This document shows, piece by piece, positions 1-64,000 of a stretch of DNA of 64,000 nt. Both the position numbers and the translations under genes were made by a program. The stretch is from positions 186,001-250,000 of the forward strand of contig JALONP010000001.1 in the NCBI GenBank assembly GCA_025454875.1, written 5' to 3'. Numbering within the stretch: position 1 is the first letter of the stretch; each line of letters starts with the position of its first letter. The notes under the pieces were generated by a model, which worked only from the letters and a program-made list of their open reading frames with translations, was not told the origin of the DNA and did no database searches. The DNA is from Bacteroidia bacterium (lineage in GTDB: Bacteria; Bacteroidota; Bacteroidia; UKL13-3).

Positions 1-916
1 CAATTAACTCTTTGCAACCGGTAACGTTTGTTGCAATGAGGGGCTTGGCCATAGATGCTGCCTCCATAAGTACTTTAGAAATACCTTCGCGGTAAGAAGG
101 TAAAACCACACAATCAGCATCTCTTATTTGGTTTTTTACCTCCTGTGAGGTCCCTAAATAGTCAATGTACCCTGCTTCGTGCCATTGCATCACTGTGCTT
201 TTCGAAACCGCACTTGGATTGTCTGCATCGGTTGGACCTAAAAGCTGAAAAATAGCATTCGGATATTGGGATTTAACTATTTGTGCTGCGTTAACGTATT
301 CCATTACCCCTTTATCCCAAAGTACCCTTGCAATCATAAGAAACCGGATATGAGTATCATTGATTTGCTTAGGCTCTGGAGCAAATTCGGTTGTATTTAC
401 ACCCTCACCCGGCAAAAGCACCACTTTCTGAGAGTCTACGAGTTTTTGATTGATGAAATAATCAATATCATCTTGGTTTAAAAACCATACCTGTGTTGCT
501 TTGCTCAAAGCATAACGGTACATCTTTTTAACAAGTGTATTAATCCATCTTTTGGTTATAAATGCATATCCCAATCCGGTTATAATTGCAATACTTGGAA
601 TTTTTAAACGCTCAGCAGCGGTTGTTCCATAAATATTAGGCTTAATGGTGTATTGAAAAATAATGTCTGGCTTAATCTTCGCATACACTTTTTTGAGCTG
701 AGCGTATAGCTTGAGTTCTTGCAATGGATTAAGCGTTTTAGTTTGAAACTGAATGGGGTGAAAATAACACCCGAGGTTTTGAACTTCATGCGTTTTATGA
801 TCTACCGGAGCTATTACATGTACTTCATAACCTTGTTCAATAAAGTACTTCAATACCCCCTTGCGGAAATAGTACATGCTGAATGAAGAGTTTGACACAA
901 AGGCTATTTTTGGCAT
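1..916 (-). CDS. GT4 glycosyltransferase, 3' end cut by window edge
   Basis: Reading the minus strand from the ATG at 914-916 gives 305 uninterrupted codons that run off the left edge, so the C-terminus is missing. The N-terminus (MPKIAFVSNSSFS) is a GT-B fold start. Near the visible end are the EX7E-type nucleotide-sugar motif (EGISKVLME) and the following TNVTGCKE, typical of GT4 enzymes of the CapM/PglA-like group. Such enzymes move a sugar from a UDP-sugar to a lipid-linked acceptor on the cytoplasmic face of the inner membrane. Its start overlaps the stop of the next upstream gene by 13 bases, so it belongs to the polysaccharide operon. Sugar and linkage cannot be read from sequence. Confidence 0.9.
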   Translation of the reverse strand, partial: MPKIAFVSNSSFSMYYFRKGVLKYFIEQGYEVHVIAPVDHKTHEVQNLGCYFHPIQFQTKTLNPLQELKLYAQLKKVYAKIKPDIIFQYTIKPNIYGTTAAERLKIPSIAIITGLGYAFITKRWINTLVKKMYRYALSKATQVWFLNQDDIDYFINQKLVDSQKVVLLPGEGVNTTEFAPEPKQINDTHIRFLMIARVLWDKGVMEYVNAAQIVKSQYPNAIFQLLGPTDADNPSAVSKSTVMQWHEAGYIDYLGTSQEVKNQIRDADCVVLPSYREGISKVLMEAASMAKPLIATNVTGCKELI

Positions 917-1995
917 CCGTTGTTTATTACATCAATCCATTGAAGTATCGAACGTTTTTTGTCAAACTTTTTTGCCAAAACTGCATATCCGTTATCAATA
1001 AAACGTTTGCGCATTTCGGGTTGTGTGCAAAGCAAATTAATACCATTTGCAATGTTTTGCAAATCTCCTGGCGAATAAAGCAATCCATTTTCATTATGGG
1101 TAACCTGTTCCGGTATTCCGTCTATTGCAGTACTCACAATTGGAATACCGTATTGCATCGCCTCTAGTAGAACCGTTGGCATGCCTTCACGGTAGGTTGG
1201 TAAAACAAAAAGATCAATCGAACCAAAAAAGGAAGCTTTATCGTTGATATGACCAATCAATTTAAAATGTTTGTCAAGTTGAGCTTGTTTGACCTTAAGA
1301 GAAAAATCGCCATTTGTTAAATCTTCTCCTGCGCACAAAAAAGTGGGTGAAATCCCTTTTTGTAAAAGCAATACACAAATACCAATTAAGTCGTAATGGC
1401 CTTTCGACTCCCTGATATTGGCGAGTAATCCAATATTAGGGTTTTGGAGTATACTGGTTGCAATATTATTTGCTTGAACTTGAATCGAATCAATATAGTT
1501 GTAAATAACTTGGATGCGGTTTGGGTTAATTTTTTCTCGATGCACAAATGCCTCCTTCCCTGCTTGCGAGTTTGCAACCCAACAACTTACACTTCCTTGC
1601 GAAATGCGATCAATGAATACATGCCAGTGGTTACGAAAGCTATCGGTACTTCGTATATTTGAAATAATGCGTGCTTTAGGTAAAAAAATGGGTGTCAATA
1701 TTCGGGAGAAAAACTCTACTCTTAAACCAAAGTTCATCACCACATCAAACTTTTCGTTTTGCAACAATTTTTTATAAACGCTTATCGTATGAAATGGGGT
1801 AATACTTGTTTTGCCTACCAAAGTGCAACTTATTCCCTGTTTAGCAGCTTGCTCAAAAAGGGTTCCGTTGTTTTCGGCTGCTGCAAAGTGAACCTTGTAT
1901 CCCTTCGACATCAACTCAACTGCAACTTTAAGCATATTGGTTTCGGCTCCACCTATTCTAGTTACTGAGAAGAAAAAGAGTATACTCTTCGACAT
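904..1995 (-). CDS. GT4 family glycosyltransferase
   Basis: A GT-B glycosyltransferase of 363 residues from the chosen start. The N-terminal SVTRIGGAETNMLK is the acceptor-side glycine loop of GT4 enzymes. Near residue 280 the stretch PTYREGMPTVLLEAM holds the EX7E motif that binds the donor nucleotide sugar. It should add one sugar of the repeat unit at the cytoplasmic membrane. I chose the ATG at 1993-1995 (MSKSILFFFSV) because the beta-strand that opens the fold follows at once; an upstream in-frame ATG at 2034 would add 13 residues. Its stop lies inside the next glycosyltransferase gene, so the two are probably translationally coupled. It heads a short minus-strand unit separated from the main operon by two plus-strand genes. 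Confidence 0.9.
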   Translation of the reverse strand: MSKSILFFFSVTRIGGAETNMLKVAVELMSKGYKVHFAAAENNGTLFEQAAKQGISCTLVGKTSITPFHTISVYKKLLQNEKFDVVMNFGLRVEFFSRILTPIFLPKARIISNIRSTDSFRNHWHVFIDRISQGSVSCWVANSQAGKEAFVHREKINPNRIQVIYNYIDSIQVQANNIATSILQNPNIGLLANIRESKGHYDLIGICVLLLQKGISPTFLCAGEDLTNGDFSLKVKQAQLDKHFKLIGHINDKASFFGSIDLFVLPTYREGMPTVLLEAMQYGIPIVSTAIDGIPEQVTHNENGLLYSPGDLQNIANGINLLCTQPEMRKRFIDNGYAVLAKKFDKKRSILQWIDVINNGCQK

Positions 1996-2130
1996 CTGTT
2001 TGTTTTTCTGAAATGCAATAAGCAATATATTCATGCATTTAACAAAAAAAGTTAACCCCGCATATCAACTTCGATTGTAGGGTTTGGCTTTATGAGGGGT
2101 TTTACCTTTATTTGGCCTATAATCAACTTT

Positions 2131-3099
2131 ATGAAATCCCAACAAACAGGCAACTTGGTTATTTCTTTGGACTTTGAACTGATGTGGGGCGTTTTTGACA
2201 AAAAGAGTATTTCGAATTATGGCTCCAATATTTTAGGAGTCCACACGTTGGTTCCCAAATTATTAAAGGTTTTTGAACAACATGGTGTTAAAGCTACTTT
2301 TGCCACGGTTGGTTTTTTGTTTGCAAAAAACAAAACAGACTTATTCAATTATTTACCTTCAATAAAGCCTTTATATACCAACAAAGCACTCACGCCTTAT
2401 GGGCAGTACCTTGAAACTGTCAATGAATTTGATGAATACCATTATGCCTTGCCTCTCATTCAACTTATCCAATCATATGGCCATGAAATTGCATCGCATA
2501 CATTTTGCCATTATTACTGTAAGGAGCATGGACAAACAAAAGCCGAGTTTGAAGCCGATTTGAATGCAGCTATTGCTATTGCCAAACAATATGGTATCGA
2601 ACTTAAAAGTATGGTTTTCCCAAGAAACCAAGTAAACGAAGATTACTTAGAAATACTTACAAAACTTGGCATTAGCAGTTATAGAGGCAATGAAAAATCA
2701 TGGCTGTACGCTTCACGAAACGGTGATGAAGAAACAATTTGGAGAAGATTTTCGCGCATTATAGATGCCTATATCAATGTTTCAGGACACAACGCATTTG
2801 CAATCGATACATCTAAAACCCCAATTAATATTCCTTCAAGTCGCTTTTTGCGCCCTTTTAATCCTGCTTTGGGCTTATTTGAAAATTTAAGAATCAATAG
2901 GATTAAATCTTCGATGTTGCATGCTGCTCGCAATCAATTGAACTACCATTTATGGTGGCATCCTCACAATTTTGGCATTTACCAAGAGCAAAACTTACAT
3001 GTTTTGTCGAGCATATTAAGCCATTACAAGCAATTGCAAGCTGATTACGGCTTTGGTAACCAAACAATGGCGCAACTCTCAAAAACGCATAACCAATGA
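2131..3099 (+). CDS. NodB-type polysaccharide deacetylase
   Basis: A polysaccharide deacetylase-like protein of 322 residues. The N-terminal ISLDFELMWG carries the catalytic-base aspartate context of the DFELxWG subgroup, and ASHTFCHYY gives the metal-binding HX3H motif. The family removes N- or O-acetyl groups from sugars with a divalent metal. There is no signal peptide, which suggests a cytoplasmic or membrane-face substrate rather than exported polymer. I chose ATG 2131 (MKSQQTGNLV) over an ATG at 2092 because the fold starts right after it. It overlaps the formyltransferase gene by four bases (ATGA at 3096-3099), so the two products are made together and may act in sequence. Confidence 0.85.
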   Translation: MKSQQTGNLVISLDFELMWGVFDKKSISNYGSNILGVHTLVPKLLKVFEQHGVKATFATVGFLFAKNKTDLFNYLPSIKPLYTNKALTPYGQYLETVNEFDEYHYALPLIQLIQSYGHEIASHTFCHYYCKEHGQTKAEFEADLNAAIAIAKQYGIELKSMVFPRNQVNEDYLEILTKLGISSYRGNEKSWLYASRNGDEETIWRRFSRIIDAYINVSGHNAFAIDTSKTPINIPSSRFLRPFNPALGLFENLRINRIKSSMLHAARNQLNYHLWWHPHNFGIYQEQNLHVLSSILSHYKQLQADYGFGNQTMAQLSKTHNQ

Positions 3100-3869
3100 C
3101 GATTAAAAAGATAGTTTTGCTTGCTGGCAGCAATAGCCATTCAACCACCCTACTGTTTAATGCCATAGATCCAGAATTTGAAATTCATGCTGTCATTATC
3201 GAACAAGCACAACCACGTTTACGTGTGTTAAAAAATCGAGCGAAAAAATTAGGTTGGATCATTGTTGCTCAACAAGTTTTGTTTCAATTATGCGTTTTGC
3301 CTTTACTCAAAGTAACAAGCCAAAAACGCCTTAGAACAATTATTCATACTGCAAAACTACATGATACACCCATTCCAACTGATAAGGTATTGCAAGTTGT
3401 ATCAGCAAACAACATGCAGTGTATTGACCTGTTGAACAAATTGCAACCTGATATTGTGTTGGTAAATGGAACACGAATTCTTTCAAAAAAATTACTTGAA
3501 TCAGTACCTGCAATTTTTATAAACATGCATGCTGGCATTACGCCAATGTATAGAGGCGTGCATGGCGGATATTGGGCATTGACTCAGAATGATTCTGCAA
3601 ATTGTGGTGTAACTATTCATCAAGTTGATGCTGGTGTTGATACAGGAGCAACACTTTTTCAAAGCTCTATCCAAATTACTCCTCAAGATAATTTTTACAC
3701 GTATCCTTATTTGCAATTTGTTGCTGGATTACCCTTTTTGAAAAAAGCCCTAACTGATTGGCCTAACTATAAATTTAAAGCAACTCATCAAAATAATAGA
3801 AGTAGGCAATGGTACCACCCTACTTTACTACAATACCTATATTTTAGGATAATAAAGGGCGTCAAATAA
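3096..3869 (+). CDS. Formyltransferase-family protein (sugar N-formyltransferase-like)
   Basis: A protein of 257 residues of the formyl_transferase superfamily (methionyl-tRNA formyltransferase/ArnA/sugar formyltransferase fold). The catalytic triad of the fold is recognisable: asparagine in LVNGTRILS, histidine in INMHAGITPMYRG, and aspartate in DAGVDTGATLF. These enzymes use N10-formyltetrahydrofolate to formylate a primary amine. In a polysaccharide locus the likely acceptor is an amino sugar. Its start overlaps the deacetylase stop by 4 bases. It ends 14 bases before the convergent GT2 gene. The extreme N-terminus (residues 1-60) is divergent, so the exact substrate is open. Confidence 0.85.
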   Translation: MTIKKIVLLAGSNSHSTTLLFNAIDPEFEIHAVIIEQAQPRLRVLKNRAKKLGWIIVAQQVLFQLCVLPLLKVTSQKRLRTIIHTAKLHDTPIPTDKVLQVVSANNMQCIDLLNKLQPDIVLVNGTRILSKKLLESVPAIFINMHAGITPMYRGVHGGYWALTQNDSANCGVTIHQVDAGVDTGATLFQSSIQITPQDNFYTYPYLQFVAGLPFLKKALTDWPNYKFKATHQNNRSRQWYHPTLLQYLYFRIIKGVK

Positions 3870-3883
3870 CTACCCTATCACTT

Positions 3884-4807
3884 CTATTGTTCGTAACGAA
3901 TAGCGTCAGGAAGCCGAAGGTATTTAGTATCCTTAAGGGTATTAATTAATTCTACTATGCTGAATATTCCCTTTGATCGCCACATCAATCCTAAAAAGCC
4001 TTTCCAAGTAGATCGCTTGTTTTTAAGATCGATTAATAATTGAACGAATGCAAAAATAAATACCTGAGAACGGTATTGCGGAAAGCGCTCTAAATAATAA
4101 TGCCAATGCTTAATTACCAATTCACGAACTGTATTATTTGCTTTCTTCTTTACACTAAAACTGTTTTGGGCATTTACCCTGTACTTTCCAAGTACATCCT
4201 TTAAAATGAATCCTCTGCCTGCACTTAAATACTCCAATGTATAATACAAATCGAGCGTATCGAATTTTGGGTTATAAGTTGTACGTATAGCCTTACGGTA
4301 CATCATTGAACTGTGGGTTGCTACCGTTCCTGAACGTAAAACATATTCAAAAGAAATATGCTGCCCCTCGGGAGTTTGAAAGGCAGGAGTACTTAGTTCA
4401 TTTGCTTCTTTGCCATTATCTGAAAAATAAACCACTTTATGCCAAACTACACTCATATCGGGATTCGTATTCATAAAGGCAACCTGCTTCTCCAATTTAT
4501 TAGGCAAAAATAAATCATCACCATCACAATGTGCCACATATTTACCCTTTGCCAATGAGTGAACATGATTAAAATTCACGAATGGACCAACATTTTGAGG
4601 ATAGTTTACAATTCTTATTTTGTTAGGATATTGGGTTTGGTAAGCCGCCAAAATTTCCCCTGTTCGATCGGTTGAGCAATCGTTACCAATAATAATCTCA
4701 AAATCAAAAGACGTTTGCTGTTGCAAAATACTTTCCAAACAATCTTGAATATAGGCCTCCTGATTATAGGTTACCACGCAAACTGAAACAAGTGGGTTAT
4801 TTACCAT
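3884..4807 (-). CDS. GT2 family glycosyltransferase
   Basis: A GT-A glycosyltransferase of 307 residues. It opens with PLVSVCVVTYNQEAYIQDCL, the GT2 signature. Then come IIGNDCSTDRTGEI and CDGDDLFLPNKLEKQ, whose acidic DGDD motif binds metal and the nucleotide sugar. The family transfers one sugar to a growing lipid-linked oligosaccharide in the cytoplasm. I prefer ATG 4807 (MVNNPLVSV) to one five codons upstream because homologues begin just before the first beta-strand. The start overlaps the ATP-grasp gene's stop by 11 bases, so it is the last gene of the long minus-strand operon and should be coupled to it. Confidence 0.9.
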   Translation of the reverse strand: MVNNPLVSVCVVTYNQEAYIQDCLESILQQQTSFDFEIIIGNDCSTDRTGEILAAYQTQYPNKIRIVNYPQNVGPFVNFNHVHSLAKGKYVAHCDGDDLFLPNKLEKQVAFMNTNPDMSVVWHKVVYFSDNGKEANELSTPAFQTPEGQHISFEYVLRSGTVATHSSMMYRKAIRTTYNPKFDTLDLYYTLEYLSAGRGFILKDVLGKYRVNAQNSFSVKKKANNTVRELVIKHWHYYLERFPQYRSQVFIFAFVQLLIDLKNKRSTWKGFLGLMWRSKGIFSIVELINTLKDTKYLRLPDAIRYEQ

Positions 4808-5843
4808 GTTGCAAACAAGCAATTACTTCTTTATGCTTAATTTCAAATACAATATCCACATAACGTGTATCCCAAGAATGCAACAGCCTGAATCGCTTTT
4901 TGTAATGAGCATAAGGTTTTCCATTCAATTTCATTTTAGGATTTGGCTGATACACCGGACTCACTTCTAAAATAAGAGGTATTGAATTCAAATCATCATG
5001 CTGCCAAGTAATATCAAATGCACCTGTTGTGAGGTTTAACTTTTGGAACGTATCAATAATCATTTGCCTCCATTGTTCTGGAAAAAAGTCAAAATCCACA
5101 TCACTACCATAACTTGTAGATGTTGGCTTCCACTCCTTGTCATTGTTAATACGCCAATAGTGTAATACAATCTCATTATCAACAAGGATAACCCGGAGGT
5201 CTTTCCTCATATCAATTAAAGATTGAACGATAACAACCTTGTTCTCATGTATAAAACTTGGAGCATTGATTAACGCATTAAACTCGTCAGCAGACTTTAT
5301 TTTGTACAACCCATTTGAAGAACAAGAGTGTTCCCCTTTTACCAACAACGGATACTGAAATTGTGTACCATCAATAACTTGGTTTATAGGAAATAGTTGT
5401 GTAAGCGGTTCGCTGATTCCGAGTTTTTTAAACTGTTCGTGCATAAACGCTTTATTCTCCCAAAACTTCGATTCATAACTGTTTGGATGCAGGGTATTTC
5501 CTTGCGCTTCAAGCTGCGCACTAATATGCTCGAGTACATGAACGTAATTGGTAAAACCAAAAACGTTGTAGGTGCTTTCTAAGGTATAAAAAATACGCTT
5601 ATTTGAATACCTACCAATCTTATTTCCAAATTGAATTGTGAAAGATTGATTTTGATTCAAAAGGCCGAACAGTATGCCAAAATCCTTAACAAATGCATCA
5701 CTTCCTAAATACGCCAAACTTGGCTGGTGAATCCACAGCACAATTTGCGCATCCTTCTGATATAACTTGGCAAATGCTACCCAATTTATTCGTCTAATAC
5801 AAACAACTACCCGTGTAAGTCTTTTTAATAACTTAATAATCAT
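4797..5843 (-). CDS. ATP-grasp family ligase in polysaccharide locus
   Basis: A protein of 348 residues whose C-terminal two thirds look like an ATP-grasp ligase. The stretch FQYPLLVKGEHSCSSNGLY (near residue 170-190) resembles the nucleotide-binding strand and flexible loop, VIVQSLIDMRKDLRVILV follows, and LILEVSPVYQPNP (near 305) carries the metal-binding Glu. The first ~130 residues match nothing I recognise. ATP-grasp enzymes activate a carboxylate as an acyl phosphate and join it to an amine or thiol. It overlaps the HAD gene by 11 bases and the GT2 gene by 11 bases. Given the upstream PLP enzyme and phosphatase I infer an amide ligase acting on a uronic acid; that role is not proven by sequence. 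Confidence 0.75.
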   Translation of the reverse strand: MIIKLLKRLTRVVVCIRRINWVAFAKLYQKDAQIVLWIHQPSLAYLGSDAFVKDFGILFGLLNQNQSFTIQFGNKIGRYSNKRIFYTLESTYNVFGFTNYVHVLEHISAQLEAQGNTLHPNSYESKFWENKAFMHEQFKKLGISEPLTQLFPINQVIDGTQFQYPLLVKGEHSCSSNGLYKIKSADEFNALINAPSFIHENKVVIVQSLIDMRKDLRVILVDNEIVLHYWRINNDKEWKPTSTSYGSDVDFDFFPEQWRQMIIDTFQKLNLTTGAFDITWQHDDLNSIPLILEVSPVYQPNPKMKLNGKPYAHYKKRFRLLHSWDTRYVDIVFEIKHKEVIACLQHGK

Positions 5844-6417
5844 GCCTTAACTGCTGAATTTCGTTTAATTGGGGTAGTCCAATGTACTTTATTGGCAACA
5901 ATTTTACAACTTCAATCACCCCATCATATAAACGAATATCTCCATTTTCGTGGTTATATGATAAATCGTCAATAAAAGTAATCGAAATCTGATACGCGTT
6001 GGCAAGTTTCAAAAATCGAATTTTTGACTTTGCATTAGGAACCAAAATAATGCCCCCTTGTATGGTAGGCAACCCGCATGATTTAAGCCAATCAAGAGTT
6101 GTAGACATGAGCTCAGGTGGCCTTGCACTCAGGTAAATAATCAACGTATTTGGCTGTTTGGCTTGCTGTAAAATCCAACTGCGCATTCCCCTAAAAATAG
6201 CTAATGATTGATGGCGTACCTTTTCATTTGGATAAATATAAGGATGCAAAAGTGTAGGCCAAGTATCCGCTATTGTATTGTCAATATCAATAATATAAAG
6301 TTGTGCTTGTGGCTTCAACTTGCTGCAGATAAGCCAAAAACGAATCCATGAAACAAGAAGTGATATGGGGGCAAAACTTCTTAAAATACCGGATTTGACT
6401 TTATTGAAAAACATCAC
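5833..6417 (-). CDS. HAD superfamily phosphatase
   Basis: A small HAD-type hydrolase of 194 residues. Motif I is IIDIDNTIADT (Asp44 and Asp46, DxDxT), motif II is IIYLSARP, a lysine follows in NAKSKIRFLK, and motif IV is TFIDDLSYN. All four catalytic motifs are present, so it should be an active magnesium-dependent phosphatase. The N-terminal 35 residues are hydrophobic and basic and may lie against the membrane. It overlaps the aminotransferase gene by 17 bases and the ATP-grasp gene by 11 bases, which argues for one linked pathway; the obvious substrate is the phosphorylated product of the PLP enzyme next door (inference). Confidence 0.85.
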   Translation of the reverse strand: MMFFNKVKSGILRSFAPISLLVSWIRFWLICSKLKPQAQLYIIDIDNTIADTWPTLLHPYIYPNEKVRHQSLAIFRGMRSWILQQAKQPNTLIIYLSARPPELMSTTLDWLKSCGLPTIQGGIILVPNAKSKIRFLKLANAYQISITFIDDLSYNHENGDIRLYDGVIEVVKLLPIKYIGLPQLNEIQQLRHDY

Positions 6418-7567
6418 GAAAGCTTTGTAAAATATAGTCGTTTTCTGCTTTTGACCGCGATGCCAAGCGAATATAATCTCCTTGCAAACCTATCTTGTCC
6501 TCACAGGTTCTCACGTATATTCCATACTTAATCAATAACAAACTTACAATTTCAGCAGATGAGCGACCTCCAATAATTTCCACCAATACAAAGTTTGCCT
6601 TGCTCGGATACACTCTAATATTGGGTATCGTTTTCAAATCGGCAATAAACTCCATGGTTTCAAGAATATACTTCACACGAACCTTTTCGTAGTTATAAGC
6701 AAAATCAGCTCTGGTGTAAAGTCTAAAAAAATACTCCGCTAAACCGTTCGAATTCCATAAATAGCCTGTTTTAAGGAGTGTACTTACCTTTTCTTTTTGC
6801 ATAATGCCATACCCCGCCCTTACACCTGCAATTCCAAAATCTTTCGACATGCTTTTGAGTACAATCAAGTTTGGAAATTCTTCTACCCAATTGCCAGTGG
6901 AAATTAATCTAAAAGCCTTGTCTTCATAAGCAAAATGAATAAAACTTTCGTCAATGATAATGTTTTTGACAAAATGTAACTCCGTTACAATATGCCTCAA
7001 TTCATCAGTAGTTAAATAGGCCCCATTGGGATTATTCGGATTAATTAAGACAATGGTATCGGGCTGCTCTTCTTTAACTCTTGAAATATAACCTTCAATA
7101 TCAATTGCATAATCATGCTCTTTCAGCAACTGATTATACACTACCTCAACACCCTCTTTTGCGTATTCATAATAGGATGAAAACGTAGGAATATTAATGA
7201 GGATTTTTTTCTCCGTAAAGTTATGTACAATGGCTTGAATAATTTCAATTGCGCCATTACCAATGAAGATATGCTCGGGTTTGAGTTTTAAAAAATCGGC
7301 TAATATCTCAGCGATAACAGCATTCTGAGATGGATACCACTCTAATAAATCGCGAATTTTTCCTGTTTCAACAATTTCGTGGTTAAAATATTCAAGAAAC
7401 AATTCCGTGGCATACGGATTTGATAAAAAACATGCATCTACTTTAATATCAAGCTGAGGTAACTTTTGTTTAAATGTAAATATACTGGGTGAATGCGAAC
7501 CTGCTTCTTGTTTAAGCTTTAAAATTTGTGCTGCAAGAACTTGCTCACTTGGAGTAAATATAGCCAT
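6401..7567 (-). CDS. HisC/CobD-like PLP-dependent aminotransferase or decarboxylase
   Basis: A fold-type I PLP enzyme of 388 residues in the histidinol-phosphate aminotransferase group. INPNNPNGAYL is the PLP/carboxylate-binding stretch, IIIDESFIHF holds the aspartate that pairs with the pyridine nitrogen, and LKSMSKDFGIAGVRAGYG holds the Schiff-base lysine. Members of this group act on small phosphorylated substrates: histidinol phosphate, threonine phosphate (CobD), serine phosphate, or serinol phosphate. No histidine genes are nearby, so a role in polysaccharide decoration is more likely. It starts 11 bases after the membrane protein gene and overlaps the HAD gene by 17 bases. Transamination versus decarboxylation cannot be told from the sequence. 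Confidence 0.85.
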   Translation of the reverse strand: MAIFTPSEQVLAAQILKLKQEAGSHSPSIFTFKQKLPQLDIKVDACFLSNPYATELFLEYFNHEIVETGKIRDLLEWYPSQNAVIAEILADFLKLKPEHIFIGNGAIEIIQAIVHNFTEKKILINIPTFSSYYEYAKEGVEVVYNQLLKEHDYAIDIEGYISRVKEEQPDTIVLINPNNPNGAYLTTDELRHIVTELHFVKNIIIDESFIHFAYEDKAFRLISTGNWVEEFPNLIVLKSMSKDFGIAGVRAGYGIMQKEKVSTLLKTGYLWNSNGLAEYFFRLYTRADFAYNYEKVRVKYILETMEFIADLKTIPNIRVYPSKANFVLVEIIGGRSSAEIVSLLLIKYGIYVRTCEDKIGLQGDYIRLASRSKAENDYILQSFRDVFQ

Positions 7568-7578
7568 GTATTTAGTTT

Positions 7579-8838
7579 TTATTCGACTTCAACTACTGTG
7601 CTTTGAAACACTCTAATTTTAGCCAAGTAACGAGCGAATTTAACAATTATCATCATTAATAAAATACTGTATATAAATCCGATGAAAGCATTAATCCAAC
7701 CTGGCAACAAAAAGACCAACCATGCCAACCAAACAGCATCTAAGGAGCCATTGTTAAGCGGAAATTGTTTCATAAACCAAATGGATAAAAAACAGAGCAA
7801 TAAAATATACAATAGGTAAGGTAACGACCACAGTGGTGTAATGATAAACCACGCTGCTAAACCAGGATTAATATTCCACCTGCCCACAAACTCCTGTTGA
7901 GGGAAAAAAAAGTCAGTTAATACAACCCCTAAATTAAAGGGAGCCTGAATACCTAGTGCTTTTCTATAAGCCAATTGAGGAAGACCGTCTTGCCAAAAAG
8001 GTAGTATTGCGCCTTGTTCGTTGAGTAGGATAATTTGATCTCTGTAATGCAAAATCTCCACAACAATAGAGGTGTATTGTAACCTCCCAATTAAATGGGT
8101 AATTCCTTCCTCTAAAAACTCAAGATATCCTCGAGATTCGATTACTTGCATGAAAATGGTAAAAAAACCATCAGTAACCCCGCTGTTGGAACCCACTGTT
8201 CGGAGCACCAGTTTGATGTAGAGTAAATACGGATATAAAAAAAACATGAGCACACCAAGTAAGGTTATTAGCCCATAGTTAATCTTGCCTTTACGCACCA
8301 TTTGACACCACTCAAAAAACAATACAAAAAGGTAAACTGCTGCCCATCCTCTTAAAATATTTGAAATCAAATATGCAATTAAGTTGTATTTAAACATTGA
8401 CGTGTTTCGGAACTGGCCGTAATACACCAAAAAAATCATATCGACTGGTGTAAATATCCAAAAAAACAGTAATGGAGATTGTGTTTTTTGGGTAGATCCT
8501 GCAACATTTACCCCCTCTACTAAATTGAAAATAAGGTACGTAATTTGAAGCACCAGTAAAATGTATCCGGCAATCTTAGCGGCCCGTTCATTGGTTGTTA
8601 AATCAATAAATTGGCTCACCTTTATTTTGGAAAAGAACTGATAAATAGGTTTTAAGAAAACAAAGTAAGAGAGCACAACAATTCCAGAAGCCAACCACAA
8701 ATCAGTAACACTAAACAAGCGTGTTGTTACCACATCACCAATTAATGTATTGGTGTTGTACATAATGATTGTTGCTATCACATTAGCTGTGATATAAGCA
8801 ATCAACCAAATTCTGTATTCTGGTTTAAACCCAATCAT
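7579..8838 (-). CDS. Multi-spanning membrane protein, candidate polysaccharide polymerase (Wzy)
   Basis: A protein of 419 residues with about ten hydrophobic segments and one long extracytoplasmic stretch in the second half (roughly residues 220-320, before FLLPGWINAFIGF). Size, topology and position directly after the flippase gene in a Wzx/Wzy locus point to the repeat-unit polymerase, which joins undecaprenyl-linked units on the periplasmic side. Wzy proteins are too divergent for motif-based proof, and I see no diagnostic residues beyond the topology. It is separated from the flippase gene by one base and from the PLP enzyme gene by 11 bases, so it is cotranscribed with both. Confidence 0.6.
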   Translation of the reverse strand: MIGFKPEYRIWLIAYITANVIATIIMYNTNTLIGDVVTTRLFSVTDLWLASGIVVLSYFVFLKPIYQFFSKIKVSQFIDLTTNERAAKIAGYILLVLQITYLIFNLVEGVNVAGSTQKTQSPLLFFWIFTPVDMIFLVYYGQFRNTSMFKYNLIAYLISNILRGWAAVYLFVLFFEWCQMVRKGKINYGLITLLGVLMFFLYPYLLYIKLVLRTVGSNSGVTDGFFTIFMQVIESRGYLEFLEEGITHLIGRLQYTSIVVEILHYRDQIILLNEQGAILPFWQDGLPQLAYRKALGIQAPFNLGVVLTDFFFPQQEFVGRWNINPGLAAWFIITPLWSLPYLLYILLLCFLSIWFMKQFPLNNGSLDAVWLAWLVFLLPGWINAFIGFIYSILLMMIIVKFARYLAKIRVFQSTVVEVE

Positions 8839-8839
8839 T

Positions 8840-10342
8840 TCATTTTTCTTCTTTAAACATTCGAATTATTGTTTCTCGAATATATGACGAAAACAAACCT
8901 CCAGTAACAATTAATGCAAGGGCTACACCTGATAAATATAGCAAGATGCTTATTCGATTGGTTTCAGAGATTGGGCCTAATGAACAAACATAGGCAACCG
9001 CTATCATCGAAACTACTGAAAGCACAATGTCCTTACCGTACCATTGGGCGTTTAACTGTTTATTAAATGAATGATGAATGATTGGAACCCATATTAAAAA
9101 ATACAAACAGTTCATGATAAGCCACACATAACCAGCTCCAATCCCTCCAAAATTGGTAACAAAATAGATGATAGCAGGAATAAGCAAACACACAAACCCA
9201 ATATTACCCCAAATATGGAACCGTAAGTTTCCTTTGGCATATTGTAAATAATAAGGAAAGGCAGAAAGCGCCAATAAAAAATTGCCTATACTATACAGTA
9301 CCAAATATGGAGAAGCTTGTTGTACCAAAACTGCGTTGCCAGACCATGCATAAATAACAAATCGTGAAAAAAACGTTAATACAAGTGCGATGCTACCTAC
9401 TCCTGTTACAATTAATTGTGTTGCATTTCGATATACTTCAATTAACGCTTGTTGCTTACCCTCGGCTTCGAGAGTAGACATGCGTGGGATGATTGCAGAA
9501 CTGATTGGGCCACTCACCAATGTAATGCCACCAGCCAATTGCACTGCAATGGTAAAGTATCCAAACTCTGACAAGGTTAGTAATTTCGATAAAAGGAGTT
9601 TGTCCATTTGGGTTACCAACACCCAAACAGCACTCGTGAAGGCCAAGGATAGAGAAAACTTAAGCGCTGTTTTTAAGTATACGTTCGCATCTACTTCATT
9701 GAGTGGCTGTTCGTCTCCTTTAGGCAATAATCGTTTTACCTTAATAGATAAGCAAACCCACTCAATACAAACAACCAATAATTGATAGGTAAAAAAAACG
9801 ATTATCGAATTCGAAAAGTACAATGGTATAAAAACCACAACAAACCTTAAGGTGTTAATCAAAGCATTAAAGGAACTTAACCATTGCAAAGCTTCATATC
9901 CATTTACCAAAGCTTTATAAAACCCCGAAAACCATCTAATCACGACAATAAAAGCAATTAAAATCAATGAAAGTTGAATAACCTCACTGCTTAAAAACGC
10001 TGCTTTAAACCAATAATTGGAAATGGTAAATGATGCTGTAACAAACAATACCAAAAACAACAGACCTAATGCTAAAAAGTACTTACGAAGTTTTGCAAAT
10101 AACAAAAGCAAAAGATTGGCCGATGTGGCTCCTCCTCTGTAACGCGAAATTTCGCGTGCCAATGTAGGCGACATTCCTAGGTCTAAAATAGCTAACCATG
10201 CTTGCATCATCGAAAAAAAACCCACAATGCCGTACGCTTCAGCACCAACAACTTCGAGCAGTTTTGGTAATGTTACTATGCTAATACCAATAATGTAAAG
10301 TTGGCTTGCATAGTTAAAGGTTACATTTCGTTTAAGCGACAT
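8840..10342 (-). CDS. Oligosaccharide flippase (Wzx-like, MOP superfamily)
   Basis: A polytopic protein of 500 residues with 12-14 predicted membrane segments. The start MSLKRNVTFNYASQLYII and the following LEVVGAEAYGIVGFFSMM and LDLGMSPTLAREISRYRGG are typical of polysaccharide flippases of the MOP/PST family. They move undecaprenyl-diphosphate-linked repeat units from the cytoplasmic to the periplasmic leaflet. The length is normal for the family. It lies between the NeuD-like acyltransferase (3 bases upstream) and the putative polymerase (1 base downstream), the usual layout of a Wzx/Wzy system. Confidence 0.9.
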   Translation of the reverse strand: MSLKRNVTFNYASQLYIIGISIVTLPKLLEVVGAEAYGIVGFFSMMQAWLAILDLGMSPTLAREISRYRGGATSANLLLLLFAKLRKYFLALGLLFLVLFVTASFTISNYWFKAAFLSSEVIQLSLILIAFIVVIRWFSGFYKALVNGYEALQWLSSFNALINTLRFVVVFIPLYFSNSIIVFFTYQLLVVCIEWVCLSIKVKRLLPKGDEQPLNEVDANVYLKTALKFSLSLAFTSAVWVLVTQMDKLLLSKLLTLSEFGYFTIAVQLAGGITLVSGPISSAIIPRMSTLEAEGKQQALIEVYRNATQLIVTGVGSIALVLTFFSRFVIYAWSGNAVLVQQASPYLVLYSIGNFLLALSAFPYYLQYAKGNLRFHIWGNIGFVCLLIPAIIYFVTNFGGIGAGYVWLIMNCLYFLIWVPIIHHSFNKQLNAQWYGKDIVLSVVSMIAVAYVCSLGPISETNRISILLYLSGVALALIVTGGLFSSYIRETIIRMFKEEK

Positions 10343-10345
10343 TTA

Positions 10346-10969
10346 TTATCTTAGTTTTCGCAGGGAACTGCCAACATAGGTGCCAGGTTCATCAATATTT
10401 TGGTAAACAACTGTTCCAGCGCCAATAACAACATCATCGCAAATCTGAATAGTAGGCTTTACGATGCAGCCAGCCCCTAATTGCACGTATTTGCCAATTC
10501 TTACTCCACCTGCCAAAACACATTGTGGTCCAATTTCTGAAAATTGACCTATACACACATTGTGATGGATATAACTTCCGGCATTAATCAATACTCCATC
10601 TTCTATAATCACTTCTGGAAAAATATGTGCGTGGTGCATAATGTTCAGCCCTTTACCCAATTGCACGTTTAAGGTACTTATCAATGACAAAGTTGATATA
10701 ACCGAAAATGGGGTTCCACCATTTTGCAATCCAATCTCAAACAACAATTGTCGCACTCGAGGAGATCCAACTGCTATAATAAACTCAGGTGTTTTTTTAA
10801 ATTGTTCTTGCAGCTCTTGAACATGGTTAATTATCTTGTAACCAAATTTACTTGGATGCGCATTTGGGGTGTTATCAAAAAATAGAATCGAATCAGAGGC
10901 AATCGTTTTAGCCGCTAATAACACATCCAGAACCTCAGATGCATGACCTCCTGCCCCTAATATAACCAT
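10346..10969 (-). CDS. NeuD-like sugar acyltransferase (left-handed beta-helix)
   Basis: A protein of 207 residues. The N-terminal MVILGAGGHASEVLDVL is the Rossmann-like nucleotide-sugar-binding domain of the NeuD/PglD family. The second half is a left-handed parallel beta-helix of hexapeptide repeats (for example VIIEDGVLINAGSYI and IGPQCVLAGGVRIG) that binds acetyl-CoA. PglD-type enzymes N-acetylate the 4-amino group of UDP-amino sugars; NeuD O-acetylates sialic acid. Adjacent to a DegT aminotransferase (1 base apart), N-acylation of the new amino group is the likelier role. The catalytic histidine is probably the one in SYIHHNVCIG. Confidence 0.88.
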   Translation of the reverse strand: MVILGAGGHASEVLDVLLAAKTIASDSILFFDNTPNAHPSKFGYKIINHVQELQEQFKKTPEFIIAVGSPRVRQLLFEIGLQNGGTPFSVISTLSLISTLNVQLGKGLNIMHHAHIFPEVIIEDGVLINAGSYIHHNVCIGQFSEIGPQCVLAGGVRIGKYVQLGAGCIVKPTIQICDDVVIGAGTVVYQNIDEPGTYVGSSLRKLR

Positions 10970-10970
10970 A

Positions 10971-12053
10971 TCAATTGTTTTGAGCTCTTAATAACAACCG
11001 TGCAATCATCCTTATATCTTCAGGCGACATATGATAATAAAGCGGCAAACAAAGTACCCTTTTAGAAATGTTTTCACTAACTGGTGTCGACTGTTTATGA
11101 ACATAAGACAACTGGTTCAATGATGGGTAAAAATACCTGCGTGGGTAAACATAGTTGCCATTTAATGCAGCAACCGCTTTTAATAATGCTACCTCTGATT
11201 CAAACACAATTGGATAGTAAGCATAGTTATACTTCGAATTGGTTGTAATAGCCGGCTTTTGAACACGTAATCCTGCCAAGGCTTCATCATATAGTGAGGA
11301 TGCCTCTTCTCTGCTTTTTAAAATATCGTTAACAATAGCCAAATTACACAAACCCATGGCAGCATGAAATTCTGAATTTTTACCGTTGATTCCTACTCCT
11401 TCAAATGCTTCGGGTCCGTTGTGCCCAAAATTGCGCATATGCGACATGGTCTTGAGCAACTCTGGTGATTGTGTAAATACAGCACCACCTTCAATGGTAT
11501 GAAATAACTTAGTTGCGTGAAAACTGGTGGTACTAATATCTCCAAACGCAAAAATCGATTGTTGCTTGTATTGTGTACCAAAACAATGTGCTGCATCATA
11601 AATCACTTTTAAATTGTGCTTACGAGCAATTGCTTCAATTGCATCTACATCACATGGGTTGCCATACACATGGGTTGCCAATATGGCAACAGTATTGGGG
11701 GTAATTGCTTGCTCAATTAATGCAGGATTGATGTTAAGTGTACGCTCATCAATATCGGCAAACACTGGAGTAAAACCTTCCCAAGCGATACTCGAGGTGG
11801 TTGCTACATAAGAAAAAGGCGTTGTAATCACTTCTCCTTTTGTAACACCAATTGCTTTTAAGGCAATTTGCAATGCAATGGTTCCATTGTTTAGGTAAAG
11901 TAAATGGTTTAATCCTAAATACTCTTTTAGTTTTAGTTCAAGTTCATTTACCAAAGGACCATTATTGGTAAGCCAATTGCGCTCCCAAATACCCTTTAAA
12001 TAATGAGCATACTCTTCAAATGAAGGTAAGTTTGGCTTGGTTACGTTAATCAT
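10971..12053 (-). CDS. DegT/DnrJ/EryC1/StrS nucleotide-sugar aminotransferase
   Basis: A PLP enzyme of 360 residues. NNGTIALQIALKAIG binds the PLP phosphate, VIYDAAHCFG supplies the pyridine-contacting Asp, and SFHATKLFHTIEGGAV holds the Schiff-base lysine. Family members aminate a keto-sugar nucleotide using glutamate. It is full length for the family. The gene overlaps the upstream epimerase by 4 bases and is followed one base later by the acyltransferase, so amination then N-acylation of one sugar is the natural reading. Position C3 or C4 is not decided by sequence; the oxidoreductase upstream would fit a 3-keto sugar. Confidence 0.92.
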   Translation of the reverse strand: MINVTKPNLPSFEEYAHYLKGIWERNWLTNNGPLVNELELKLKEYLGLNHLLYLNNGTIALQIALKAIGVTKGEVITTPFSYVATTSSIAWEGFTPVFADIDERTLNINPALIEQAITPNTVAILATHVYGNPCDVDAIEAIARKHNLKVIYDAAHCFGTQYKQQSIFAFGDISTTSFHATKLFHTIEGGAVFTQSPELLKTMSHMRNFGHNGPEAFEGVGINGKNSEFHAAMGLCNLAIVNDILKSREEASSLYDEALAGLRVQKPAITTNSKYNYAYYPIVFESEVALLKAVAALNGNYVYPRRYFYPSLNQLSYVHKQSTPVSENISKRVLCLPLYYHMSPEDIRMIARLLLRAQNN

Positions 12054-13048
12054 ACAGTTGCATTGATAAATGATTGATTGTTTTTAAACCATGCATAGGT
12101 TAACGTGAGTCCTTCGGCAAAACGCACTGTAGGCATATAATCCAAAAGCTCTTTGGCCTTACTAATATCTGCTAAACTATCTCTGATATCTCCTGCCCTT
12201 GCATCTCGGTGTATTGCCTTTATTTGTTTTTGTTCGATTGAACATAAAATATCAAACATTTGTTTAACCGATGTACGGTCGCCTACTGCTACATTGTATA
12301 CCTGATTAATGGCGTTTGGATTATCCGTCAGCATTGCCTTTAGATTAGCTTGAACGGCATTGTCAACATAAGTAAAATCGCGTGTTTGCAAACCATCCCC
12401 ATTGATATATGGCGATTGGTTAGTGAGCAATGCTTGAATAAACAGTGGAATTACTGCTGCGTAGGCTCCATTTGGATCTTGTTTAGGGCCAAAAACATTG
12501 AAGTAACGCAACCCAATTGTGCGGATACCAAACGACTGAGCAAACACAGTTGCATACAACTCATTTACATATTTTGTAACTGCGTAAGGTGATAGTGGAT
12601 TTCCAATAACCGATTCTATTTTTGGCAATTGTTTGCTATCTCCATATGTTGAAGAAGATGCTGCATAAACGAATTGTTTCACCTTTTCATCACGCGCTGC
12701 AACCAACATATTTAAAAAACCACTAATGTTTACTTCGTTTGTGGTTATTGGATCATGTAACGAACGTGGTACCGAACCCAGGGCTGCCTGATGCGAAACA
12801 TAATCGATTCTGTGACAAGCCTTTTTACATGTATCAATGTCTCGAATATCACCATCTATAAATTCGAAGGAAGGATGGTTGCTAAATTGTTCTATGTTTT
12901 TATAAAAACCTGTACTCAAATTATCAAGCACCCTTACTTTAGCAGCACCTTTGTTAAGTAAAGCTTCAACCAAATTTGAGCCAATAAATCCAGCTCCCCC
13001 AGTAACTAAAAAGGCAGATTCTTGAATATGTTGCGTGTTTTTATCCAT
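12050..13048 (-). CDS. NAD-dependent UDP-hexose 4-epimerase (WbpP/TviC-like SDR)
   Basis: An extended SDR of 332 residues. FLVTGGAGFIGSNLVEAL is the NAD-binding glycine motif, YAASSSTYGDSK precedes the catalytic SPYAVTKYVNELYA (YX3K), and GLRYFNVFGPKQDPNGAYAAV is typical of the WbpP/TviC/Gne group. These enzymes interconvert UDP-GlcNAc and UDP-GalNAc or the corresponding uronic acids. Together with the 6-dehydrogenase at the head of the operon it could make a galacto-configured uronic acid, as TviB and TviC do for Vi antigen. It overlaps the aminotransferase gene by 4 bases. Confidence 0.9.
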   Translation of the reverse strand: MDKNTQHIQESAFLVTGGAGFIGSNLVEALLNKGAAKVRVLDNLSTGFYKNIEQFSNHPSFEFIDGDIRDIDTCKKACHRIDYVSHQAALGSVPRSLHDPITTNEVNISGFLNMLVAARDEKVKQFVYAASSSTYGDSKQLPKIESVIGNPLSPYAVTKYVNELYATVFAQSFGIRTIGLRYFNVFGPKQDPNGAYAAVIPLFIQALLTNQSPYINGDGLQTRDFTYVDNAVQANLKAMLTDNPNAINQVYNVAVGDRTSVKQMFDILCSIEQKQIKAIHRDARAGDIRDSLADISKAKELLDYMPTVRFAEGLTLTYAWFKNNQSFINATV

Positions 13049-13058
13049 GTAAATGAAA

Positions 13059-14069
13059 TTACTTCAACTGGTAAATACGTTCAATTATATCCACAACCTT
13101 TAATCCCTCCAATGCATTTGTGCTTATAGTTGCCCTTCCTTGCAATACATCCACTACATTTTGAATCACATAATGGTGGTTTTGTGCCGACCCTTTGTAT
13201 GCACCATAATCATTGCCAGGGTTTGTTGGCGCCAATTGGGGCATTTGATAGTCTTTAACATGGCAATATTCAACCTCATTCATGTATTGCCCGCCAATTT
13301 TGATACTTCCGTTTTCAGCAATAATGGTCATGCTGCTTTCTAAGTTTTGATTCCAAACCGAAGTAGAATAATTGAGCGAGCCCATACCACCATTCACAAA
13401 ATCAAAACTTACAAAACCGCTGTCTTCAAAATCAGTAAGTGTTGCATGGTTAAAGTCATTGAATTTGGCTTTAATATTTTCAATATCACCAAACAACCAA
13501 TACATAATATCAATAAAATGAGAGAATTGGGTAAACAGAGTTCCGCCATCTAAGTCTTTTTTGCCATGCCAGCTATCTGGCTTGTAGTAACGATCATCAC
13601 GGTTCCAATAACAATTAAGTTGAACCATAAACACCTTGCCCAACTTACCTGAATCAATTAATTCTTTAATCCAAACTGAGGGTGGTGAGTACCTGTTCTG
13701 CATTACCGCAAAAACTTGCTTATGCATATGTAATGCTTTGTAAATAACCTTCTCAGCATCGGCACGTGTTAACGCCATTGGTTTCTCGATAACCACGTGC
13801 ATGTTTGCACCCAATACATCAAGTGCATGTTGAGCATGAAATCCATTAGGAGAAGCAATATTTACAACATCGCATTCAATACCTGATTGAATAAAGTCGG
13901 CTAACGAAGCAAAAAAAGGCACATTGTATGCATCAATTCCTAAGGATGCTTTAGGTTTTACATCAATCAATGCAACCAATTCCGATTGCTCGTTTCGGCT
14001 AATCATTTCGGCATGTCGTTTTCCAATATGCCCACAACCAATTACAGCAAATTTTATTTTCTGTTTCAT
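13059..14069 (-). CDS. Gfo/Idh/MocA family oxidoreductase (WbpB/WlbA-like)
   Basis: A protein of 336 residues. FAVIGCGHIGKRHAEMI binds NAD(P), and VVIEKPMALTRADAEK carries the EKP motif with the catalytic lysine. The middle part (QNRYSPPSVWIKEL and GGTLFTQFSHFIDIMYW) matches sugar dehydrogenases of polysaccharide loci. WbpB/WlbA oxidise C3 of UDP-N-acetylglucosaminuronic acid before transamination. With the dehydrogenase, aminotransferase and acyltransferase nearby it would complete a diamino-uronic-acid route (inference). It sits 10 bases upstream of the epimerase gene and 3 bases downstream of the Wzz-like gene. Confidence 0.88.
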   Translation of the reverse strand: MKQKIKFAVIGCGHIGKRHAEMISRNEQSELVALIDVKPKASLGIDAYNVPFFASLADFIQSGIECDVVNIASPNGFHAQHALDVLGANMHVVIEKPMALTRADAEKVIYKALHMHKQVFAVMQNRYSPPSVWIKELIDSGKLGKVFMVQLNCYWNRDDRYYKPDSWHGKKDLDGGTLFTQFSHFIDIMYWLFGDIENIKAKFNDFNHATLTDFEDSGFVSFDFVNGGMGSLNYSTSVWNQNLESSMTIIAENGSIKIGGQYMNEVEYCHVKDYQMPQLAPTNPGNDYGAYKGSAQNHHYVIQNVVDVLQGRATISTNALEGLKVVDIIERIYQLK

Positions 14070-14072
14070 TTT

Positions 14073-15110
14073 TTATGATTCGTTCATTATTCGGTTGTAT
14101 ACTCTTTTAAAGTATAAAACCAATAAGCTTAAAAATCCCCCCAATAATCCCCCGATAATAGCCGATGTTAACTTCCCTGCTTTCTCAAATCGAAGAGGTA
14201 AAACAGGTGCATCAATTACCTGAACCAACGGTTCGTCTTTTAACAACATAAGCTTAGCCAATTCTAAATTTTTAAGCAACTCGCCATACATGGTCATTAA
14301 TATTTCAACATTCATTTTTTTCTTGGCCATTGGAATGCTTGCTTGCACGCGCGCTAAATTTTGATTTTGATCTTGGCTGATGGCTGCCCCATACATTTCT
14401 TCATTTAGGGCAGTTTTAACAGAATCGAGTCTGTTTTGCAACAAGTTTACATTGCTCCGACTCTTTTGGGTTTTTATTTCTACATAATATTCTGAAACAT
14501 TTCGCACCAACTGCTCCGTAAATACTTTTGAAAACAACTCATGTTTACTCTTGAACTGCACGCGGTATATGGTGAGCTTTTTATCTATCTTATCTACTTG
14601 CAGTTGTCCCTTTTTTATTTTGGTCACAACTTGCAATACAACACTGTCCTGTTCTTGGGTAAATGCATGTGTATCTGAAATAGTGAATACAATCCCTTTC
14701 TCCAACAAGTCCTCTTGCATACCATAGGTGCTCAAATAGGTGTTTAACAAATAATCTTCTGTCCCATTCAAGTTCACTTTGGTTAATAAAGTTTTTCTAA
14801 TCAGGGTATTCGATTTGATTAACTCTAAAATATTGTCGCCTGCAAATACCCCACCTTCATTTTTACCCAAATCAACTCCGAACTGACTTGCTATACTGGC
14901 GTACGCACCTAACATTCCACCCTTTTCCTCAAGTGCAAAGGTGGTTTCGGCCAAGTATTTTTTATTAGAAACAAATCCAATCAACAAGCCGATGCTGCCA
15001 CCCAAAAATCCTACAAGGCAAATTGTTTTCCAATACCCCAAAAAGTAGCGTACCAAGTTCTGGGTATTTATAATGAGTTCTTTTGCTGTAATCTCTTCGT
15101 TTTGTTGCAT
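14073..15110 (-). CDS. Wzz-like polysaccharide chain-length determinant
   Basis: A protein of 345 residues with one membrane helix near residues 30-50 (WKTICLVGFLGGSIGLLIGF) and another near 318-338 (LTSAIIGGLLGGFLSLLVLY), flanking a periplasmic, partly coiled-coil domain. That two-helix layout with a proline-containing stretch (VIDAPVLPLRFEK) before the second helix is the Wzz/PCP signature. It has no tyrosine kinase domain, so it is not a full Wzc. It sets polymer length with the polymerase and docks with the export protein encoded 7 bases upstream. Confidence 0.9.
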   Translation of the reverse strand: MQQNEEITAKELIINTQNLVRYFLGYWKTICLVGFLGGSIGLLIGFVSNKKYLAETTFALEEKGGMLGAYASIASQFGVDLGKNEGGVFAGDNILELIKSNTLIRKTLLTKVNLNGTEDYLLNTYLSTYGMQEDLLEKGIVFTISDTHAFTQEQDSVVLQVVTKIKKGQLQVDKIDKKLTIYRVQFKSKHELFSKVFTEQLVRNVSEYYVEIKTQKSRSNVNLLQNRLDSVKTALNEEMYGAAISQDQNQNLARVQASIPMAKKKMNVEILMTMYGELLKNLELAKLMLLKDEPLVQVIDAPVLPLRFEKAGKLTSAIIGGLLGGFLSLLVLYFKRVYNRIMNES

Positions 15111-15117
15111 ATACTTG

Positions 15118-17526
15118 CTATCGATACAGTGAGGTAATTAGAACGGCTATCGTTACCAAGCTAGTTAAAATTGTGACAGTTTCAACAGCAGATAACTTTT
15201 TGCGTTCATCTTTAGGAGGAACAATTACTTCGCATCCGGGAAGTACCTTTGGGTGGTTTCTAAAAAATAAGAACTTAGACGTTGCATCAGCTGACCCATT
15301 TGCATATACAACATAAATACCTCTTTTGAGTGCCTTATTACTGTATCCTCCTGCACCGTTAATATATCTTTTCATTCGTTTGCCTTCATACCGTATCCTA
15401 ACAGGATAAAGTACCTCTCCTGAAACTTTAACTGTTTGCAACAATCGCGGAATACGAATCACGTCACCATCCTCTAATAACAAATCATACTTTGATCCTG
15501 GATTCTTCATGATTTTTTCCAAATCAATTCCAACCATTGAAACACTTTCATCAATATTTGCCTCTAAAAGTTCAATACGCGTTGTATCATCTGTTTGTTT
15601 TTGCAATGCCTCTTTCTTTTGCTTGCGTATCAATTCTTCTACCCTATCTTTTTTCCGGATTCTAATTAAAGATGCTCCTTGAACATACCCATTTTCGGTT
15701 ACGCCTCCAGAGCGTTTAATTACGTCAGAAATCCGCTCACCATTTGAACTTAACGCATATTCTCCTGGATGGTATACTTCCCCTTCAAGTAATGCTTTAC
15801 GTTGAGGCTGGTAGCCAGGCAAGGTGTATACCGTTACTACATCGTAAGGCATTAACGTAAACGAAGACTGCGTTTTTAAATCACGTTGAACTACATATGT
15901 AAACACTTGAGTAGAATTCATCCCTGCACTCACGCTATCGTTTTTAACCCTGCGTGCCACCTCAATTTTATTTACATCAGCATTTTCCCTCATTCCTCCA
16001 GCTGCAATAATTAAATCCTCTACCCGTGCATTTTCAGCAAATGGATAAGAACCAGGCTTAAGTACAGCACCTCCAATTGTCAAGTTGTAATCTTCTTTCA
16101 ACGCAAGTTTTGAGTTGATTTCAACCATGTCTTCACGTTTTAAAGGAATATCTTTCCCTTTTAGAACCTCAGAAACATCAAATGAAATAACCTCAGCTGT
16201 ATTGTCTTCCTTTATCCTGTAAATAATTGCCCTTGATAAAAAAGCGTCTTCTTTAATTCCTTCTGCTTTCTGGATAAGCTTACCCACTGTAAGGCCGTCT
16301 TCTAAAGCAAATATACCAGGTCTAAAAACAGCACCTCTTATTTCAACCCTATTTGCAAAACGGTCGAGTGTTTTGCCTACAGTAAATTCATCACCTGCTT
16401 GCGCAGTGAAGAATGAGAACATTTCGGCAGGCACGTCTGCAACACTTTTTTCTTTACCCGTATTTCGAATAATTTTGATTCGATCACGATAGGCATTGTT
16501 ACTAAAACCACCTGCAAAGTTGATTAAGTCTTTAAGCGTTTCTTTGGACGTCATCTCGTACAATCCTGGTCGTTTTACTTCTCCTTTTAGCTCCACTCGC
16601 ACTTGGTAAGGCGAAACCTTAATTACATCTTGATCTTGCAAACGAATATTGCTTTTGGTATTTCCATTTAACAACAGTTCGTAAACGTCAACTGTAGACA
16701 CCAATTTACCAGACCTGATTACTTGAATATTCCTGAAAGAACCATTTTGGTTTGGTCCTCCAGAAGCATAAAGCGCATTAAAAACGGTAGCTAACGAACT
16801 TAATGTGTAAGTTCCAGGTGTATTCACCTCTCCTAATAAAGTGACTTTAATGCTGCGAATGTTACCCAATGTAACATTTACTGAGGTTTGCCCGCTACTA
16901 ATTCCGGCATAAATGGCGCCCAATGATCGTACAATTTTTTTCTTGGCTTGCTCTATGGTATTTCCTGAGACCTGCACAGGACCTACGTTCGGAATGCGAA
17001 CATATCCATCGGGAGTTACCTTAACTGTATACGTAGCCTCTGAAAATCCAAAAATATCAATAACCAACTCGTCATCAGGTCCAAGCTGGTAATTTGCAGG
17101 AGTGGCGATACGCAAATTAGGCTCAAAGGTTAACTTATCATTGGTAAATAAGTCTGCTCCAAATATAGGGGAACCCTCAACCTTAGGTTTTCCATTTGTT
17201 GTTGGCTGATCCGTTGGTTTGCGTTCGCTTGGGGTGGCTTCTGGCCGGTTCTGACCCGCTGGAGAAGTCGATAACGTGCTTAATCGCTTAGTTAATTTAT
17301 TGATTTCTGCCACAGGCATTCGCTTATCTTTAGCCAACTTTTCAATATCAGCTATGGTAAGTCCGCGTTGCTTGGCTTGGCGCATGAGTTCTTGAAGTTG
17401 CTCGTCAGTAAGGTTATCAACTTGTGTTTGCTCAAAATTTTGAAGGCTCACAATAGGTCCTTGAGCCCAAACTTGAATTGAACTCCATAACAATAAAGCA
17501 ACTAAAAGGTGCGAAAGTTGTTTCAT
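15118..17526 (-). CDS. Wza-like polysaccharide export protein with six SLBB repeats
   Basis: A protein of 802 residues with a signal peptide (MKQLSHLLVALLLWSSIQVWAQ). An acidic, basic low-complexity region up to ~130 is followed by a Poly_export domain (NYQLGPDDELVIDIFGFSEA, about 145-225). I then count six SLBB beta-grasp repeats, each opening with a GEVxxPGxY-like motif (LLGEVNTPGTY, LKGEVKRPGLY, IRGAVFRPGIF, IGGAVLKPGSY, LEGEVYHPGEY, VSGEVLYPVRI). A hydrophobic helix ends the protein (TVTILTSLVTIAVLITSLYR). E. coli Wza has one Poly_export and about two SLBB domains, so this is a long Bacteroidota-type translocon component. No lipobox cysteine follows the signal peptide. Confidence 0.92.
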   Translation of the reverse strand: MKQLSHLLVALLLWSSIQVWAQGPIVSLQNFEQTQVDNLTDEQLQELMRQAKQRGLTIADIEKLAKDKRMPVAEINKLTKRLSTLSTSPAGQNRPEATPSERKPTDQPTTNGKPKVEGSPIFGADLFTNDKLTFEPNLRIATPANYQLGPDDELVIDIFGFSEATYTVKVTPDGYVRIPNVGPVQVSGNTIEQAKKKIVRSLGAIYAGISSGQTSVNVTLGNIRSIKVTLLGEVNTPGTYTLSSLATVFNALYASGGPNQNGSFRNIQVIRSGKLVSTVDVYELLLNGNTKSNIRLQDQDVIKVSPYQVRVELKGEVKRPGLYEMTSKETLKDLINFAGGFSNNAYRDRIKIIRNTGKEKSVADVPAEMFSFFTAQAGDEFTVGKTLDRFANRVEIRGAVFRPGIFALEDGLTVGKLIQKAEGIKEDAFLSRAIIYRIKEDNTAEVISFDVSEVLKGKDIPLKREDMVEINSKLALKEDYNLTIGGAVLKPGSYPFAENARVEDLIIAAGGMRENADVNKIEVARRVKNDSVSAGMNSTQVFTYVVQRDLKTQSSFTLMPYDVVTVYTLPGYQPQRKALLEGEVYHPGEYALSSNGERISDVIKRSGGVTENGYVQGASLIRIRKKDRVEELIRKQKKEALQKQTDDTTRIELLEANIDESVSMVGIDLEKIMKNPGSKYDLLLEDGDVIRIPRLLQTVKVSGEVLYPVRIRYEGKRMKRYINGAGGYSNKALKRGIYVVYANGSADATSKFLFFRNHPKVLPGCEVIVPPKDERKKLSAVETVTILTSLVTIAVLITSLYR

Positions 17527-17616
17527 CTATTTTGTGGTTTGGCTTGGAAAGGTACTGATTAAACTTAACATAACAACTAGATGCAGGTAATTCATGTTCA
17601 CTGCAATAAAAAATTG

Positions 17617-18888
17617 TTACAATCTTTTGTCAACCAAATGTTTAGGCAAAACTCCTTTTACATCAAATACCACCGATACGGGCTTGCGTAGCGATTCGAT
17701 ATCAACTGAACTGAATTCTGCGTGTGATACTGCCATAATAATGGCGTCAAACTGCTGATGTGCTGACTCGGAGAGTGAATTAATAATATGCAAACCATAC
17801 TCTTCGTGCACACTTTCTTTCTCAGCCCAAGGATCGAGTATGGTTAAATCAAGGTGGTAATTGGTTAAAGCAGCAATTATATCGACAACTCTGGTATTGC
17901 GCACATCGGGGCAATTTTCTTTAAATGTAATCCCCATCACAAGTACTTTTGCATCACGCACAGGTATTTGCTTTTTTACGATAAGCTTTATGGTTTCATC
18001 CGCAACATAAGAACCAATGCTATCATTGAGCCTTCTTCCCGCCAATATAATCTCTGGATGGTAACCCACTTCTTGAGCCTTTTGAGCCAAATAATAAGGG
18101 TCTACACCAATACAATGCCCACCTACTAAACCTGGCTTAAATTTTAAAAAGTTCCACTTAGTACCTGCGGCCTCTAATACTTCATTTGTATCAATGTTAA
18201 GTAAATTGAAAATCTTGGCCAATTCATTAACAAAGGCAATATTGATATCACGTTGTGAGTTTTCAATAACCTTAGCAGCTTCTGCCACTTTAATACTGGT
18301 TGCTTTAAATGTTCCTGCTGTAATAATAGAACGGTAAACAGCGTCTACCTTATCAGCAACCTCTGGTGTTGAGCCAGAGGTTACTTTCAAAATTTTGGCA
18401 ACCGTGTGTTCTTTGTCACCTGGATTGATACGCTCAGGCGAATATCCGCAATAAAAATCTGTATTAAACTTTAAACCCGAAACACGTTCAAGAACAGGAA
18501 CACATTCTTCCTCGGTTGCTCCCGGATACACCGTTGATTCGTAAACAACAATATCCCCTTTTTTCAAAACTTTACCCACCGTTTCACTTGCCTTCACAAG
18601 CGGTGTCAAATCAGGCTTATTGTACTTATCAACTGGTGTTGGAACTGTTATCACAAAAAAGGTACAATCCTTTATTGATTCCAGTTCATTTGCGTATTCT
18701 AAATGTGCGGCCGACTTAAGTCCTTGTTCATCAACTTCGAGTGTTCGGTCAAAAAAATTACGCAGTTCCGCAATTCGTTGTTTATTAATATCAAATCCAA
18801 CAGTATGGTATTGTTTCCCGAATTCAACTGCTAAAGGCAATCCCACATAACCAAGTCCAATAACAGCAATTTTTGGCTCTTTCTTCAT
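17617..18888 (-). CDS. UDP-N-acetylglucosamine 6-dehydrogenase-like (TviB/WbpA family)
   Basis: A nucleotide-sugar dehydrogenase of 423 residues. IAVIGLGYVGLPLAVEFG binds NAD, VYESTVYPGATEEECVPVLE is family-typical, and GLVGGHCIGVDPYYLAQKAQ carries the catalytic cysteine of the two-step oxidation of C6 to a carboxylate. Sequence style (HTVGFDINKQRIAELR, GYSPERINPGDKEHTV) is closer to TviB/WbpA than to UDP-glucose dehydrogenases, so UDP-GlcNAc or UDP-GalNAc is the likely substrate. It is the first gene of the minus-strand operon; 90 bases separate it from the SLBB gene. The uronic acid it makes is probably the substrate of the modification genes downstream. Confidence 0.92.
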   Translation of the reverse strand: MKKEPKIAVIGLGYVGLPLAVEFGKQYHTVGFDINKQRIAELRNFFDRTLEVDEQGLKSAAHLEYANELESIKDCTFFVITVPTPVDKYNKPDLTPLVKASETVGKVLKKGDIVVYESTVYPGATEEECVPVLERVSGLKFNTDFYCGYSPERINPGDKEHTVAKILKVTSGSTPEVADKVDAVYRSIITAGTFKATSIKVAEAAKVIENSQRDINIAFVNELAKIFNLLNIDTNEVLEAAGTKWNFLKFKPGLVGGHCIGVDPYYLAQKAQEVGYHPEIILAGRRLNDSIGSYVADETIKLIVKKQIPVRDAKVLVMGITFKENCPDVRNTRVVDIIAALTNYHLDLTILDPWAEKESVHEEYGLHIINSLSESAHQQFDAIIMAVSHAEFSSVDIESLRKPVSVVFDVKGVLPKHLVDKRL

Positions 18889-19031
18889 ATATAACGCAAT
18901 ACTAGTAATCTTAATTTTCCGCGCAATATAACCGAAAATACCTTTATACCAATTGGCTGTTTAACATGAGTTTTACTTTTTTGAATAAACGATGCAACTC
19001 ATTTTACCATATTACTGTCTTTGCTAACTGG

Positions 19032-19061
19032 TTTTCAATTACAATTATTCTGCTATATTCG
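19032..19061 (+). promoter_or_regulatory. Candidate Bacteroidota promoter for the TonB-dependent receptor
   Basis: TATATTCG at 19054-19061 matches the TAnnTTTG minus-7 consensus at 7 of 8 positions. A TTTTC at 19032-19036 sits 17 bases upstream in the place of the minus-33 TTG. The element ends only 11 bases before the ATG, so the leader would be very short. The minus-33 match is weak. The same TATATTCG occurs upstream of the YtxH gene. Confidence 0.45.
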
Positions 19062-19072
19062 CGACCCTAATA

Positions 19073-21400
19073 ATGACAAACACCAACACCTACCTTAGAT
19101 TCACTGCGTTTTTTATAAGTTTATTTCTTGGCTCATCCCTTGTATTTGCCCAACAAGGAACCGGTGAAATTAGAGGCTTTGTATATGATAAAGAAAGTGG
19201 CGAGCCCATGATTTTTACCAATGTGTTTTTGCGTGATGTGTGGATTGGAAAGCCAACAGATATTAATGGTTTTTATGCCCTCTCAAAATTGAAACCTGGA
19301 GCATATACCCTTCAATGTTTTGCCATTGGCTATGATACTGCTACATATAAAGTAGAGATTAATGCAGGTAAAATTACAACCCAAAATATTTACTTGGTCA
19401 AGCGCACCCAAAACCTCAAGGAGGTGCAGATTACAGCAGAAAAACAAAAAGCACAAACCGAAGTCAAAATTTCAAACATCACCATAACCCAAAAGGATTT
19501 AAAACAACTACCCTCATTCGGTGGTGAACCCGATTTAGCTCAATACCTGCAAATTCTGCCTGGCGTGGTTTTTACGGGCGATCAAGGTGGGCAACTTTAT
19601 ATAAGAGGTGGACCTCCCGTGCAAAATAAAATTTTGTTGGATGGAATGATTATTTACAATCCCTTCCATTCAATCGGCTTGTTCTCTGTATTTGATGCAG
19701 ATATTATTAGAAGTGCTGATGTATTTGCGGGAGGGTTTAATGCGCAATACGGTGGCCGTATTGGTGCTATTGTTGATGTAACAACACGTGAGGGAAACAA
19801 GAAACAATTCAGTGCTAAAGTATCAGCCAATACCCTCACTAGTAAAGCATTAATTGAAGGGCCTATCAAAAAATTTACCGAAGGTGGTGGAAGTGCTTCG
19901 TACATTCTTTCATACAAAACAAGCTACTTAGACCAGACATCTAAATTGTTTTACGGTTATGCCGACCCAGATAATATAACAAATGGTTTGCCTTATTCAT
20001 TTAATGATTTGTATGGCAAACTCTCATACATAGGAGATGGAGGAAGCAAGGTGAACTTTTTTGGGTTCAACTTTGCTGATAATGTGAATTTACCACAAAC
20101 TAAATTTAATTGGAATGCACGTGGTATAGGAACCAACTTTTTTGTGGTACCTGAAGGTTCTACTATTATCAACGGAAATATTGCTTATTCGGATTATGAT
20201 ATGGAACAGAAAGAAGCTGACGGATTCCCACGAAGCAGCGGAATCAGTGGCTTTAATGTGGGACTAAATTTTACGAATTTCTTCGGCAAAGATGAAATCA
20301 AATATGGATTTGAAATCAATGGGTTTAGAACTAAATTTAGTTATGTAAACGCTTACGGATTAGGATTGAGCCAAGACGAATCAACAACCGAGTTGGCTGG
20401 TTTTGCCAAATACCGTATTGTACGCAAACGATTAGTAGTTGAGCCTGGATTGCGTATTATGGCTTATGCATCGCTCGGCAATTATTCATTTGAACCACGT
20501 TTGGGCATTAAATACAATATCACAGATCGTATTCGGGTGAAGGCAGCGGGTGGGTTGTATTCACAAAATTTGTTAAGTGCTGTTTCAGACCAAGATGTTG
20601 TAAACTTATTCTATGGTTTCTTATCAGGACCTGATGATTTGCCTGAAACATTTGACGGAAAAAACATTACCCATAAAATGCAAACAGCAATTCATTATGT
20701 TGGCGGTTTCGAGTTTAATGTTGGAAACCATGGAGAGATTAACGCTGAAGCATTTTATAAAGACTTTACCCAGCTTACCAATATTAACCGCGATAAACAG
20801 TTTGAAAATACTCCTGAAAACGCAGGCGTTCCAGACAGACTCAAACAAGATTATATTATTGAAACAGGATCGGCTTATGGTGCTGATATTACCTACAAAT
20901 ACGAATACAAACGTTTTTATTTTTGGGCGGTATATTCCCTTACCTACGTTAACCGCTTTGATGGTATAAGGGAGTACTTCCCGAGTTTCGACAGAAGACA
21001 CAACATCAATTTAGTTGGATCAATTGCTTTTGGCAAAGAAGCCAGTTGGAGTTTAAACACACGTTGGAATTATGGTTCTGGTTTTCCATTTACCCAAACC
21101 CAAGGCAGTTACGAATCCCTTAATTTTAATAATGGTATTACAACCAATATCTTAAATCAAAACGGTCAACTCAACAATTATTTTAGGGATTTTAATACCG
21201 GACGTTTGCCAAGTTTCCACCGACTTGATGTGTCACTGTCTAAAAAAATAAAATTCAAAAATAAACAACAACTTACCTTAATTGCCTCGGTTACCAACGT
21301 ATACAATAGGCAAAATATATTTTATTTCGATAGAAGTAACTTTAGGCGTGTAGATCAGTTGCCTATTATGCCCACATTGGGGATAAATTTCTCCTTTTAA
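19073..21400 (+). CDS. TonB-dependent receptor with N-terminal carboxypeptidase-like domain
   Basis: An outer-membrane protein of 775 residues with a signal peptide ending near VFAQ (residues 25-28). A carboxypeptidase-regulatory-like beta-sandwich follows (GEIRGFVYDKESGEPMIFTN, ~30-115), then the plug (LPSFGGEPDLAQYLQILPGV and GQLYIRGGPPVQNKILLDGM, ~150-240) and a 22-strand-type barrel ending in aromatic GINFSF. Such receptors import siderophores, glycans, cobalamin or peptides with TonB energy. No SusD partner is adjacent, so it is not a classical polysaccharide utilisation pair; the ligand is unknown. The genes that follow on the same strand encode other envelope proteins. Confidence 0.92.
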   Translation: MTNTNTYLRFTAFFISLFLGSSLVFAQQGTGEIRGFVYDKESGEPMIFTNVFLRDVWIGKPTDINGFYALSKLKPGAYTLQCFAIGYDTATYKVEINAGKITTQNIYLVKRTQNLKEVQITAEKQKAQTEVKISNITITQKDLKQLPSFGGEPDLAQYLQILPGVVFTGDQGGQLYIRGGPPVQNKILLDGMIIYNPFHSIGLFSVFDADIIRSADVFAGGFNAQYGGRIGAIVDVTTREGNKKQFSAKVSANTLTSKALIEGPIKKFTEGGGSASYILSYKTSYLDQTSKLFYGYADPDNITNGLPYSFNDLYGKLSYIGDGGSKVNFFGFNFADNVNLPQTKFNWNARGIGTNFFVVPEGSTIINGNIAYSDYDMEQKEADGFPRSSGISGFNVGLNFTNFFGKDEIKYGFEINGFRTKFSYVNAYGLGLSQDESTTELAGFAKYRIVRKRLVVEPGLRIMAYASLGNYSFEPRLGIKYNITDRIRVKAAGGLYSQNLLSAVSDQDVVNLFYGFLSGPDDLPETFDGKNITHKMQTAIHYVGGFEFNVGNHGEINAEAFYKDFTQLTNINRDKQFENTPENAGVPDRLKQDYIIETGSAYGADITYKYEYKRFYFWAVYSLTYVNRFDGIREYFPSFDRRHNINLVGSIAFGKEASWSLNTRWNYGSGFPFTQTQGSYESLNFNNGITTNILNQNGQLNNYFRDFNTGRLPSFHRLDVSLSKKIKFKNKQQLTLIASVTNVYNRQNIFYFDRSNFRRVDQLPIMPTLGINFSF

Positions 21401-21445
21401 CCAAACCAGTGCATATAGTTTTGAGCGTAACTACGTTCATTCAAT

Positions 21446-24400
21446 ATGCGCATTATCAAAATATTTGGGCTTCTTACATTGTTGGTTTTATGGGGCTTGC
21501 TACCTGCAAATGCTCAGCGAACCGAAGTATATGAAAACACGATACGCTTCTATAATAGAGGCCTTGAACTGTTTGAAAAAGAAAAATACAGCGCTGCACA
21601 AAAACATTTTACGTGGTATGTTTCGATTGCAGCCGATCGCGAAACCAAAATTAATGCAGAGTATTACGCTGGGTTGTGCGCAATGGAATTGTTTAATCCG
21701 GATGCGATTAACTGGTTAAATGGTGTTGTATTAAAGTACCCCGAGCATTCCAAAGCGCAATCGGCTTTGTTTAACCTTGGTAAATATTTTTACAGGGTAA
21801 AGGATAACAAAAATGCGTTAAAGTACTTAACGCAAGTGAATCCTGTTTCGCTTACACCATCTGAAAACAAGGAATTTTGGTTCACCAAAGGGTATTGCCA
21901 TTTCAAAACCGATCAATTTGAAGAGTCGAAAAACTGCTTCAAACAAATTAAGGAAGAAAAAGGCAAGTACTATGATGCGGCCAATTACTATTATGCATAT
22001 GTAGTATATAAGCAGGGCTCAATTGATGAAGCGTTTGATCATTTTATGCGCATTCAACAATCAAAAACGTTTGGCCCGCTCTCACAAGTTTATATTGCGC
22101 AAATTTATTTTAGCCGTAAACAATATACACAAGTTGTTTCGTTCGCTGATACAATTACCAATAAAGAGATTATTTATGATGTTGCAGGTATTGTAGGCCA
22201 ATCCTATTATGAACTCCACCAATATGATAAGGCTCAACCATTTTTGGAGCGCTACAATAGCAACCCGCCTGTTTCAAAAACCAATAAAGATGTGTACCGA
22301 CTTGGATACACTTACCTTCAAAATGGCATTTACGAAAAAGCCATAGAGCAACTCGGAAGCATTGCAGCCGATAAGGATACACTTTCACAATACGCTTCAT
22401 TTAACTTGGCTTTGGCATACCTTAAAAGCGACAAAAAACAACAAGCCCGAAACGCATTTATCCAAGCCTATAAACTCGGTTACAATGCTGATTTAACGGA
22501 ACTATCGTTATTCAACACCGCAAAACTTTCGTTTGAATTAGCCTACCAACAAGACGCGCTTAAAGACTTGGTAAAATTTGTAAATGATTATCCTGAGTCA
22601 GCATATATTGATGAGGCCAATACCGCACTTGGCGAGTTATTGTTAAGCACAAAAAACTATAAAGATGCTATTAAAACACTTGAAAGCATTAAAAAACCAA
22701 GTATCGACAACAACAAAGCATACCAACGGGTATGTTACTACCGTGCCGAAGAACTATACATAAACAGTGATTTCACTGGAGCAGAAACTTATTTCCGTAA
22801 GTCAATCGTTTTTGATTTCGACAAACGCCTGTTTGCATTATGCCATTTTTGGCTTGGTGAATTAAGCTATAAGAAAAATGAGTTCGAACAAAGTATTGAT
22901 TGGTTTAAAAAGTTCCAACTGCTTCCTGCAATTAAAGAAACACGTTTTTACCCAATGGCCTTTTACAATAAAGGATATGCAATGCTTAAATTGGAGATGT
23001 ACGTCAATGCTATTGACGAGTTGGAACAATTTATTAAAACAGATTATGCCAAAAACAATATAGAAGTTTTTACTGATGCATCCATGCGAATTGCCGATTG
23101 TTACTTTGTATCTCGTAATTATGCAAAAGCCATAGATGGTTATGAAACCATCATCTTAAAGAAGTTAAACGGATCGGATTATGCGTTGTACCAACAAGCA
23201 ATGATTTTGGGCGTACAAAACAAGTTCGATACAAAGGTGAGTACGCTGCAAACATTAATTAACAACTATCCAAAATCAACATATATTGATGATGCCGTTT
23301 ACGAAATGGCAAATGTGAAGTTGCTAAATGAAAACTACCTTGAAGCATTACAAGGTTTCCAAAATATTATTGACAACTACCCTCGTAGCATGTACATCCG
23401 TAAAGCACATTTAAACAAAGGAATGTGTTACTATAATTTAAACAAAGATGAACAGGCATTAGACGCATTTAAAGTAGTGATCACGGATTACAGTACTAGT
23501 GACGAAGCCAGAAATGCATTGGCTGTTGTTAAAAATATCTTTGTGAATAAAGGTGAAGCCGACCAATACATCGAATATGTAAAGGTGCTTCCCAATATTA
23601 CCCTCTCTCCTACTTACCAAGATTCAATTTCGTATGAATCGGCATTTAACAGTTACAAAAACAATGATTGCGAAAAAGCCTCAAAATCATTTGGTAATTA
23701 CCTCGCCAAATTCCCAGGTGGCTTTTTTGTGCTCAAAGCAACCTTTTACAAAGCTGAATGTGATTTCAAACTCAAAAATTATGATGTAGCGTTACTTGGC
23801 TATAAATATACTGCCGACTACAATCGCAACGACTTTACTGAAAAGGCAACCAAACAAACAGCAGTGTTGTACTTTATGGCTAAGCAATATGAATCCGCAT
23901 TAATTTATTACCAGGCACTTGAACGAATTGCAAGCAATCGGGAAAACATGGGAATTGCATTACTGGGAAAACTTAAATGCATAAATAAAGAATATGCTGT
24001 GAGCAAATACTTATCAGCAGCAGAGGTCGCGAATAAGTACATACAGTCAGGAGCAACTCAAAAAGAAGGACTCATCGAAGCATATATTAGCTTGGCTCGC
24101 AACTTTCATTACACAACCAACTACGTCAATTACGATTCTGCACTTATTGCTTACCAATATGTATTAAAGGAAACTAAGAATGAGTTTGCAGCAGAAGCGA
24201 AGTATGGAATTGCTGCTATCCAATTTTCAAAGAAAGAATACAAAAAGTCGAAGAAAACCATATTTGAATTGAGCGACAATTTTAGCAATTATGAATATTG
24301 GAACGCACAAGGATTTTTGCTGCTTGCCGAAATTTACCTGATTGAAAAAGATACGTTTCAAGCAAAAGCAACACTCCAAAGTATTATTGAAAATTATGAG

Positions 24401-24523
24401 CCAAGGCCAACCGATAATATTAACCAAACTGCGGTTAACCGTATGAAGAGTATTATTGAACAAGAAGAAAAAAGTAAGGTAAAAACTCCGGTTCAAACAG
24501 AAAAAGAAATACAAACCAACTAA
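21446..24523 (+). CDS. Large TPR-repeat envelope protein
   Basis: A protein of 1025 residues with a signal peptide (MRIIKIFGLLTLLVLWGLLPANAQ) followed almost entirely by tetratricopeptide repeats, about two dozen helix pairs by eye. Examples are DAANYYYAYVVYKQGSIDEA and ADCYFVSRNYAKAIDGYE. Repeats of the YPxSxYxDEA type (VNDYPESAYIDEANTAL, INNYPKSTYIDDAVYEM) resemble BamD/YbgF-like TPRs. It should be a periplasmic or outer-membrane scaffold for protein partners. It lies 45 bases after the receptor gene and 9 bases before the beta-barrel gene, so it is likely cotranscribed with the latter. Confidence 0.85.
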   Translation: MRIIKIFGLLTLLVLWGLLPANAQRTEVYENTIRFYNRGLELFEKEKYSAAQKHFTWYVSIAADRETKINAEYYAGLCAMELFNPDAINWLNGVVLKYPEHSKAQSALFNLGKYFYRVKDNKNALKYLTQVNPVSLTPSENKEFWFTKGYCHFKTDQFEESKNCFKQIKEEKGKYYDAANYYYAYVVYKQGSIDEAFDHFMRIQQSKTFGPLSQVYIAQIYFSRKQYTQVVSFADTITNKEIIYDVAGIVGQSYYELHQYDKAQPFLERYNSNPPVSKTNKDVYRLGYTYLQNGIYEKAIEQLGSIAADKDTLSQYASFNLALAYLKSDKKQQARNAFIQAYKLGYNADLTELSLFNTAKLSFELAYQQDALKDLVKFVNDYPESAYIDEANTALGELLLSTKNYKDAIKTLESIKKPSIDNNKAYQRVCYYRAEELYINSDFTGAETYFRKSIVFDFDKRLFALCHFWLGELSYKKNEFEQSIDWFKKFQLLPAIKETRFYPMAFYNKGYAMLKLEMYVNAIDELEQFIKTDYAKNNIEVFTDASMRIADCYFVSRNYAKAIDGYETIILKKLNGSDYALYQQAMILGVQNKFDTKVSTLQTLINNYPKSTYIDDAVYEMANVKLLNENYLEALQGFQNIIDNYPRSMYIRKAHLNKGMCYYNLNKDEQALDAFKVVITDYSTSDEARNALAVVKNIFVNKGEADQYIEYVKVLPNITLSPTYQDSISYESAFNSYKNNDCEKASKSFGNYLAKFPGGFFVLKATFYKAECDFKLKNYDVALLGYKYTADYNRNDFTEKATKQTAVLYFMAKQYESALIYYQALERIASNRENMGIALLGKLKCINKEYAVSKYLSAAEVANKYIQSGATQKEGLIEAYISLARNFHYTTNYVNYDSALIAYQYVLKETKNEFAAEAKYGIAAIQFSKKEYKKSKKTIFELSDNFSNYEYWNAQGFLLLAEIYLIEKDTFQAKATLQSIIENYEPRPTDNINQTAVNRMKSIIEQEEKSKVKTPVQTEKEIQTN

Positions 24524-24532
24524 TCTTTAAAT

Positions 24533-26164
24533 ATGAAACGACCGATTCAGTTAGGCTTAAGCATATTGTTGTTATCATCACAAGTATTTGCGCAAGACAC
24601 GTTACGCACGGATGTAGTTGATGTAGTGAAAGCATTTAAACCCATTTTGAGTGAAGCGCTTAAAATTCAAAGCAATCCCAACCCCGAAATTCCTGAAACT
24701 CCAAAACCTGTGTTTTCCTACAACGTTCCTGATAAAACTCCGGAAGGAAACCTCACCGTGTACACGATTAAACCACTTTCATTAGGTACATCCCTTTTAC
24801 CCAAACTCAAAACCAATTACACAAAAGTAGGTTACGGTAATTACAATACACCTTTATTTGAAACCTACTGGAGTACGACACGCAATAAAAATTTGCAAGC
24901 TGGTGTATTTGCAAAACACTTATCATCCAATCCTTCAACTGATAGAACATTTAGCAACAATACCGCTTATGCATATGGGAAGCGTTTTTTGGCCACAGGA
25001 ATGTTAAGTGCCGACCTGTATTATTACCGAAACGTGGTTAATTTATATGGACTTGCTCCTGATTTTAAAGCCTATACAAAAGAGGATATTCGCCAACAGT
25101 GGCAGTTGGTTGATGCAAAGGTTGCTTACCAAAACATTGCAAAAGACACTTCCAAACTCAACTACAAGCTAGATGGTACGCTTTACTTTTTTAACAGTGC
25201 AAAATCACTCAATTTAAACGAAACGGATTTTAAGTTGAATGGCCACTTTAACAAAAGAATTTCAGGCAATCCACTTGATGTAAAAACAGCAATAAACATT
25301 ACCCAACTCAAAAATGGCGCTACCGACTACCAGCGTGTATTTGTTGATGTAAACCCAAGGTATCGCTTAAACATGGATAAGCTTTATATTAATGTAGGCT
25401 TTAACGCTACTTTGTTTAATGATAGCAGTGGAAACGAACTGTATTTTTTTCCAACTGTTGAAGCCGGCTATAACTTAATTAACAATGCCCTTACCCCCTT
25501 TGCCGGTATAACTGGAAATGTGCAGCGTAACACAATGCGCAGCATTGCTTTAGAAAATCCGTTCATTAGAAACTTTAGCTTAAACAACACAGTAAACCGA
25601 TTTGAAGTGTATGGCGGATTTAAGGGAATCATTAGCCCGCAGACTTCTTTTTTGGTAATGGCTTCATTGGCCAATATTCAGAATATGTTGTTTTATGTTG
25701 CCGATTCAGCATCCTTTTATAGCCAACAAACGTTGTATGATACTCAAAACAGTAGTTTGTTTAATTTAAAAGCTGAACTTAACCACGACTTTGATAATCA
25801 GTTTTCGTTTGGATACGTGCTCAATTACTATGGATACAGCATTAGTTTAAATGCCCCATTTTCACGCCCTACATTTACCAATACCTTAAACATGGGCTAT
25901 AATATGAGCGACAAGTTCTTGTGGAAAGTTCAGTTGTTCACTATGAACGCACGTGAAGGTAGGGTATTGTTGTCGAACAATGGATTTGAAGATACCCGAT
26001 TAAAAGGTTTGGTAGATGTGAACTTAGGACTTGATTACCGATACTCTAAGCATACTTCGTTGTTTATCAACATAAACAATATTGCAAATAACCAATACCA
26101 ACGTTGGGTAACATTGCCTGTTTATGGCATCAACATTATTGGTGGATTAGCTGTTACATTTTAA
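24533..26164 (+). CDS. Outer-membrane beta-barrel protein of unknown function
   Basis: A protein of 543 residues with a signal peptide (MKRPIQLGLSILLLSSQVFAQ). After a proline-rich linker (NPNPEIPETPKPVFSY, ~55-70) come alternating hydrophobic/aromatic strands to a C-terminus ending in INIIGGLAVTF, with the terminal Phe typical of outer-membrane barrels. Parts resemble the barrel of TonB-dependent receptors (TSLFININNIANNQYQRWVT), but no plug domain is present. It may form a channel or docking barrel for the TPR protein encoded 9 bases upstream. I cannot assign a named family. Confidence 0.75.
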   Translation: MKRPIQLGLSILLLSSQVFAQDTLRTDVVDVVKAFKPILSEALKIQSNPNPEIPETPKPVFSYNVPDKTPEGNLTVYTIKPLSLGTSLLPKLKTNYTKVGYGNYNTPLFETYWSTTRNKNLQAGVFAKHLSSNPSTDRTFSNNTAYAYGKRFLATGMLSADLYYYRNVVNLYGLAPDFKAYTKEDIRQQWQLVDAKVAYQNIAKDTSKLNYKLDGTLYFFNSAKSLNLNETDFKLNGHFNKRISGNPLDVKTAINITQLKNGATDYQRVFVDVNPRYRLNMDKLYINVGFNATLFNDSSGNELYFFPTVEAGYNLINNALTPFAGITGNVQRNTMRSIALENPFIRNFSLNNTVNRFEVYGGFKGIISPQTSFLVMASLANIQNMLFYVADSASFYSQQTLYDTQNSSLFNLKAELNHDFDNQFSFGYVLNYYGYSISLNAPFSRPTFTNTLNMGYNMSDKFLWKVQLFTMNAREGRVLLSNNGFEDTRLKGLVDVNLGLDYRYSKHTSLFININNIANNQYQRWVTLPVYGINIIGGLAVTF

Positions 26165-26245
26165 CCACAACCGTTGTTAATATCGTAACTCCCAAACTAT
26201 CAATGGGGTTTTATTTACATTTTGTTAAAGTGTGCCTTGGGCTGT

Positions 26246-27469
26246 ATGTTAGCAGCACTTGTAAGGGATATTTTGCTAACAACACAACCAGCTATATGGA
26301 ACCATATTCGCGACTTGCTTATGAAGCATGATTGTGTGATTGTGCCTGGATTTGGCGGTTTTGTTTGCAATCGTGAGCCTTCTAAAATTGATCAAGTGTC
26401 GCATGTCATAACCCCGCCATCTCGTAAAGTTGTTTTTAACCAAAACTTAAAAACAAACGATGGTTTGCTTATTGGTTACATTGCTGTAAAAGAACAATTG
26501 CAATACAGTGAAGCACTTATTAAGTTAAATACAATTGTGCAAAGCTTTATGGCTCAATTGGCTGAGAAAAAACAACTCACGATTGATTTCTTTGGCACAT
26601 TTAGGTTAAACGCTGAAGCCAATTTTGTATTTATTCCCGACAAACGTAACAATTACCTTGACGCTTCCTTTGGACTCATGCAAATTCAAGCCACACCTGC
26701 TGCCCAACGTTTAACACGATCACCACGCACACGCATTTTTAAAGACCGCAAAGAAACAAAAGCAGCTAAACGCAACCGCAATGTATGGCCTGGCGTTTTA
26801 GTTGGGGTTTTAGTGATGTTGCTATCCATTAATGGCTACATTTTTTTAAAAGAACACTCGCTTAACGATCTTCGAATTGGCCACCAAACCATGAGTATTA
26901 CCTCTTGGTTTGATTCAGTATTTAAACAAAAACCAAATCCAGTAACTGTGAATACAGACACGGTTGTGTCACAACAATCAGAAGTTGAAGTCGTGCAAGA
27001 ATTACCAGCGGCATCAGATCCAACAGCCGATACAGTTATTCCTGCTGAGTTAAGTGCTAATGCGACAACCGAATCTTCGGTACTAGAATATGCCGATTTG
27101 TATGCTTTTGCTACGCATATTGGAAAACATAGAGGTACGATTTACGTTCCACATAAACATAACCAAATAGAGGAGATAATTACACCTGAAGAAACAAGTA
27201 CCACCCCAGAATTGGCTAAAGTGAGCACACAATCACTTGAATCTGGATATTATGTTATTGGAGGTGTGTTCTGCAAAAAAGCAAATGCAAAACGGTTCCT
27301 AAAAAGGTTAAAAGACGCTGGGTACAATCAAGCTGAACTTTTATTAAACGAATACATCCATTGCAACAGGGTGAGCTACCAACGTTTTAGTACGAAAAAG
27401 GAAGCTGAACAATTCTGCAAACAACTATCATCTGAAAACCCAAGTGCCTGGATTTTAGAAGCTGTTTAA
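26246..27469 (+). CDS. HU (CCDC81-like)-transmembrane-SPOR domain protein
   Basis: A protein of 407 residues from ATG 26246; an in-frame TTG at 26222 would add eight residues. The N-terminal part (HDCVIVPGFGGFVCNREPS) is the CCDC81-like HU domain seen in Bacteroidota. A membrane helix follows near 180-202 (VWPGVLVGVLVMLLSINGYIF). A linker rich in Glu, Thr and Ala leads to a C-terminal SPOR domain (GYYVIGGVFCKKANAKRFLK to the end), which binds denuded peptidoglycan glycan strands at division septa. It is thus a bitopic inner-membrane protein linking something cytoplasmic to septal wall. It may form part of the envelope cluster upstream. Confidence 0.82.
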   Translation: MLAALVRDILLTTQPAIWNHIRDLLMKHDCVIVPGFGGFVCNREPSKIDQVSHVITPPSRKVVFNQNLKTNDGLLIGYIAVKEQLQYSEALIKLNTIVQSFMAQLAEKKQLTIDFFGTFRLNAEANFVFIPDKRNNYLDASFGLMQIQATPAAQRLTRSPRTRIFKDRKETKAAKRNRNVWPGVLVGVLVMLLSINGYIFLKEHSLNDLRIGHQTMSITSWFDSVFKQKPNPVTVNTDTVVSQQSEVEVVQELPAASDPTADTVIPAELSANATTESSVLEYADLYAFATHIGKHRGTIYVPHKHNQIEEIITPEETSTTPELAKVSTQSLESGYYVIGGVFCKKANAKRFLKRLKDAGYNQAELLLNEYIHCNRVSYQRFSTKKEAEQFCKQLSSENPSAWILEAV

Positions 27470-27480
27470 CCCCCCTCTTT

Positions 27481-28254
27481 TTATTCAAAGCGTAGATGCT
27501 TTACTGACTCTCCGCTGTCTCTTAGTTCAATGAGTGAATCAATTCCGATTTGTAAATGTTTTAACACATACGACTCTGTTACCTTTTGATCACTTTTAGA
27601 AGTTTTTACCCCATCTGGTGTCATCGGATTATCGCTAACCAAAAGCAGTGCTCCTTTAGGGATTTTATTGACAAAGCCAGTAATGAATATTGTAGCAGTT
27701 TCCATATCAATACCCATTGCCCGCGTTCTTTGCAAATAGGCTTTAAAGGCATCATCATGCTCCCATACACGCCTGTTGGTAGTGTATACGGTTCCAGTCC
27801 AATAATCTACTCCATGTTTTACAATGGTGCTTGAAACAGCCATTTGGAGTCTGAAAGAAGGAAGTGCAGGTATTTCTTTCATAATATATTCATCGCTGGT
27901 TCCTTCTCCCCTAATTGCTGCAATTGGCAAAATGATATCACCCAATTTGGTTACTTTTTTGAGTCCACCACATTTACCCAAGAACAATACTGCCTTTGGA
28001 GATACTGCGCTCAACAAATCCATACATGTGGCAGCCATTGCGCTTCCCATACCAAAATTAATAATGGTTATGTTGTTGGCCGTGGCAGTTTGCATAGGTT
28101 TATCTTGGCCCATTATTTCAACGTTAAATTGTTTAGCAAACAATGAAACATAGTTGAAAAAATTGGTTAATAAAATGTACTCGCCAAATGATTCTAAGGG
28201 TCGCCCAGTATAACGCGGAAGCCAGTCGGCTACTATTTCTGCTTTGGTTTTCAT
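27481..28254 (-). CDS. amn: AMP nucleosidase
   Basis: A nucleoside phosphorylase/nucleosidase-fold protein of 257 residues. Recognisable are INFGMGSAMAATCMDLL, FLGKCGGLKKVTKLGDIILP, GIDMETATIFITGF (the Met-Glu that contacts ribose) and LVSDNPMTPDGVKTSKSDQ. This is the short Bacteroidota form annotated as AMP nucleosidase, which cleaves AMP to adenine and ribose 5-phosphate. I chose ATG 28254 (MKTKAEIVADWLPRYTG), where family members begin. An in-frame ATG at 28287 would add 11 residues encoded inside a terminator-like hairpin. It converges on the SPOR gene with an 11-base gap. Confidence 0.88.
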   Translation of the reverse strand: MKTKAEIVADWLPRYTGRPLESFGEYILLTNFFNYVSLFAKQFNVEIMGQDKPMQTATANNITIINFGMGSAMAATCMDLLSAVSPKAVLFLGKCGGLKKVTKLGDIILPIAAIRGEGTSDEYIMKEIPALPSFRLQMAVSSTIVKHGVDYWTGTVYTTNRRVWEHDDAFKAYLQRTRAMGIDMETATIFITGFVNKIPKGALLLVSDNPMTPDGVKTSKSDQKVTESYVLKHLQIGIDSLIELRDSGESVKHLRFE

Positions 28255-28274
28255 GATCGGTCTTTTATAAAAGA

Positions 28275-28301
28275 AAAAGGCCGGCATAAAGCCGACCTTT
28301 T
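28275..28301 (-). terminator. Attenuator-like hairpin in the amn leader
   Basis: On the minus strand AAAAGGTCGGC and GCCGGCCTTTT pair as an 11-bp stem (one G-U) around a 5-base loop, followed by a U-rich tract (TTTTTCTTTTAT). It has the form of an intrinsic terminator. It lies between a strong candidate promoter (28348-28377) and the amn start at 28254, so it could end ychF transcripts, attenuate amn, or both. Confidence 0.7.
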
Positions 28302-28347
28302 AGTTAACCCCTATGAAATTAATTTAACCCTAAAATTAACCTCAATT

Positions 28348-28377
28348 CAAATGTAGAACTTTTTTACTAATTCCAAA
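28348..28377 (-). promoter_or_regulatory. Promoter upstream of amn
   Basis: Read on the minus strand, TTTG (28374-28377), an 18-base spacer and TACATTTG (28348-28355) match both Bacteroidota promoter boxes exactly. Transcription would start near 28343 and give a leader of about 90 bases that contains the 28275-28301 hairpin. A 9-bp A/T inverted repeat (28357-28365 with 28378-28386) covers the same spot and might aid termination of ychF. Confidence 0.6.
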
Positions 28378-28391
28378 AAAAAAGTTAAAAA

Positions 28392-29483
28392 TTATACGTT
28401 GAATCTAAAATGCATCACATCGCCATCTGCAACAGTATATTCCTTTCCTTCAACACGCATTTTACCAGCTTCTTTCACCGCTGATTCGGATCCATAATGC
28501 ACGTAGTCTGCAAAACCAATTACCTCAGCTCTAATAAATCCTTTTTCAAAATCTGTATGAATTACTCCTGCGGCTTGTGGTGCCTTAAAACCTTTAGTGA
28601 TCGTCCATGCTCTTACCTCTTGCACACCTGCAGTGAAATAGGTAATTAAATTAAGTAACTTATATGCTGATTTTATTAGCTTGGTTACACCTGATTCGGT
28701 TAATCCCAAATCGGTTAAAAATGCCATACGGTCCTCATAACTTTCCAATTGCGCTATATCAGCTTCAATTGCGGCACTAATCATAATAATTTCGGCCCCT
28801 TCATTCTTTACCGCCTCACGCACTTGATTTACATATGCATTACCATTTACCACACTTCCTTCATCTACATTGCATACATACATTACTGGTTTTTGGGTTA
28901 ACAACATTAGGTCTTCTATATGCTTAGCATCTTCTTCGTTTACGGGTGCGTTGCGGGCCGATTTGCCTTGTTCTAAATGGTTTTTGTATATGAGCAAAGC
29001 AGCTTCTGCTTTGGCAGCTTCTTTATCACCAGTTTTAGCCGCACGGCTAGCCTTTTGCAGCTTTTTCTCAATTGTTTCTAAATCCTTTAACTGGAGCTCT
29101 GTATCAATAATTTCTTTGTCACGAAGTGGATTTACCGAACCATCAACGTGGATGATGTTCTCATCGTCAAAACACCTTAATACATGCAAAATGGCATCTG
29201 TTTCCCTGATAATAGCTAAAAACTGGTTGCCCAATCCTTCGCCTTTGCTTGCTCCTTTTACAAGTCCAGCAATGTCTACTATCTCTACAGTTGTAGGAAC
29301 AACACGTTGTGGCTTTACCAATCGCTCTAGTTCAGTTAGCCGTTCATCTGGAACAGTAATTACTCCAACATTAGGCTCAATGGTGCAAAATGGAAAATTG
29401 GCTGCTTGCGCTTTTGCATTGCTCAAACAGTTAAATAAAGTTGATTTGCCCACATTGGGAAGGCCTACTATACCACATTTCAT
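28392..29483 (-). CDS. ychF: Redox-regulated ATPase YchF (Obg family)
   Basis: A P-loop NTPase of 363 residues, the normal YchF length. G1 is [17 protein letters not shown], the G2 region is [14 protein letters not shown], and G3 is [20 protein letters not shown]. The G4 position reads CNVDE rather than NKxD, which fits the known ATP preference of YchF. The C-terminal TGS-like domain ends in [13 protein letters not shown]. YchF binds ribosomes and acts in stress response and translation fidelity. It lies 19 bases after the mutase gene on the same strand and is probably cotranscribed with it. Confidence 0.96.
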
Positions 29484-29502
29484 GCTTGGTTGATTTTTTT
29501 AA

Positions 29503-30891
29503 TTATGACTGTTTGATAAATTGTTTCATATCCGAAATAAGTTTTTCTGCAAGGTTTTGAGCAGTGGTTTCACTCTGGCTTTCGGCATATATGCGAATAA
29601 TCGGTTCGGTATTAGACCTGCGCAAATGAACCCATTCTTTATCGAACTCAATTTTTACCCCATCAATGGTATTCATGGGTTGTTTTTGATACTTGTCAAT
29701 TACTTGCTTTAGCAACAAATCAATATTAATTTCTGGTGTAAGCTCAATCTTGTTTTTTGAAATAAAATAGTCGGGGTACGATGCCCTGAGTATTGAACAC
29801 AATTTACCCTGCTTTGCGTAATGCGATAAGAACAAGGCAATACCAGCCAATGCATCTCGGCCATAATGAAGTTCAGGTACAATGATTCCTCCATTTCCTT
29901 CTCCACCAATTACAGCATTTGTTTGTTTCATCATGCTTACAACATTTACCTCACCTACAGCACTTGCTGCATATGTGCCACCGTGTTTTTCAGTAACATC
30001 GCGTAGTGCCCTGGTTGAGGATAAATTTGAAACAGTGTTTCCGGGTTTATAAGAAAGCACATAATCTGCAACAGCAACAAGCGTGTACTCTTCACCAAAG
30101 AGGGTGCCGTCTTCGCAAACCAAAGCCAAACGATCTACATCTGGGTCTACCACAATTCCTAAATGAGCTCCACTTCTTTTGACTACAGTAGCAATTTCAT
30201 TCAGGTGTTCAGGAAGTGGCTCAGGGTTGTGCGGAAACTTGCCATCGGGGGTGCAATACAATTCAACCACCTCTTCTACACCTAAGGCTTTTAGTAATTT
30301 AGGAACGGCAATACCTCCGGTTGAGTTCACAGCATCTACGGCAATTTTGAGTTTTTTTGCCCTGATGGCTTCTACATCAACTCCTTCTAAGTTGAGTATT
30401 TTCGAAATATGGATATCGATATAATCATTACGATACGTAACGGTTCCGAGTTTATCAACCTCTGCAAATGAAAATGCATCCTGCTCACCCAAAGCAAGTA
30501 CTTGTTTACCTGTTTCTTCACTAATGAACTCGCCTTGTTCATTTAATAATTTCAAAGCATTCCACTGCTTGGGATTGTGGCTTGCTGTTAAAATGATTCC
30601 CCCATCGGCATGTTCCTCAGTAACTGCAATCTCAACCGTAGGTGTAGTGGACAATCCTAAATCTACCACATCGATACCAAGGCCTTGGAGTGTTCCAATT
30701 ACTAATTTGTTCACCATTTCTCCGCTCATGCGTGCATCTCTGCCCACCACCATCTTAGCCTTTGGTTTATCTGCTTTAATTAAAGTTCCAAACGCTGCTG
30801 TGAATTTGACAATATCTGTTGGTGTAAGCGCATCTCCCGGCTTGCCACCAATGGTGCCTCTAATTCCTGAAATTGATTTTATGAGTGTCAC
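29503..30891 (-). CDS. glmM: Phosphoglucosamine mutase-like phosphohexomutase
   Basis: An alpha-D-phosphohexomutase of 462 residues. It begins SISGIRGTIGGKPGDALTP and has the phosphoserine loop IILTASHNPKQWNALKLL, the metal loop DPDVDRLALV, the sugar loop GGEGNGGII (usually GGExSGH in GlmM) and the phosphate-binding loop RRSNTEPIIRIYAES. GlmM converts glucosamine-6-phosphate to glucosamine-1-phosphate for UDP-GlcNAc. The GEGNGG sugar loop is also seen in archaeal-type and Bacteroidota members, so phosphomannomutase activity is not excluded. It is first in a two-gene unit with ychF. Confidence 0.85.
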   Translation of the reverse strand: MTLIKSISGIRGTIGGKPGDALTPTDIVKFTAAFGTLIKADKPKAKMVVGRDARMSGEMVNKLVIGTLQGLGIDVVDLGLSTTPTVEIAVTEEHADGGIILTASHNPKQWNALKLLNEQGEFISEETGKQVLALGEQDAFSFAEVDKLGTVTYRNDYIDIHISKILNLEGVDVEAIRAKKLKIAVDAVNSTGGIAVPKLLKALGVEEVVELYCTPDGKFPHNPEPLPEHLNEIATVVKRSGAHLGIVVDPDVDRLALVCEDGTLFGEEYTLVAVADYVLSYKPGNTVSNLSSTRALRDVTEKHGGTYAASAVGEVNVVSMMKQTNAVIGGEGNGGIIVPELHYGRDALAGIALFLSHYAKQGKLCSILRASYPDYFISKNKIELTPEINIDLLLKQVIDKYQKQPMNTIDGVKIEFDKEWVHLRRSNTEPIIRIYAESQSETTAQNLAEKLISDMKQFIKQS

Positions 30892-30911
30892 TGTATGTTT
30901 ATTAAGGGTTG

Positions 30912-30943
30912 CGAATTTAGGATTCTACCACTGCACACACAAA
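30912..30943 (-). promoter_or_regulatory. Promoter for the glmM-ychF unit
   Basis: On the minus strand TTTG (30940-30943), a 20-base spacer and TAAATTCG (30912-30919) match the minus-33 and minus-7 boxes, with one mismatch in the latter. The predicted leader is about 15 bases before the ATG at 30891. Confidence 0.5.
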
Positions 30944-30988
30944 TAAACTGTTTAAGTACCTGAAAGTGAATATTGATTAAGGAATGTA

Positions 30989-31020
30989 TTGGGTAATCAC
31001 AAACAGATAAAGTAAACTTG
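30989..31020 (+). promoter_or_regulatory. Candidate promoter for the methyltransferase gene
   Basis: TTG at 30989-30991, a 21-base spacer and TAAACTTG at 31013-31020 (7 of 8 to TAnnTTTG). The minus-7 box ends seven bases before the ATG at 31028, so the transcript would be leaderless or nearly so. Confidence 0.4.
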
Positions 31021-31027
31021 CAAGCAA

Positions 31028-31768
31028 ATGGCGCCACAAAAGGAATGGTTTAGTGAGTGGTTTAATTCACCTTACTACCATATTTTATATCAAAACAGGG
31101 ACGAAAAAGAAGCTGAATTCTTTTTGCGCAATGTGGTTGCCAAACTAAATCTCACGCCCGAAAAACGCATCGTTGATTTGGCCTGCGGCAAAGGCCGACA
31201 TGCCATTTTTTTAAACAACCTTGGGTTTGATGTAACCGGAGTCGATTTAGCTACAAAAAGTATCGATTATGCTAGTCAGTTCGAAAATCAGCATTTACGA
31301 TTTGAAGTTCAAGACCTCAGATGCTTGCATTTTGAATCTAAGTTTGACGCTGCATTTAATTTATTTACAAGTTTTGGCTATTTTAAATCACTCGAAGAAG
31401 ATCAATTGGTAATCCAAAACATCCATTCAATTTTGAATAAAAATGGATTACTATTGATTGATTTTATGAATATTGAATGTGTTATTGAAAAATTAATAAG
31501 CAACGAACAAAAAACGATTAACAATATTCATTTCACCATTCACAAATGGATTGAAGATGGATTCATCTATAAAAGAATTGGAGTGCAAGACGGCAACCAA
31601 CAAATGGAGTTTACCGAAAAAGTACAGGCATTGCAGCTTGGGCACTTTGAACAACTTTTAAATACAACCCATTTCACCATACAACATGTATTTGGCAACT
31701 ATGCACTTGATGCATTTAACCCAACTGGTTCTGACCGACTTATTATTGTTGCTAAGAAAAATGATTGA
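31028..31768 (+). CDS. Class I SAM-dependent methyltransferase
   Basis: A protein of 246 residues. RIVDLACGKGRHAIFLNN is motif I of class I methyltransferases, followed by FDVTGVDLATKSIDYA (acidic residue that binds the ribose) and FEVQDLRCLHFESKFDAAFN. The N-terminus EWFSEWFNSPYYHILYQNRD is common in small methyltransferases of Bacteroidota whose substrate is unknown. No membrane segments. It overlaps the PAP2 phosphatase gene by 8 bases and so is probably translationally coupled to it. Confidence 0.88.
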   Translation: MAPQKEWFSEWFNSPYYHILYQNRDEKEAEFFLRNVVAKLNLTPEKRIVDLACGKGRHAIFLNNLGFDVTGVDLATKSIDYASQFENQHLRFEVQDLRCLHFESKFDAAFNLFTSFGYFKSLEEDQLVIQNIHSILNKNGLLLIDFMNIECVIEKLISNEQKTINNIHFTIHKWIEDGFIYKRIGVQDGNQQMEFTEKVQALQLGHFEQLLNTTHFTIQHVFGNYALDAFNPTGSDRLIIVAKKND

Positions 31769-32333
31769 CGCATTAAAGGAATTCGACCAACAACTGCTGC
31801 TCGCCATCAACAACGGACTTAAAAGTGCCTTATTGGATATCGTTTGCCCATTTATGCGCAATAAAAGTAACTGGTATCCATTGTATATTGTGCTTGTATT
31901 TGTTAGCTTTAAACAATGGGGAAAAAGTGCTTGGTGGATTGTAGGAGCAGCCATTGCCTTAGTATTGGTGAGCGATCAGCTAAGTGCCAATTTAATTAAA
32001 AATACAGTGCAAAGGATACGCCCTTGCAATACGCCTGAACTTAAGGGAATATTACATACAATTGTTGGTTGCAGTGCCTTTGATAATTATAGTTTTGTAT
32101 CTGCCCATGCTACCAATCATTTTGCAATTGCCGTATTTTTTGGGCAATTATACAAGAGCAAATTATCATGGATGATATGGGTTGGATTGGTTTGGGCTGC
32201 CTGTATTGCATTCTCTCAAGTTTATGTTGGACTTCATTTTCCACTTGATGTCATTTGTGGAGGAATTTTAGGAAGCGCACTTGGATGGATTGCTGCCAAA
32301 TTCATTAACCAAAAAGTAACAACCAACACATGA
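31761..32333 (+). CDS. PAP2-family membrane phosphatase
   Basis: A protein of 190 residues with about five or six membrane helices and the three PAP2 motifs: KNTVQRIRP (KX6RP), the SAHATNHFA motif standing for PSGH, and SQVYVGLHFPLDV (standing for SRX5HX3D). The SR arginine is replaced by Gln, which is frequent in undecaprenyl-diphosphatase-like homologues. It probably dephosphorylates a lipid phosphate such as undecaprenyl diphosphate or phosphatidate on the periplasmic face. I use ATG 31761, which overlaps the methyltransferase stop; longer in-frame starts only extend into that gene. The stop overlaps the ZIP start (ATGA). Confidence 0.88.
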   Translation: MIDALKEFDQQLLLAINNGLKSALLDIVCPFMRNKSNWYPLYIVLVFVSFKQWGKSAWWIVGAAIALVLVSDQLSANLIKNTVQRIRPCNTPELKGILHTIVGCSAFDNYSFVSAHATNHFAIAVFFGQLYKSKLSWMIWVGLVWAACIAFSQVYVGLHFPLDVICGGILGSALGWIAAKFINQKVTTNT

Positions 32334-33058
32334 ATTGGTCAATCATATTCTTATTTGCAGCCCCTTTTATTGGTGGCATCATTGCTTTAAACAAAGCCAA
32401 TGCAAACGACTCGTTGTTAAAAGTTTTTTTAGCCTTTGCAGGTGGTTACATTTTTTCTATCACCATTATTCATCTGCTTCCCGAAATATTTGAAGCTGGA
32501 GCTGACGCGGCTGGAATCATTGTACTTGCAGGTTTCTTTTTTCAAGTTTTTATTACCCGAATTTCTGACGGAGCTGAGCACGGCCACTTGCATTTACACC
32601 AGCACCATCATAACATGGCGCTTCCATTGGGTTTGTATATTAGTATGTGTTTTCATGCATTTTCAGAAGGCTTACCGTTGGGTATTATTCAAGATGGTAT
32701 CCAAACCAACCAAAGTTTAACCATCGGAATCGCCATGCATGAACTTCCTGCTTCGTTTGCACTTATAAGTATTTTAAAAAGTGAGCACCTCAAAAAACAA
32801 TTGGTTTGGTTACTATTAGTGGTTTACGCATGCATGGCACCCATAGGATTACTTGTGAGCCAAGAACTAAGTTCAATTTTGAATGAAGGTATTTATACCC
32901 GTTTGTTGGCATTTGTTGCGGGCATATTTTTGTTCATTTCCACAACAATTTTGTTTGAAAACAGCGAAAACCATCAATTTAACGGACGTAAATTAATCGC
33001 AATTTTAGGAGGAGTAACCTTGGCTCTTGTTATTTATTGGAGCGGACTTAGCCACTAA
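32330..33058 (+). CDS. ZIP family metal transporter
   Basis: A protein of 242 residues with about eight membrane helices. The loop EHGHLHLHQHHHNM between helices III and IV is His-rich, as in ZIP proteins. Helices IV and V contain CFHAFSEGLPLGI (HX3EG) and AMHELPASFALI (HELP), the zinc or iron site. ZIPs move divalent metal into the cytoplasm. It overlaps the PAP2 gene by four bases (ATGA) and its stop abuts the convergent YceI stop with no spacer. Confidence 0.93.
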   Translation: MNWSIIFLFAAPFIGGIIALNKANANDSLLKVFLAFAGGYIFSITIIHLLPEIFEAGADAAGIIVLAGFFFQVFITRISDGAEHGHLHLHQHHHNMALPLGLYISMCFHAFSEGLPLGIIQDGIQTNQSLTIGIAMHELPASFALISILKSEHLKKQLVWLLLVVYACMAPIGLLVSQELSSILNEGIYTRLLAFVAGIFLFISTTILFENSENHQFNGRKLIAILGGVTLALVIYWSGLSH

Positions 33059-33619
33059 CTATCTTTTAGGCGCAAGTTTTACATCTAGCTTAACCGCAAT
33101 TTCCTCTGCTATTTTTGCGACAACCAGCTTTGGAATCTCAATACGGTGATCTGCAACTTTCACTTTAAAGTCAGATACAATGCTAACCAGTCCATCTTTA
33201 ACTGTAATAGTTCCCGGAATGGTTCGCTCTTGCTCTACACCATGTATGTTTAACTTGCCAGTAACGGTTACTTTGTATTCACCATCTTTTGTTAAATCTA
33301 TCGCTTCGTTGATTTTCCCTTTAAACGTGCTGTTTGGATATTTTTCACTTTCCATGTATTTTTCGTTAAAATGCTCTTGCATCAACTTGTTTGGAAATTC
33401 AAAAGTGGTGTTAGCTACATTAAATGCCACTTCGCGTGTTTGTAAATTAACCACACCAAGTACTTTTCCTGATTGGGCTTGAATATCTTCAACAGGAGTG
33501 CTTGAAAAAAAACTAATGATCCCTGTTGATGTGGAAGCCAACTGGGCATTTACTCGATTTGTTGCAATTGAAGTTACAGCCAATAGGCTAAGAAAAATTG
33601 TTCTAATGTTCATCGTCAT
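33059..33619 (-). CDS. YceI-family periplasmic lipid-binding protein
   Basis: A protein of 186 residues with a signal peptide (MTMNIRTIFLSLLAVTSIATNRVNAQ). The rest is a YceI-like beta-barrel: GIISFFSSTPVEDIQAQSGK, AFNVANTTFEFPNKLMQEHF, STFKGKINEAI and GKLNIHGVEQERTIPGTITV. YceI lipocalin-like proteins bind isoprenoids or amide lipids in the periplasm. I chose ATG 33619 (or 33613); a longer in-frame start at 33712 lies within the preceding gene and would bury the signal peptide. It starts five bases after the stop of the upstream gene, so it is the last gene of the YtxH-holin operon. Confidence 0.9.
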   Translation of the reverse strand: MTMNIRTIFLSLLAVTSIATNRVNAQLASTSTGIISFFSSTPVEDIQAQSGKVLGVVNLQTREVAFNVANTTFEFPNKLMQEHFNEKYMESEKYPNSTFKGKINEAIDLTKDGEYKVTVTGKLNIHGVEQERTIPGTITVKDGLVSIVSDFKVKVADHRIEIPKLVVAKIAEEIAVKLDVKLAPKR

Positions 33620-33623
33620 TTGG

Positions 33624-34019
33624 TTATTGATTGGTTTGTATCTGTTGTATAAGATCTGTATCGGTTGAATCTGTTTCCGTCTTGTTTTCTTGAACTGGAG
33701 ATTCCTGCTCAATCATTTTTTTAAGCCATTTAATTCCCAACGTTGCTATCAAATACTTAAGCGAAGATAACAATACTTTGCCATTTAAGGGCTTGCCTTT
33801 TCCAACACCAATTGCAAGTTCAGCGACTACAGGCAACAAACCAGGTTCCAAGGCATTAAGCAAACCTGTAGCTACTTTCTTATTTTTAAAAGGATTAACC
33901 TGATGCCAAACCAAAGTACGAAAATGCGACCTCAAAAATATCCATCGTTGTTCCAATTGCTTTTCGTGTTGGGCAAGTTCCATATTCAGCCTCATTTTGT
34001 AAAGCTGTAAGTCATTCAT
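33624..34019 (-). CDS. Small protein of the YtxH-holin operon, unknown function
   Basis: A protein of 131 residues that starts MNDLQLYKMRLNMELAQHEK, probably a coiled coil. A weakly hydrophobic stretch follows (GLLNALEPGLLPVVAELAIGV, ~50-72) and the tail is rich in Thr, Asp, Glu and Gln. By position it is the counterpart of YqjK in the YqjD-YqjE-YqjK (YtxH-holin-like) arrangement, which is inference. The ATG at 34019 overlaps the stop of the previous gene by a few bases and was chosen over three upstream in-frame ATGs. Confidence 0.65.
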   Translation of the reverse strand: MNDLQLYKMRLNMELAQHEKQLEQRWIFLRSHFRTLVWHQVNPFKNKKVATGLLNALEPGLLPVVAELAIGVGKGKPLNGKVLLSSLKYLIATLGIKWLKKMIEQESPVQENKTETDSTDTDLIQQIQTNQ

Positions 34020-34023
34020 GTTT

Positions 34024-34407
34024 TTAATTCTTCCCATTTTCATCCTCCTCTTCGTACAACAATGCCACAACCCAATTGCTCACTGGGGTTAGGATAAATT
34101 GCCTTTTAAATATAAAAAAGAATACAAATAATAGTGCATAAAAACAAGCTACGGCACCAAATCCAACTGCATTGTTTTGAACATAACCACCTATTAAAAA
34201 TGCAGCCATTAAACTTCCAAACAATACCACCAACACAAATAACAATCCAATTAGGAGTATGGTAAACAACATGCCGGCTCCTTTTGCAAGTTTCTCTGCT
34301 GCATCAGCTTTAAGCAACTCTAGTTTGACTTCTGCATACCCACGCAAATCCGATTGCAATTCGTCAACCGATTGCAACAAGTCTTTTTCTTCATTTACCC
34401 CTTCCAT
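34024..34407 (-). CDS. YqjE/phage-holin-III-like membrane protein
   Basis: A protein of 127 residues. A soluble helix (residues 1-40, LQSDLRGYAEVKLELLKADA) is followed by two membrane helices (MLFTILLIGLLFVLVVLFGS and AVACFYALLFVFFFIF). This is the Holin_III/Actinobacterial holin-X-like layout of YqjE proteins, which act in envelope stress and ribosome-hibernation-associated operons in Proteobacteria. It overlaps the YtxH gene by 13 bases. Confidence 0.8.
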   Translation of the reverse strand: MEGVNEEKDLLQSVDELQSDLRGYAEVKLELLKADAAEKLAKGAGMLFTILLIGLLFVLVVLFGSLMAAFLIGGYVQNNAVGFGAVACFYALLFVFFFIFKRQFILTPVSNWVVALLYEEEDENGKN

Positions 34408-34592
34408 TGCTTTTTCATTTGCTGTTCTAGTTCATTGAGTTCATTAGCCAAATCATCGGCAATGGCTTTACCCTTTTCTTTGATTTTATTGGTTGCTTCC
34501 TTTCCTTCTTTAGAAGTTAACAACCACGTAATACCGGCTCCGGCAAGCACTCCCGCAACAAACGTTAAAACTGAATTTGATTTTATACTCAT
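34395..34592 (-). CDS. YtxH domain protein
   Basis: A short protein of 65 residues: an N-terminal membrane helix (VLTFVAGVLAGAGITWLL) followed by the YtxH tail (TSKEGKEATNKIKEKGKAI). YtxH proteins are small stress-induced membrane-anchored proteins. I use ATG 34592; a further 32 codons upstream are open but overlap the divergent permease start. On the minus strand TATATTCG (34605-34612) lies just upstream and may be its minus-7 promoter box. Confidence 0.85.
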   Translation of the reverse strand: MSIKSNSVLTFVAGVLAGAGITWLLTSKEGKEATNKIKEKGKAIADDLANELNELEQQMKKQWKG

Positions 34593-34655
34593 AATTTCTG
34601 AATTCGAATATACGAAAATGAAAGGTTTACCTATATTCACATGTAAATTTAGCTT

Positions 34656-35678
34656 ATGGAAAATAGTTTTGGAATCGACAAGCAACAATTCAAACGGGCC
34701 TTAGCACTTATAGCCTTAAACGCATTTGGTATTTTTATCATTTATTTACTAAGGGCATTTATCACCCCGTTTTTAGGCGCACTCATTTTTAGTGTAATGT
34801 TTACGCCATTTATGGATAAATTAGCTTACCAACGTAAATGGTCCGAAACAGGCGCTGCCATTTGCATTATCGTTCTCTCGTTTTTCATTATCCTAATTCC
34901 AATTTTAACCCTCTCCTATTTGTTATATGATAAAGTATCAGACGTGGCGAATGACCCTGCTTCGTTACTCGGGATCATTCACCTAGCTGACGAACGCTTT
35001 TTTGCCTTGTTTGGAGTAGAATTGTTTAACGACCAATTTATTTCCAATTTGAAACAGTTGGCCGGAGACTTAATACCAAGTTTTCTCAATGAGTTGGTTT
35101 GGATTTTAGGCAATATTGCAATGATGTACTTTATGCTGTTCTTCTTGCTCGTGCAGCGCGAAGCCATTAAGAAAGAAATCAACAATTACCTTCCATTTGA
35201 TATGAACAATATTGGTGTATTGGCACAAGAGTTAAAATCAATGACACTTTCAAATGCGATTGGGGTTCCACTTATTGGCGTTATCCAAGGCACGGCAGCA
35301 GGTATTGGTTATTGGCTTTTTGGGCTACCAGATCCTTTTTTCTGGGGAGTTATTACAGCATTTGTATCGTTGCTTCCAATAGTTGGGTCAACTTTAATTT
35401 GGCTACCAGCTGCACTTTTTATAATGGCTACGGGTAATTTATGGATGGGAATAGGCATGCTTGTTTATGGTGTCATTGTAGTAATCAATATTGATAATGT
35501 GGCTCGTTTTATCATCCAAAAACAATTTGCAGATGTTCATCCACTCATTACCGTTTTTGGTGTACTCATTGGACTTGACCTTTTTGGTTTGCCTGGCCTT
35601 ATCTTTGGCCCATTGATGTTATCCTATTTTATCATTTTTATAAAAATGTACCGAAAAGTGTATGCATCCACTGCATAA
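34656..35678 (+). CDS. AI-2E family transporter (PerM/YdiK-like permease)
   Basis: A polytopic protein of 340 residues with seven or eight hydrophobic segments. The C-terminal half contains FGLPDPFFWGVITAFVSLLP and GSTLIWLPAALFIMATGN, typical of the AI-2E exporter/UPF0118 family. Some members export autoinducer-2 or sodium (proton antiport); the ligand here is not known. It is divergent from the YtxH gene and overlaps nothing downstream but is followed 16 bases later by a hydrolase. Confidence 0.88.
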   Translation: MENSFGIDKQQFKRALALIALNAFGIFIIYLLRAFITPFLGALIFSVMFTPFMDKLAYQRKWSETGAAICIIVLSFFIILIPILTLSYLLYDKVSDVANDPASLLGIIHLADERFFALFGVELFNDQFISNLKQLAGDLIPSFLNELVWILGNIAMMYFMLFFLLVQREAIKKEINNYLPFDMNNIGVLAQELKSMTLSNAIGVPLIGVIQGTAAGIGYWLFGLPDPFFWGVITAFVSLLPIVGSTLIWLPAALFIMATGNLWMGIGMLVYGVIVVINIDNVARFIIQKQFADVHPLITVFGVLIGLDLFGLPGLIFGPLMLSYFIIFIKMYRKVYASTA

Positions 35679-35694
35679 CATTTACTTTCGCAAC

Positions 35695-36489
35695 ATGCTG
35701 CAACTTCATTACAAATCATACGGAACTGGCACCAAACACTTGATTATCCTACATGGCTTCTTAGGCTCGCTTGATAACTGGCACACTTTGGCAGGGCAAT
35801 GGGGCGAAAATGGAATACATGTATGGTCGCTAGACCAACGCAACCATGGCAAATCTCCCCACAAAGAAGTGCATAGCTTGCAATTAATGGCAGATGATTT
35901 GGTTGATTTCATGAAGCAACACCAAATTCTAGAGGCAACCCTTTTGGGACATTCAATGGGCGGAAAAGTAGCCATGCTGGCTGCGCTGCAAAACCCACAT
36001 TTATTCAATGGAATAATCGTTGCTGATATCGCTCCTAAGGCATACAAACGCGGACATGATGATGTATTTGAAGCATTGTTTAATACAAACTTGCATTTGA
36101 TTACAAGTCGCAAAGAAGCCGAAGAAGCAATGAAACCTTACCTTGGAGATATCGCAACCCGAAACTTTATACTCAAAAGTTTGGAACGTACTTCAGAAAA
36201 TGCGTACCAATGGAAATTTAACCTACTCGCATTGCATGAGCATTATGACGAAATTAGAAAACCGATAGAGAGTAATGCGCCATACAATAAACCTGTTCTA
36301 TTCTTAAAAGGAGAGCAATCAGCATATATTAAACCCGAACAAGATTGGGAACAAATAATTCAATTGTTTCCCAATGCACTATTGCATACTGTAGGAGGAG
36401 CGGCACATTGGCTGCATGCAGAGAAACCTGCGGAAGTTTTTGAGCAAGTGCTTCATTTTGTAAATCAGATTGGAATTGTACATTCGTAA
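35695..36489 (+). CDS. Alpha/beta hydrolase (YbfF-like esterase)
   Basis: A protein of 264 residues. IILHGFLGSLDNW forms the oxyanion loop, LLGHSMGGKVAML holds the nucleophilic serine in GHSMG, and GGAAHWLHAEKP holds the catalytic histidine; the acid is probably within LFLKGEQSAYI or nearby. YbfF-like enzymes hydrolyse short-chain acyl esters. I use ATG 35695 (MLQLHYKSYG) because the longer in-frame start at 35662 lies inside the permease gene. The stop is one base before the MarR gene start. Confidence 0.9.
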   Translation: MLQLHYKSYGTGTKHLIILHGFLGSLDNWHTLAGQWGENGIHVWSLDQRNHGKSPHKEVHSLQLMADDLVDFMKQHQILEATLLGHSMGGKVAMLAALQNPHLFNGIIVADIAPKAYKRGHDDVFEALFNTNLHLITSRKEAEEAMKPYLGDIATRNFILKSLERTSENAYQWKFNLLALHEHYDEIRKPIESNAPYNKPVLFLKGEQSAYIKPEQDWEQIIQLFPNALLHTVGGAAHWLHAEKPAEVFEQVLHFVNQIGIVHS

Positions 36490-36490
36490 T

Positions 36491-36943
36491 ATGCGATTGG
36501 AAGAAGCCATTAAGCAAAACAGGCAGTTTGTAAATGAACTTGAAAAACTTGCCATCAATATTTTGTTCACAGCCAGTTGGATTGATGCGGGCAATATCCA
36601 ACGCTTAAAACCTTTTGGCATTTCTCCTCAACAGTACAACGTCCTTCGGATTCTAAGGGGTTCTTACCCCAACGCCATGATGCTTGGCGATATCACTTGT
36701 AGAATGATAGACAAAAACTCTAATGCTACGCGATTGGTTGAAAAACTTAAAAGCAAAGGATTGGTTAAACGCGAGGTAAATGAGATGAACCGAAGGCAAG
36801 TTGATATCGAAATTACATCTGCAGGAATGGACCTTTTGGCAGTTATAGACAAAGACGTTGACAGTTGGCTGGAATCCTTTAGTTCCCTTACCAACGCTGA
36901 GGCGGAGATGGTCAATATCGCTTTAGACAAACTCAGAAAATAA
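36491..36943 (+). CDS. MarR family transcriptional regulator
   Basis: A winged-helix regulator of 150 residues. The recognition-helix region is MLGDITCRMIDKNSNATRLV and the wing is VNEMNRRQVDIEIT. MarR proteins are dimers that bind short palindromes and leave DNA when they meet phenols or oxidants. There is no conserved OhrR-type cysteine at the N-terminus. The gene is followed by a perfect 12-bp palindrome over the pirin promoter (36961-36972), which is the obvious operator. I use ATG 36491, directly after the hydrolase stop. Confidence 0.9.
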   Translation: MRLEEAIKQNRQFVNELEKLAINILFTASWIDAGNIQRLKPFGISPQQYNVLRILRGSYPNAMMLGDITCRMIDKNSNATRLVEKLKSKGLVKREVNEMNRRQVDIEITSAGMDLLAVIDKDVDSWLESFSSLTNAEAEMVNIALDKLRK

Positions 36944-36959
36944 AAAATTTATGTCAATA

Positions 36960-36990
36960 TTTGTATATACAATTAATGTTTCTACATTTG
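36960..36990 (+). promoter_or_regulatory. Promoter for the pirin-yceI unit
   Basis: TTTG (36960-36963), a 19-base spacer and TACATTTG (36983-36990) match both Bacteroidota boxes exactly. Transcription should begin near 36996, which lies after an in-frame ATG at 36992; this decides that pirin starts at 37031. Confidence 0.75.
36961..36972. promoter_or_regulatory. Perfect palindrome, likely MarR operator
   Basis: TTGTATATACAA reads the same on both strands. It covers most of the minus-33 box of the pirin promoter, 17 bases after the marR stop. Position, size and the neighbouring regulator fit an operator where MarR binding would block sigma access. Binding itself is inferred. Confidence 0.65.
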
Positions 36991-37030
36991 TATGGTATTT
37001 GTGATTCAACAGCAATCAACAACATCAAAC

Positions 37031-37756
37031 ATGAAAACAATTATTCACCGTTCAAATGAAAGAGGCCACGCAAATCATGGCTGGCTCAATGCTAAACACT
37101 CGTTCAGTTTTGCAAGTTGGTATGATCCATCTAAAATTCATTTTGGCGCCTTGCGTGTGCTTAATGATGATGAAGTAGCGGCAGGAATGGGTTTTGGCAA
37201 ACACCCACATGATAATATGGAAATTATCACCTTGGTTCAAGAAGGTGCCTTAGAGCATAAAGACAGCATGGGAAATGGAAGCGTAATGCGTGCGAATGAT
37301 GTACAGGTGATGAGCGCAGGTAGCGGAGTATTCCACTCTGAGATGAATCATAGCAAAGATGAAGCGGTTAAGTTATTTCAAATTTGGGTATTCCCTAACA
37401 AAGGCAATGTAACACCACGTTATGACCAACGCACCTATTTGCCCGAAGGTAGAAACAATACCTGGCAAGAAATTATCAAACCTGAAATACAAGCCGAAGG
37501 TGATGGCATCTTTATACACCAACAAGCTTGGTTTAACCTTGCAGATCTCTCATCGGGACAAACACTTCCTTACACCATCCATCAGAATGGCAATGGACTG
37601 TATTTGTTCGTAATTGATGGTGAAGTAACGGTTGACGGAACAAAAATTGGTAAAAGAGATGCGATTGGCATCACTGAAGCAACAACAGTAAACATTACAG
37701 CAACAGCCAACGCACGACTTTTAGCTATTGATGTCCCAATGATTGAACTTCATTAA
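37031..37756 (+). CDS. Pirin family protein (cytoplasmic, YhhW-like)
   Basis: A bicupin of 241 residues. HANHGWLNAKHSFSF and FGKHPHDNMEIITLV with HSEMNH supply the metal-binding histidines of the N-terminal cupin (two His in HPHDN, one in HSE, plus Glu). The C-terminal cupin is degenerate. YhhW-like pirins can act as quercetin 2,3-dioxygenases. Start 37031 (MKTIIHRSNERG) is chosen since the upstream ATG at 36992 lies before the predicted transcription start. A second, exported paralogue is at 38822. Confidence 0.93.
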   Translation: MKTIIHRSNERGHANHGWLNAKHSFSFASWYDPSKIHFGALRVLNDDEVAAGMGFGKHPHDNMEIITLVQEGALEHKDSMGNGSVMRANDVQVMSAGSGVFHSEMNHSKDEAVKLFQIWVFPNKGNVTPRYDQRTYLPEGRNNTWQEIIKPEIQAEGDGIFIHQQAWFNLADLSSGQTLPYTIHQNGNGLYLFVIDGEVTVDGTKIGKRDAIGITEATTVNITATANARLLAIDVPMIELH

Positions 37757-37780
37757 ACAACTTATAAAAACAAAACCATT

Positions 37781-38320
37781 ATGACAACACAATCTACAAG
37801 TGTATGGGCAATAGACCCTGCACACAGCGAAATTTCATTTAAAGTAAAACACCTCGTTGTAACAACTTTAACTGGAAAGTTTAATTCCTTTTCAGGTTCA
37901 CTTCATACTGATGAGGCTGATTTCTCGAATGCAAGTATTTCGTTTAAAGCCGACATTAGCAGCATTAATACAGGTAATGCAGACCGTGACAACCACTTAA
38001 AATCAGACGACTTTTTTAATGCAGAGGCCTTTCCTACCCTTTCATTTAACTCCACCTCATTTACCAAAACAGGTGACCATACTTACCGATTAATCGGAGA
38101 TATTACTTTACGTGATGTTACCCAAAGTATTGAATTGGCTGTCGAGTTCGGAGGTACAGCAGTAGATCCTTGGGGCCAAACTAAAGCAGGATTTGAAATT
38201 AACGGTAAACTTAAACGTAAAGACTTTGGATTGAAGTGGGACGCACTAACAGAAGCTGGTGGTGCTGTGGTAAGTGATGAAGTAAAATTGCACTTAAACG
38301 TGCAACTGGTTAAGCAATAA
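37781..38320 (+). CDS. YceI-family protein (no signal peptide)
   Basis: A protein of 179 residues with the full YceI fold: WAIDPAHSEISFKVKHLVV, VTTLTGKFNSFSGSLHTDE, DRDNHLKSDDFFNAEAFPTL and GFEINGKLKRKDFGLKWD. It lacks a signal peptide, unlike the YceI at 33059, so it probably acts in the cytoplasm, possibly binding an isoprenoid. It follows pirin by 24 bases and ends just before an intrinsic terminator, so it should be in the MarR-controlled transcript. Confidence 0.93.
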   Translation: MTTQSTSVWAIDPAHSEISFKVKHLVVTTLTGKFNSFSGSLHTDEADFSNASISFKADISSINTGNADRDNHLKSDDFFNAEAFPTLSFNSTSFTKTGDHTYRLIGDITLRDVTQSIELAVEFGGTAVDPWGQTKAGFEINGKLKRKDFGLKWDALTEAGGAVVSDEVKLHLNVQLVKQ

Positions 38321-38326
38321 CAGCAC

Positions 38327-38352
38327 ATGGCCGATGGGCAACCATCGGCCAT
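38327..38352 (+). terminator. Intrinsic terminator after the YceI gene
   Basis: ATGGCCGATGG and CCATCGGCCAT form a perfect 11-bp stem around a GCAA loop, followed by TATTTTCTT. It starts six bases after the yceI stop and ends the pirin-yceI transcript. Confidence 0.85.
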
Positions 38353-38426
38353 TATTTTCTTCGTTCAATGTTTACTGACAGCTGCATACAGTCATTTATC
38401 AATAAACAAACTCAATATATAAACGG

Positions 38427-38810
38427 ATGGAATTTAGCTTTCAAATTCAAGAAAACGTACTGAACTGGCCGGGAACATCTGTTGCTCCTCACCGTTTTGG
38501 AGGCATCGAGTTTCAATTCAATGGTAAAGAGTTTGGCCATATTCACTCAAACGGCATGCTCGATATTTTATTTACTAAAAAAATAAGGGAACAGTTGGTA
38601 GCGGAAAACCTTACACAAATCCATCACTTATTACCCCAAACGGGTTGGACAAGCTTTTACTCACGCAACCAACCTGAGTACTTCGAGCAAGCTTTAAAAC
38701 TTCTGCGCCTCAATTACCTTTTACATTATTATAAGCATACAAAAGAACCAATAGATTGGAATCAGTTTGTTGCTTATCCAAAAAGTATTCAAGATATTGT
38801 TTCACCTTAA
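38427..38810 (+). CDS. DUF5519 (luciferase-domain) protein
   Basis: A protein of 127 residues with the DUF5519 pattern: PGTSVAPHRFGGIEFQFNGK, FGHIHSNGMLDILFTKKIRE, HHLLPQTGWTSFYSR and ALKLLRLNYLLHYYK. The family is annotated 'luciferase domain' but its biochemical role is unknown; it usually occurs as a small stand-alone protein. It sits between the pirin-yceI terminator and the exported pirin gene, 11 bases before the latter. Confidence 0.85.
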   Translation: MEFSFQIQENVLNWPGTSVAPHRFGGIEFQFNGKEFGHIHSNGMLDILFTKKIREQLVAENLTQIHHLLPQTGWTSFYSRNQPEYFEQALKLLRLNYLLHYYKHTKEPIDWNQFVAYPKSIQDIVSP

Positions 38811-38821
38811 AATCGAAGAAG

Positions 38822-39700
38822 ATGAATCGCAAAGACTTTTTAAAATCAGGATTATTAGCTACGGCAGGCATCGCAGTTAAAGGCAGCAATGCTGAAGCCA
38901 TTTTAACAAATAACAATGATGAGTTAGCCCCTCTAAACCAAATTGGGTTTAACCATATTCCGCAAACCAAATCGCATATAGCATACAATATGGTTTTGCA
39001 TAAGGCCGATACCAGAGGTGGTGCTAACCATGGATGGTTAAACACAAAACATACTTTTAGTTTTGCGAGCTACTACAATCCAGAGCGCATGAACTTTGGT
39101 GTTTTACGGGTATTAAATGATGATATAATTGCTGGAGGAACTGGATTTCCGAAACATCCTCACGATAATATGGAAATCATCTCTGTACCTTTACAAGGTG
39201 ACCTTGAACACAAAGACAGCATGGGAAATATTAGTGTAATTAAACAATATGATATTCAAGCCATGAGTGCAGGCACTGGAATACAACACAGCGAATACAA
39301 TAAGAACAAACAAACAGAAGCTAGGTTTCTACAAATTTGGCTATTCCCTAAAGCATCTAATATTAAACCTTCGTACGATCAAAAAACCTTTAAACCAGAA
39401 GATCGAATTAACAAGTTGCAAACCATTGTTTCGCCACATGGCAAAGATGGAGGTATTGGCATTTACCAAGATGCGTGGTTTAGTTTAGGTCAACTTAAAA
39501 AAGGATTTAAAACCACCTACCCTATTCGCAAAAAAGGAAATGGGGTATATGCTTTTGTAATTGAGGGTGATGTGACAATTAATGGCCAGGCTTTAAATAA
39601 ACGTGATGGCCTTGGCGTTTGGGATGTAAAAGAATTAATAATAAAAGCCGACTCGCAGGCAGAACTATTGTTAATGGACGTACCAATGCAAATTGGTTAA
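38822..39700 (+). CDS. Exported pirin family protein with Tat-like signal
   Basis: A protein of 292 residues. The first ~30 residues (MNRKDFLKSGLLATAGIAVK) resemble a Tat signal with one of the twin arginines (RKDFLK); cleavage is near NAEA. The rest is a full pirin bicupin (GANHGWLNTKHTFSFAS, FPKHPHDNMEIISV, IQHSEYNKN) clearly paralogous to the protein at 37031. Tat-type export would allow metal to be loaded in the cytoplasm. I use ATG 38822; the open frame begins earlier at 38756 but that lies in the DUF5519 gene. Confidence 0.85.
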   Translation: MNRKDFLKSGLLATAGIAVKGSNAEAILTNNNDELAPLNQIGFNHIPQTKSHIAYNMVLHKADTRGGANHGWLNTKHTFSFASYYNPERMNFGVLRVLNDDIIAGGTGFPKHPHDNMEIISVPLQGDLEHKDSMGNISVIKQYDIQAMSAGTGIQHSEYNKNKQTEARFLQIWLFPKASNIKPSYDQKTFKPEDRINKLQTIVSPHGKDGGIGIYQDAWFSLGQLKKGFKTTYPIRKKGNGVYAFVIEGDVTINGQALNKRDGLGVWDVKELIIKADSQAELLLMDVPMQIG

Positions 39701-39708
39701 TCGAAAGA

Positions 39709-40098
39709 ATGATGCAAGTAACAGCCACTATTGCTCAAGATAAGTATGCCACAAATTTGGTAACCGAACGAAACCATAATCTATTGGCTGATGAACCTGC
39801 CTCTGAAAACGGCAGTGATATGGGTCCGACACCTGATGAGTTACTCATGATGGGTTTGGCAAGTTGCACTGCCATTACCTTACGCATGTATGCCGACCGA
39901 AAAAATTGGGCTGTATTATCCATAAAAGTGAATGTTGGTATGGAGCGTAAAGATGGGAAAACACTATTCACTCGAAACATTTACTTAGAAGGATCATTAA
40001 CAGAAGATGAACGTAAGCGGTTGTTGGCAATTGCCAATGCTTGCCCCGTGCACAAAACGCTCCACAATCCAATTGAAATTGAAACCACAATTAGGTAA
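39709..40098 (+). CDS. OsmC/Ohr family thiol peroxidase
   Basis: A protein of 129 residues. Both catalytic cysteines are present: ELLMMGLASCTAITLRMYA and LAIANACPVHKTL. These proteins reduce organic hydroperoxides using dithiol cofactors. The length suits a minimal OsmC (lacking an N-terminal extension). ATG 39709 (MMQVTATIAQ) or 39712 is the start; an upstream in-frame start lies inside the pirin gene. It follows the exported pirin gene by 8 bases. Confidence 0.92.
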   Translation: MMQVTATIAQDKYATNLVTERNHNLLADEPASENGSDMGPTPDELLMMGLASCTAITLRMYADRKNWAVLSIKVNVGMERKDGKTLFTRNIYLEGSLTEDERKRLLAIANACPVHKTLHNPIEIETTIR

Positions 40099-40147
40099 CA
40101 GTTTTTATATTAGATAATTTGTAACTTGCTCCTATAATTAAGCCGCA

Positions 40148-40576
40148 ATGAAAGACATTACTAAAAAATACACCAATGACGAGGTTACCATTGTTTGGAA
40201 AAATGCACAGTGCATTCATTCTACTTTGTGCTGGAAAGGACTCAACGAGGTGTTTAATCCAACCGAACGCCCTTGGATTAAACCTGAGGGTGCACCAACC
40301 CAAGCCATTATTGAACAAGTAAAAAAATGCCCAAGCGGTGCGTTAAGTTACTACTTAAATACCGAAATGGATCAAGAGTCTATTCAAGTTGATGCCGAAA
40401 CGATTATTGAAGTTGCTCCCAATGGCCCTTTATTGGTGTACGGAAATGTGAAAGTGAAAGATGCAAATGGGAACGAAACTGCTAAAAACAAAGTGACTGC
40501 ATTTTGCAGGTGTGGGCAATCTTCGAATAAACCATACTGTGATGGAACGCATCGTAAAATTAATTTTGAAGGGTAA
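40148..40576 (+). CDS. YjdI-CDGSH fusion iron-sulfur protein
   Basis: A protein of 142 residues with two parts. Residues ~1-70 are a divergent mono-[4Fe-4S] YjdI domain (Fer4_19: IVWKNAQCIHSTLCWKG, VKKCPSGALSYY). Residues ~110-140 are a CDGSH [2Fe-2S] domain (FCRCGQSSNKPYCDGTHRKI), with the three Cys and one His cluster ligands. CDGSH (mitoNEET-like) clusters sense redox and may transfer clusters. It lies between the OsmC and Ogt genes in a stress context, six bases before the latter. Confidence 0.92.
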   Translation: MKDITKKYTNDEVTIVWKNAQCIHSTLCWKGLNEVFNPTERPWIKPEGAPTQAIIEQVKKCPSGALSYYLNTEMDQESIQVDAETIIEVAPNGPLLVYGNVKVKDANGNETAKNKVTAFCRCGQSSNKPYCDGTHRKINFEG

Positions 40577-40582
40577 GAGGCA

Positions 40583-41083
40583 ATGCCCAAATTAGTCGTT
40601 ATTCCTTTTACAGGTTATTATACTTCACCTATTGGCACACTGGTAATTCAAAATACTGCCAATGCGATTCAACGAATTTATTTTACAGATCAAACTGCAG
40701 CAATCAAAACTTCGGTAAACCCACTCACCTTGTTAGCCATACAACAACTGCAATCATATTTTGAAGGAAATCTTCAAAACTTTGACCTGCCTTTGCAGCC
40801 TGAGGGGACAACCTTTCAACAAAAAGTATGGAGTCAACTTGAAACAATTCCATTTGGCACTACAACTACTTACCAACATATTGCAACAATCCTTGGCGAT
40901 TCCTCATTATCGAGAGCTACAGGCAGCGCTATAGGCAAAAATCCTTTGGCAATTGTGGCGCCTTGCCACCGTGTACTTGGCACTAACGGATTACTTACAG
41001 GTTACGCTTGGGGCTTACAACGAAAACAATGGTTGCTTGATTTTGAAGCAAAACAAAGTGGTACCTACTCTAAATTATTTTAA
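40583..41083 (+). CDS. ogt: Methylated-DNA-protein-cysteine methyltransferase
   Basis: A DNA-repair methyltransferase of 166 residues. PLAIVAPCHRVLG has the acceptor cysteine (PCHRV), and GTTTTYQHIATILGDSSLSRATG has the helix-turn-helix and arginine finger. It removes O6-alkyl groups from guanine by irreversible transfer to the cysteine. It ends one base before the convergent type IX cargo gene. Confidence 0.95.
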   Translation: MPKLVVIPFTGYYTSPIGTLVIQNTANAIQRIYFTDQTAAIKTSVNPLTLLAIQQLQSYFEGNLQNFDLPLQPEGTTFQQKVWSQLETIPFGTTTTYQHIATILGDSSLSRATGSAIGKNPLAIVAPCHRVLGTNGLLTGYAWGLQRKQWLLDFEAKQSGTYSKLF

Positions 41084-41084
41084 T

Positions 41085-43685
41085 TTATCGTTTCAATACC
41101 CTGGCAGCATATACTTGGTTACCATTCACTAAAGTAAATTGGTACAACCCACTTGGATACTTTGATAAATCAAACGATTCAAGCATTGCTCCTTCGTACA
41201 ACAACAATCCTCTCACATCAACCACCGTTAATACAGATGTTGGCTCTATATTATCTAGTGTAAAAAATACCCAATCTGTTACTGGGTTTGGATACAAGGT
41301 TAACTTGTTCTGTTGTACACCTGATGCAACAGAAAGTGGGAACAAGTCTACACTGTCTGAGATAGTATTTACACAACCAATTGAATCAATTACCCAAATG
41401 CCTACTCTGTAGGCTCCTTTATTGCCAAATGTTTGCGTAAATGTATCAGGTGCATTGAGTGCATCTGGTTGTTGTCCAAAAAATAACCAGTTGCGCTGGG
41501 TTATATTTGTTGTGGTATCAATGAGGGTTAATGTTAATCCTGATCTCTCATAAACAAATCCGGGTTGCGGTGCTTTGTAAAATTGCAATGGCAACGAAGC
41601 AGACCTGCTACTGCAACCATTTGTTGTATCGGTTGTAACCAACCACAATTGTGTTGCGCCAGTTAATGGACTTTCATTTGATGGAAATTGGAAGCTAGGT
41701 GTATTTGTAATGGCAACTGGGTTGAGTGTATCTAAGTTTGTGAACCAACTTTTTCTCAGCATACCCAGTGTATCATCACTCTGCACTGCAATGCGGTGCA
41801 AAGCTTCGTTGCTTTGGGTACATAATGCTCCAATAACAAAAGGGGTGTTTGAAACTGGATTAATAGAACCTGTTATCTCGAGAATGGTATCAATAATGCC
41901 GCAACCCGCTCCAAGCGAATCATACAATTGAATGGATACCTCATTTGCTCCTGCAACAATTGGTGTATTTAGTACCGAATCGTTTGTAAAAACACCATTG
42001 TTTGCTAAACGCATGCTCCAAGCTGATGTTGTAATAGACATTAATTTGATTGGTATAAATACAGTTGAATTGTTTGTTGGCAAACACGTATTGTTAGTAA
42101 AACTGAATACTGCAGATACTGGAACCAAACATGGTTGATTAGAGCATACAGCTTCTGCAACCAATCCAATTGGACAAAGGTTATTGCCAACTGCTCTTAC
42201 GCTAATATGCTGGCTTGAGTTGGGGGCCATGCCTGTTATTACATGAGAACGCACTCCGTTGCTTGCAAGCCACGTATTGCCGCTATCTAAACTTACCTCA
42301 TAACTAAGCGCTCCAATGATAGAGTCCCATACGAACTGAACCGATGTTCCAGTTCTAGCACCACATGTAACAGCTGGCTTCGGCAATGGCGGTTGTACCA
42401 AAACGGACTTTCTTACAGTATCAGTTTTGCAACCTTGTGCATTGGTTCCTACAACCCCAATATTACGCGTACCAGAGGCCAGTTTTACTTTTGTCAAACC
42501 TGTACTTCCTTGAAACAGCAGTTGGTTTCCATCTACAAAACGATAGGTGCTAAATGTGCCAGTAGCTGTTAATATAATCGAATCATTGCTGCAAATAGAA
42601 TCGGCCGAAGTAACCAAGGTGGTAATAGGTTTAGGCAACATGCTTACATTGGTAATAGGGCTCAAAGCAAAACAGCCCGTATTGGGGTTGGTAACCTTAA
42701 GTCGGTAAGTACCGGCACCTCCAACTTTGATGCTCGAACTTGTTTGGTTGCCAGGTTGCCACTGCAATTGAAAAAAAGGATTTGTAGTTGTTGATAAAGT
42801 AAGGCTATCGCCAGTACACAATGAAACATTACCAGTTGGGCTATGCGTTGCCGAAGGTTTATTGGCAACGGTAACAATTAACTGTGTTGGACTCGAAGAG
42901 CCAAATGCGTTAGTTGTTGTAAGTGTTACTAAAATTTGTCCGGGTGCTGTTGGAACAATTACCGGATTTTGTAAAGTTGATGAAGGAAGATTGGTGAATG
43001 TCCATGCAAAACTTGTTGGATTATTGATACCACTCCCTGTTAAAAATACACTATCGCCAGCGCATACTGTGTTGTTAGTCGGAACACCACCAATAACTGC
43101 TGTAGGCAGCGTTCCCGAAGGAGCCTCTGTAACGGTCATTGTTTTGGCAAATATTTGATCGCCACCTGTACCGCTGTTATTGTTAGCAGCATTAATTGTG
43201 GTGTAAAACGTAACACTCCCCGTTCCAGCAACAGGTGCAGTCCAAGTAAATGACCATGTTCTTGTTCCACTTCCTGAATTGCCACTTGATGTTTGCCCAA
43301 CATATTGTTTACCTCCACTTGTTGAAACTTGGTTTCCTGTACCTGCCGTAAATGAACCTGCTTGGGCATTAGCACCGGTTAATGCTAAGGTTTGGAAACC
43401 CCATTTGTTAATGCCTGTCATGGTATGTGTTACCGTTATGGTGTATGCAGTACCCGGTACATAACCACCAGAAGGTACTGTGCTGGTTATTGAAACATTA
43501 TTCCAATCAGTTCCCGAAGTGATTAAGGACCCTGAATGACAGCCTGTACAATTTCCATCTCCAGGAGCGTTGGTATTGCCTGTTGGGGGCACATTGCTGC
43601 TGGTAAATGTGTAGAAGCTAATGAAAAGTAAAACAAGGGCGAAGCAGAAAGGAACTAATTTTACTAAGTGTATCCGTATTTTCAT
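41085..43685 (-). CDS. Type IX secreted protein with CXXCH and reelin-like N-domain
   Basis: A secreted protein of 866 residues. After a signal peptide (FCFALVLLFISFYTF) comes GDGNCTGCHSGSL, a single CXXCH haem-binding site. An Ig/reelin-like 'choice-of-anchor V' domain (~55-195) follows. PKD-like and fibronectin-like repeats occupy the middle (FAWTFTNLPSSTL, LSYEVSLDSGNTWLA). The C-terminus (TLYPNPVTDWVFF to ARVLKR) is a type A type IX secretion sorting domain, so the protein is exported across the outer membrane and probably lipid-anchored to the surface. Ligand unknown. Confidence 0.88.
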   Translation of the reverse strand: MKIRIHLVKLVPFCFALVLLFISFYTFTSSNVPPTGNTNAPGDGNCTGCHSGSLITSGTDWNNVSITSTVPSGGYVPGTAYTITVTHTMTGINKWGFQTLALTGANAQAGSFTAGTGNQVSTSGGKQYVGQTSSGNSGSGTRTWSFTWTAPVAGTGSVTFYTTINAANNNSGTGGDQIFAKTMTVTEAPSGTLPTAVIGGVPTNNTVCAGDSVFLTGSGINNPTSFAWTFTNLPSSTLQNPVIVPTAPGQILVTLTTTNAFGSSSPTQLIVTVANKPSATHSPTGNVSLCTGDSLTLSTTTNPFFQLQWQPGNQTSSSIKVGGAGTYRLKVTNPNTGCFALSPITNVSMLPKPITTLVTSADSICSNDSIILTATGTFSTYRFVDGNQLLFQGSTGLTKVKLASGTRNIGVVGTNAQGCKTDTVRKSVLVQPPLPKPAVTCGARTGTSVQFVWDSIIGALSYEVSLDSGNTWLASNGVRSHVITGMAPNSSQHISVRAVGNNLCPIGLVAEAVCSNQPCLVPVSAVFSFTNNTCLPTNNSTVFIPIKLMSITTSAWSMRLANNGVFTNDSVLNTPIVAGANEVSIQLYDSLGAGCGIIDTILEITGSINPVSNTPFVIGALCTQSNEALHRIAVQSDDTLGMLRKSWFTNLDTLNPVAITNTPSFQFPSNESPLTGATQLWLVTTDTTNGCSSRSASLPLQFYKAPQPGFVYERSGLTLTLIDTTTNITQRNWLFFGQQPDALNAPDTFTQTFGNKGAYRVGIWVIDSIGCVNTISDSVDLFPLSVASGVQQNKLTLYPNPVTDWVFFTLDNIEPTSVLTVVDVRGLLLYEGAMLESFDLSKYPSGLYQFTLVNGNQVYAARVLKR

Positions 43686-43743
43686 ATAAACATGATTAGC
43701 ACACTAAGTTATAGAAAATACGGACTAAACAATAACCTTTTAT

Positions 43744-44610
43744 TTAAACGGCCACAATATTGGGCTCATAACATATTTGAATAATTGGAGGAATGGTTTT
43801 GAGAATGCGGAACTGCTTAAGCGATTGAAAAACAGCGTTCATAATGGGTTCGTGAATAGCGGGTTCAGCAGCGTATTCCAATTCGGCAAACCACAATTGT
43901 GCATCCGAAAGTTTAATCCCATACCTATTTGAAATCAAGGCAGGTGCATTGCCATTGTTTTTAAGCATTAAGCATGACAAGTTAATCACACCCAACAATT
44001 GTTGAAGTGCCTTTGGATACTGTTGAATAAACGAATCAGTGGCTGTTACTACAAAACAAGGCCAAGGTGTTTTACACTCTCCAATAAAAGAAAACTCACC
44101 CGAATCTACATATGGTTTGGTGGTAAACTTTTCCCATAAAAACAGATCGGCTTCACCATTTGCCAATGCTTTGCGCGCACCGTCTAAATTACCTACCAAA
44201 ACAAAATCTTGCTCCTGGATTGTAAGGTTATTTGCTTGCGCATTTACATATGCCATTAAATGGGATCCTGATTGGTAACGACTAATAGCGTAGCGTTTAC
44301 CTTGCATTTGGTTGATTGAGTGTATTGCTAAGTTTGGTGCCGCATAAATTCCCCAACGCAGTGGAGAGTTCACATAAAACTGAACCACTTTGGATGGATT
44401 ACCTCCTGCAATATCTGCAATAATGCCTTCGGTGAGGGCAATGGCAATATCGAGTTCATTGTTGCGTAATGCCTTGCACATAGCACCTGTGCCTCCAGGA
44501 ACATCTTGCCAAGCAATTTGAAGTCCTTCTTTGGCAAACCATCCATTTTCGATGGCCAAATGCCATGCAAGGTTAAAATGTTCGGGAACTCCCCCAACGC
44601 GAATTTGCAT
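43744..44610 (-). CDS. NMT1/Ca3427-like periplasmic-binding-fold protein without signal peptide
   Basis: A protein of 288 residues with a type 2 substrate-binding fold: IRVGGVPEHFNLAWHLAIEN, DVPGGTGAMCKALRNNELDI, ALANGEADLFLWE and YVDSGEFSF. It matches the NMT1/THI5 group and in particular the fungal-bacterial Ca3427-like proteins. It begins directly with the first beta-strand (MQIRVGG), so it stays in the cytoplasm, and no ABC permease gene is nearby. Substrate and reaction are unknown; a thiamine-precursor or sulfonate-like ligand is only a guess from family. Confidence 0.8.
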   Translation of the reverse strand: MQIRVGGVPEHFNLAWHLAIENGWFAKEGLQIAWQDVPGGTGAMCKALRNNELDIAIALTEGIIADIAGGNPSKVVQFYVNSPLRWGIYAAPNLAIHSINQMQGKRYAISRYQSGSHLMAYVNAQANNLTIQEQDFVLVGNLDGARKALANGEADLFLWEKFTTKPYVDSGEFSFIGECKTPWPCFVVTATDSFIQQYPKALQQLLGVINLSCLMLKNNGNAPALISNRYGIKLSDAQLWFAELEYAAEPAIHEPIMNAVFQSLKQFRILKTIPPIIQICYEPNIVAV

Positions 44611-44628
44611 AAACTATCAATTACCTTT

Positions 44629-44659
44629 CAAAGGTAAGATTGTTGGTTTGGTACACAAA
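44629..44659 (-). promoter_or_regulatory. Promoter for the NMT1-like gene
   Basis: Read on the minus strand, TTTG (44656-44659), a 19-base spacer and TACCTTTG (44629-44636) match both Bacteroidota boxes exactly. It lies just downstream of the terminator of the previous gene, so the NMT1-like gene has its own transcript with a leader of about 14 bases. Confidence 0.7.
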
Positions 44660-44676
44660 TGATTGAACACATAAAA

Positions 44677-44706
44677 AAACGCCACTGATTTGCATCAGTG
44701 GCGTTT
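44677..44706 (-). terminator. Intrinsic terminator of the type IX cargo gene
   Basis: AAACGCCACTGAT and ATCAGTGGCGTTT form a perfect 13-bp stem around a four-base loop. On the minus strand it is followed by a T run (TTTTTTTAT), 19 bases after the stop of the cargo gene at 44726. Confidence 0.9.
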
Positions 44707-44725
44707 GAAAGAATAGGGTGATTGG

Positions 44726-46036
44726 TTATTCAGCGATTGTTAAACGCTTGGTTTGGCTTTCACCGTTAACGTTGATGTTAACTAAATAAACACCAGCTTT
44801 CAAGCCACTCAAGTCAATTTCTACAGGAAGTTCACCAGCAGGTACTGTTTTAGATGCAACTGCACCTACCAATTGACCTGCAATATTGTAGATAGATAAC
44901 GTTACGGTAGATGACTGTTTTAAGTTCAATAGTACAGCAGCTTTTGAATTTACATTAGCAGGATTAGGATAAACATTGCTCATTCCGAATGATGATGAAG
45001 CATTATCTTTCAAACCTACATTACCAGAAGTTAATCTGAAACCCATTGTATGGTATTGGAATTCATCAAATCCATAACCCGGGTACCAACCTTGCCAGCC
45101 ATTAAATGATCTGAATGCAAAACGTGCAGGAACCGCTAAACTTGTGTTAAAGAAAGTGGTGTTTGGAACATTCACTGCAGTTGAAGCAAATTGATATCCA
45201 AAATAGTTCACAAATTTTGTGTCTTGTGGAATATTCGCAGAATCTCTTCTATCTTCCATAACAAATGTTGAGTCGAATGCCATGCCTGGTTTAAAACGCA
45301 CTGAGTAAGCAACCAAATTATTGGTTAAGCTACCAGTAGAATTTACTGTCATAGATGCAGGTGCGCCTAAGATAAGGTTAGCTAACTGCCATCCATCGTT
45401 AGAAACGGTTGTAGCCAATGTATTGTCTGCAAGTAAGATTGTATCCGTTTGCGTGAAATTTGCTGGAAACTGCGTTGGGAAAGACCAACCTACCATTCCA
45501 AAGCGTGTATTTTGTCCTTCACCTGCGAATGATCCAGTAGTATTTATTTGTGCTCCTCTAAAATAAGTTACAAACAAGGTGTCAACCACTTTATTGTAAT
45601 TAGCCGTGTTAGGGTCTAGGATGCTGTCTACTCTTCTAATATATAAATACCTCAACCAAACTGAATCTACTTTGTAATTAGAGAATCTGGTAAGTTTGAT
45701 TCCAGGATTTTCTGACAAATCGATTCCGTCATCTTTAGGATCTAATACCTGCGCAATTGCAGCTCTTGATGGGTATGAGGCAACACCGTCAGTATTAATA
45801 AATTTAGCTGAGTCTGAGATTAGGAACGAAACGAAAGTTTCTGAATTAGCAGGAATACCTGACCAATCTTGTGGAAAATACCAATCACTCACTTCTGCTT
45901 TTGAGAAATTCGTATGCATTGGGGCGCTGGCTGAGTGGTCAACCCTGAATTTTTCGGTTTTTAAATTCAAGTTGCTTTGTGCCATTAAAGATGTAAGGGT
46001 AATGGCACCAACAAAAGTAAAAATTAACTTTTTCAT
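44726..46036 (-). CDS. Type IX secretion cargo protein, unknown function
   Basis: A secreted protein of 436 residues with a signal peptide (MKKLIFTFVGAITLTSLMAQ). The body shows no enzyme motif I recognise. The last ~75 residues (SNVYPNPANVNSKAAVLLNL to ESQTKRLTIAE) are a type A sorting domain, cleaved after crossing the outer membrane by the PorU-like sortase. Codon use looks like its neighbours. It has its own promoter and terminator, so it is a single-gene unit. Confidence 0.88.
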   Translation of the reverse strand: MKKLIFTFVGAITLTSLMAQSNLNLKTEKFRVDHSASAPMHTNFSKAEVSDWYFPQDWSGIPANSETFVSFLISDSAKFINTDGVASYPSRAAIAQVLDPKDDGIDLSENPGIKLTRFSNYKVDSVWLRYLYIRRVDSILDPNTANYNKVVDTLFVTYFRGAQINTTGSFAGEGQNTRFGMVGWSFPTQFPANFTQTDTILLADNTLATTVSNDGWQLANLILGAPASMTVNSTGSLTNNLVAYSVRFKPGMAFDSTFVMEDRRDSANIPQDTKFVNYFGYQFASTAVNVPNTTFFNTSLAVPARFAFRSFNGWQGWYPGYGFDEFQYHTMGFRLTSGNVGLKDNASSSFGMSNVYPNPANVNSKAAVLLNLKQSSTVTLSIYNIAGQLVGAVASKTVPAGELPVEIDLSGLKAGVYLVNINVNGESQTKRLTIAE

Positions 46037-46073
46037 GTGTATTTGTTTAAGTTGTGTTAATCAATAGAAAGTG

Positions 46074-46104
46074 CAAGTATATTTTAAAAAATTGAACTTA
46101 TCAA
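46074..46104 (-). promoter_or_regulatory. Promoter for the type IX cargo gene
   Basis: On the minus strand TTG (46102-46104), a 20-base spacer and TATACTTG (46074-46081; 7 of 8 to TAnnTTTG). It would start transcription near 46067, giving a leader of about 31 bases. Confidence 0.5.
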
Positions 46105-46200
46105 TTTCTAAATAGACATACTAAAGTACAGACGGTTGTTTGAATATACAAGTTGCACCCTGACATTTTTTTGACAAAAGCATTTTTAAATGTGAATGGT

Positions 46201-46224
46201 GAAATGGTCATTAGGCATTAGACA
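46201..46224 (-). repeat. Dispersed intergenic repeat A, copy 1
   Basis: Read on the minus strand this begins near TCTAATGCCTAATGACC and continues CATTTCA. It matches 47383-47406 on the plus strand at about 19 of 22 positions, so the two copies are inverted. It lies in the 347-base gap between the cargo and thioredoxin genes. Confidence 0.55.
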
Positions 46225-46247
46225 GTGGGGATTAGACAATACAAATA

Positions 46248-46291
46248 CATTCGTCACTTCGAGTAGAAACTAAGTTTCGTATCGAGAAGTG
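46248..46291 (-). repeat. Dispersed intergenic repeat B, copy 1 (imperfect hairpin)
   Basis: CACTTCGAGTAGAAAC and GTTTCGTATCGAGAAGTG form an imperfect hairpin around TAA. Read on the minus strand it aligns over 44 bases with 47404-47447 on the plus strand, with about 31 identities and no gaps. The hairpin is intact here and decayed in the second copy. Confidence 0.6.
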
Positions 46292-46383
46292 TCGGTTAGC
46301 AGATTTGGGATTTTACACATGTAAATCGCTTAATGCTAATTAATGTAGTTTAACTCTTTGTCAAACGTTCGAGCGCAGTATAT

Positions 46384-47238
46384 TCATTCGTTTGAAGCTA
46401 ACTGCTCCAACATTTCACTTTCGATGCTTGGCCTTAAAGGAAAAGACAAAACTGGAACAAGCGTAGACGCGAATGCTTTAACTATTTGTTGGTTTCGTAT
46501 CATTAATACTACCGGAACCGCATCAATATTAAGTTGTTGCCAAGATGAAGTTGAAGTTGCGAAATAAGAGGGTAATTGACAACCCACCCGATTGAGTATA
46601 CCAAGTGCTTGTGAAAGCTGTTCTCCTTTGACTGGCAAATGGAGTGTGGCAAACGAAACAGGCATGCTGTGTTGGTATTTTAATTGAAGTTTGGCAAACT
46701 CGGGCATTTGTTTAATGCAAGACCCACAACTTGTAGACCAAACCTCAACGATGTACAGCGTATCGTTAGTGGGAAACTGAAATGGCAATTGTTGTTCATT
46801 GGTTAACGCAGTGGCTGAAAAGCCAATAGGATTAATATTAGCAGTTAAGTTACCCTCTTTGTACCAACTATATGCAGTAATATAATAACCTGCTGCAATA
46901 AGAAACAACCCGTTGATAATGAACCATAGCCTTTGACGAGTGAATTTGAGTCCAAGCCAACCCAATAACATTGCCCCAACTGTACAGAACATTATTGGGT
47001 AATTAAAAAATAATTGGTACCAAATAATGAAGCCAAAAACGAACAAAATTGGAATGGATTGAAGCCCAAGAATTACCCTTGGGCTTAAGTCCATTTTGTG
47101 GCCGAAGTACGTACTTGCTATTGCAACCAAACCAGCAACTGAGGCATGCCATTGGGAACCAAATGCACCAGCAAGGCAATAACACACCGTAAAAACGAGA
47201 AAGAAAATAATGTGGCGGTTTACGAGTTGTTTTGACAC
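46384..47238 (-). CDS. Membrane-anchored TlpA-like thioredoxin
   Basis: A protein of 284 residues. The first ~140 residues hold about five membrane helices (FLVFTVCYCLAGAFG, PILFVFGFIIWYQLFF, LWFIINGLFLIAAGYYI). The C-terminal half is a thioredoxin fold (YIVEVWSTSCGSCIKQMPEF) with a CGSC redox pair and a cis-proline in NIDAVPVVLMI. It is probably a periplasmic disulfide reductase. Fusion of several helices to a TlpA domain is less usual than a single anchor. It stands alone, flanked on both sides by intergenic repeats. Confidence 0.8.
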   Translation of the reverse strand: MSKQLVNRHIIFFLVFTVCYCLAGAFGSQWHASVAGLVAIASTYFGHKMDLSPRVILGLQSIPILFVFGFIIWYQLFFNYPIMFCTVGAMLLGWLGLKFTRQRLWFIINGLFLIAAGYYITAYSWYKEGNLTANINPIGFSATALTNEQQLPFQFPTNDTLYIVEVWSTSCGSCIKQMPEFAKLQLKYQHSMPVSFATLHLPVKGEQLSQALGILNRVGCQLPSYFATSTSSWQQLNIDAVPVVLMIRNQQIVKAFASTLVPVLSFPLRPSIESEMLEQLASNE

Positions 47239-47382
47239 GGGATTAACAAATGTTTTTGAATTTACAGTTTATTCTAACAAATGCAAAACATAATCAATTA
47301 AATTATGTCTTTTGGCATTGAACAGTAGGCATTGCCTAATGTTGAGTTTTAAGTGTTGAACACCAAATTACTACTGCCCAAT

Positions 47383-47406
47383 ATCTAATGCCTACTGCCA
47401 TTTCAT
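47383..47406 (+). repeat. Dispersed intergenic repeat A, copy 2
   Basis: TCTAATGCCTACTGCCATTTCA pairs with the reverse complement of 46201-46224 (about 19 of 22 identical, one gap). It sits upstream of repeat B, whereas at the first locus the order is reversed. Confidence 0.5.
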
Positions 47407-47447
47407 TTCTCAATAAGATTCTGCGGCTCTACTCGAAGTAACGGTTG
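47404..47447 (+). repeat. Dispersed intergenic repeat B, copy 2 (decayed)
   Basis: It aligns gap-free with the reverse complement of 46248-46291 over 44 bases with about 31 identities. The shared ends are TTTCTC and TCTACTCGAAGT. The stem of the first copy is disrupted by substitutions. Confidence 0.5.
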
Positions 47448-47523
47448 GAATTATCAAATTACCTATTGCATACTGCCTAATACCCTAATTCAAAATTCCG
47501 AATTCGTGATTCGTCATTCGTCT

Positions 47524-47604
47524 TCCGGCTTAGCGGGTGCAGCGAGGTACCGCGTACCGCGAAACACGCGCAGCGAGTGAGCGAAGCGAACCTCGCTGAA
47601 GCCC
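47524..47604. repeat. GC-rich palindromic element (REP-like)
   Basis: About two thirds of the bases are G or C, far above the surroundings. GGCTT and CAGCGAGGT on the left are mirrored by ACCTCGCTG and AAGCC on the right, with an eight-base bulge. Inside are a tandem ACCGCGT/ACCGCGA and a GCGA-rich run. It has no open frame and lies between the repeat region and ispG's 3' end. Confidence 0.55.
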
Positions 47605-47643
47605 CAATTGTTGAAATTGATTATACTTGCTAACTTGATTTGG

Positions 47644-49593
47644 TTAGGAGGTCGCCTCTCCTACTTCAATCCACCTGCCATCTTCGCGGATAATGCCAAT
47701 TAACTCTTGCACTGCTGTTTCTTTGTTGACTCCTTTTTTAACAACTTCTTTCCCTTTGTAAAGTGTTATTTTTCCGGGACCTGAGCCAACATATCCATAA
47801 TCAGCATCGGCCATCTCGCCAGGTCCATTTACAATGCAACCCATAATAGCAATTTTTACGCCTTTAAGGTGATCGGTATGTTTGCGAATGAGGGCTGTTG
47901 TTTCTTGCAAATCAAACAATGTTCGTCCGCAACTTGGACAACTAATATATTCCGTTTTGGTAATACGCGCTCTTGCGGCTTGCAAAATGCCAAATGCAAT
48001 TGCATTGAGGCGGTTGTTTGAAACCATAGGTGCCGTAAGCATTAATCCATCACCAAAACCATCGGTTAACAAACTGCCAATATCTGTAGAAGCGTGCAAC
48101 ATTGCAGTTTCGGTATTGGCTGTATTGTACGATCGTGTAACCACAACAGGCAATGTACACTTTGCTTTTTTGAGTTGTAAAAATGCATTACGTAAATCGG
48201 CCACTGCATGTTCGCTTGCAGTATCGAGCCACAATACGGTATTGTTTTTACTGATTAAAGCATGTATGGTTTGGCTTGTTAATTCACTGGTTTGTACCTT
48301 AACCATATTCAGTGTTTGTGATGCGACTGGTGATTGTAAATACGCTTCGAGTGTAAAAACGGGAAAATTGTTTAGTTTATCTGTTAAGGTATTCCAAATC
48401 TCAGCATCGTACAATCCCTTTACCCCATTGGGTAACATAAATGACGTGTGGTGCGAACCACGGTAAATAAAATCACAGCCCAAATCGGTCATATGCCATT
48501 TATCTAAACGGGCATCGTATACGTGGCCAACTTCGGTTAGTTGTTCTGGAGTAAGTGAATCAACCATTGAATAATTAGCAATTACCCTTGGCACATTGCC
48601 TCCTCCTAAAGAGCCAACCTCTTGGGTTTCTCGTTTTTGGTAGGTAAATGGATTCCACAATTGAACAGCCTCGGCTTGCGGTATGGGTTGCGCAATTGGC
48701 AAATGGGTTGGACGGTTGGTATACCTCGCTACCAATTGTTGGGCAACGGGTACTTCAAACTCCGGATCTTCAGTTAACGAAACGCGAATAGTATCGCCTA
48801 TTCCATCCTCGAGCAAACTCCCAATTCCGAGTGCGGATTTGATGCGCCCATCATCGCCATCACCTGCTTCGGTTACTCCTAAATGCAGTGGGTAAAGCAT
48901 ATTGTGTTGGTTCATGGTATGTACCAACAAGCGGTATGCTTCCACCATTACTTGTGGGTTACTCGACTTCATTGACAATACAATATTGTGAAACCCTTCA
49001 TCCTCGGCAATACGCAAAAACTCCATGGCACTTTCTACCATTCCATGTGCTGTATCGCCATACCTGCTCATAATGCGATCGCTCAACGAACCATGGTTCG
49101 TGCCAATGCGCATAGCAGTTCCATACTCTTTGCAAATACGCACCAATGGTGTAAAACGCGTGCGAATACGGTCTAATTCTTCTGCATAATCTGCATCTGA
49201 ATATTCAATCAATTCAAACTTTTTCTTGTCCACATAATTACCGGGGTTAATACGTACTTTTTCAACAATACGCGCTGCAATTTCGGCTGCGTTTGGCGTA
49301 AAATGAATATCGGCAACCAAAGGCACGTTGATTCCTTGTTGTTGCAATTCCTTTTTAATAACGGCCAAGTTCTCTGCTTCTTTCATGCTTGGTGCAGTGA
49401 GCCTCACTAACTCGCAACCTGCTGCCACCATACGTTTGATTTGTGCAACCGAAGCTGCAGTATCAAGTGTATCGGTTGTGGTCATGCTTTGGACACGAAT
49501 GGGAAAATCGCTACCCATGTACAAATCACCTATTTGAACTGTTCGGGTTTTTCTGCGTTGGTATTTGGTAAAATCGGGAATATATGCGTTCAT
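47644..49593 (-). CDS. ispG: 4-hydroxy-3-methylbut-2-enyl-diphosphate synthase, long form
   Basis: A protein of 649 residues. The N-terminal TIM barrel begins VQIGDLYMGSDFPIRVQSMTT; the C-terminal part has the [4Fe-4S] ligands in ISCPSCGRTLFDL and MGCIVNGPGEMADADYGYVG. A ~250-residue middle insert, as in plants, Chlamydiae and Bacteroidota, makes it much longer than the ~370-residue E. coli form. It reduces MEcPP to HMBPP in the MEP isoprenoid pathway. It follows the SDR gene by 10 bases on the same strand and is likely in its transcript. Confidence 0.96.
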   Translation of the reverse strand: MNAYIPDFTKYQRRKTRTVQIGDLYMGSDFPIRVQSMTTTDTLDTAASVAQIKRMVAAGCELVRLTAPSMKEAENLAVIKKELQQQGINVPLVADIHFTPNAAEIAARIVEKVRINPGNYVDKKKFELIEYSDADYAEELDRIRTRFTPLVRICKEYGTAMRIGTNHGSLSDRIMSRYGDTAHGMVESAMEFLRIAEDEGFHNIVLSMKSSNPQVMVEAYRLLVHTMNQHNMLYPLHLGVTEAGDGDDGRIKSALGIGSLLEDGIGDTIRVSLTEDPEFEVPVAQQLVARYTNRPTHLPIAQPIPQAEAVQLWNPFTYQKRETQEVGSLGGGNVPRVIANYSMVDSLTPEQLTEVGHVYDARLDKWHMTDLGCDFIYRGSHHTSFMLPNGVKGLYDAEIWNTLTDKLNNFPVFTLEAYLQSPVASQTLNMVKVQTSELTSQTIHALISKNNTVLWLDTASEHAVADLRNAFLQLKKAKCTLPVVVTRSYNTANTETAMLHASTDIGSLLTDGFGDGLMLTAPMVSNNRLNAIAFGILQAARARITKTEYISCPSCGRTLFDLQETTALIRKHTDHLKGVKIAIMGCIVNGPGEMADADYGYVGSGPGKITLYKGKEVVKKGVNKETAVQELIGIIREDGRWIEVGEATS

Positions 49594-49603
49594 ATGTATG
49601 CTG

Positions 49604-50308
49604 TTAAATATCGCCCAATTGCGGACGAATAATAAGTTCTTCTAAAGTAGCACCTTCGCTCAATTCTGTTGCTGTAAAAATGAGTTTGCCAATATCATTG
49701 GCACTAATAAAACGTTCTTGTGGCAATGTTGTTCCACCCCATGACTGTGTAAGTACAGCACCAGGCATTACAGAGGTAACCTTAATGGATGTAGGCATTA
49801 ACTCCTCGCGCAACTGTTTACTAAAACCCAACAAAGCGAACTTTGAAATGGTATAAGAAGCACCGGCAGGATACGCTTGCAAACTTGCAATGGAGCAAAT
49901 ATTAAAAACATGTTTACGCAAAACAGGTTTAAGTTCACGGGTTAGATAATAAGCACTGTACACGTTTGTTTCAATAAGGGTTTCCAAGACGCCATCAGCT
50001 TCAGTAAACAAACTTCCAGGTAAAAAAGTACCAGCATTGTTAACCAATACATCTACCGATGAAAATTGTTCTTTTACCTTTTTTCCAAAAGCAATTACAT
50101 CCTCCTTTTTACCTGCATCAGCTGCCATCAACCAAATTTTTTGATTGGGATACTGTGTTGACAGAAGGGTTTGCATTTCGTTCACATCGTGCTCATTTCG
50201 AGCAAATCCAGCAAGCGCGTACCCTTTCGAAACAAAGTAATCACTTACTGCTCTTCCTATTCCTTTAGTGCATCCTGATACCACAATTGCGGGCTGGTGT
50301 TTGTTCAT
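49604..50308 (-). CDS. Short-chain dehydrogenase/reductase
   Basis: A classical SDR of 234 residues. VVSGCTKGIGRAVSDYFV is the TGX3GXG cofactor motif, VLVNNAGTFLPG is the NNAG motif, and the catalytic serine and YX3K are in NICSIASLQAYPAGASYTISKFALLGFS. The substrate is unknown. I use ATG 50308 because upstream in-frame ATGs overlap the divergent permease leader. A TATTTTTG box on the minus strand (50325-50332) may be its minus-7 element. Confidence 0.92.
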   Translation of the reverse strand: MNKHQPAIVVSGCTKGIGRAVSDYFVSKGYALAGFARNEHDVNEMQTLLSTQYPNQKIWLMAADAGKKEDVIAFGKKVKEQFSSVDVLVNNAGTFLPGSLFTEADGVLETLIETNVYSAYYLTRELKPVLRKHVFNICSIASLQAYPAGASYTISKFALLGFSKQLREELMPTSIKVTSVMPGAVLTQSWGGTTLPQERFISANDIGKLIFTATELSEGATLEELIIRPQLGDI

Positions 50309-50383
50309 AGTTGATTTGAAAAGCCAAAAATACTCGTACAGATGTATATATTTACATGCTTTTTGGCAAAAGGTTTTAAACAA

Positions 50384-51127
50384 ATGATAAAGTTTTTAGA
50401 AATTATAGGTCAATATGTGCTGTTTATGGGGAGTTTGTTCTCCAGACCCGAACGGTTTAATGTATTTTTAAAACAATCTTTTCACGAAATGTATACAATC
50501 GGAGTAGGTTCTTTTGGGATAGTGGGTTTGATATCGTTGTTTACCGGAGCTGTTTCGACCGTGCATATTGGCTACCAACTCATTGGTGGACTTGTGCCTG
50601 AGTATCTGATTGGGCGTATTGTGCGTGATTCAAACATATTGGAGTTTTCGCCAACAGTAACCTGTTTGGTATTGGCGGGTAAAGTTGGTTCGGCCATGGC
50701 CTCTGAAATTGGAACAATGAAAGTAACCGAACAAGTAGATGCGCTTGAGATTATGGGCGTTAATTCAGCAAGTTATTTGGTATTACCTAAAATTGTAGCG
50801 GGCATGCTTACCATTCCTATTTTGGTAGTGTATGCAATGGGATTATCTCTCATTGGTGGTGCCATTTCAGGCGAATTATCAGGTATCATTTCGATGGATT
50901 TTTTCATCAAAGGTCTACGTGCTGAGTTTATTCCATTCTCAGTAAACTTTGCGTTGATTAAAGCTTTTGCTTTTGCTATTATCATAACCAGTATTTCATC
51001 GTTTCATGGATATAAAACCGAAGGTGGGGCATTGGAAGTTGGCCAATCGAGCACACGCGCAGTTGTTTACAGTTGCGTTGGCATTATCTTTTTTGATTAC
51101 ATCATTTCTGAATTGTTGTTGGCATGA
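50384..51127 (+). CDS. mlaE: MlaE-type lipid ABC transporter permease
   Basis: A protein of 247 residues of the MlaE/YrbE family: VGSFGIVGLISLFTGAVSTV, ILEFSPTVTCLVLAGKVGS, EIGTMKVTEQVDALEIMGVN and PKIVAGMLTIPILVVYAMGL. It forms the inner-membrane core that moves phospholipids between membranes. I use ATG 50384, not the longer in-frame start at 50342. It overlaps the ATPase gene by four bases. No MCE-domain (MlaD) or MlaC gene is nearby. Confidence 0.93.
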   Translation: MIKFLEIIGQYVLFMGSLFSRPERFNVFLKQSFHEMYTIGVGSFGIVGLISLFTGAVSTVHIGYQLIGGLVPEYLIGRIVRDSNILEFSPTVTCLVLAGKVGSAMASEIGTMKVTEQVDALEIMGVNSASYLVLPKIVAGMLTIPILVVYAMGLSLIGGAISGELSGIISMDFFIKGLRAEFIPFSVNFALIKAFAFAIIITSISSFHGYKTEGGALEVGQSSTRAVVYSCVGIIFFDYIISELLLA

Positions 51128-51852
51128 TTCAAATTGAAAACCTGTATAAATCATTTGGTGAAAAGGCGGTGCTGAAGGGTGTTTCGGCAAGTTTTAACAA
51201 GGGCAAATGCAATTTTGTGATTGGCGCAAGTGGCAGTGGCAAAAGTGTATTAATGAAGTGTATGGTGGGTTTGATTCCGGTCGATTCGGGCTCTATTGCT
51301 TATGACCATACCGATTTTGTTTCATTAAATTACGAAGAGAAAAAAGAGATTCGTAAAAAGATAGGTATGTTGTTTCAAGGTACTGCCCTATTTGACTCTT
51401 TAAACGTTGAGGATAATATTGCTTTCCCCTTGCGCATGTTCACCAGTTTAAGTTCGGCAGAAGTAATTGATCGGGTTAATTTTTGTTTGAAGCGGGTAAA
51501 CCTTGAAAAAGTAAATGCGCTTTACCCTTCATCTATTAGTGGTGGAATGAAAAAGCGCGTTGGTATTGCCAGGGCAATCGCACTTAACCCAGAGTACTTA
51601 TTTTGTGACGAACCAAACTCTGGACTTGACCCAATCACATCAAGGCTTATTGACGATTTGATTCAAGAAATTACAGAAGAATACAATATCACGACCATTA
51701 TTAACACCCATGACATGAAAAGTTTGTTCGAAATGGGTGACCATATTATCTTCATATACAAAGGAGAAAAATGGTGGGAAGGACGAAAAGAAGATATTCG
51801 GGATTCGGGAAATGCGGAGCTACTCCAATTTATGAAAGCATCACAATTTTAA
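51124..51852 (+). CDS. mlaF: MlaF-type lipid ABC transporter ATPase
   Basis: An ABC ATPase of 242 residues. Walker A is GASGSGKSVLMKCMVG, the signature is PSSISGGMKKRVGIARAIAL, Walker B is EYLFCDEPNSGLDPIT, and the H-loop is INTHDMKSLF. SISGGMKKR is typical for MlaF. It powers lipid transport by the MlaE-like permease encoded just upstream (overlap ATGA). The gene is followed after four bases by a cytochrome-like lipoprotein gene. Confidence 0.94.
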   Translation: MIQIENLYKSFGEKAVLKGVSASFNKGKCNFVIGASGSGKSVLMKCMVGLIPVDSGSIAYDHTDFVSLNYEEKKEIRKKIGMLFQGTALFDSLNVEDNIAFPLRMFTSLSSAEVIDRVNFCLKRVNLEKVNALYPSSISGGMKKRVGIARAIALNPEYLFCDEPNSGLDPITSRLIDDLIQEITEEYNITTIINTHDMKSLFEMGDHIIFIYKGEKWWEGRKEDIRDSGNAELLQFMKASQF

Positions 51853-51856
51853 ATTA

Positions 51857-52537
51857 ATGAAATATACTACGCTACTAATTGCAACTGTTGCCCTTATAAC
51901 AGCATGTAAACATGAGCCGGAGTTGCCTAAAAACATTCCTACGCCCGCACCTACACCAATTGATACACCGGCAAATCCTCCAGTGAACGACTCCGTTTGT
52001 TTCAATACCGAAATACAACCCTTGTTTAACAGCAGTTGTGCCTATGCAGGCTGCCACGATGCCGTTACACAAGCAGATGGCTACCAGTTTACCAGCTACA
52101 CCAATATCCGAAACCAAGTTGTGCCTTTTCAGGTAAACAGTGGAAAAGTAATGCGCGCAATCAAAGAAACTGACCCTGACAAAAGGATGCCTCCAGGTGG
52201 CCCGCTTTCTCAAAACCAAATTGCACTGCTTGAAAAATGGATTAACCAAGGTGCTTTAAACCGCAATTGCAATCCCAATACATGCGATACCCAAACGGTG
52301 ACTTACGCGGTTCAAATAGCAAGCATTGTTCAAACCAACTGTCTTGGATGCCATGCCTCACAGCCTCCACTCTTAAATAACTACACACAAGTAAAACAAG
52401 CAGTACAAAGCGGCAATCTGATTGCTAGCATTAAACACCAAGCAGGTGTTTCGGCTATGCCTAAAAACCAAGTGGCACTGTCTTTTTGTAAAATTCGTAC
52501 ATTTGAAAAATGGGTTGAACAAAATTATTTACCTTAA
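51857..52537 (+). CDS. Lipoprotein with two cytochrome-c-like motifs (CX4CH and CXXCH)
   Basis: A protein of 226 residues with a lipoprotein signal (TLLIATVALITACKHEPE). FNSSCAYAGCHDA is CX4CH and TNCLGCHASQPP is CXXCH, so two haems may be attached. The stretch KRMPPGGPLSQNQIALLEKWI is common to 'cytochrome c-like' domains of Bacteroidota and Planctomycetes; the second half repeats the pattern in shorter form. It is probably an outer-membrane or periplasmic electron carrier. The gene lies four bases after mlaF and 14 before another haem-motif gene. Confidence 0.8.
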   Translation: MKYTTLLIATVALITACKHEPELPKNIPTPAPTPIDTPANPPVNDSVCFNTEIQPLFNSSCAYAGCHDAVTQADGYQFTSYTNIRNQVVPFQVNSGKVMRAIKETDPDKRMPPGGPLSQNQIALLEKWINQGALNRNCNPNTCDTQTVTYAVQIASIVQTNCLGCHASQPPLLNNYTQVKQAVQSGNLIASIKHQAGVSAMPKNQVALSFCKIRTFEKWVEQNYLP

Positions 52538-52551
52538 CCCAATTTGCCTTT

Positions 52552-53028
52552 ATGAAGCGACACCATTTGATTCGTAATTTCCTTTTTGCATTTATAGTGC
52601 TTGCAATATCTTGCAGCCATTACGATGAGCTAATGACCAAAGGAGCTCAAAGTGAAACGGGTGGAGACGAAAGTCATAACTCAGGTCAAAACTGCATGCA
52701 ATGCCATAATCAAAATGGCAACGAGGCCGTTCGTGAAGGGGGTTGGTGGAATATTGCCGGAACCGTTTTTGAAAAACAAAACGAAACTGCGCAAGATGGC
52801 TTTATTCAATTATGGACAGGGCCAAACCAAACAGGAGCTTTGGTTTATGAACTACCAATAGACAAGCTGGGTAATTTTTACACCGCTAAAATTGTTGATT
52901 TTAAAGGTGGATTTTATCCTGTATTGTTAGATAAAGACAAAAAAATGGAGAAAAAAATGGGCTCTCGCATACAAACTGGAGCCTGCAACAGTTGCCATGG
53001 TATCACAACTTCTGTTATTTCTTTTTAA
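52552..53028 (+). CDS. Lipoprotein with two CXXCH motifs
   Basis: A protein of 158 residues with a lipobox (FAFIVLAISCSHYDE). QNCMQCHNQNGN and ACNSCHGITT are two CXXCH sites, near the N- and C-ends. The middle (GGWWNIAGTVFEKQ, GFIQLWTGPNQTG) looks like a small beta-sandwich. A di-haem electron carrier is likely, family name unknown to me. It sits in the middle of the cytochrome-barrel cluster, with 5 to 14 bases to each neighbour. Confidence 0.75.
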   Translation: MKRHHLIRNFLFAFIVLAISCSHYDELMTKGAQSETGGDESHNSGQNCMQCHNQNGNEAVREGGWWNIAGTVFEKQNETAQDGFIQLWTGPNQTGALVYELPIDKLGNFYTAKIVDFKGGFYPVLLDKDKKMEKKMGSRIQTGACNSCHGITTSVISF

Positions 53029-53032
53029 GAAT

Positions 53033-53404
53033 ATGAAAAAAACAATTCAGACCACATTGACCCTATTGGGTTTTATTTTGTTCCTTACTGGATGTTATTA
53101 CGATAACGAACAAGAACTTTATCCGAACACCTCCAATACTAATCAAACGGATACCGGAACTGTTTCTTACACTGCCACAATTCAACCACTAATGGCAAGC
53201 AATTGTGCTACTCCCAGTTGCCATGCAGCCGGTGCACAAGCACCTAATTTAAGTACTTACCAAGGGGTGTTTAATGCACGTGAGCGGGTAAATGCAAGGG
53301 CTGTTAATTTAAATCCGACTCCAATGCCTCCATCAGGCGCCATGAGCCAACAAAATAGGAATGCATTAAGCAAATGGATAGCTGCTGGCGCACTTAACAA
53401 TTAA
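53033..53404 (+). CDS. Small cytochrome-c-like lipoprotein with CX4CH
   Basis: A lipoprotein of 123 residues (MKKTIQTTLTLLGFILFLTG then Cys). SNCATPSCHAAGAQ is a CX4CH site, and MPPSGAMSQQNRNALSKWI is the conserved distal part with a methionine that could ligate haem. It is a one-domain version of the first half of the protein at 51857. I use ATG 53033; the longer in-frame start lies in the previous gene. Confidence 0.78.
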   Translation: MKKTIQTTLTLLGFILFLTGCYYDNEQELYPNTSNTNQTDTGTVSYTATIQPLMASNCATPSCHAAGAQAPNLSTYQGVFNARERVNARAVNLNPTPMPPSGAMSQQNRNALSKWIAAGALNN

Positions 53405-53411
53405 TACGATT

Positions 53412-54305
53412 ATGATAAAAAAAATATTCGCTTACGGTTTAATCCTTTGTGCAGCACAGGCATTGGCGCAAGATGATTTGTTAAACATGTTGCAACAAGA
53501 AACGCCCGCAAAACCAACACCCGTTTACGCCACGTTTAAATCAACGCGCGTTATTAATTTACAGAGCAACGAGAATATGAAAGCCAAGCATCTCGATTTT
53601 AGGATTCAACATCGTTTTGGTCCAATTGAAAATGGGGCTTATGATTTGTTTGGTTTAGATGGTGCAGTTATTCGATTGGGATTTGAATATGGTATCACCG
53701 ATAGGTTAATGGTAGGAATTGGTAGAAGCACTGTCCAAAAAGCTTATGATGGTTTTGTAAAATACCAACTCTTGCAGCAGCAAAAAAATGGAATGCCTAT
53801 TGGGCTTACGCTTTTTGGCAGCACCGCAATCAACACAATTGAATGGGCAGACCCTACTCGAAACAACTTGTTTACCTCAAGGTTATCGTATGTTGCCCAA
53901 GCCATTGTTACCCGTAAAATGAACGATGCCATTTCATTATTGGTAAGTCCTACAATGGTACATTACAATTTGGTGCCAGACAAACAAACACCGAACGATG
54001 TTTTTGCAATCGGCATTGGCGCATCTATTCGGTTAAGCAGGAGCATTCGTTTCACCGCAGAGTATATACCACGTTTAAACGGACGCGATTTACCCAAACA
54101 ACCGAATGGAGATCCATCATATTCAGATGCAATTGCATTTGGTGTAGATATTGAAACTGGAGGTCACGTATTTCAACTTCATTTTACCAATGCTACCGGC
54201 CTAATCGAACAACAATTTATTGCCCGGAATGCAAATCCGATTGTAGGTTCACAATTGCGTTTCGGATTTAATATTTCACGAACATTCTCATTCGACAAAC
54301 ACTAG
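53412..54305 (+). CDS. DUF5777-type outer-membrane beta-barrel protein
   Basis: A protein of 297 residues with a signal peptide ending near ALAQ. After a short linker (PAKPTPVYATFKSTRVI) come ten or more alternating strands (HLDFRIQHRFGP, VIRLGFEYGITDRLMVGIGR, VFQLHFTNATGL), ending in aromatic NISRTFSFDKH. It matches the DUF5777 beta-barrel family, often found next to c-type cytochrome lipoproteins. It may form a pore that lets haem lipoproteins contact the outside (inference). It ends 11 bases before the convergent YihY gene. Confidence 0.82.
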   Translation: MIKKIFAYGLILCAAQALAQDDLLNMLQQETPAKPTPVYATFKSTRVINLQSNENMKAKHLDFRIQHRFGPIENGAYDLFGLDGAVIRLGFEYGITDRLMVGIGRSTVQKAYDGFVKYQLLQQQKNGMPIGLTLFGSTAINTIEWADPTRNNLFTSRLSYVAQAIVTRKMNDAISLLVSPTMVHYNLVPDKQTPNDVFAIGIGASIRLSRSIRFTAEYIPRLNGRDLPKQPNGDPSYSDAIAFGVDIETGGHVFQLHFTNATGLIEQQFIARNANPIVGSQLRFGFNISRTFSFDKH

Positions 54306-54316
54306 AAGGAGTTAAT

Positions 54317-55354
54317 TTACCCATTGCTTGAAGGAGTTTCGTCTTCTTCAAAATGTGTTTTTAAGTACACAACCGTATTGGCCTTAATAACTTTGCCTTT
54401 GCGCAATTGAGCAACTGCTTTTTCAATAACCACATTGAGTTCGTATCCGAGCAGTAAGATGTAAGTGTTGATGTAAATTAACAACATTATAACAACCAAA
54501 GCACCAATTGATCCATACACTTTATTGTACGCATTAAACGAATTTACATACATCGAAAAAAAGTAGGTTGTGAGTAAAGTAACAGCGCAAGCAAAGACAG
54601 AACCGGGGGTAATAAAACGCCATTTGCTGTTTTTACTTGGAGCGAAATAATAAATAACTGAAATGATGGTGAGGATAATCAAGACCACCACACCATTGTT
54701 TACGATGGACAACAAAGCAGGTGTTATTTTAGATGGGAAATATTTAAGGTGATCAAACCATTTAATAAGCCAATTACCAGCAGTAAGTAACAGCACCGAA
54801 ACAAGTACCAGGGTATATACGATGAAGGATAAAATGATGGCTATTGAGCGTTGCTTCCAAAAACTACGTGTTTCTTTTTCTTTACCATATTTGTTTAATG
54901 TGTTCATTAACGAATGAAACCCATTGGTACTAAAATAGATTGCCAATACAAACCCTACAGATAAAAGACCACCCCGCTGATGTTTTAAGATATCGAGCAA
55001 GGTAGATTTGATAATTTGGAACGCATTTTTAGGAATAATGCCTTGCAACAACACTAAAATTTCATCAGGTGATTGCTTGAGCGGCAAATACGCAATTAAC
55101 GTAAAAAAGAAAATGGCTGTTGGAAACAACGAAAGGAAAAACGTGAACGATAAGGCCGATGAGCGCATATGTAAATCACGCGAATCAACCCACCGTATAA
55201 AAAACTCGAATACTGAATACCATGAAATTTCTTTGTAACCTGGAAATGCTTTACGCTGCATAAACGCAATCGCGCCTTTTGAAAAGCGGCTCCGTATGAA
55301 CCAACCAGCTATATTAAACTGAAAAGGTTTGCGTATGCGTTTGGGTAAATTCAT
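54317..55354 (-). CDS. YihY/BrkB family membrane protein
   Basis: A protein of 345 residues with six membrane helices. ALSFTFFLSLFPTAIFFFTL and YGSIGALVVIMLLIYINTYI with LLLGYELNVVIEKA are typical. The family was once called ribonuclease BN in error; its function is still unclear, possibly transport. It overlaps the thioesterase gene upstream by four bases. Confidence 0.9.
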   Translation of the reverse strand: MNLPKRIRKPFQFNIAGWFIRSRFSKGAIAFMQRKAFPGYKEISWYSVFEFFIRWVDSRDLHMRSSALSFTFFLSLFPTAIFFFTLIAYLPLKQSPDEILVLLQGIIPKNAFQIIKSTLLDILKHQRGGLLSVGFVLAIYFSTNGFHSLMNTLNKYGKEKETRSFWKQRSIAIILSFIVYTLVLVSVLLLTAGNWLIKWFDHLKYFPSKITPALLSIVNNGVVVLIILTIISVIYYFAPSKNSKWRFITPGSVFACAVTLLTTYFFSMYVNSFNAYNKVYGSIGALVVIMLLIYINTYILLLGYELNVVIEKAVAQLRKGKVIKANTVVYLKTHFEEDETPSSNG

Positions 55355-55758
55355 TTAAAAAAAGTACTGAATTTTTCATACAGTTCAGCAGGACACTTCA
55401 CTGGGCGTTGTGTTTTCATATCCACAAAAACCAACGTAGAACTACCACTCGATAAAAACTCCCCTACTTCATTAAACACCTCATAATCGAGTACAATTTT
55501 AACTGTAGGTAGGGTCTTTAGCGAGGTACGAATGGTTAACAACTCATCATAGGTTGCAGGTTTCTTGTAATTCATCACCAATTGCACAACTGGCATCATC
55601 ACACCTGCCTTTTCTAAATTTTTGTACGATACTCCTATTTGGCGCAATGCATCGGTTCTTGCTTCTTCAAAATAAAGTGCATAATTGCCATGGTATACAA
55701 CGCCCATTTGGTCGGTTTCACCATACCGAACGCGAATGCGGGTTTCAGTTACCATCAT
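55351..55758 (-). CDS. YbgC-like acyl-CoA thioesterase (4HBT fold)
   Basis: A hot-dog-fold thioesterase of 135 residues. ETRIRVRYGETDQMGVVYHGNY and YFEEARTDALRQIGVSY hold the catalytic Asp and the HGNY motif of 4-hydroxybenzoyl-CoA/YbgC thioesterases. It hydrolyses acyl-CoA or a similar thioester. It overlaps the YihY gene by four bases and follows lhgO by three, so the three form one transcript. Start is ATG 55758 or 55755. Confidence 0.93.
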   Translation of the reverse strand: MMVTETRIRVRYGETDQMGVVYHGNYALYFEEARTDALRQIGVSYKNLEKAGVMMPVVQLVMNYKKPATYDELLTIRTSLKTLPTVKIVLDYEVFNEVGEFLSSGSSTLVFVDMKTQRPVKCPAELYEKFSTFFK

Positions 55759-55761
55759 GGC

Positions 55762-56958
55762 TTAAAAATGTTTAACCACCATTTGTGCAATGGTTGTACC
55801 TATCGACAAACTTGAGGTTGCTGCTGGTGAAGGTGCATTTAAAATATGAATAGCTTTAGGCTTTTCGATGATTTTAAAATCGTCAAGCAAACCTCCTTCT
55901 TTGTCGCATGCTTGCGCACGCACTCCAGCTTCTGCCGGAATTAAATCATCCTCTTGAACTTCAGGAATAAATTTTCTTAAGGCGTTGGTAAATGCTGTTT
56001 TGCTAAACGAACGGTAAAACTCACCAATGCCTGTTTTCCAATACTTGGTAGCCACTTTTTGAAATCCTGGCCATGTGAGCGACTCCATTAACTCTGCAAA
56101 ATCAACATCACTTTTATGGTAACCTTCTCTTTTGAATGCAAACACTGCATTAGGTCCAGCTTCTACCCCACCATCAATCATGCGGGTAAAATGCACTCCC
56201 AAAAATGGGAAATTCGGATCAGGAACTGGGTAAATAAGGTTCTTAACCAAATACCTTTTTTCAGGCTTGAGCATGTAATACTCTCCTCGAAAAGGAATGA
56301 TACGGGTATCCATTTTTTCACCAGCCATTTGAGCTACTTTATCACAATACAATCCTGCACAGTTCACAAGCAGCTTTGTTTCAAAAACACGTTGGGCAGT
56401 ATGCACTTCTACTGTATTTTCATGCTCTACAATATCTTCTGCCTTGTGGTTGGTAAATATATGCCCGCCCCATTTGCTCACCCACTCACCAAGCTTAATG
56501 CACACCTCTGTGTAATCAATAATTCCTGTGTATGGCACATGTACTGCGCGTAGTCCGCGCATATGAGGTTCGTAATTTGCAATCTCATCTTGCTCCACAT
56601 ATTTAATTTTGGTGAGTCCGTTCTCTATGCCTCGCTTGTAAATATTTTCAAGCAAAGGCAACTCCCAAGGTTCAGTAGCCACAATAAGCTTTCCGCATAA
56701 ATCATATGGAATCTTGTTTTCATCACAAAATGCGAGCAATTGCTGATATCCCTGAATACAGTTTTGTGCCTTTAAACTACCCGGCTTATAATAAATTCCT
56801 GAATGAATAACACCGCTATTATGACCTGTTTGATGAGCAGCCAACACATCCTCTTTTTCAATTACTGCTAATTTAAACTCAGGATTTGATTTTAATATTG
56901 AGTAAGCACTTGCCAATCCTACAATTCCACCACCAATAATTACAACATCGTATTTCAT
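55762..56958 (-). CDS. lhgO: L-2-hydroxyglutarate oxidase
   Basis: An FAD oxidoreductase of 398 residues. KYDVVIIGGGIVGLASAYSI binds FAD; QTGHNSGVIHSGIYYKPGSL is the hallmark of LhgO/L2HGDH. VPYTGIIDYTEVC and FPFLGVHFTRMIDGGVEAGP are family blocks. It oxidises L-2-hydroxyglutarate to 2-oxoglutarate, passing electrons to the quinone pool. I use ATG 56958 because the FAD motif begins there; eight codons upstream are also open. Confidence 0.94.
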   Translation of the reverse strand: MKYDVVIIGGGIVGLASAYSILKSNPEFKLAVIEKEDVLAAHQTGHNSGVIHSGIYYKPGSLKAQNCIQGYQQLLAFCDENKIPYDLCGKLIVATEPWELPLLENIYKRGIENGLTKIKYVEQDEIANYEPHMRGLRAVHVPYTGIIDYTEVCIKLGEWVSKWGGHIFTNHKAEDIVEHENTVEVHTAQRVFETKLLVNCAGLYCDKVAQMAGEKMDTRIIPFRGEYYMLKPEKRYLVKNLIYPVPDPNFPFLGVHFTRMIDGGVEAGPNAVFAFKREGYHKSDVDFAELMESLTWPGFQKVATKYWKTGIGEFYRSFSKTAFTNALRKFIPEVQEDDLIPAEAGVRAQACDKEGGLLDDFKIIEKPKAIHILNAPSPAATSSLSIGTTIAQMVVKHF

Positions 56959-57029
56959 GTAACTGTTTAAATAAAGTCGCAAAATACAGCTTACATGCAG
57001 CTAATCAAAAAAAATCAGTTTACAAAAAT

Positions 57030-57575
57030 CTAATCAAATATAACATACGGAACATTTTGGATAATACCGTTGGTAACCTTAATGGTATCGCTAGGTTGTT
57101 TGACCAATATTGCATTAAAGGTACCTGAAACGGTTTTAGCCAAGGTATCACAAGCAGTAATATTTACGCTCCCACTAATACCTGAATAGGTTATATTGCC
57201 TTCGTTCGTTTCATACGAAAACTGAGCTGATTGGCTTGACCCATTTAAGGTGTAACTGCGTATGGCAATTCCATTGCCATCAATACCCGATGAAATATCT
57301 TTTACAGATACCAACAAGCGTTTGTTATCACTTGAACTGGCATTTACATCCATTCGTTTAAATGGACCTGTATCAATTCCTTTCACCAAAGCTGTTACAT
57401 TGATACGCGCCTTCCATGTATTTCCATTTAGGTTAGCTGAGTATGTATATGCTGGAGCGTTGGGTTGATTCGGATCTGGTACACCATCATCTGTATCGGG
57501 TTGGCAAGAATTCAGTATGGCTAATGATGCAAGCATACTTATTAAAACTACTTGTTTGGTTGAAATACATTTCAT
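57030..57575 (-). CDS. DUF6252-like lipoprotein
   Basis: A lipoprotein of 181 residues (VVLISMLASLAILNSCQPD, Cys at ~24). The C-terminal ~130 residues (AYTYSANLNGNTWKARINVT, GISGSVNITACDTLAKTVSG) match the DUF6252 lipoprotein pattern of Bacteroidota. Function unknown. I use ATG 57575; longer starts lie in the divergent intergenic region. A near-perfect promoter lies right against the start codon, so the message is probably leaderless. Confidence 0.75.
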   Translation of the reverse strand: MKCISTKQVVLISMLASLAILNSCQPDTDDGVPDPNQPNAPAYTYSANLNGNTWKARINVTALVKGIDTGPFKRMDVNASSSDNKRLLVSVKDISSGIDGNGIAIRSYTLNGSSQSAQFSYETNEGNITYSGISGSVNITACDTLAKTVSGTFNAILVKQPSDTIKVTNGIIQNVPYVIFD

Positions 57576-57580
57576 ACAAC

Positions 57581-57611
57581 CAAACATACACAATCGGCTT
57601 TTGCAATTCAA
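57581..57611 (-). promoter_or_regulatory. Promoter abutting the DUF6252-like gene
   Basis: On the minus strand TTG (57609-57611), a 20-base spacer and TATGTTTG (57581-57588), an exact minus-7 box. It ends five bases before the start codon at 57575, so transcription would begin at or next to the ATG. Confidence 0.55.
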
Positions 57612-57689
57612 GCAGCTGTTTATTTGTGTATAACTCATTTTTTTGTGAAACACACACGAGGTTACCTTGCTTAGGTAAATAAGCGACTC

Positions 57690-59027
57690 ATGCGTGTACA
57701 TTTTATTTCAATTGGTGGAGCGGTAATGCACAACCTTGCTTTGGCATTGCATCATAAGGGGTATCAAATAACTGGTTCAGATGACGAAATTTATGAACCT
57801 GCCAAGTCAAGACTTGCGAAGGCTGGATTATTACCAACTGAATTGGGGTGGCATCACGAACGAATCGATACCCATTTGGATGCAATTGTACTTGGGATGC
57901 ATGCTCGAAAAGACAATCCAGAATTGCTCAAAGCCCAATCGCTTGGAATTCGCATATACTCATTTCCTGAGTACATGTACGAGCAAACCAAAGATAAAAA
58001 ACGTATTGTTATTGGTGGGAGTCACGGCAAAACAAGCACCACAGCAATGATTTTGTATGCGCTTAAATACCATCAATTCAAATTTGATTATTTGGTAGGC
58101 AGTTTGATTGATGGTTTTGATACCATGGTTGGAATTGATCCTAGCAGCAAGATTGCCGTATTTGAAGGCGATGAATACTTAAACTCAGCGTTAGACCCAA
58201 GACCTAAATTTCATATTTACAAAGCAGATGTTGGCATAATTACAGGTATTGCATGGGACCATATAAACGTGTTTCCAACTTATGAAAACTACCTTGAACA
58301 GTTTGCCATATTCATTAACGATTTGCCAGATACAGGAACATTGATTTATTGTGCCGATGACCCTGAAGTAAAAAAATTGTGCGAGTCGGCTCCTGTGATT
58401 GCCCATCAAAAAATACCTTACCAAACCCCAGCGTTTAAAATAGAAAATGGCCAAACAATTGTTCAATTTTCGAAGGGTTGGACAGCCCTGCAAATATTTG
58501 GTTTGCATAACCTGCAAAACATGATGGCTGCAAAATACGCTTGTATGGAAGCAGGTTTAACAGAAGCACAATTTGAAGAAGCAATGGTGCATTTTAAAGG
58601 AACAGCTAAACGACTGGAAGTAATTGCTCAAAAACCCAACTCCACCATTTACCGGGATTTTGCACACGCTCCTTCCAAATTAAAAGCAACCATCAATGCA
58701 GTAAAACAATTGCACCCTGAACGCAAATTGATTGCCGCTTACGAATTGCATACATTCAGCAGTTTGAACAAAGCATTTTTACCTCAGTATCATCATACAA
58801 TGAGTGAAGCAACTGTGAAAGCGGTATTGTTTAGCCCTAAAACATTGGAAATGAAAAAAATGCCAACCTTAACCATCGAAGAAGTTGCAACTGCATTTGG
58901 AAAAGGTGTGAACGTGTTTACCAATAAGGAAGAACTACATCAATGGATTCAACAACAATATACCGAGAATGAAGATATTTTGCTGATGAGCAGCGGCACA
59001 TTTGATGGTATGAAGACCGATTTTTAA
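57690..59027 (+). CDS. mpl: UDP-N-acetylmuramate:tripeptide ligase (Mpl family)
   Basis: A Mur ligase of 445 residues. It starts with a MurC-like Rossmann part (FISIGGAVMHNLALALHHKG), then the P-loop VIGGSHGKTSTTAMI, then AVFEGDEYLNSALDPRPKF. The EGDEY variant, with VFEGDEYLNS, separates Mpl from MurC. It ligates recycled L-Ala-gamma-D-Glu-mDAP to UDP-MurNAc. Bacteroidota carry this in addition to MurC, so I keep the Mpl call but not with full certainty. An inverted repeat (TTACCT at 57662, AGGTAA at 57673) lies 12 bases before the ATG. Confidence 0.87.
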   Translation: MRVHFISIGGAVMHNLALALHHKGYQITGSDDEIYEPAKSRLAKAGLLPTELGWHHERIDTHLDAIVLGMHARKDNPELLKAQSLGIRIYSFPEYMYEQTKDKKRIVIGGSHGKTSTTAMILYALKYHQFKFDYLVGSLIDGFDTMVGIDPSSKIAVFEGDEYLNSALDPRPKFHIYKADVGIITGIAWDHINVFPTYENYLEQFAIFINDLPDTGTLIYCADDPEVKKLCESAPVIAHQKIPYQTPAFKIENGQTIVQFSKGWTALQIFGLHNLQNMMAAKYACMEAGLTEAQFEEAMVHFKGTAKRLEVIAQKPNSTIYRDFAHAPSKLKATINAVKQLHPERKLIAAYELHTFSSLNKAFLPQYHHTMSEATVKAVLFSPKTLEMKKMPTLTIEEVATAFGKGVNVFTNKEELHQWIQQQYTENEDILLMSSGTFDGMKTDF

Positions 59028-59043
59028 CACCTACTTTTGCCAA

Positions 59044-59982
59044 GTGAACACAACCCAACCACTTTTGGTTTGCATAATGGGGCCAACTGCTTCGGGCAAA
59101 ACTGCAGTTGCTATTGAAGTGGCCAAGGCCTTAGGAACCGAAATTATTTCGGCCGATGCAAGGCAGTTCTATGCTGAAATACCAATAGGCACAGCACAAC
59201 CCAGTACTGCCGAACTCCAAATGGCGCCACACCATTTAATTGGGCATTTATCTGTTTCGCAAACATACACAGCAGGCGATTTTGAGCGCGATGTATTAAA
59301 GCTACTGGAACAATTGTTTAAACAACACCAAGTTGTTGTGCTGGTTGGTGGCTCGGGCTTATACGTAAAAGCCGTATATGAAGGATTGCATGCGTTGCCG
59401 CTAGGTGACGAAAACTTGCGTACAGAACTCCATGCATTATTTGCCCAAAAGGGCATCGAAGCATTGCAACAAGAACTCCTCAAAGTTGACCCTTCTAGGC
59501 TGGAAAAAATAGATGCACAAAACCCGCAACGTTTGATGCGTGCAATTGAAATTGCCAAAGCCAATCAAGGTTCATTTGAAGGCTTAATAACGACACCAAA
59601 AGCAGAACGCCCCTTTCGGATTTTAAAAGTCGCACTCAACCCCAAGCGAGAACTACTCTACAATCGAATCAATAATAGGGTACTTGATATGGTAGCCAAC
59701 GGACTTGAGCAAGAAGCTGCAGCGATGGTTCCGTTTAAAGAAAACTACGCACTCAAAACAGTTGGGTACAAAGAGTGGTTTGAATATTTTGAAGGTGCTT
59801 TCAACCGCATACAAACCATTGAACGGATTCAGCAACACACCCGCAATTATGCAAAAAAACAGGTAACATGGTTGCGAAGAGAAAAGGACCTTATTTGGAT
59901 TGAAAATGAAAATCCTGCAGAACAAATTATGCAACTGGTAGCGCAGCAATTGACCTCACCAAACCCGGACCTTGGTAAATAA
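59044..59982 (+). CDS. miaA: tRNA dimethylallyltransferase
   Basis: An enzyme of 312 residues with GPTASGKTAVAIEVAKA (P-loop), IISADARQFYAEIPIGTAQP and VVLVGGSGLYVKAVYEGL, the MiaA blocks. It adds dimethylallyl to A37 of tRNAs reading UNN codons. It begins at a GTG (59044) 16 bases after mpl; no in-frame ATG lies before the P-loop. Its last 56 coding bases overlap the convergent pyrD. Confidence 0.95.
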   Translation: MNTTQPLLVCIMGPTASGKTAVAIEVAKALGTEIISADARQFYAEIPIGTAQPSTAELQMAPHHLIGHLSVSQTYTAGDFERDVLKLLEQLFKQHQVVVLVGGSGLYVKAVYEGLHALPLGDENLRTELHALFAQKGIEALQQELLKVDPSRLEKIDAQNPQRLMRAIEIAKANQGSFEGLITTPKAERPFRILKVALNPKRELLYNRINNRVLDMVANGLEQEAAAMVPFKENYALKTVGYKEWFEYFEGAFNRIQTIERIQQHTRNYAKKQVTWLRREKDLIWIENENPAEQIMQLVAQQLTSPNPDLGK

Positions 59983-60946
59983 ATCCAGTGTACAATTGAA
60001 CTATCGTTGCCCCTGCTTCTATTTTTGCATGCGCAGCATTTTTGGTATCAATGCCTCCAACACCTATCAATGGAATATTGCCATTGCTTTTTTGGTAAAT
60101 GTATCGAAGAACTTGCGTAGAATGGGTATGCAAAATTTTTCCACTCAATCCTCCAGCACCAATAGCTTCAATTGTGGCTTGATCTGTTTGCAAATTAGCC
60201 CTGCTGATGGTAGTATTGGTTGCTACAATTCCTTCAATTCCCGATTGCTGTACAATATCAACCACATCATCCAACTGCGATTCGGTTAAATCAGGCGCAA
60301 TCTTTAGCAAGATTGGCTTGGTTTCAGATTTTAATTTACGCAAGGCAACCAATGCCGACAAAATAGCGAGCAAAGGTCCTTTTTCTTGCAAGGCTCTCAA
60401 GTTCGGAGTATTAGGAGAACTTACATTTACTACAAAATAATCGACATACGGATACAGTTTTTCGAAACAAATTTCATAGTCACGTTGTGCATCCTCGTTT
60501 GGCGTGGTTTTGTTTTTCCCAATATTACCGCCAACAACCAACCCTTTGGGCCTATATTGCAAGCGCTTCACAATTGCATCAGCACCATCATTGTTAAATC
60601 CCATTCTGTTGATAATAGCTTTGTCCTTAAGGAGCCTAAATAGCCTGGGTTTATCATTGCCAGGCTGCGGCTTGGGTGTAACAGTCCCTATCTCCACACT
60701 TCCAAACCCAAGGCATTGAAAAACGTCAAGGTAAGCAGCGTTTTTATCAAAACCAGCTGCAAGCCCCACTCTGTTTGGGAATTCAATTCCCAAAAAAGTT
60801 ACAGGGTTGTGTACATAAAAAAGCCTTTTCACAAGCCACTTTATTCCAGGTACTTTTAAAAAAAAGTTAAACACGTTGAGTGTGAAATAATGCGCAGTTT
60901 CGGCAGGCATCAAAAATAAACACCTGACTATGAGTTTGTAAATCAT
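59927..60946 (-). CDS. pyrD: Dihydroorotate dehydrogenase (quinone), class 2
   Basis: An FMN enzyme of 339 residues. The N-terminal helices (MIYKLIVRCLFLMPAETAH) lie on the membrane as in class 2 DHODs. NRVGLAAGFDKNAAYLDVF, FGSVEIGTVTPKPQPGNDKP and VNVSSPNTPNLRALQEK carry FMN and orotate contacts, with the serine base (SSPNTPNLR) of class 2. It feeds electrons to quinone in pyrimidine synthesis. Its C-terminal coding end overlaps miaA by 56 bases on the other strand. Confidence 0.95.
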   Translation of the reverse strand: MIYKLIVRCLFLMPAETAHYFTLNVFNFFLKVPGIKWLVKRLFYVHNPVTFLGIEFPNRVGLAAGFDKNAAYLDVFQCLGFGSVEIGTVTPKPQPGNDKPRLFRLLKDKAIINRMGFNNDGADAIVKRLQYRPKGLVVGGNIGKNKTTPNEDAQRDYEICFEKLYPYVDYFVVNVSSPNTPNLRALQEKGPLLAILSALVALRKLKSETKPILLKIAPDLTESQLDDVVDIVQQSGIEGIVATNTTISRANLQTDQATIEAIGAGGLSGKILHTHSTQVLRYIYQKSNGNIPLIGVGGIDTKNAAHAKIEAGATIVQLYTGFIYQGPGLVRSIAALPVA

Positions 60947-61119
60947 GTATGATTAATTGGAATACGAATTCAAAAATGTGACAATTGATTGGTCCCTGCA
61001 AACAAACCTTTTGAACATACTGTGGTTTATTAATTAGCTACTGAATTCCCTAACTGTTTAGACGCATTTTAAATAAACAAATGTGGATTGTATGCAATAG
61101 GATAAGAAATGGCTATTTA

Positions 61120-61127
61120 TAAATTTG
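61120..61127 (+). promoter_or_regulatory. Candidate minus-7 box for sdhC
   Basis: TAAATTTG matches TAnnTTTG exactly, 40 bases before the sdhC ATG. I do not see a good minus-33 TTG at 17-23 bases upstream, so the call rests on one box. The rest of the 221-base gap (60947-61167) holds nothing else I can name. Confidence 0.35.
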
Positions 61128-61167
61128 CGCACGCTTATAAAAATGTTCAATCTATCATTAACTATTT

Positions 61168-61956
61168 ATGAATTGGTTATCAAAACTGTTTAATTCTTCT
61201 ATCGGTCAAAAATTGCTTGTTGCGCTAACAGGTTTATTCTTATGCACCTTTTTAATTGTGCATCTATCTGGAAATTTTCAATTATTTAAAAATGATAATG
61301 GAATGGCATTTAACCTATATACGGTTTTTATGACTACCAATCCTTTTATTAAAACAGTTTCCTACGTGTTGTATGCAAGCATTTTGTTTCATGCCTTTAA
61401 GGGAATTCATTTGGCAATTAAAAACAGAAGCGCCCGCCCAGTAGCATATGCCACAGTAGATGGTAAGGCCAATAGCCACTGGACATCAAGAAGCATGGGT
61501 GTATTGGGAACCATTATTCTTGTTTTTATTGTTGTTCATATGGGCGATTTTTGGTACGAATACAAATTTGGCCATATCCCTTACATAAGGTATACTCAAA
61601 ATATGGTGACTGGAGAACTTACTTCTACACCTCTGGTAGGAATGGATGGACAACCATTGACAATTAATAAAAAAATGGAAGAATTTGTTGATGGAGATAA
61701 TAAAATCATCATTGTAAAAGACCTATACGCTGAGGTAAAAGAAGAATTCACCAATCCTCTTTTGGTGCTCATTTATTTAATTTCAATGGCGGCCATTGGA
61801 TTTCATTTATTCCACGGGTTTCAAAGTGGCTTCCAAACAATTGGTGTAAATCATCCTAAATACACCCCTATTTTAAAATCATTAAGTTTATGGCTATTTG
61901 GTATTATCATACCATTGGCCTTTGCGTCAATGCCCCTTTATTTTTATTTCTTGTAA
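61168..61956 (+). CDS. sdhC: Succinate dehydrogenase cytochrome b558 subunit
   Basis: A membrane protein of 262 residues with five helices. Histidines in FLIVHLSGNFQL, SILFHAFKGIHLAI, IVVHMGDFWYEY and FHLFHGFQSGF are the haem b ligands of the di-haem b558 type. A hydrophilic loop (~150-190) with EFVDGDNKIIIVKD is a Bacteroidota feature. It anchors SdhAB and passes electrons to menaquinone. The sdhA ATG follows 22 bases after its stop. Confidence 0.94.
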   Translation: MNWLSKLFNSSIGQKLLVALTGLFLCTFLIVHLSGNFQLFKNDNGMAFNLYTVFMTTNPFIKTVSYVLYASILFHAFKGIHLAIKNRSARPVAYATVDGKANSHWTSRSMGVLGTIILVFIVVHMGDFWYEYKFGHIPYIRYTQNMVTGELTSTPLVGMDGQPLTINKKMEEFVDGDNKIIIVKDLYAEVKEEFTNPLLVLIYLISMAAIGFHLFHGFQSGFQTIGVNHPKYTPILKSLSLWLFGIIIPLAFASMPLYFYFL

Positions 61957-61977
61957 TTGTTTAACCACTTCGTTTAT

Positions 61978-63984
61978 ATGTCAACTTCACCAAAACTAGA
62001 TGCTAAAATTCCTGAGGGTGTTTTAGAAAACAAATGGACTAAATACCGTTCAACAGTACCTTTGGTAAACCCAGCAAACAAAAGAAGCCTGGAGATTATT
62101 GTGGTAGGTTCTGGATTAGCTGGTTCAGCAGCGGCAGCTTCACTTGCCGAAATGGGATACAAGGTAAAAGTATTCTGCTTTCAAGACTCGCCTCGCAGGG
62201 CGCACTCTATTGCCGCTCAAGGTGGAATTAATGCTGCAAAAAACTACCAAAATGATGGTGACTCTGTATACCGATTATTTTACGACACAATTAAAGGTGG
62301 TGACTACCGTGCACGCGAAGCCAATGTTCACCGATTAGCCGAAGTAAGTGGAAACATTATTGACCAATGTGTTGCACAAGGTGTTCCATTTGCACGCGAA
62401 TACGGTGGATTGTTAAGCAACCGCTCATTTGGAGGCACACAAGTTCAACGGACGTTTTATGCAGCAGGGCAAACAGGACAACAATTGTTGCTTGGTGCTT
62501 ACTCAGCATTGGAACGCCAAATTGGAATGGGAGCTGTTCAAATGTACTCGCGCCATGAAATGTTAGATATTGTAAACATAGATGGCAAATGCCGAGGCAT
62601 CATCGCACGTGATTTGGTAACAGGTAAGTTAGAAAGGCATTTTGGACATGCAGTTTTGTTATGCACTGGTGGATATGGTAACGTATTTTACCTATCAACC
62701 AATGCAATGGGAAGCAACGTAACTGCAGCTTGGAAAGCCCACAAGAAAGGGGCGTTTTTCAGCAATCCTTGTTATACCCAAATTCACCCAACTTGTATTC
62801 CAGTATCTGGAACACACCAATCAAAGCTCACCTTAATGAGCGAATCATTGAGAAACGATGGCCGCATTTGGGTGCCTAAACGCAAAGAAGATGCGCAAGC
62901 TATACGTGAGGGTAAATTAAATCCGAACGACCTTAAAGAAGAAGACCGCGACTACTACTTAGAAAGAAGGTATCCTGCATTTGGCAACTTGGTTCCGCGT
63001 GATGTAGCTTCACGTGCAGCTAAAGAAAGATGTGATGCTGGGTTTGGGGTAAATAAAACAGGTGAAGCCGTTTTCTTAGATTTTGCAGCCAATATGATGC
63101 GTTATGGCCGTATTGAAGCCAACAAAAAAGGAATTTATAACCCAACGGAAGACGTAGTAAAACAACTTGGAAAAGAAGTAGTAGTTGAAAAATACGGTAA
63201 CCTATTTGATATGTACAAACAAATTACCGGTGTTGATCCATATGAAAACCCAATGATGATTTACCCTGCGGTACATTATACAATGGGTGGCTTATGGGTA
63301 GACTATAACTTAATGACAACGGTGCCTGGGTTATATGCATTAGGTGAAGCAAATTTCTCAGACCATGGAGCTAACAGACTAGGTGCTTCAGCACTTATGC
63401 AAGGACTTGCCGATGGCTATTTTGTAATACCGTATACAATTGGAGCTTATCTAAGCAATGAAATCCGGACCAAAGCTATTCCAACCGATCATGAAGCATT
63501 TGTAACCGCTGAAAAAGAAACAGCCGAGCAAATTAATAAGTTAATGAACGTAAAAGGCACCAAGCCGGTTGATTACTTCCACCGTAAGCTTGGACTGATA
63601 ATGTGGAACGAATGTGGTATGGCCCGCAATGCTGAGGGCTTGAAAAAAGCCATCCAAGACATTCAAGCACTTCGTGATGAGTTTTGGAAAGATGTACGCA
63701 TTCCAGGTGAAGCAAACAATATGAACCCAGAGTTGGAAAAAGCAGGAAGGGTTGCCGATTTCTTGGAGTTAGGTGAATTGATGTGCATTGACGCCCTTAA
63801 CCGAAATGAAAGTTGTGGTGGTCACTTTAGAGAAGAATACCAAACTGAAGAAGGAGAAGCGTTGCGTGATGACGAAAACTATGCATATGTAGCTTCATGG
63901 GAAAACAAAGGAAATTCTTGGGAACTGCACAAAGAAGAACTCAAATATGAGAACATCAAAATCGCACAACGCAGCTATAAATAG
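61978..63984 (+). CDS. sdhA: Succinate dehydrogenase/fumarate reductase flavoprotein subunit
   Basis: A flavoprotein of 668 residues. [20 protein letters not shown] binds [21 protein letters not shown] has the histidine that carries covalent [43 protein letters not shown] and [19 protein letters not shown] are active-site blocks. It oxidises succinate to fumarate (or the reverse). I use ATG 61978; an in-frame TTG seven codons upstream abuts the sdhC stop. sdhB is expected just beyond the right edge. Confidence 0.96.
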
Positions 63985-64000
63985 TAAAATAAGTAATCCA

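Follow-up and report, generated by a model that had tools for sequence, protein, structure and literature searches.

The window analysed here is a 64,000-nucleotide stretch of a Bacteroidia bacterium genome (contig JALONP010000001.1). Its minus strand carries three adjacent reading frames encoding a PLP enzyme of 388 aa (6401-7567), a HAD protein of 194 aa (5833-6417) and an ATP-grasp protein of 348 aa (4797-5843). Shuffling the window 100 times gave no ORF longer than 158 aa, so these frames are not products of chance. Neighbouring frames overlap by 17 bases (PLP/HAD) and 11 bases (HAD/ligase), in agreement with a preliminary description of this DNA, which had given overlaps of 11-17 bases. 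The same description had placed the trio in one operon with a UDP-HexNAc 6-dehydrogenase gene (17617-18888, minus strand), and indeed the product of this gene passes the NCBIfam cut-off for TviB (NF011729, 602.6 bits against 592), identifying it as a UDP-GlcNAc 6-dehydrogenase of the TviB type and the predicted source of a uronic acid.

The other genes around the trio, all on the minus strand, belong to polysaccharide synthesis. A GT2 glycosyltransferase gene (3884-4822; PF00535, E 4e-33) overlaps the ligase gene by up to 26 bases. On the other side lie genes for an oligosaccharide repeat unit polymerase of the Wzy type (7579-8838; NF033860, 277 bits, cut-off 75), a Wzx-type flippase (8840-10342; PF01943, E 1.8e-18), a NeuD/PglD-type sugar N-acetyltransferase (10346-10969; TIGR03570, 162.5 bits, cut-off 160.8) and a DegT/WbpE-type sugar aminotransferase (10971-12053; PF01041, E 3.7e-94; WbpE 3nyu, E 2e-48; perosamine synthetase 3bn1, E 4.6e-50). 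They are followed by a WbpP/TviC-type UDP-GlcNAcA 4-epimerase-like SDR (12050-13048; WbpP 1sb8, E 1e-108, below the TviC cut-off) and a Gfo/Idh/MocA oxidoreductase (13059-14069), possibly a UDP-GlcNAcA 3-dehydrogenase, matching 3q2k/3q2i at E about 1e-54, which we take to be WlbA-type enzymes. Rfam gave no RNA in the window. As read from its gene content, the trio sits in a Wzx/Wzy-type polysaccharide operon containing a UDP-uronate pathway, and PLP, HAD and ATP-grasp genes thus occur here jointly with a UDP-uronate source.

The PLP enzyme matches Aminotran_1_2 (Pfam, E 2.8e-35) and carries the PLP-lysine motif noted earlier, with the lysine lying within KSMSKDFGIAG. It aligns with PDB 6oux across residues 17-386, essentially its full length (phmmer, E 1.3e-121), sharing the N-terminal GSHSPS...DAC(F/Y)LSNPYA segment, and is 49% identical over nearly the whole length to a RefSeq "norcobamide biosynthesis serine-O-phosphate decarboxylase" from Sulfurospirillum. 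PDB 6oux is presumably SMUL_1544 of Sulfurospirillum multivorans. SMUL_1544 was proposed to make ethanolamine phosphate (PMC4585668), a role that the title of Keller 2016 also supports. The enzyme scores below the cut-offs of both TIGR01141 (HisC, 165.8 against 276.55 bits) and TIGR01140 (CobD, 165.2 against 290.55 bits). In the tree it is separate from HisC, which forms another clade (support 99/98), and an annotated Peptoclostridium CobD falls outside its clade, but on a long branch. The earlier label HisC/CobD-like therefore needs narrowing: the enzyme groups with serine-phosphate decarboxylase and is neither HisC nor CobD. Histidinol dehydrogenase and CbiB (PF03186) were not found in the host genome, which is 99.97% complete, and so the histidine and cobamide roles fall away; CbiB was likewise not found in two genomes with related PLP enzymes, G037 and G255, or in 7 trio-bearing Pedobacter-family genomes. 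DNA of the PLP gene had no match in the E. coli genomes searched. Based on phmmer and the tree, the PLP enzyme is predicted to be an L-serine-O-phosphate decarboxylase of the SMUL_1544/6oux lineage, yielding ethanolamine phosphate.

The HAD motifs D44/D46, S97, K132 and D150/D151 are complete, as first reported, and invariant in 14 relatives. The model of the protein has the HAD fold, with VIA Z scores of 9-12 against Nir2, PNKP, lipin and AphA structures (11.8 to 9jtz and 11.3 to T4 PNKP), in a structure list from which the absence of a family does not exclude that family. With all four catalytic motifs and the fold, the product of 5833-6417 belongs to the HAD superfamily phosphatases. We claim no closer subfamily because many HAD structures match the model at similar Z. 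A profile match of the APP1/acid-phosphatase (P4) type was weak and below cut-off, phmmer against the PDB gave nothing at E up to 1, and the gene had no match on the plasmids searched. PF12710/TIGR01490 (HAD-IB, the type found in G037 and G255) did not match the protein, and hhalign gave a probability of 0.5%. From motifs and fold, the predicted role of this phosphatase is the removal of phosphate from an amide-linked (or free) amino-alcohol phosphate.

The ligase is a separate 348-aa ORF and hence stand-alone, as had been claimed. The protein matches RimK ATP-grasp PF08443 (E 2.9e-7, 30.7 bits over a cut-off of 21) and PF07478 (24.3 over 24). Its AlphaFold model (pLDDT 85) superimposes on ArgX 3vpb with VIA Z 22.5 (rmsd 3.2, 267 residues) and on RimK with Z 20.9. 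By Pfam gathering score and fold, the protein is a member of the ATP-grasp RimK/LysX/Ddl group, and in the model its fold is that of amide-forming ligases. It is annotated as a carboxylate-amine ligase (LysX/ArgX/RimK-like) and a predicted uronate amidoligase. The metal motif reads E-V-S (E293, S295), versus E-x-N in most ATP-grasp enzymes; the TupA-like ligase of G037 likewise lacks the N, with E-I-T. Residues 2-18 form a basic amphipathic N-terminal helix; in 13 of 14 ligases, no other 18-mer of the sequence is as amphipathic as an N-terminal helix. PF14305 (TupA-like, the Cj1438C family) matched neither the ligase nor anything else in the host genome, and hhalign against the G037 TupA-like ligase gave a probability of 2%. 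In the PDB, phmmer returned VanA/PurK-type matches alone, all at E above 0.01, and a search with a profile of the ligase yielded two weak matches. The ligase gene had no match on the plasmids searched, and our searches found no characterised sugar-acting relative of the ligase or the phosphatase.

At least 13 Pedobacter-family genomes carry the trio with its gene order unchanged, including named Pedobacter species and strains such as P. steynii DSM 19110 and BAL39. Across 399 genomes, the PLP enzyme and the ligase have an identical distribution, each occurring in the same 13; these 13 genomes are relatives of one another and not 13 independent events. A TviB-like gene lies near the trio in 7 of the 13 loci, so that uronic-acid genes are not constant. 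One scan of genome contigs gave matches from Pedobacter only, the viral collection searched gave no match, and a literature search turned up no account of amidation in a Pedobacter polysaccharide. In G037, a member of the host's own family, the genes after a PLP enzyme 56% identical to that of the window encode a HAD-IB phosphatase and a TupA-like ATP-grasp protein, in line with the C. jejuni enzymes for glucuronate amidation, which corroborates the kind of module first suggested; G255 has the PLP enzyme and a HAD-IB phosphatase. The best reading of these sequences is that ligase and phosphatase are non-orthologous between the two module types, around a conserved PLP enzyme.

We propose, with a probability of about 0.6, that the three enzymes amidate a uronic acid in the cell's Wzx/Wzy-type polysaccharide, the amine being an amino alcohol and most likely ethanolamine. 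The TviB-, WbpP- and WlbA/WbpE-like enzymes of the operon would probably supply this sugar as a 2-acetamido or 2,3-diacetamido hexuronic acid. The PLP enzyme would decarboxylate O-phospho-L-serine to ethanolamine phosphate, and the ATP-grasp ligase would convert the C6 carboxylate of the uronic acid to an acyl phosphate, which would then react with the amine of ethanolamine phosphate. Removal of the phosphate by the HAD enzyme may come last, after ligation, as with Cj1435 in C. jejuni. The amphipathic helix would anchor the ligase to the membrane, where its probable substrate is the lipid-linked repeat. Counting against this proposal are the lack of characterised sugar-acting relatives of ligase and phosphatase in our searches, the unusual metal motif of the ligase, the inconstant uronic-acid genes and the relatedness of the 13 genomes.

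The same module might use another amine, either (R)-1-amino-2-propanol phosphate from O-phosphothreonine or serinol phosphate from dihydroxyacetone phosphate by transamination. The PLP family also matches CobD, a threonine-phosphate decarboxylase, at 165 bits, and C. jejuni has a further PLP enzyme, Cj1437, that produces serinol phosphate, with the ligase taking both amines. Against this, the nearest characterised relative is the serine-phosphate decarboxylase and the Peptoclostridium CobD lies outside the clade, long branch notwithstanding; we regard another amine as unlikely, though far from negligible. Less probable still is a ligase working apart from the other two enzymes, using an amino acid or some different amine for amidation, with ethanolamine or its phosphate going into another product such as a phosphodiester. 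The structurally nearest enzymes (ArgX/LysX, RimK) do add amino acids, and there is precedent for polysaccharides decorated with amino acids, as in Vibrio alginolyticus (PMC4663550). However, PLP enzyme and ligase always occur together (13/13), the frames of the window trio overlap, G037 pairs the same PLP enzyme with a TupA-like amidoligase instead, and the trio includes neither a cytidylyltransferase nor a phosphoethanolamine transferase.

Two other roles appear barely credible. The PLP enzyme is the host's best TIGR01141 match, with no other there at E 1e-40, as would suit a histidinol-phosphate aminotransferase placed by chance, with a histidinol phosphatase, in a polysaccharide operon. 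This role is close to refuted by the low score (166 against 277 bits), the missing histidinol dehydrogenase and the separate HisC clade; moreover, the trio-bearing genomes G458 and G561 carry a separate true HisC. Synthesis of the ethanolamine-phosphate linker of norcobamide, as in Sulfurospirillum, would fit the 49% identity, but the operon around the gene is one for polysaccharide synthesis, and the missing CbiB comes close to refuting this role for the host.

Amidation of a polysaccharide uronic acid remains our preferred reading. Beyond it, we tentatively suggest, at slightly less than even odds, that uronate amidoligases evolved a second time, independently, and that the LysX/RimK-like protein is the founding member of this family, stand-alone and membrane-associated. 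Its substrates would be 2-acetamido hexuronic acids, and with its own HAD type it would substitute for the pair of TupA-like ligase and HAD-IB phosphatase, while the serine-phosphate decarboxylase is conserved. Because ligase and phosphatase are swapped around one conserved PLP enzyme, the prediction is easy to test. Amides of amino alcohols alter how bacterial surface polysaccharides are charged and recognised; in Campylobacter, the amidation enzymes were elucidated only recently. If the proposal is true, glycoengineering would gain an extra tool in this second, unrelated ligase, and amidated sugars would become predictable from genomes of environmental Bacteroidota.

In C. jejuni, the amide on glucuronate is formed by the TupA-like Cj1438C (Q0P8H6), which uses ethanolamine-P or serinol-P, before the HAD enzyme Cj1435 (Q0P8H9) dephosphorylates the product (PMC11800397, PMC11800379). 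The HS:2/HS:19 loci (Cj1435, Cj1436/Cj1437, Cj1438 C-terminal domain) have the same three enzyme kinds and a UDP-uronate source in a polysaccharide locus, and the same chemistry is predicted for the window trio. The Campylobacter-like amidation first suggested holds in outline. In contrast to the TupA-like C-terminal domain of Cj1438, the window ligase is stand-alone and LysX/RimK-like, without a detectable TupA match, and the phosphatase, although a HAD protein like Cj1435, has no detectable HAD-IB match; simply detaching the ligase domain from the Campylobacter set would therefore not yield the window trio, and two of its three enzymes probably come from families unrelated to those of Campylobacter capsule decoration. 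The sugar source is of the UDP-GlcNAcA type rather than UDP-GlcA, and export is by Wzx/Wzy rather than an ABC transporter. SMUL_1544 resembles the window PLP enzyme down to its characteristic N-terminal segment, but serves norcobamide synthesis, whereas the window enzyme stands in a polysaccharide context in a host without CbiB. LysX, ArgX and RimK share fold and carboxylate-amine ligation with the window ligase (VIA Z 20-22), but are just 13-17% identical to it and act on amino acids or proteins. The G037 module has the same gene order and operon kind as the window, with a ligase that is TupA-like as in Campylobacter and a phosphatase of the HAD-IB type.

The PLP enzyme (6401-7567, minus strand, 388 aa), the HAD protein (5833-6417, minus strand, 194 aa) and the ATP-grasp protein (4797-5843, minus strand, 348 aa) are encoded in frames overlapping by 17 bases (PLP/HAD) and 11 bases (HAD/ATP-grasp), exactly where the preliminary description had placed three overlapping genes; the longest ORF in shuffled window DNA was 158 aa (100 trials). 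This trio continues a minus-strand run whose first gene, at 18888, encodes a nucleotide-sugar dehydrogenase; also in the run are genes for a Gfo/Idh/MocA oxidoreductase, a WbpP-like epimerase, a DegT aminotransferase, a PglD-type acetyltransferase, a Wzx flippase and a Wzy polymerase, as well as Wza- and Wzz-like genes (labelled by reading of translations). Beside the operon end, on the opposite strand, polysaccharide-deacetylase-like and formyltransferase-like genes overlap by 4 bases (2092-3869, plus strand). The trio is well supported as a real module of a known kind, two parts of which come from other, unrelated families; the uronic-acid amidation proposed earlier holds in outline but not in the families doing the work. 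Every reaction of the trio is predicted from genes, families and context.

In NCBIfam searches, the PLP enzyme scored equally weakly against HisC (166 bits, cut-off 277) and CobD (165 bits, cut-off 291), far below both cut-offs. Judged by sequence, its real relative is instead PDB 6oux, a "threonine phosphate decarboxylase-like enzyme" (E 1.3e-121, residues 17-386), which we take to be SMUL_1544 of Sulfurospirillum multivorans. SMUL_1544 was reportedly assayed as a serine-phosphate decarboxylase in a 2019 FEBS Letters paper. The PLP enzyme shares 49% identity with a plasmid-borne Sulfurospirillum copy that lies between cbiB and cobU under the annotation "norcobamide biosynthesis serine-O-phosphate decarboxylase", and the N-terminal segment AGSHSPS...DAC(F/Y)LSNPYA is kept across the family. 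A tree built by maximum likelihood placed the window protein with the Sulfurospirillum enzyme, the Pedobacter copies and those of two further genomes, G037 (from the host's family) and G255 (same phylum, but more distant). Since several outgroup branches were very long, only the separation of HisC was relied on: true HisC proteins, with which the enzyme might have clustered, formed a separate clade (support 99/98). A histidinol-phosphate role was rejected, because no histidinol dehydrogenase was found in the host genome (99.97% complete), making that pathway very unlikely there, and because two trio-bearing genomes (G458 and G561) additionally carry a separate true HisC. CbiB is required for building the cobamide linker; it was not found in the host, G037, G255 or seven trio-bearing Pedobacter-family genomes, and a role in linker synthesis was rejected on this ground. 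The amine attached is most likely ethanolamine but could be 1-amino-2-propanol or serinol.

The ligase matched the Pfam families RimK and D-Ala-D-Ala ligase, both above cut-off, and its AlphaFold model (pLDDT 85) matched ArgX/LysX/RimK (Z 20-22), which catalyse amide-bond formation via acyl phosphates. One reason for doubt is its metal-binding motif, E-V-S and not E-x-N; in the conserved stretch FDITW...LEVSP (residues 277-301; gene at 4797-5843, minus strand), S replaces the usual ATP-grasp N. The HAD model (pLDDT 83) resembled lipin/Nir2, polynucleotide-phosphatase and class B acid-phosphatase domains (Z 9-12), and its catalytic residues are all present.

The same gene order and 17-base PLP/HAD overlap recur in four named Pedobacter species. 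Among 399 Pedobacter-family genomes, 13 carry a close PLP copy, directly followed by HAD and ligase genes in all 13, and an independent ligase search returned the identical 13 and no others (identity to the window proteins: PLP 65-69%, HAD 34-39%, ligase 50-55%). Because these genomes are mutually related, they represent a stable unit rather than 13 inventions. Across 64 genomes of the host's order, the PLP enzyme occurs in one other only, and no other genome matched the HAD protein. Two further PLP relatives, both distant, lack the trio and adjoin an NTP-transferase gene. MobA-like NTP transferases are fused or adjacent to distant relatives at L069:4206-6038 (Fusobacterium vincentii), L046:4493-6366 and L047:4325-6225, which suggests another pathway, with nucleotide activation of an amino-alcohol phosphate.

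The operon's dehydrogenase scores as a TviB equivalog and should therefore make UDP-GlcNAcA, while its WbpP-, WlbA- and WbpE-like neighbours would point to GalNAcA or a 2,3-diacetamido uronic acid. GlcA may be the target instead, given a second dehydrogenase elsewhere in the host genome that is UDP-glucose-type by its scores. Of the 13 Pedobacter-family loci, 7 have a TviB-like gene close to the trio and all have a DegT gene (60-64% related); an SDR read as a UDP-uronate 4-epimerase occurs wherever the downstream end was read. In the Pedobacter loci, the gene for an asparagine-synthase-like amidotransferase is found two genes past the trio (L033:231-2066 and equivalents), and the Pedobacter polysaccharide may carry a second kind of amidation, a primary amide. 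The ligase N-terminus is a basic amphipathic helix that in 13 of 14 sequences ranks first in amphipathicity among all 18-mers of the protein; together with Wzx/Wzy export, this would fit a ligase that works on the membrane's inner face, with the lipid-linked repeat as its substrate.

In Campylobacter jejuni, the TupA-like ATP-grasp domain Cj1438C amidates glucuronate, but not UDP-GlcA, with ethanolamine phosphate or (S)-serinol phosphate, and the HAD phosphatase Cj1435 removes the phosphate after amidation (PMC11800397, PMC11800379), likewise in HS:19 (PMC13276843). In G037, a PLP enzyme 56% identical to the window's is followed by a phosphatase exceeding the TIGR01490 (HAD-IB) cut-off and a TupA-like ATP-grasp protein (PF14305, E 3e-40). 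This complete, stand-alone, Campylobacter-like set (L048:12983-15757, contig C43) lies inside a Bacteroidota polysaccharide cluster in which TviB-, WbpP- and AsnB-like genes also occur, some 25-30 kb upstream (L065). In G255, the PLP enzyme is paired with a HAD protein 29% identical to that of G037; the two adjoin a 430-aa protein that matched no Pfam family and by eye looks like the CapK/phenylacetate-CoA-ligase type, and no ATP-grasp gene was seen (L064:8093-11210, contig C33). The window and G037 pairs are not alike in sequence: profile comparison of the two ligases gave 2% probability, and the window HAD protein matched HAD-IB neither in family searches nor in profile comparison. Set against the published descriptions of the Cj proteins, the window holds the same kinds of genes, but Cj1438C is TupA-like whereas the window ligase does not match PF14305. 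As the same PLP enzyme thus occurs with both phosphatase/ligase pairs, the simplest explanation is that the window-type and Campylobacter-like pairs do the same work.
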